From Burkholderiaceae bacterium (GTDB lineage Bacteria; Pseudomonadota; Gammaproteobacteria; Burkholderiales; Burkholderiaceae_C), in the NCBI GenBank assembly GCA_017999135.1, contig JAGOBT010000051.1:1-12137 (forward strand): DNA of 12,137 bases, in the 5' to 3' direction. Numbering within the stretch: position 1 is the stretch's first letter; the number at the start of each line of letters is the position of its first letter. A program made the position numbers and the translations under genes. This document shows positions 1 through 12,137 of this stretch, piece after piece. The notes below the pieces were generated by a model, which saw nothing but the letters and a program-made list of their open reading frames with translations, was not told the origin of the DNA and did not search any database.

Positions 1-284
1 GCGGAAAAGCGCGGCGCCGCGCCCAGTTCATGCAGCGAGATGCCCGATGTCTCGACGCTGGCCACGCAGCCGGCGCCGATCAGCAGGTCGACCAGCATGC
101 CGCTGGCCGGGTAGGCCGCGGTGGGCAGGGTGACGATGTGCAGGCCGCGCACGCCGCGGCGGATGAGGGCCATGCCCAGGCGCATCGGCACGTCGGGCTC
201 GTCGCCCTTGTGCAGGGTGATGCTGGCGCCGTCGGGCACCAGGGCGGCAAGTTGGTCGACAGTGAAGTCCATGGTGTCGGTCAT
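1..284 (-). CDS. CoA-transferase family I, subunit A (GctA-like), 3' end outside window
   Basis: The first 94 residues of a family I CoA-transferase alpha subunit are visible; the gene runs off the left edge. Seen: an N-terminal helix followed by LVPDGASITL, the usual opening of this family (the DG before the first beta strand), then an RRGVRGLHIV strand, an LLIGAGCVASV segment and VETSGISLHELGAAPRF, which resembles the glutaconate CoA-transferase A pattern of Ser-rich loop plus G-APRF. Family knowledge: such subunits pair with a subunit B, which carries the catalytic glutamate, and move CoA from a donor acyl-CoA to a free acid. Subunit B would be expected just beyond the window. ATG at 284-282 lies 14 bases after the stop of the monooxygenase-hydrolase gene, with no clear Shine-Dalgarno, so translational coupling is likely; an in-frame ATG at 272 is an alternative start. 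Inference: it activates the carboxylic acid released by the upstream fusion enzyme. Substrate cannot be told from this fragment. Confidence 0.8.
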   Translation of the reverse strand, partial: MTDTMDFTVDQLAALVPDGASITLHKGDEPDVPMRLGMALIRRGVRGLHIVTLPTAAYPASGMLVDLLIGAGCVASVETSGISLHELGAAPRFS

Positions 285-298
285 CGGCAGGTTGGTGA

Positions 299-2905
299 TC
301 AGGCTGCCACGGTGGCAGGTTGGAAGAAGCCGCGCAGCGCGGCGGCCATCTCGGCGCGCACCGGCTCGCCCGACACCACCACGTCGATCATCGTCAGCGA
401 GGTGTGGGTGTGGCCGCGCGCCGGGATGTGCTGCACCCGGTTGCCTGCGGCGGCCAGCGCCTTGGCATAGGCCACGCCATCGTCGCGCAGCGGGTCGAAC
501 TGGCCGGTGACGATGCAGGCCGGCGGCAGGCCGGCCAGGCTGGCGGCGCGCAGCGGGGCGATGCGCGGGTCGTGGCGGTCGGCCTCGTCGGCGTAGTGGT
601 CGAAGAACCACTGCATCAGCGACGCGGTCAGCACATAGCCTTCGGCGTTCTCGCGGTAGCTGGCGGTGTTGCGGTCGCCGTCGGTCACCGGGGTCAGCAG
701 CAACTGGCCGGCAATCGCCGGGCCGCCCTGGTCGCGCGCCAGCTGGCTGACCACCGCGGCCTGGTTGGCGCCGGCGCTCCAGCCCGCCACGGCGACCGGG
801 CCGGCTGCGCCGCCCAGCGAGGTGGCGTTGGTCGATACCCAGCGCAACGCGGCCATCGCGTCGTCGACCGCAGCGGGGAAGCGCGCCTCCGGCGCATGCC
901 GGTAGTCGACCGAGACGATCAGGCAGCCGCTGCGCACGCACAGGTCGCGCAGCAGCGGGTCGTCGCTGTCGTGGCTGCCCAGCACCCAGCCGCCGCCGTG
1001 GTAGTACAGCACCACCGGGTGCGGGCCGGGCGTGGCGGGGCGGTAGAGCCGGTAGTTCAACGGGCCGGCCGCGCCGGGGAAGGTGCCGTCCTTGACCTCG
1101 CCGACCGCCGGGCCAGGCGGACGCGCCGCGCTCAGCTGCGCCAGGAAGGCGCGCGCAGCGGCCGGTGGCATCGAATCGAAGGTGGGCAGGTTCATCGCCG
1201 CCAGCATGTCCAGCACCATGCCCACGTCGGGCTGCAGCTGGCGCACCAGGCCGTCGTTGCAGCGGGTGCCGGCCGGGCCGCTGCGGCGCAACCCCAGGTC
1301 GCCGCGGGCCACCACCTCGTCGCAGGCCTTGCGGTAGGCATCCACGCCGCCCACATAGGGCAGGAACACGCGCGGCTTGCCCGGCACGTTGGCGCCCATG
1401 TACCAGCTGTCGGCGCTGGGGAAGAGGGTGATCGCCGCGCAGTCCTGGCTGTGCTGCATCCATCCGGCCTCGGCCTGGGGCGTGGGCTCAATGGTGGTGA
1501 GGCCGTCGTTGCGCAGCCGCACCAGGCAGTCGCTCACCCAGTCCACATGCTGCTCGATCGACACCATCATGTTCGACAGCACCGACGGACTGCCCGGCCC
1601 GGTGATCATGAAGAAGTTGGGGAAGCCCACCGACATCAGGCCCAGGTAGGTGATCGGGCCGGCGGCCCACTTGGCCTTCAGCGTGACGCCGTCGCGGCCG
1701 GTGATGTCGACCGCCACGATGGCGCCAGTCATCGCGTCGAAGCCGGTGGCGTAGACGATGGCGTCGAAGCGCATGGCCTCGCCGCCGCAATCGATGCCGG
1801 TCTCGGTGATGCTGGTGATGGGCTGGCTGCGCAGGTCGACCAGGCGCACGTTGGGCCGGTTGTAGGTCTGGTAGTAGCCGGTGTCCAGGCAGGGGCGCTT
1901 GGTGCCGAAGTGGTGGTCCTTCGGCGCCAGCAACTCGGCCGTCTCGGGGTTGGCCACCACGGCGCGGATCTTCTCGCGCACCTTGCCGGCGACGATGGCG
2001 TTGCTGTCGGGGAACAGGATCTGGTCGGCGAACACGCCCAGGATGGGGATCAGTTCGCCGGTCTTCCATGCGGATTCGAACCGCTCGGCGTGCACGTCGG
2101 GCGGGCTGTAGCGGCCGTAGATCTGGGTGGGGGTGCTGGGCACGCCGGCACGCGACCACTTGGCCGCCAGGCGGTAGGCAGCGCGGTCGGCGTCCAGCGG
2201 CGCGCGGCGCTCGGGCGCCACCGGGCCGTTGCCGGCGGGGATGGAGTAATTGGGCGTGCGCTGGAACACCGTGAGCTGTGCCGCCTGCTCGGCGATCAGC
2301 GGGATCGACTGCACGCCCGACGAGCCGGTGCCGATCACCGCCACCCGCTGGCCGGTGAAATCCACCCCCTGGTGCGGCCAGCGGCCGGTGGAATACACCG
2401 GGCCCTGGAAGCGGCCGGCGCCGGGGATGTCGGGCGCCTTGGGCACCGACAGGCAACCGCTGGCCATGATGAGGTGCTGGGCGCTGATGCTGGCGTCGGT
2501 GCTGGTGCGGATGCGCCAGCGGTTGGCGGCGGCGTCCCAGTGCGCGGCTTCCACCTTGGTGTTGAAGTCAATGTCGCGGCGCAGGTCGTAGCGGTCGGCC
2601 ACGAACTGGGCGTAGCGCAGGATCTCGGGCTGGGTGGCGTATTTCTCCGACCAGGTCCAGGCGGTTTCCAGGTCGGGGTCGAAGCTGTAGGTGTAATCCG
2701 TGGTGGGGATGTCGCAGCGCGCGCCGGGGTAGCGGTTCCAGTACCAGGTGCCGCCCACGTCACCGGCAGTTTCCAGCACCCGCACGCTGAACCCCAGCCC
2801 GCGCAGCTTGTGCAGCAGGTACAGGCCGGCAAAGCCGGCACCCACCACCACCACGTCCACATCGGCGGCCCGTGCGCCGCCTGCTGTTGCCCTGGAATCG
2901 GTCAT
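299..2905 (-). CDS. Baeyer-Villiger monooxygenase fused to HSL-type alpha/beta-hydrolase (esterase)
   Basis: An 868-residue two-enzyme fusion. Residues about 1-540 are a type I Baeyer-Villiger monooxygenase (FAD, NADPH and O2; ketone to ester or lactone). Seen: FAD Rossmann motif GAGFAG (22-27), the second family fingerprint [15 protein letters not shown] (51-65), NADPH Rossmann motif GTGSSG (192-197), KRP with R337 where the peroxyflavin-stabilising arginine is expected, YATGFD (385-390) and W501-Y-M-G. The main fingerprint F-x-G-x3-H-x3-W-P is [12 protein letters not shown] (166-177), with Ser172 in place of His. Residues about 555-868 are a full hormone-sensitive-lipase-family esterase with cap helices: oxyanion motif HGGGW (636-640), nucleophile elbow GWSAG (Ser710; Trp replaces the usual Asp), acid DPLRD (Asp804), and His832 or His834 in GHTHTS. 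The frame is open throughout, so this is one polypeptide. Start ATG 2905 has AGGAGA five bases upstream. The same frame stays open further upstream, but that part is antisense to the heme-sensor gene and is not family-like. No signal peptide; cytoplasmic. The CoA-transferase follows in the same operon. Confidence 0.93.
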
Positions 2906-3109
2906 CGCTGTCTCCTGCTGGTGTGTCGGCGCGCCGCGCCGGGGCGTTCTTGCAGCGATGTTGCATGGGGTGCGTGCACCAGCGTGCGGCGGTTTTCCCG
3001 CATGCCGCCGGGCAAGACTGCGCCGCTCTGGTGCAGCGGCGCGCATCAGCGACTTGCGTGAGAATGCGCGCTGAAAAAGGGGCCGGCCAGGCCACGAAGG
3101 GGTGTGTCG
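2906..3109. promoter_or_regulatory. Divergent promoter region between the monooxygenase and heme-sensor genes
   Basis: These 204 bases separate divergently read genes and must hold both promoters unless transcription starts further out. Seen: an inverted repeat GGTGC-GT-GCACC at 2969-2980, and just beside it (towards the monooxygenase) a direct repeat TTGCA at 2950-2954 and 2961-2965, one helical turn (11 bases) apart. On the plus strand TGAGAAT (3059-3065) resembles an extended -10 element, but no convincing -35 sits upstream of it. The repeats are reasonable operator candidates for a regulator of the ketone-degradation operon; no regulator gene is present in the window. All of this is weak positional evidence. 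Confidence 0.35.
3096..3102 (+). promoter_or_regulatory. Ribosome binding site deciding the heme-sensor start
   Basis: GAAGGGG ends seven bases before ATG 3110. An upstream in-frame GTG at 3104 would leave only one base to this site, so ATG 3110 is preferred. Confidence 0.6.
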
Positions 3110-3982
3110 ATGAAGCTGCTGGTCAAGTTCAATCTGATCTTCGTGGGCGTGGTGACGGTGGGCATCGCCATCAGCGGCTGGATCACCCGCGACCTGCTGC
3201 AGGCCAACGCGCGCGAAGAGGTGCAGAACAACGCCCGCCTGCTGATGGAGAGCGCGTCCGCGGTGCGCGGCTACACCGCCGGCCAGATCACCAAGCTGCT
3301 GCAGGCGCAGATGCAGCAGGAATTCCTGCCCCAGGCGGTGCCCAGCTATTCGGCCACCGAGGTGCAGAACGCGCTGCACGCCAAGTACCCCGAATACGCC
3401 TACAAGGAAGCCACGCTCAACCCCACCAACCCGCGTGACCGCGCCGTGGGCTGGGAGGTCGACATCGTCAGCCACTTCCGCAATGCGGCCGACTTGAAGG
3501 AATTCGTCGGCCAGCGTGACACGCCGTCGGGCCCGTCGCTGTACGTGGCGCGGCCGCTGCGCATCACCAACCCGGCGTGCCTGCAGTGCCACAGCAGCGT
3601 GGAGGCTGCGCCCAAGACCATGGTGGCCAAGTACGGCCCGGCCAACGGCTTCGGCTGGCAGCTCAACGAGGTGGTGGGCGCGCAGATCGTGTCGGTGCCG
3701 ATGGACGTGCCGCTGGCGCGTGCCGAGCGCTCGTTCCATGTGTTCATCGGCTCGCTGGTGGGCGTGTTCGCGGTGGTCGGCCTGTTGCTGAACCTGATGA
3801 TCTGGAAGGTGGTGGTGCAGCCCGTCACCCGGCTGTCGGCGCTGGCCGACCGGGTCAGCCAGGGTGACCTGGCCGCGCCCGAATTCGCCAGCGGCAGCCG
3901 CGACGAGATCGGCGTGCTGGCCGCCAGCTTCGCCCGCATGCGCGCCAGCGTGGTGCAGGCGATGAAGATGCTGGACGACTGA
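3110..3982 (+). CDS. Membrane-bound c-type heme sensor, Tll0287-like (DUF3365) plus HAMP
   Basis: A 290-residue sensor. Seen: short N-terminus, first membrane helix at about 7-26, an extracytoplasmic domain of about 185 residues ending in the c-type heme motif CLQCH (C157, C160, H161) set in [12 protein letters not shown], a second membrane helix at about 212-232, then a HAMP domain (about 231-283: VVVQPVTRL, then [13 protein letters not shown]). Family knowledge: Tll0287/DUF3365 domains bind covalent heme and are proposed periplasmic redox or ligand sensors, usually attached to histidine kinase, GGDEF or methyl-accepting output domains. Here the protein stops right after HAMP, with only MKMLDD beyond, so no output domain is present. 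The two heme-motif cysteines are the only ones, so a cysteine distal heme ligand as described for Tll0287 is not possible; His90, His122 or a Met could serve. The Ser/Thr kinase gene begins 34 bases downstream and is the likely partner (inference). Confidence 0.88.
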
Positions 3983-4016
3983 TCCGTTCGGCACACCCGC
4001 CTGCCCAACTGCACCC

Positions 4017-5504
4017 ATGGCCCATCCGGAACGCCTCGGCAAATACCGCGTCACCGGCGTGCTCGGCGAGGGCGCGATGGGCATCGTCTACAAGGGCTTC
4101 GACCCCGACATCCGCCGCGAGGTGGCCATCAAGACGATGCGCGTGGCGGCCGACGCCGACGCCGGGCAGGGCGTGTCGTATGCCGACCGCTTCCGCAACG
4201 AGGCGCAGGCCGCCGGCCGGCTGCAGCACCCGGGCATCGTGGCGGTGTACGACTTCGGCCGCGACGCCGGTGTCGACTACATCGCGATGGAATACGTGCG
4301 CGGCAACACGCTGAGCCGTTACATCACCCAGGCCATCAGCGAGCAGCTGGACATCAACGACGACGACGTGGCCAGCATCATCGGCCAGCTGCTCGAGGCG
4401 CTGGACCATGCGCATGCGCAGGGCGTCTGGCACCGCGACATCAAGCCGTCGAACCTGATCATCACGCCCACTGGCAAGGTGAAGGTGTCGGACTTCGGCA
4501 TCGCCCGCATCGAGAACGCCGACCTCACCCAGGCCGCCAGCCTGATCGGCACGCCGGCCTACATGGCGCCCGAGCGCTTCCAGGGCCTGCCCATGGACCG
4601 GCGTGTCGACCTGTACGCCACCGGCGTGGTGCTCTACCAGATGCTGACCGGCCGGGTGCCGTTCAGCGGCCCGCCCGAAGCCATCATGTACAAGGCGGTG
4701 CACGAGCCGCTGGTGCTGCCGTCACGCCTGCCTGGCCTGGCCCGACTGGCCCCGTATGACGACCTGCTGACCCGCGCCCTGGCCAAGCGCGCCGAAGACC
4801 GTTTCGCCAACGCGGTGCAGTTCATGGACGCGCTGGAAGCCGCGATGGGCCGGCTGCACCCCGACAGCATCAGCAACGCCACCATCACCGCGCTGATGCC
4901 GCAGGCCCTGGTGGCCCCGGGCGACCTGGCCACCAATTCCAGCCTGCCCACCGGCTTCAGCGCCGACGACCTGGCCCAGGCCGCGGCCCGGCTGTCGCGC
5001 CACGTGGGGCCGATGGCGCAGGTGATGGTCAAGCGCGTGGCGCGCGGCTGCTCCGATCTGCCCACGCTGTATGCCCGCCTGGCCGAGCAGGTGACCGACC
5101 CCAACGCCCGCCTGGCCTTCGAGCAGGAGGCGGCCACGCTGGCCACCGGCACCGGCCGCCCGGGGGCCACCGGCACGGGCAGCCGGGCGCCATCGCCCAC
5201 CAACACCGGTCTGCGGGGGGCGCCACCCACGAACACGGGCACGGCGTCTGCGCGCCATCCCACCCAGCCTGCACCCACCAACACCGGCGGCAGCGCGGGC
5301 CTGGCACCGCCCAGCGCTGCCGTGGTGGACGCGGCGCAGCGCCTGCTGGCGCGCCAGATCGGGCCGATCGCCACCCTGGTGGTCAAGAAGGCCCTGGCCG
5401 CCGCGCCGCAGCGCGATGCCTTCATCCAGCGCCTGGCCCTGGCGGTGGACGACCCCGCCGCCCGCGCCCGCCTGGTCGACGAACTGCGGCGCCTGCCGCC
5501 CTGA
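4017..5504 (+). CDS. Soluble Hanks-type Ser/Thr protein kinase with duplicated C-terminal module
   Basis: A 495-residue protein kinase of the PknB type. Seen: kinase domain about 8-280 with glycine loop GEGAMG (17-22), VAIK lysine 39, catalytic loop HRDIKPSN (Asp141, Lys143, Asn146), DFG (159-161), activation segment with Thr179, and APE (184-186); all key residues are intact and it is an RD kinase. There is no membrane helix, unlike classical PknB with PASTA repeats. Residues 317-371 and 434-490 are two copies of one helical module ([11 protein letters not shown] versus [11 protein letters not shown]; ungapped, about 16 of 44 identical at residues 322-365), joined by a Thr/Asn/Gly/Pro-rich linker with PTNTG at 394, 404 and 420. 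I cannot name the module with certainty. ATG 4017 lacks a clear Shine-Dalgarno, but the kinase core begins at residue 8, so a later start is excluded. It follows the heme sensor by 34 bases and precedes lpxC by 48. Likely role: phosphorylation output for the sensor (inference); targets unknown. Confidence 0.93.
5196..5287 (+). repeat. Three PTNTG-coding repeats in the kinase linker
   Basis: The 14-base unit CCCACCAACACCGG occurs exactly at 5196-5209 and 5274-5287, and in a variant form at 5226-5239. All three are in the same frame and encode PTNTG. They lie in the disordered-looking linker between the two C-terminal modules of the kinase. The variant copy differs at the third and wobble-type positions, which suggests that the peptide rather than the DNA is being kept. 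Confidence 0.7.
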
Positions 5505-5552
5505 CGGCTGCCCCGGCTGGCTGCCGCGCAGTTGCAGGACAATGCAGGGCCC

Positions 5553-6488
5553 ATGCTGCAGCAACGCACCCTTCGATCCATCACCCGCGCCGTCGGCGTG
5601 GGCATGCACAGCGGCCAGAAGGTGGAGCTCACCCTGCGCCCCGCCGCGCCCGACACCGGCATCGTCTTTCGCCGCGTCGACCTGGCCGTGCCGGTGGAGA
5701 TTCCGGTGCGCTGCGACGCGGTCAGCGACACCCGCATGGCCAGCACCATCTCGGCCGGCGGTGACCCCGGCGCGCCCAAGGTGCAGACCATCGAGCACTT
5801 CATGAGCGCCTGCTGCGGTCTGGGGCTGGACAACCTGCAGGTCGACATCACGGCCGATGAGGTGCCCATCCTCGACGGATCGGCCGCCAGCTTCGTGTTC
5901 CTGCTGCAGAGCGCGGGCATCGTGCTGCAGGACGCGCCCAAGCGCTTCCTGCGGGTGAAGGAGGTGGTGGAGGTGCGCCAGGGCGAAGGCAAGCGCCTGA
6001 TGTGGGCCCGGCTGGAGCCGTACCACGGCTTCAAGCTCAGCTTCGAGATTCATTTCGGCCACCCGGCGGTCGACGCCACCGGCCAGCGCGTCACCTTCGA
6101 CATGGGCTCGGGCCGCTACAAGCGCGACATCGCCCGCGCCCGCACCTTCGGCTTCACCAAGGACGTGGAGGCCATGCGCTCGCGCGGGCTCACCCTGGGC
6201 GGCAGCATGGACAACGCCATCGTGGTCGACGACAGCCGGGTGCTGAATGCCGACGGCCTGCGCTACGACGATGAATTCGCCAAGCACAAGATCCTGGACG
6301 CCATCGGCGACCTGTACAACGCCGGCCACCCGATGCTGGCGCACTACACCGCCTACAAGAGCGGCCATGCGCTGAACAACCTGCTGCTGCGCGAACTGCT
6401 GTCGCGGCCATCGGCCTGGGACCTCGTCACCTTCGACAACGCGGCCGACGCGCCTGCCGGCTTTGCCGAGCTGGCGCCGGCCTGGTGA
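5553..6488 (+). CDS. lpxC: UDP-3-O-acyl-N-acetylglucosamine deacetylase
   Basis: LpxC, 311 residues, the zinc-dependent deacetylase of the first committed step of lipid A synthesis, cytoplasmic. Seen: N-terminal [10 protein letters not shown] matching the usual MIKQRTLK opening, TIEHFMSA with Glu81 (catalytic base) and His82 (zinc), [11 protein letters not shown] (108-118), RARTFGF (195-201), [13 protein letters not shown] (215-227), the zinc ligands His245 and Asp249 in [10 protein letters not shown], and KSGHALNN with His272 (catalytic). Full length relative to E. coli LpxC (305). Start: ATG 5553 fits the family N-terminus; a TTG at 5532 would add seven unrelated residues. The Shine-Dalgarno is poor (AGGG four bases upstream). 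In many beta- and gammaproteobacteria lpxC follows ftsZ at the end of the division/cell-wall cluster; here the upstream neighbour is a Ser/Thr kinase, so it has been separated from that cluster. Confidence 0.97.
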
Positions 6489-6507
6489 TCCAGGGGAGCA
6501 CGCGGCC

Positions 6508-6693
6508 ATGCTGATCTTCCGCCTCGTCTTCGGCCTGCTGCTGCTGGCCAGCCTGCTGTGCTTTGCCATGTCCATCGGCACCGGCCAAGTGGTGTGGCGC
6601 CGGCGCGGCATGGTGGTGCTGAAGTGGGCATTGCTGGCGGCGCTGGGCTTTTTCGGCGTGCTGATCCTCGAGCGCCTGGCGCTGATGCTGTAG
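6508..6693 (+). CDS. Small two-helix membrane protein A (61 residues)
   Basis: Unrecognised family. Seen: helix about 3-23, a short loop with basic RRR (31-33), second helix about 36-61; a hairpin with both ends probably on the same side and the basic loop in the cytoplasm by the positive-inside rule. A good Shine-Dalgarno AGGGGAGC (6492-6499) eight bases before ATG 6508 decides the start; the frame is open further back, but only inside lpxC. It begins 19 bases after lpxC and ends 11 bases before a second small membrane protein with which it aligns without gaps. Function unknown. The location suggests co-transcription with lpxC and perhaps an envelope role (inference only). Confidence 0.72.
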   Translation: MLIFRLVFGLLLLASLLCFAMSIGTGQVVWRRRGMVVLKWALLAALGFFGVLILERLALML

Positions 6694-6704
6694 CCTTTGC
6701 GCCC

Positions 6705-6914
6705 ATGACTGTGCTGTTCTGGGTGGGTGGGGTGCTGCTGGCGTTGACGGCGTTGCCGGCGACTCTGTTCTTCGGTTTGCACCTGGCCACCGGCGAGCCG
6801 GTGCCCCTGGCCCGTGCCAAGGCCTTCTACCACTGGGCCGTGGTGGTGTTTCTCGGCACCTTCGACGTCGCCATCTTCACCAAGGTGATCCAGGGGATCC
6901 TGTTGTTCTGGTAG
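6705..6914 (+). CDS. Small two-helix membrane protein B (69 residues)
   Basis: Unrecognised family. Seen: helix about 3-27, a polar loop HLATGEPVPLARAK, helix about 41-68, ending in LLFW. Shifted by four residues it aligns without gaps to the preceding 61-residue protein: shared T-G in the loop, R four residues after a shared V, W-A at the head of helix 2, then L-G-x-F-x-V-x-I, about 15 identities in 57 positions. No clear Shine-Dalgarno; ATG 6705 is 11 bases after the previous stop, so translation may be coupled. Function unknown. Confidence 0.68.
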   Translation: MTVLFWVGGVLLALTALPATLFFGLHLATGEPVPLARAKAFYHWAVVVFLGTFDVAIFTKVIQGILLFW

Positions 6915-6984
6915 CGGGCCCGTCGCCGGCCTGTCAACCGACATCACCGGCAGGGGGCATCCGTGCTGCGTGCCGTCGACGCAA

Positions 6985-6994
6985 AGAGGGGGGA
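6985..6994 (+). promoter_or_regulatory. Ribosome binding site deciding the peptidase start
   Basis: AGAGGGGGGA lies eight bases before ATG 7003. It supports that start over the in-frame GTG at 6970, which would put 11 residues ahead of an otherwise normal signal peptide. Confidence 0.6.
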
Positions 6995-7002
6995 CTTTCC
7001 GC

Positions 7003-9138
7003 ATGAACTCTCGTCTGTCCTGGCCTGCGGCACTGCTCTGTGCGCTGCTGGCCTGGCCCGTGCGTGCCGCCGACGCCCCGCCCATCGCACCGGTCGAGCC
7101 CGTCACCGACGACGACCACGGCACCCAGGTGGTCGACCCGTACCGGTGGATGGAGTCCGGCAAGGACCCGCGCTGGATGCCCTGGCTGCAGGCCCAGGCG
7201 GCGCACACCGACCGGGTGATGGCGCGGCTGCCCGGGCGTGCCGCCCTGCTGCAGAGCATCCAGGCCCTGTCGGGCGAGCAGACAAGCCACCGCATGGTGC
7301 GGCGCGTGGGTGCCCACCTGTTCGTGCACCGGCGTGATCCGGGCGCCGAGGATGCCAGCCTGTTCGTGCGCACCGGCCAGGGCCGCGAGCGCCGGCTGCT
7401 CGATCCGTCCACGGTGCTCGACACCCCGCAGTCGCTGGACTGGTGGCATCCGTCCCCCAACGGCCGGCTGGTGGCGGTGGGCCTGTCGAAGCGGGGCACC
7501 GAGGCATCGGTGCTGCACGTGGTGGACGTGGCCAGCGGCCGGCTGCTGCCCACGCGCATTCCCGCCACCGACTATGGCCTGGTGACCTGGCTGCCCGATT
7601 CGTCGGGCTTTGCCTACCTGCGCTTCGTTGGCGAGCACGGCACACCCACCTACTACCTGAACAACGAGACCCGGCTGCACCGGCTGGGGCGCCCGGGGCC
7701 TGACCGACTGCTGCTGCCGCGCGACAAGCCGCCGGTGCCGCTGCAGCCGCATGAATTCGCCGTCATCGGGTTCCCCGCGCATTCCACGATCGCAACCCTG
7801 GCCATCTCCGAAGGCCGCCGCGAGTCGCAGCTGTATGTCACCGACCGCGCCGCCCTGCTGGCCGGCCGGGCGCGCTGGCAGCAGGTGGGGGGCTACGACG
7901 CCCAGATCGAGTCCTTCGGCGTGCGCGGCGACGCGCTGTGGTTGCTGAGCACCCGGGGCGCGCCCAACGGACGGTTGCTGCTGACGTCGCCGACCCGGCC
8001 CGACCTGGCCACCGCGCGGGTGATCGCCGTGCCTGGCCAGCCGGTCATCGACAGCCTGGCGGTGACGCGCAGCGGCGTGCTGGTCAGCACCATCGAAGGC
8101 AGCCAGGCCGGCTTGTGGCAGCTGGCCGCCAAGCGCCCGGCGCGGCGCGTGGCCCTGCCGTTCCCCGGTGCCGTGCGGGTGGTGAGCACGGTGGACAACA
8201 GCGACGAGGCCTACATCGGCCTGACCGGCTGGCTGCAGCCGACGGCGGTGGTGCACCTGGATGCCGCGGGCCGGCTGCGCCCCACCGGCATGGGCAGCCA
8301 ACCCGCCGGCCATGACCCGGCGCGCTACGAGGTGCGCAGCGGCAGCGCCACCAGCGCCGACGGCACGCGCATTCCCTACACCCTGCTGTCACGCCAGGGC
8401 CGTGCGGCCCAGGGCCCCGGGCCGCTGCTGCTGGAGGCCTACGGTGCCTACGGCGTGGCCGCCATGCCGTTCTTCCAGACCGCCCTGATGCCGTTTCTGG
8501 ACCGGGGCGGCCGCTACGTGATCGCCCATGTGCGCGGCGGCGGCGAATTCGGCCGGGACTGGCACTTCGGCGGCCGCGGGCCGACCAAGGCCAACACCTG
8601 GAAGGACGCCATCGCCGTGGCCGAGGCACTGGTGCGCGACCAGGCGACCTCGCCGGCGCAGATGAGCATCCTGGGCACATCGGCCGGCGGCGTGATGGTG
8701 GGCCAGGCGGTCAATGCCCGGCCCGACCTGTTCACCGGCGCCATCGCCAACGTGGGCTTCATGAACCCGCTGCGCTATGTGGCGGAGCAGAACAACACCG
8801 ACATCCCGGAATGGGGCGGCCCGGTCACCGACGCGGCCAGCTTCAAGACCATGTTCGATCTCGACCCCTACCAGCACATCCGGCCGGGCACCGCCTACCC
8901 GGCCACGCTGGTGGTCAGCGGGCTGAACGACCCGCGGGCAGCCACCTTCCACAGTGCCAAGTACGCCGCACGGCTGGCCGCGGCCACGACCAGCGGCGAG
9001 CCGGTGCTGCTGCGCATCGACTTTGGCGCCGGCCATGGCATGGGCTCGACCCGAACCCAGCTGGATGCGGTGTGGGCCGACATCTACAGCTTCGTGCTGT
9101 GGCAGGCGGGCGTGGCCGAATTTCAGCCAGCGCCCTGA
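7003..9138 (+). CDS. Exported prolyl oligopeptidase-family serine peptidase (S9)
   Basis: A 711-residue S9-family peptidase, which family knowledge says cuts short peptides, often after proline. Seen: a Sec signal peptide (MNSRLS, a hydrophobic stretch, then PVRA before ADAPP, probable cleavage after residue 22), so the enzyme is periplasmic or secreted rather than cytosolic. Next comes the N-terminal DPYRWMES segment (45-52) typical of prolyl oligopeptidases, a propeller domain of about 70-430, and a C-terminal alpha/beta-hydrolase domain with GRDWHFGGRGPTKANTW, nucleophile elbow GTSAGG (Ser560; GGSNGG is the common form), Asp643 in SGLNDPRAA and His678 in GAGHGMG. The triad is complete and the length normal. 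It lies 88 bases after the small membrane proteins on the same strand and converges on ruvC with a 19-base gap. Substrate preference cannot be read from sequence; a peptide-scavenging role is likely. Confidence 0.93.
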   Translation: MNSRLSWPAALLCALLAWPVRAADAPPIAPVEPVTDDDHGTQVVDPYRWMESGKDPRWMPWLQAQAAHTDRVMARLPGRAALLQSIQALSGEQTSHRMVRRVGAHLFVHRRDPGAEDASLFVRTGQGRERRLLDPSTVLDTPQSLDWWHPSPNGRLVAVGLSKRGTEASVLHVVDVASGRLLPTRIPATDYGLVTWLPDSSGFAYLRFVGEHGTPTYYLNNETRLHRLGRPGPDRLLLPRDKPPVPLQPHEFAVIGFPAHSTIATLAISEGRRESQLYVTDRAALLAGRARWQQVGGYDAQIESFGVRGDALWLLSTRGAPNGRLLLTSPTRPDLATARVIAVPGQPVIDSLAVTRSGVLVSTIEGSQAGLWQLAAKRPARRVALPFPGAVRVVSTVDNSDEAYIGLTGWLQPTAVVHLDAAGRLRPTGMGSQPAGHDPARYEVRSGSATSADGTRIPYTLLSRQGRAAQGPGPLLLEAYGAYGVAAMPFFQTALMPFLDRGGRYVIAHVRGGGEFGRDWHFGGRGPTKANTWKDAIAVAEALVRDQATSPAQMSILGTSAGGVMVGQAVNARPDLFTGAIANVGFMNPLRYVAEQNNTDIPEWGGPVTDAASFKTMFDLDPYQHIRPGTAYPATLVVSGLNDPRAATFHSAKYAARLAAATTSGEPVLLRIDFGAGHGMGSTRTQLDAVWADIYSFVLWQAGVAEFQPAP

Positions 9139-9157
9139 CGCCACGTCGCGCCAGCCG

Positions 9158-9700
9158 TCAATAGGTGCGGCCTGCCTTGTATTGCGCATGGCTGCGGCGC
9201 TGGTTGGCGCCGCCCAGGGCCTCGAAGTGGCGCGCCGCGTGGGCGTGGATGATGGCCAGGCCCAGCGCGTCGGCGGCGTCCTTGCCGGGCAGGCCGGGCA
9301 GCTGCAGCAGGCGCATCACCATCTCCTGCACCTGCGGCTTGGTCGCCAGGCCGTGGCCGACGATGGCCTTCTTCATCTGCAGCGCGGTGTACTCGGCCAC
9401 CGGCAGGTCGTCACTGACCAACGCGGCCAGCGCCGCGCCGCGGGCCTGGCCCAGCAGCAGCGTGCTCTGCGGGTTGACATTGACGAACACGATCTCGACC
9501 GACGCTGCCTGCGGCGCATAGCGGCGCTTGACCTCGGCCACGCCGTCGTAGATGAGCTTCAGCCGGCCCGGCAGGTTGCCGCGCGCCACCTCCAGCGTGC
9601 TGATGGTGCCGCTGGCCACGTAGCTGAGCCGCGCGCCGTCGATGTCGACCACGCCGAAGCCGGTGCGCTGCAGGCCGGGGTCGATGCCGAGGATCCGCAT
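9158..9700 (-). CDS. ruvC: Holliday junction resolvase RuvC
   Basis: RuvC, 180 residues, the endonuclease that nicks four-way junctions symmetrically in homologous recombination, acting with RuvAB. Seen: [17 protein letters not shown] with Asp7, SVEIVF with Glu69, [12 protein letters not shown] (83-94), [12 protein letters not shown] (114-125), and [11 protein letters not shown] with Asp141 and Asp144; the four acidic catalytic residues are all present, with an ordinary RuvC C-terminus. ATG 9700 follows the CdsA-like gene by 13 bases, so it is probably the last gene of that operon. ruvA and ruvB, which follow ruvC in many proteobacteria, are not downstream: the next gene is the convergent peptidase. 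Confidence 0.97.
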
Positions 9701-9713
9701 CAGGGCGTCCGCA

Positions 9714-10688
9714 TCATGGCTTCAGCTGGAAGTACCAGCGCACCGAATGGAAGAACACCGGCGCTGCAAAGCACAGCGGTGCCACCCGGTCGAGCAGGCC
9801 CACCGCGCCGGTCACCGAGCTGGTGTTGCCCCAGTAGCGCACCCCGGCATCGCGCTTGAGCGCGCTCATCACCAGTTCGCCCAGCGTGCCGGCGGCTGCG
9901 GCGATGGTGGCCATGGCCAGGGCCTGGCCCGGCTTGAACGGCGTGATCCAGAACAGCGCCAGACCGAGCGCAGCACCGGCCGCGATGCCGATGCCCCAGG
10001 CGCGCAGCGAGAAGCTGCGGTCGATGTGGCGCGCCACCGGGCGGCGGCGCAGGCGGCGGCTGGCGGCCGTCTGCGCCAGCTGGGCGCCCACCGTCACCAC
10101 CACCAGGAAGAACAGCAGAAAGGCGCCGCGCCCGCCGTGGCCGGGAAAGTCCAGCAGCACCAGCGCCGGCGCATGGCCCAGGCCGTAGATGCAGACCATG
10201 ATGCCCCACTGGATCTTGGCGTTGCGCTCCAGGAAGCGCTGCGGGTCGCCCGCCAGTGCGCTGACCACCGGGATGGCCAGGAACACATAGACCGGGATGA
10301 ACACCGAGAACAGGTCGAAGTTGCGGTTGGCCACCAGCACGTACTGCAGCGGCAGCACGCCGAAGAAGGCCAGCAGCAGGCTGCGGTGGTCGCCCCGGCG
10401 GGTCTTGACCAGGGTGACGTACTCGCGCAACGCCAGGAACGACACCACGCCGAACAGCACCGTGGCCCCCACCGGGCCTGACACCCAGGCCGCCCAGAAC
10501 ACCACCGCGCCTGCCCACACTGCGCCCAGCTCGCGCCGCAGCCGGTCGTGCTGGTCGAGCTGCGCACCGCTGCGCTCGCGCAGCGTCAGCAGCGCCACCG
10601 CGGCGCTGGCCAGCAGCAGCACGCCGAACAGGATGACGAACAGCAGCGCCACCTGCTGGTCGGCGCTCCATGTCTTCAGCGTGCTCAT
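9714..10688 (-). CDS. CdsA-like (CDP-diglyceride synthase fold) membrane protein, catalytic signature degraded
   Basis: A 324-residue polytopic membrane protein with about eight hydrophobic segments (around 13-36, 56-70, 73-88, 103-120, 128-145, 160-180, 188-204, 229-250). Overall it matches phosphatidate cytidylyltransferases of the YnbB-like branch that sit next to a PlsC-type acyltransferase: [22 protein letters not shown], then SALKRDAGV and [10 protein letters not shown]. Family knowledge: active CdsA has K-R-x4-K-D-x5-P-G-H-G-G-x2-D-R-x-D, with metal-binding Asp residues. Here KD reads Arg-Tyr (284-285), GHGG reads GAVG (294-297) with two extra residues before it, and the final D of DRxD is Ala303; the earlier ND-x-x-Q-Y and SP-x-KT motifs are also altered. 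The frame is intact with no stops, so it is not an obvious pseudogene. Start ATG 10688 overlaps the acyltransferase stop (ATGA). Either a pseudoenzyme or a subfamily with another activity. Confidence 0.75.
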
Positions 10689-11326
10689 CCGCCAGCGGCC
10701 TGCAGTTGCGATTCCACCGGCTGCAGCGCCACCACGGCGGCGCGGGCACGGTCCAGGAACGCGCGCTTGTCTTCCCCCGGGGCCAGGGTGATCGGCGCAC
10801 CGAAGGTGACGGTGCACAGGATGGGCACCGGCACCACCTCGCCCTTGGGCATGACCCGCTGCACGTTGTCGATCCAGGCCGGGATCAGCTGCACCTGCGG
10901 AAACTGCTCGGCCAGGTGGTACAGCCCGCTCTTGAACGGCTGCGGCAGGCCCTTGTTGCTGCGCGTTCCTTCGGGAAAGATCACCAGCGAGTCGCCATTG
11001 CGCAGGGCGTCGACCAATGGCTCCAGCGGGTCCTGGTCGTCGGTGCGCTGGCGCGCCACGTACACCGCGTTGAACACCTCGCGCGTCAGCCAGTGCTTGA
11101 AGCGCCCGGCCGTCCAGTAGTCGCGTGCGGCGATGGGGCGGGTGGTGGCGCGCAGTTCACGCGGCAGCGCGGCCCAGATCAGCACCCAGTCGAGGTGGCT
11201 CTGGTGGTTGGCGAAGTAGATGCGCTGTTCGGCCTTGGGCGGGCAGCCCTTCCAATGGCCCTGCGCCCCGGTGATCAGGCGGGCGATGAAGGCCAGCAGC
11301 AGGCCCATGGCGTCGGCGCGGGTCAT
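10685..11326 (-). CDS. PlsC-like lysophospholipid acyltransferase
   Basis: A 213-residue acyltransferase of the LPLAT/PlsC superfamily, which transfers acyl groups to lysophosphatidic acid or related lysolipids at the inner membrane. Seen: catalytic NHQSHLDW (H-x4-D: His41, Asp46), the glycerophosphate-binding FPEGTRS (117-123) followed by PFKSGLYHLAE, and LIPAWIDNVQRVMP (147-160). The N-terminal stretch 7-20 (MGLLLAFIARLITG) is the likely membrane anchor. Start ATG 11326 is followed by an in-frame ATG at 11308 that would also keep the domain; neither has a strong Shine-Dalgarno. It overlaps the CdsA-like gene by four bases (ATGA), so the two are translationally coupled. This acyltransferase/CdsA pairing resembles YnbB-type clusters, but the CDP-alcohol phosphatidyltransferase expected in such clusters is not in the window. 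Confidence 0.9.
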   Translation of the reverse strand: MTRADAMGLLLAFIARLITGAQGHWKGCPPKAEQRIYFANHQSHLDWVLIWAALPRELRATTRPIAARDYWTAGRFKHWLTREVFNAVYVARQRTDDQDPLEPLVDALRNGDSLVIFPEGTRSNKGLPQPFKSGLYHLAEQFPQVQLIPAWIDNVQRVMPKGEVVPVPILCTVTFGAPITLAPGEDKRAFLDRARAAVVALQPVESQLQAAGG

Positions 11327-11377
11327 GGGCCGATGTTATGCGGCCGCCGCCCGGGCCGCGGCGCCAGGGTGGCGGCC

Positions 11378-11394
11378 GGCGGCCCATGGCCGCC
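11378..11394 (-). terminator. GC-rich hairpin after the PKD-protein gene
   Basis: A perfect inverted repeat of seven base pairs around a three-base loop (GGCGGCC-CAT-GGCCGCC) lies just past the stop of the PKD gene, in a 75-base gap. No T run follows it on the minus strand, so it is not a textbook intrinsic terminator, and in DNA this rich in GC such repeats arise easily. Confidence 0.3.
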
Positions 11395-11401
11395 CGTTGG
11401 G

Positions 11402-12137
11402 TCAGCGGGCGATGCTGTCGCTGGTCTCGGTGTTGGTCAGCGGCGCATAGCTGTAGCCGCTGCGGCTGACCCCGGTGACGGCGAAGCGGAAGGTGCCGCT
11501 GCTGGCCTTGGTGCCGGGTGAGCTGAAGCGGGCCAGGCCGGCGGCGTCGGTGGTCACGGTGCTGGTGCGCGAGACCAGCCCGCTCCATTGGCCGCCGACG
11601 CTGGCGCCTGCCACCGGCAGGCCGTTGCTGTCGACCACCTTCACCGCAGCCGTGGCGCTGGCCGTGCGGTTGCGGCCGGTGACCAGGGCCATGGCGATGT
11701 CGGCCACCCGCATCGGCAGCACCACCACCGGCGCGTCGACGGTCACCGTCACGCTGCTGCTGGCGCTGAGGCCGGCGTTGTCGGTCACGCGCAATGCGGT
11801 GGTGTACGTGCCGGGCGTTGTGTAGGTGCGGCTGGTGGAGGCGCCGCTGGCGGTGCCACCTTCGCTGAACGACCAGTCCCAGGCCACCACGCTGCCGTCA
11901 GGGTCGCTCGATCCGGCGCCTGAATAGGCCACGGTGAACGGCGCGGTGCCGCGCACGGCCGATGCCGAGATCACGGCCGCGGGCGGCAGGCTGCCCGGCG
12001 TGTAGACGGTCACCGCCACCGCATACTGGCCCAGGCTGCCGTAGCTGCTGTAGCCGGTGGTCAAGGGGTCGCCCTTGCCGGTGCCCTGCACCGACAGCGT
12101 GTAGGTGCCGTTGGCAGGCAGCGTGGCACTGAAGATG
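11402..12137 (-). CDS. C-terminal part of a secreted PKD-domain protein, 5' end outside window
   Basis: The last 244 residues are visible; the frame is open to the window edge, so an internal GTG at 12091 is not the true start. Seen in order: a beta-rich segment GTYTLSVQGTGKGDP followed by GYSSYGSLGQYAVAVTV, a pattern I associate with secreted metalloproteases and similar surface proteins of betaproteobacteria (moderate recall, not proof); a PKD domain with SSDPDGSVVAWDWSF and TYTTPGTYTTALRVTD; and a C-terminal immunoglobulin-like domain with VKVVDSNGLPVAGASVGGQW and TDAAGLARFSSPG, similar to bacterial Ig-like/Big_1 repeats. Low Cys content and Ser/Thr/Gly-rich beta strands fit an exported protein. 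The catalytic or main functional part lies outside the window, so function stays open. It ends 75 bases before the acyltransferase start on the same strand. Confidence 0.85.
   Translation of the reverse strand, partial: IFSATLPANGTYTLSVQGTGKGDPLTTGYSSYGSLGQYAVAVTVYTPGSLPPAAVISASAVRGTAPFTVAYSGAGSSDPDGSVVAWDWSFSEGGTASGASTSRTYTTPGTYTTALRVTDNAGLSASSSVTVTVDAPVVVLPMRVADIAMALVTGRNRTASATAAVKVVDSNGLPVAGASVGGQWSGLVSRTSTVTTDAAGLARFSSPGTKASSGTFRFAVTGVSRSGYSYAPLTNTETSDSIAR

Follow-up and report, generated by a model that had tools for sequence, protein, structure and literature searches.

A bacterial gene that joins a Baeyer-Villiger-type monooxygenase to an esterase, and the absence of the signature histidine from most fused copies sampled

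We wanted to establish whether one long open reading frame, which appears to encode both a Baeyer-Villiger-type flavin monooxygenase (BVMO) and an esterase, is a genuine fusion, what reaction such a protein could carry out, and whether the gene that follows it takes part in the same conversion. The window, that is the whole stretch of 12,137 bases analysed here, is an entire contig (C273) of a genome assembly of 3.80 Mb in 633 contigs, which is 71% complete.

Two enzyme domains in one reading frame

The gene starts with an ATG at 2905, is coding down to 302 and ends with a stop codon at 299-301. This gives a protein of 868 residues with no internal stop. The features assigned to it are as follows.

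2911..2916, minus strand: AGGAGA, ribosome-binding-site-like, 5 bases before the fusion ATG, read from the sequence
299..2905, minus strand: BVMO-esterase fusion gene, 868 codons and a stop
1292..2869, minus strand: Baeyer-Villiger-type flavin monooxygenase domain, residues 13-538 (phmmer to 4ap3 and 1w4x; Foldseek to PAMO 2ylw)
2711..2713, minus strand: Asp65 (PAMO Asp66), last residue of the GGxWxxxxYPGxxxD motif (alignment)
2375..2410, minus strand: BVMO fingerprint region, residues 166-177, with Ser172 (2390-2392) in place of His (alignment)
1895..1897, minus strand: Arg337 (PAMO Arg337), active-site arginine (alignment to 1w4x; 120/120 homologues)
1238..1291, minus strand: linker, residues 539-556, with beta strands predicted at 539-543 and 546-549 (DSSP on the AlphaFold2 model)
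335..1237, minus strand: esterase domain of the hormone-sensitive-lipase family, Abhydrolase_3, residues 557-857 (Pfam, NCBIfam and PDB sequence search)
989..1000, minus strand: HGGG oxyanion-hole motif, residues 636-639 (His636 in 120/120 homologues)
776..778, minus strand: Ser710, nucleophile in GWSAG (120/120)
494..496, minus strand: Asp804 of the triad (120/120)
404..406, minus strand: His834 of the triad (120/120)

In the PDB sequence search, steroid monooxygenase 4ap3 matched residues 13-538 with an E of 6.4e-178, and a match to phenylacetone monooxygenase 1w4x was obtained as well. Pfam FAD/NAD-binding and FMO-like matches fell inside residues 17-219. Two GxGxx[G/A] Rossmann motifs were present in the translation (GAGFAG, 22-27; GTGSSG, 192-197), as was the [A/G]GxWxxxx[F/Y]P[G/M]xxxD motif of type I BVMOs (residues 51-65). 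Asp65 was kept in 119 of the 120 homologues, the remaining one having a gap, while Trp501 and Trp176 were each found in 120/120. The PAMO numbering was fixed by reference to 2ylw, an Arg337Lys mutant chain present in the alignment. The domain has the fold of a type I BVMO and the equivalents of the catalytic Arg337 and Asp66 of PAMO; the fingerprint FxGxxxHxxxW[P/D] with its histidine was not found, as Ser172 replaces the His.

The Pfam family Abhydrolase_3 (PF07859) matched residues 632-835 (E 7.7e-70; 235.3 bits, cut-off 25), and residues 553-851 matched the Est8 esterase 4ypv (E 4.1e-79, PDB sequence search). The best NCBIfam match was the LipP1 hormone-sensitive lipase (NF058653) at 339.6 bits, under the 350-bit equivalog cut-off, and the protein is not counted as a LipP1. 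All hallmarks of the hormone-sensitive-lipase family (HGGG, GxSxG and a triad with Asp and His) are present in the domain. His832 was kept in 114 of the 120 homologues, and His834 was taken as the catalytic residue rather than His832 because only His834 is invariant.

The AlphaFold2 model, built with a 67-sequence alignment, had a mean pLDDT of 91.7 and a pTM of 0.89, with stretches below 50 only at residues 1-10 and 865-868. We take this pTM to indicate a confident relative placement of the two modelled domains, which is not proof of channelling. A Foldseek search of the PDB aligned PAMO 2ylw over 530 columns (target TM 0.97, rmsd 1.4 A). No PDB structure with both domains was found among the best 50 Foldseek matches listed, all of which aligned over 527-545 columns.

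The original prediction had described a single frame joining two enzymes, and both sets of domains were indeed matched along the 868 residues by the Pfam and PDB sequence searches. It had also proposed a search for the same architecture and a check for a sequencing error near the junction. Scoring in our homologue search was confined to the 8,000 candidates with the most shared words, and the search returned at least 120 homologues; all 120 of those listed (767-915 residues, 69-93% identity) carried both the abhydrolase and the flavoprotein Pfam domains. Further, a genome of the same genus (G011) contains a 94% identical copy spanning residues 1-868. A sequencing error or a false join is ruled out by these two observations. 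One bacterial gene encodes a real monooxygenase-esterase pairing, and this pairing is found in many bacteria.

Distribution of the fusions and the fingerprint histidine

We assessed how often the fusion occurs. Full-length matches with the monooxygenase first (BVMO-Est, as in the window) were detected in 2 of 200 genomes of the family (G000 and G011), in 1 of 399 genomes of the order, the window's own, and in 11 of 398 genomes of the phylum (its own, nine genomes of one genus, g373, and G618). The same-genus genome G143 had no fusion match at a cut-off of 1e-100. Fusions with the esterase first (Est-BVMO) were present in two further genomes of the phylum (G877, G888). A scan of named genomes found fused relatives in records titled Pseudonocardia, Mycobacterium, Bradyrhizobium, Mesobacillus, Neobacillus, Paenibacillus, Vineibacter and others. 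The earlier view that the fusion is unusual is not supported, as it occurs across many lineages, though within its own order it is rare.

Of 173 monooxygenase loci, 39 encoded fusions (35 of the BVMO-Est type, counting the one in the window, and 4 of the Est-BVMO type), 14 had a same-strand esterase neighbour and 1 an opposite-strand one; the other 119 were monooxygenases alone, many of them with only about 1.5 kb of flank, so that neighbours may be missed. In the four Est-BVMO proteins the two domains are joined with hardly any linker. In a database search for this type, all 120 entries listed were fused, with the domain orders checked, and the type recurs among database entries from Henriciella, Parvibaculales and other Alphaproteobacteria. 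A second search for BVMO-Est proteins, with a profile of four distant fusions, likewise gave 120/120 fused entries among those listed. Some fusion members carry database names such as 'flavin-containing monooxygenase' or 'alpha/beta hydrolase fold domain-containing protein'.

The occurrence of both domain orders, together with that of adjacent separate genes, argues for two or more joining events. Monooxygenase trees calculated with the fingerprint columns removed contained four fused/unfused changes, and the esterase tree also contained four. Fused proteins fell into four groups: the clade of the query, another large clade of BVMO-Est proteins, the fusions of Mesobacillus type and the Est-BVMO proteins. 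The number of joins beyond two is not settled by the trees, because AU tests rejected neither the grouping of the two large BVMO-Est clades, I and II, as one clade (p = 0.306) nor that of all fusions as one clade (p = 0.154). In the esterase tree, the Est-BVMO esterases grouped with esterases of neighbouring genes from the same order (L068, L069, L084, L109; SH-aLRT 98), and this clustering suggests that the Est-BVMO type may have arisen by the joining of neighbouring genes.

The original prediction did not mention the Ser in place of the fingerprint His. We counted the residues in this column. In the 120 homologues it held Phe in 83, Ser in 14, Tyr in 7, His in 5, Thr in 4, Val in 3, Leu in 2, and Asn and Ile in 1 each. 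The second BVMO-Est set had His in 26/120, Arg in 27 and Ala in 19, the others being spread across ten residues, and the Est-BVMO set had His in 0/120 (Gln 112, Val 6, Ile 2). Among standalone relatives, His was found in 107/119; three of the 12 without it are unfair comparisons, since L117 and L025 are fusions cut by the edge of the extracted region or the contig end, and L007 is a distant flavoprotein. Monooxygenases with an adjoining esterase gene had His in 10/14. Members of each group are related, and the counts are not independent events.

A non-redundant set was made from 533 rows minus L001, L007, L020 and L117; the resulting 529 domains were clustered at 72% identity to 146. With L025 left unclassified and the opposite-strand neighbour counted as standalone, His was present in 3/53 BVMO-Est and 0/3 Est-BVMO proteins (3/56 fusions), 7/11 with adjacent esterase genes and 71/78 standalone proteins. 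Most fused copies sampled are without the classical BVMO signature histidine. The tree offered only 3 independent fused/unfused pairs, which gives no power to link His loss to fusion, and a Fisher test on the non-redundant counts was set aside because it takes no account of relatedness. Speaking against such a link, the fusions from records titled Mesobacillus, Neobacillus and Paenibacillus (L028-L030) keep the His, as do the 26/120 proteins of the second BVMO-Est set. In the monooxygenase tree, the unfused non-His relatives L039, L026 and L168 adjoin the query clade, and because of this position relaxation of the histidine may partly predate the fusion.

In the available text of PMC3762062, the fingerprint His is described as taking part in a conformational change that connects the FAD site with the NADPH site; its mutation lowers the efficiency of CHMO and inactivates HAPMO. 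The same text reports a BVMOAf1 domain with a natural H173Q that is active. It was assayed with its C-terminal partner deleted and phosphite dehydrogenase attached; what this shows is that a BVMO can be active in the absence of the His, and not that a tethered partner takes the place of the residue, and the result counts against a link between His loss and fusion. That the esterase compensates for the lost histidine is speculation. The motif given there allows His or Gln, and Riebel 2012 is cited for some rhodococcal BVMOs without the fully conserved motif, so relaxation of the motif as such is already in print (PMC3762062, citing Riebel 2012). Riebel 2012 may also describe fusions. In the accessible portions of PMC4498894, PMC6058054 and PMC7570161 the His motif is used to select or find BVMOs; mining recipes which demand this His would skip most of the fusions sampled, because most lack it. 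The His-less fusions are also a natural experiment on the role of the fingerprint residue.

Downstream CoA_trans-family genes

The next gene begins where it had been placed before, with an ATG at 284, 14 bases after the fusion stop.

3..284, minus strand: first part of a CoA_trans-family alpha subunit, truncated at the edge of the contig (full-length relative in G011: P0122)

The window copy comprises 94 residues, and this fragment had no Pfam or NCBIfam match at E<=0.001. In G011 the fusion is followed, after 16 bases, by an alpha subunit of 283 residues and by a beta subunit overlapping it at ATGA; a TctC-type gene on the opposite strand comes after the beta subunit. Both G011 subunits belong to the CoA_trans family (PF01144; 40.9 and 43.1 bits for alpha and beta, cut-off 23). 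Searched alone, their nearest solved relatives were 5mzw-type chains (73.3 and 56.7 bits), compared with 46.4 and 54.0 bits for glutaconate CoA-transferase (GCT) 1poi and 54.7 and 30.4 bits for 6con/6co6. We take 5mzw to be AibAB, a decarboxylase, and 6co6/6con to be IpdAB. A profile of 11 beta sequences placed glutaconate CoA-transferase at the top (99.2 bits), followed by 5mzw-type chains (87-88 bits) and 6co6 (67.0 bits). These three groups of the CoA-transferase family (5mzw, 1poi and 6co6/6con) were the only clear solved matches to the pair, but they are distant.

Residues 46-73 of the G011 beta subunit (P0123) contain no Glu and no Cys. Alignment columns 57-72 of this subunit and 10 relatives hold no Glu in 11/11 sequences, and three of the beta relatives have a Glu just outside, in columns 46-56. 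Glu54-beta of GCT falls near Ser62 when the alignment is extended three residues past V51, in a weak stretch of 7.0 bits. The beta catalytic Glu of type I CoA-transferases (GCT Glu54), as placed by this weak alignment, was not found in the G011 copy. IpdAB is likewise without the catalytic Glu and has no CoA-transferase activity, according to the part of PMC5380842 available.

At the other 37 of 39 fused loci the CoA_trans pair was not detected at E<=1, save for a 38-residue match in L019 (E 0.98); of all 39 loci, 21 are longer than 8 kb, and 16 of the other 37 measure 8 kb or less. A relative of the beta subunit occurred in 25 of 150 genomes of the order (E<=1e-20), and 24 beta-relative loci (20 short, four of 14.6-19 kb) gave no monooxygenase- or esterase-domain match at 1e-8. 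Flanking genes were not conserved between lineages and, bar weak or ambiguous clusters, were shared only among Bradyrhizobium loci. In scans covering 20 of 77 flanking ORFs from 11 of 15 loci, with crude gene calls, CoA-catabolism genes (enoyl-CoA hydratase, thiolase, acyl-CoA dehydrogenases, AMP-ligase) lay near L011, L012, L063 and L042, and were not found in the second set of flanking genes scanned.

The CoA_trans-family pair that follows the fusion is its neighbour at the level of the genus. The original prediction had the CoA-transferase activating the freed acid, so that one operon would take a ketone to acyl-CoA. This step is unsupported, because among the fused loci searched the pair lay beside the fusion only in this genus, and because the same-genus beta subunit has no Glu where the catalytic one should fall; a conserved operon of this kind is rejected on the same two grounds.

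Proposed function and comparison with known systems

We propose that the protein is probably a bifunctional enzyme, in which the BVMO and the esterase would together cleave a ketone to an alcohol and an acid. Judging from family and residues, the N-terminal flavin monooxygenase would use NADPH and O2 to insert an oxygen beside the ketone carbonyl. The likely ketone would be a methyl ketone with a bulky or aromatic substituent, which would yield an acetate-type ester. The C-terminal esterase, with Ser710, Asp804 and His834, would then hydrolyse this ester to an alcohol and a short acid. Steroid and phenylacetone monooxygenases convert methyl ketones to acetate esters, and esterases of the hormone-sensitive-lipase family favour short acyl groups. 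On the most economical view, a single protein would turn a methyl ketone into an acetate ester and split this into an alcohol and acetate.

The replacement of the fingerprint His raises the alternative that the monooxygenase does no Baeyer-Villiger chemistry and is a heteroatom oxygenase or a slow NADPH oxidase, with the esterase acting on substrates of its own. The near homologues, just 5 of 120 of which have the His, fit this idea, as do the impaired or inactive His mutants of CHMO and HAPMO in the text seen of PMC3762062. We nevertheless consider it unlikely, given the conservation of Arg337, Asp65 and Trp501 in the homologues, the activity of the natural H173Q domain in the same source, and a partner that is repeatedly an ester hydrolase, both in the survey of 173 loci and in the esterase tree. 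The Ser172 domain most likely still carries out Baeyer-Villiger chemistry, because these three residues remain and a natural H173Q BVMO is active (PMC3762062, in part). A cyclic ketone could also be the substrate, the lactone made from it being opened to a hydroxy-acid in a fused monoterpene or cycloalkanone route. Adjoining genes for a type I BVMO and a monoterpene epsilon-lactone hydrolase are known (PMC9836352, as far as its text was available). Among solved monooxygenases, those for steroids and phenylacetone come closest, at 597 and 590 bits, compared with 468 bits for the best cyclohexanone monooxygenase; because of this closeness the methyl-ketone route appears favoured, and the lactone route improbable.

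An operon in which the CoA-transferase turns the freed acid into an acyl-CoA would agree with the gene order in G011, where the fusion and the CoA_trans alpha and beta genes follow one another, with the order of the fusion and the alpha start in the window, and with a true transferase heading the solved matches to the beta profile. Set against this are the missing Glu at the place expected for Glu54-beta, the nearness of the G011 subunits, when searched alone, to 5mzw chains (taken to be AibAB, a decarboxylase) and the failure to find the pair at the other fused loci searched, and we regard this operon as highly improbable. A wider reading is that the fusions form a large class of self-contained 'ketone cleavases' that arose by repeated joining, in either domain order. 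Tethering would have relaxed their fingerprint His, the ester would be passed on unreleased, and motif-based BVMO catalogues would have missed most of the class. As part of this reading, the fingerprint His would assist the movement of domains in free BVMOs. We hold this reading to be tentative and rather doubtful, the more so because BVMOAf1 was assayed with the partner deleted.

For the bifunctional enzyme that we prefer, the tethered ester hydrolase points to a natural BVMO reaction, from ketone to alcohol and acid, and so gives the role a form that can be tested. According to the available text of PMC4498894, BVMOs are in heavy use as biocatalysts, and for most of them the natural substrates are unknown.

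We compared the protein with known systems. Over 528-530 alignment columns, the window domain is about 52% identical to the steroid monooxygenase 4ap3 and to the phenylacetone monooxygenase 1w4x. Together with 2ylw they share with it the fold (target TM 0.94-0.97), the Rossmann motifs and the active-site Arg and Asp; they are without an esterase domain and have the fingerprint His, whereas the window protein has Ser172. Est8 4ypv and LipP1 NF058653 have in common with the esterase the HGGG, GxSxG, Asp and His and a match over the whole domain, but in the window the esterase is fused to a monooxygenase. The M. tuberculosis operon mymA (Rv3083) - lipR (Rv3084) presumably has a BVMO gene beside a lipase-family gene, as separate genes.

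A natural BVMO-esterase fusion was not found described among the papers listed in searches of the open literature, and PMC10604202, from the part available, is unrelated. In Sphingobium sp. AntQ-1, the neighbouring genes sphantq_4479/4480, with a type I BVMO, are proposed to provide the same two activities in sequence, and the adjoining BVMO and lactone-hydrolase genes are upregulated on anthraquinone; this pair, however, consists of two separate proteins, and its BVMO is reported with the canonical fingerprint (PMC9836352, available text). BVMOAf1 of Aspergillus fumigatus likewise has a natural C-terminal partner, of about 360 residues, and a fingerprint His changed to Gln, and it is active, but this fungal partner is a putative polynucleotide synthase domain and not an esterase, and it was deleted for the assays (PMC3762062, available text). 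In summary, the folds and the order of reactions are known ones; what is unusual is the architecture and the unexplained loss of a hallmark residue.

Fusions retaining the fingerprint histidine and irregular copies

We observed that the histidine of the classical BVMO motif FxGxxxHxxxW[P/D], which is Ser172 in the window protein, was retained in the fusions of Mesobacillus, Neobacillus and Paenibacillus (L028, L029 and L030). In the tree the esterases of these three fusions formed a single branch. They constitute a natural control for the question of histidine loss.

Two other copies were irregular. In the fusion copy of Bradyrhizobium sp. AT1 (L024 9932-12064) the 94% match to a relative stopped at frame residue 712, and the frame remained open beyond this point, which indicates a frameshift or rearrangement within the esterase portion. 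The other, L025, comes from a record titled Bifidobacterium breve MAG, and its BVMO-esterase fusion is cut by the contig end. Its neighbour in the tree was L022, which derives from an Actinomycetota MAG; the L025 MAG is possibly mis-assigned.

Related genes in the same genome and order

The genome of the window (G000) also encodes, on other contigs, a BVMO and an esterase related to the two fused domains:

G000:C576:3032-4735 (L002), BVMO, 46% identity to the fused domain
G000:C200:256-1173 (L004), esterase, 43% identity to the fused domain

CoA_trans pairs related to that of the same-genus genome G011 recurred in genomes of the same order (L177-L192), with identities to the G011 pair of 45-55% for alpha and 53-67% for beta; no CoA_trans alpha was found in L190. 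The catalytic glutamate of type I CoA-transferases, whose column was placed from a weak alignment stretch, was absent from the aligned beta subunits. The pairs of L177-L192 apparently represent an uncharacterised family.

Genomic setting of the fusion operon

Divergently from the fusion, window 3110-6485 encodes a Tll0287-like plus HAMP protein, followed by two further genes identified by Pfam:

4017-5501, divergent from the fusion, Ser/Thr protein kinase
5532-6485, divergent from the fusion, LpxC

In G011 the fusion operon lies, together with other genes, between lpxC and ftsZ:

G011:C8 31659-55984 (L118 18061-18984 and L117 13660-14595), stretch with the lpxC-ftsZ region

Here ftsZ was identified by Pfam and lpxC by its matching start. 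Since lpxC adjoins ftsZ in many Proteobacteria and the two are approximately 22 kb apart in G011, the dcw region of this genome may possibly hold an insertion containing the fusion operon.
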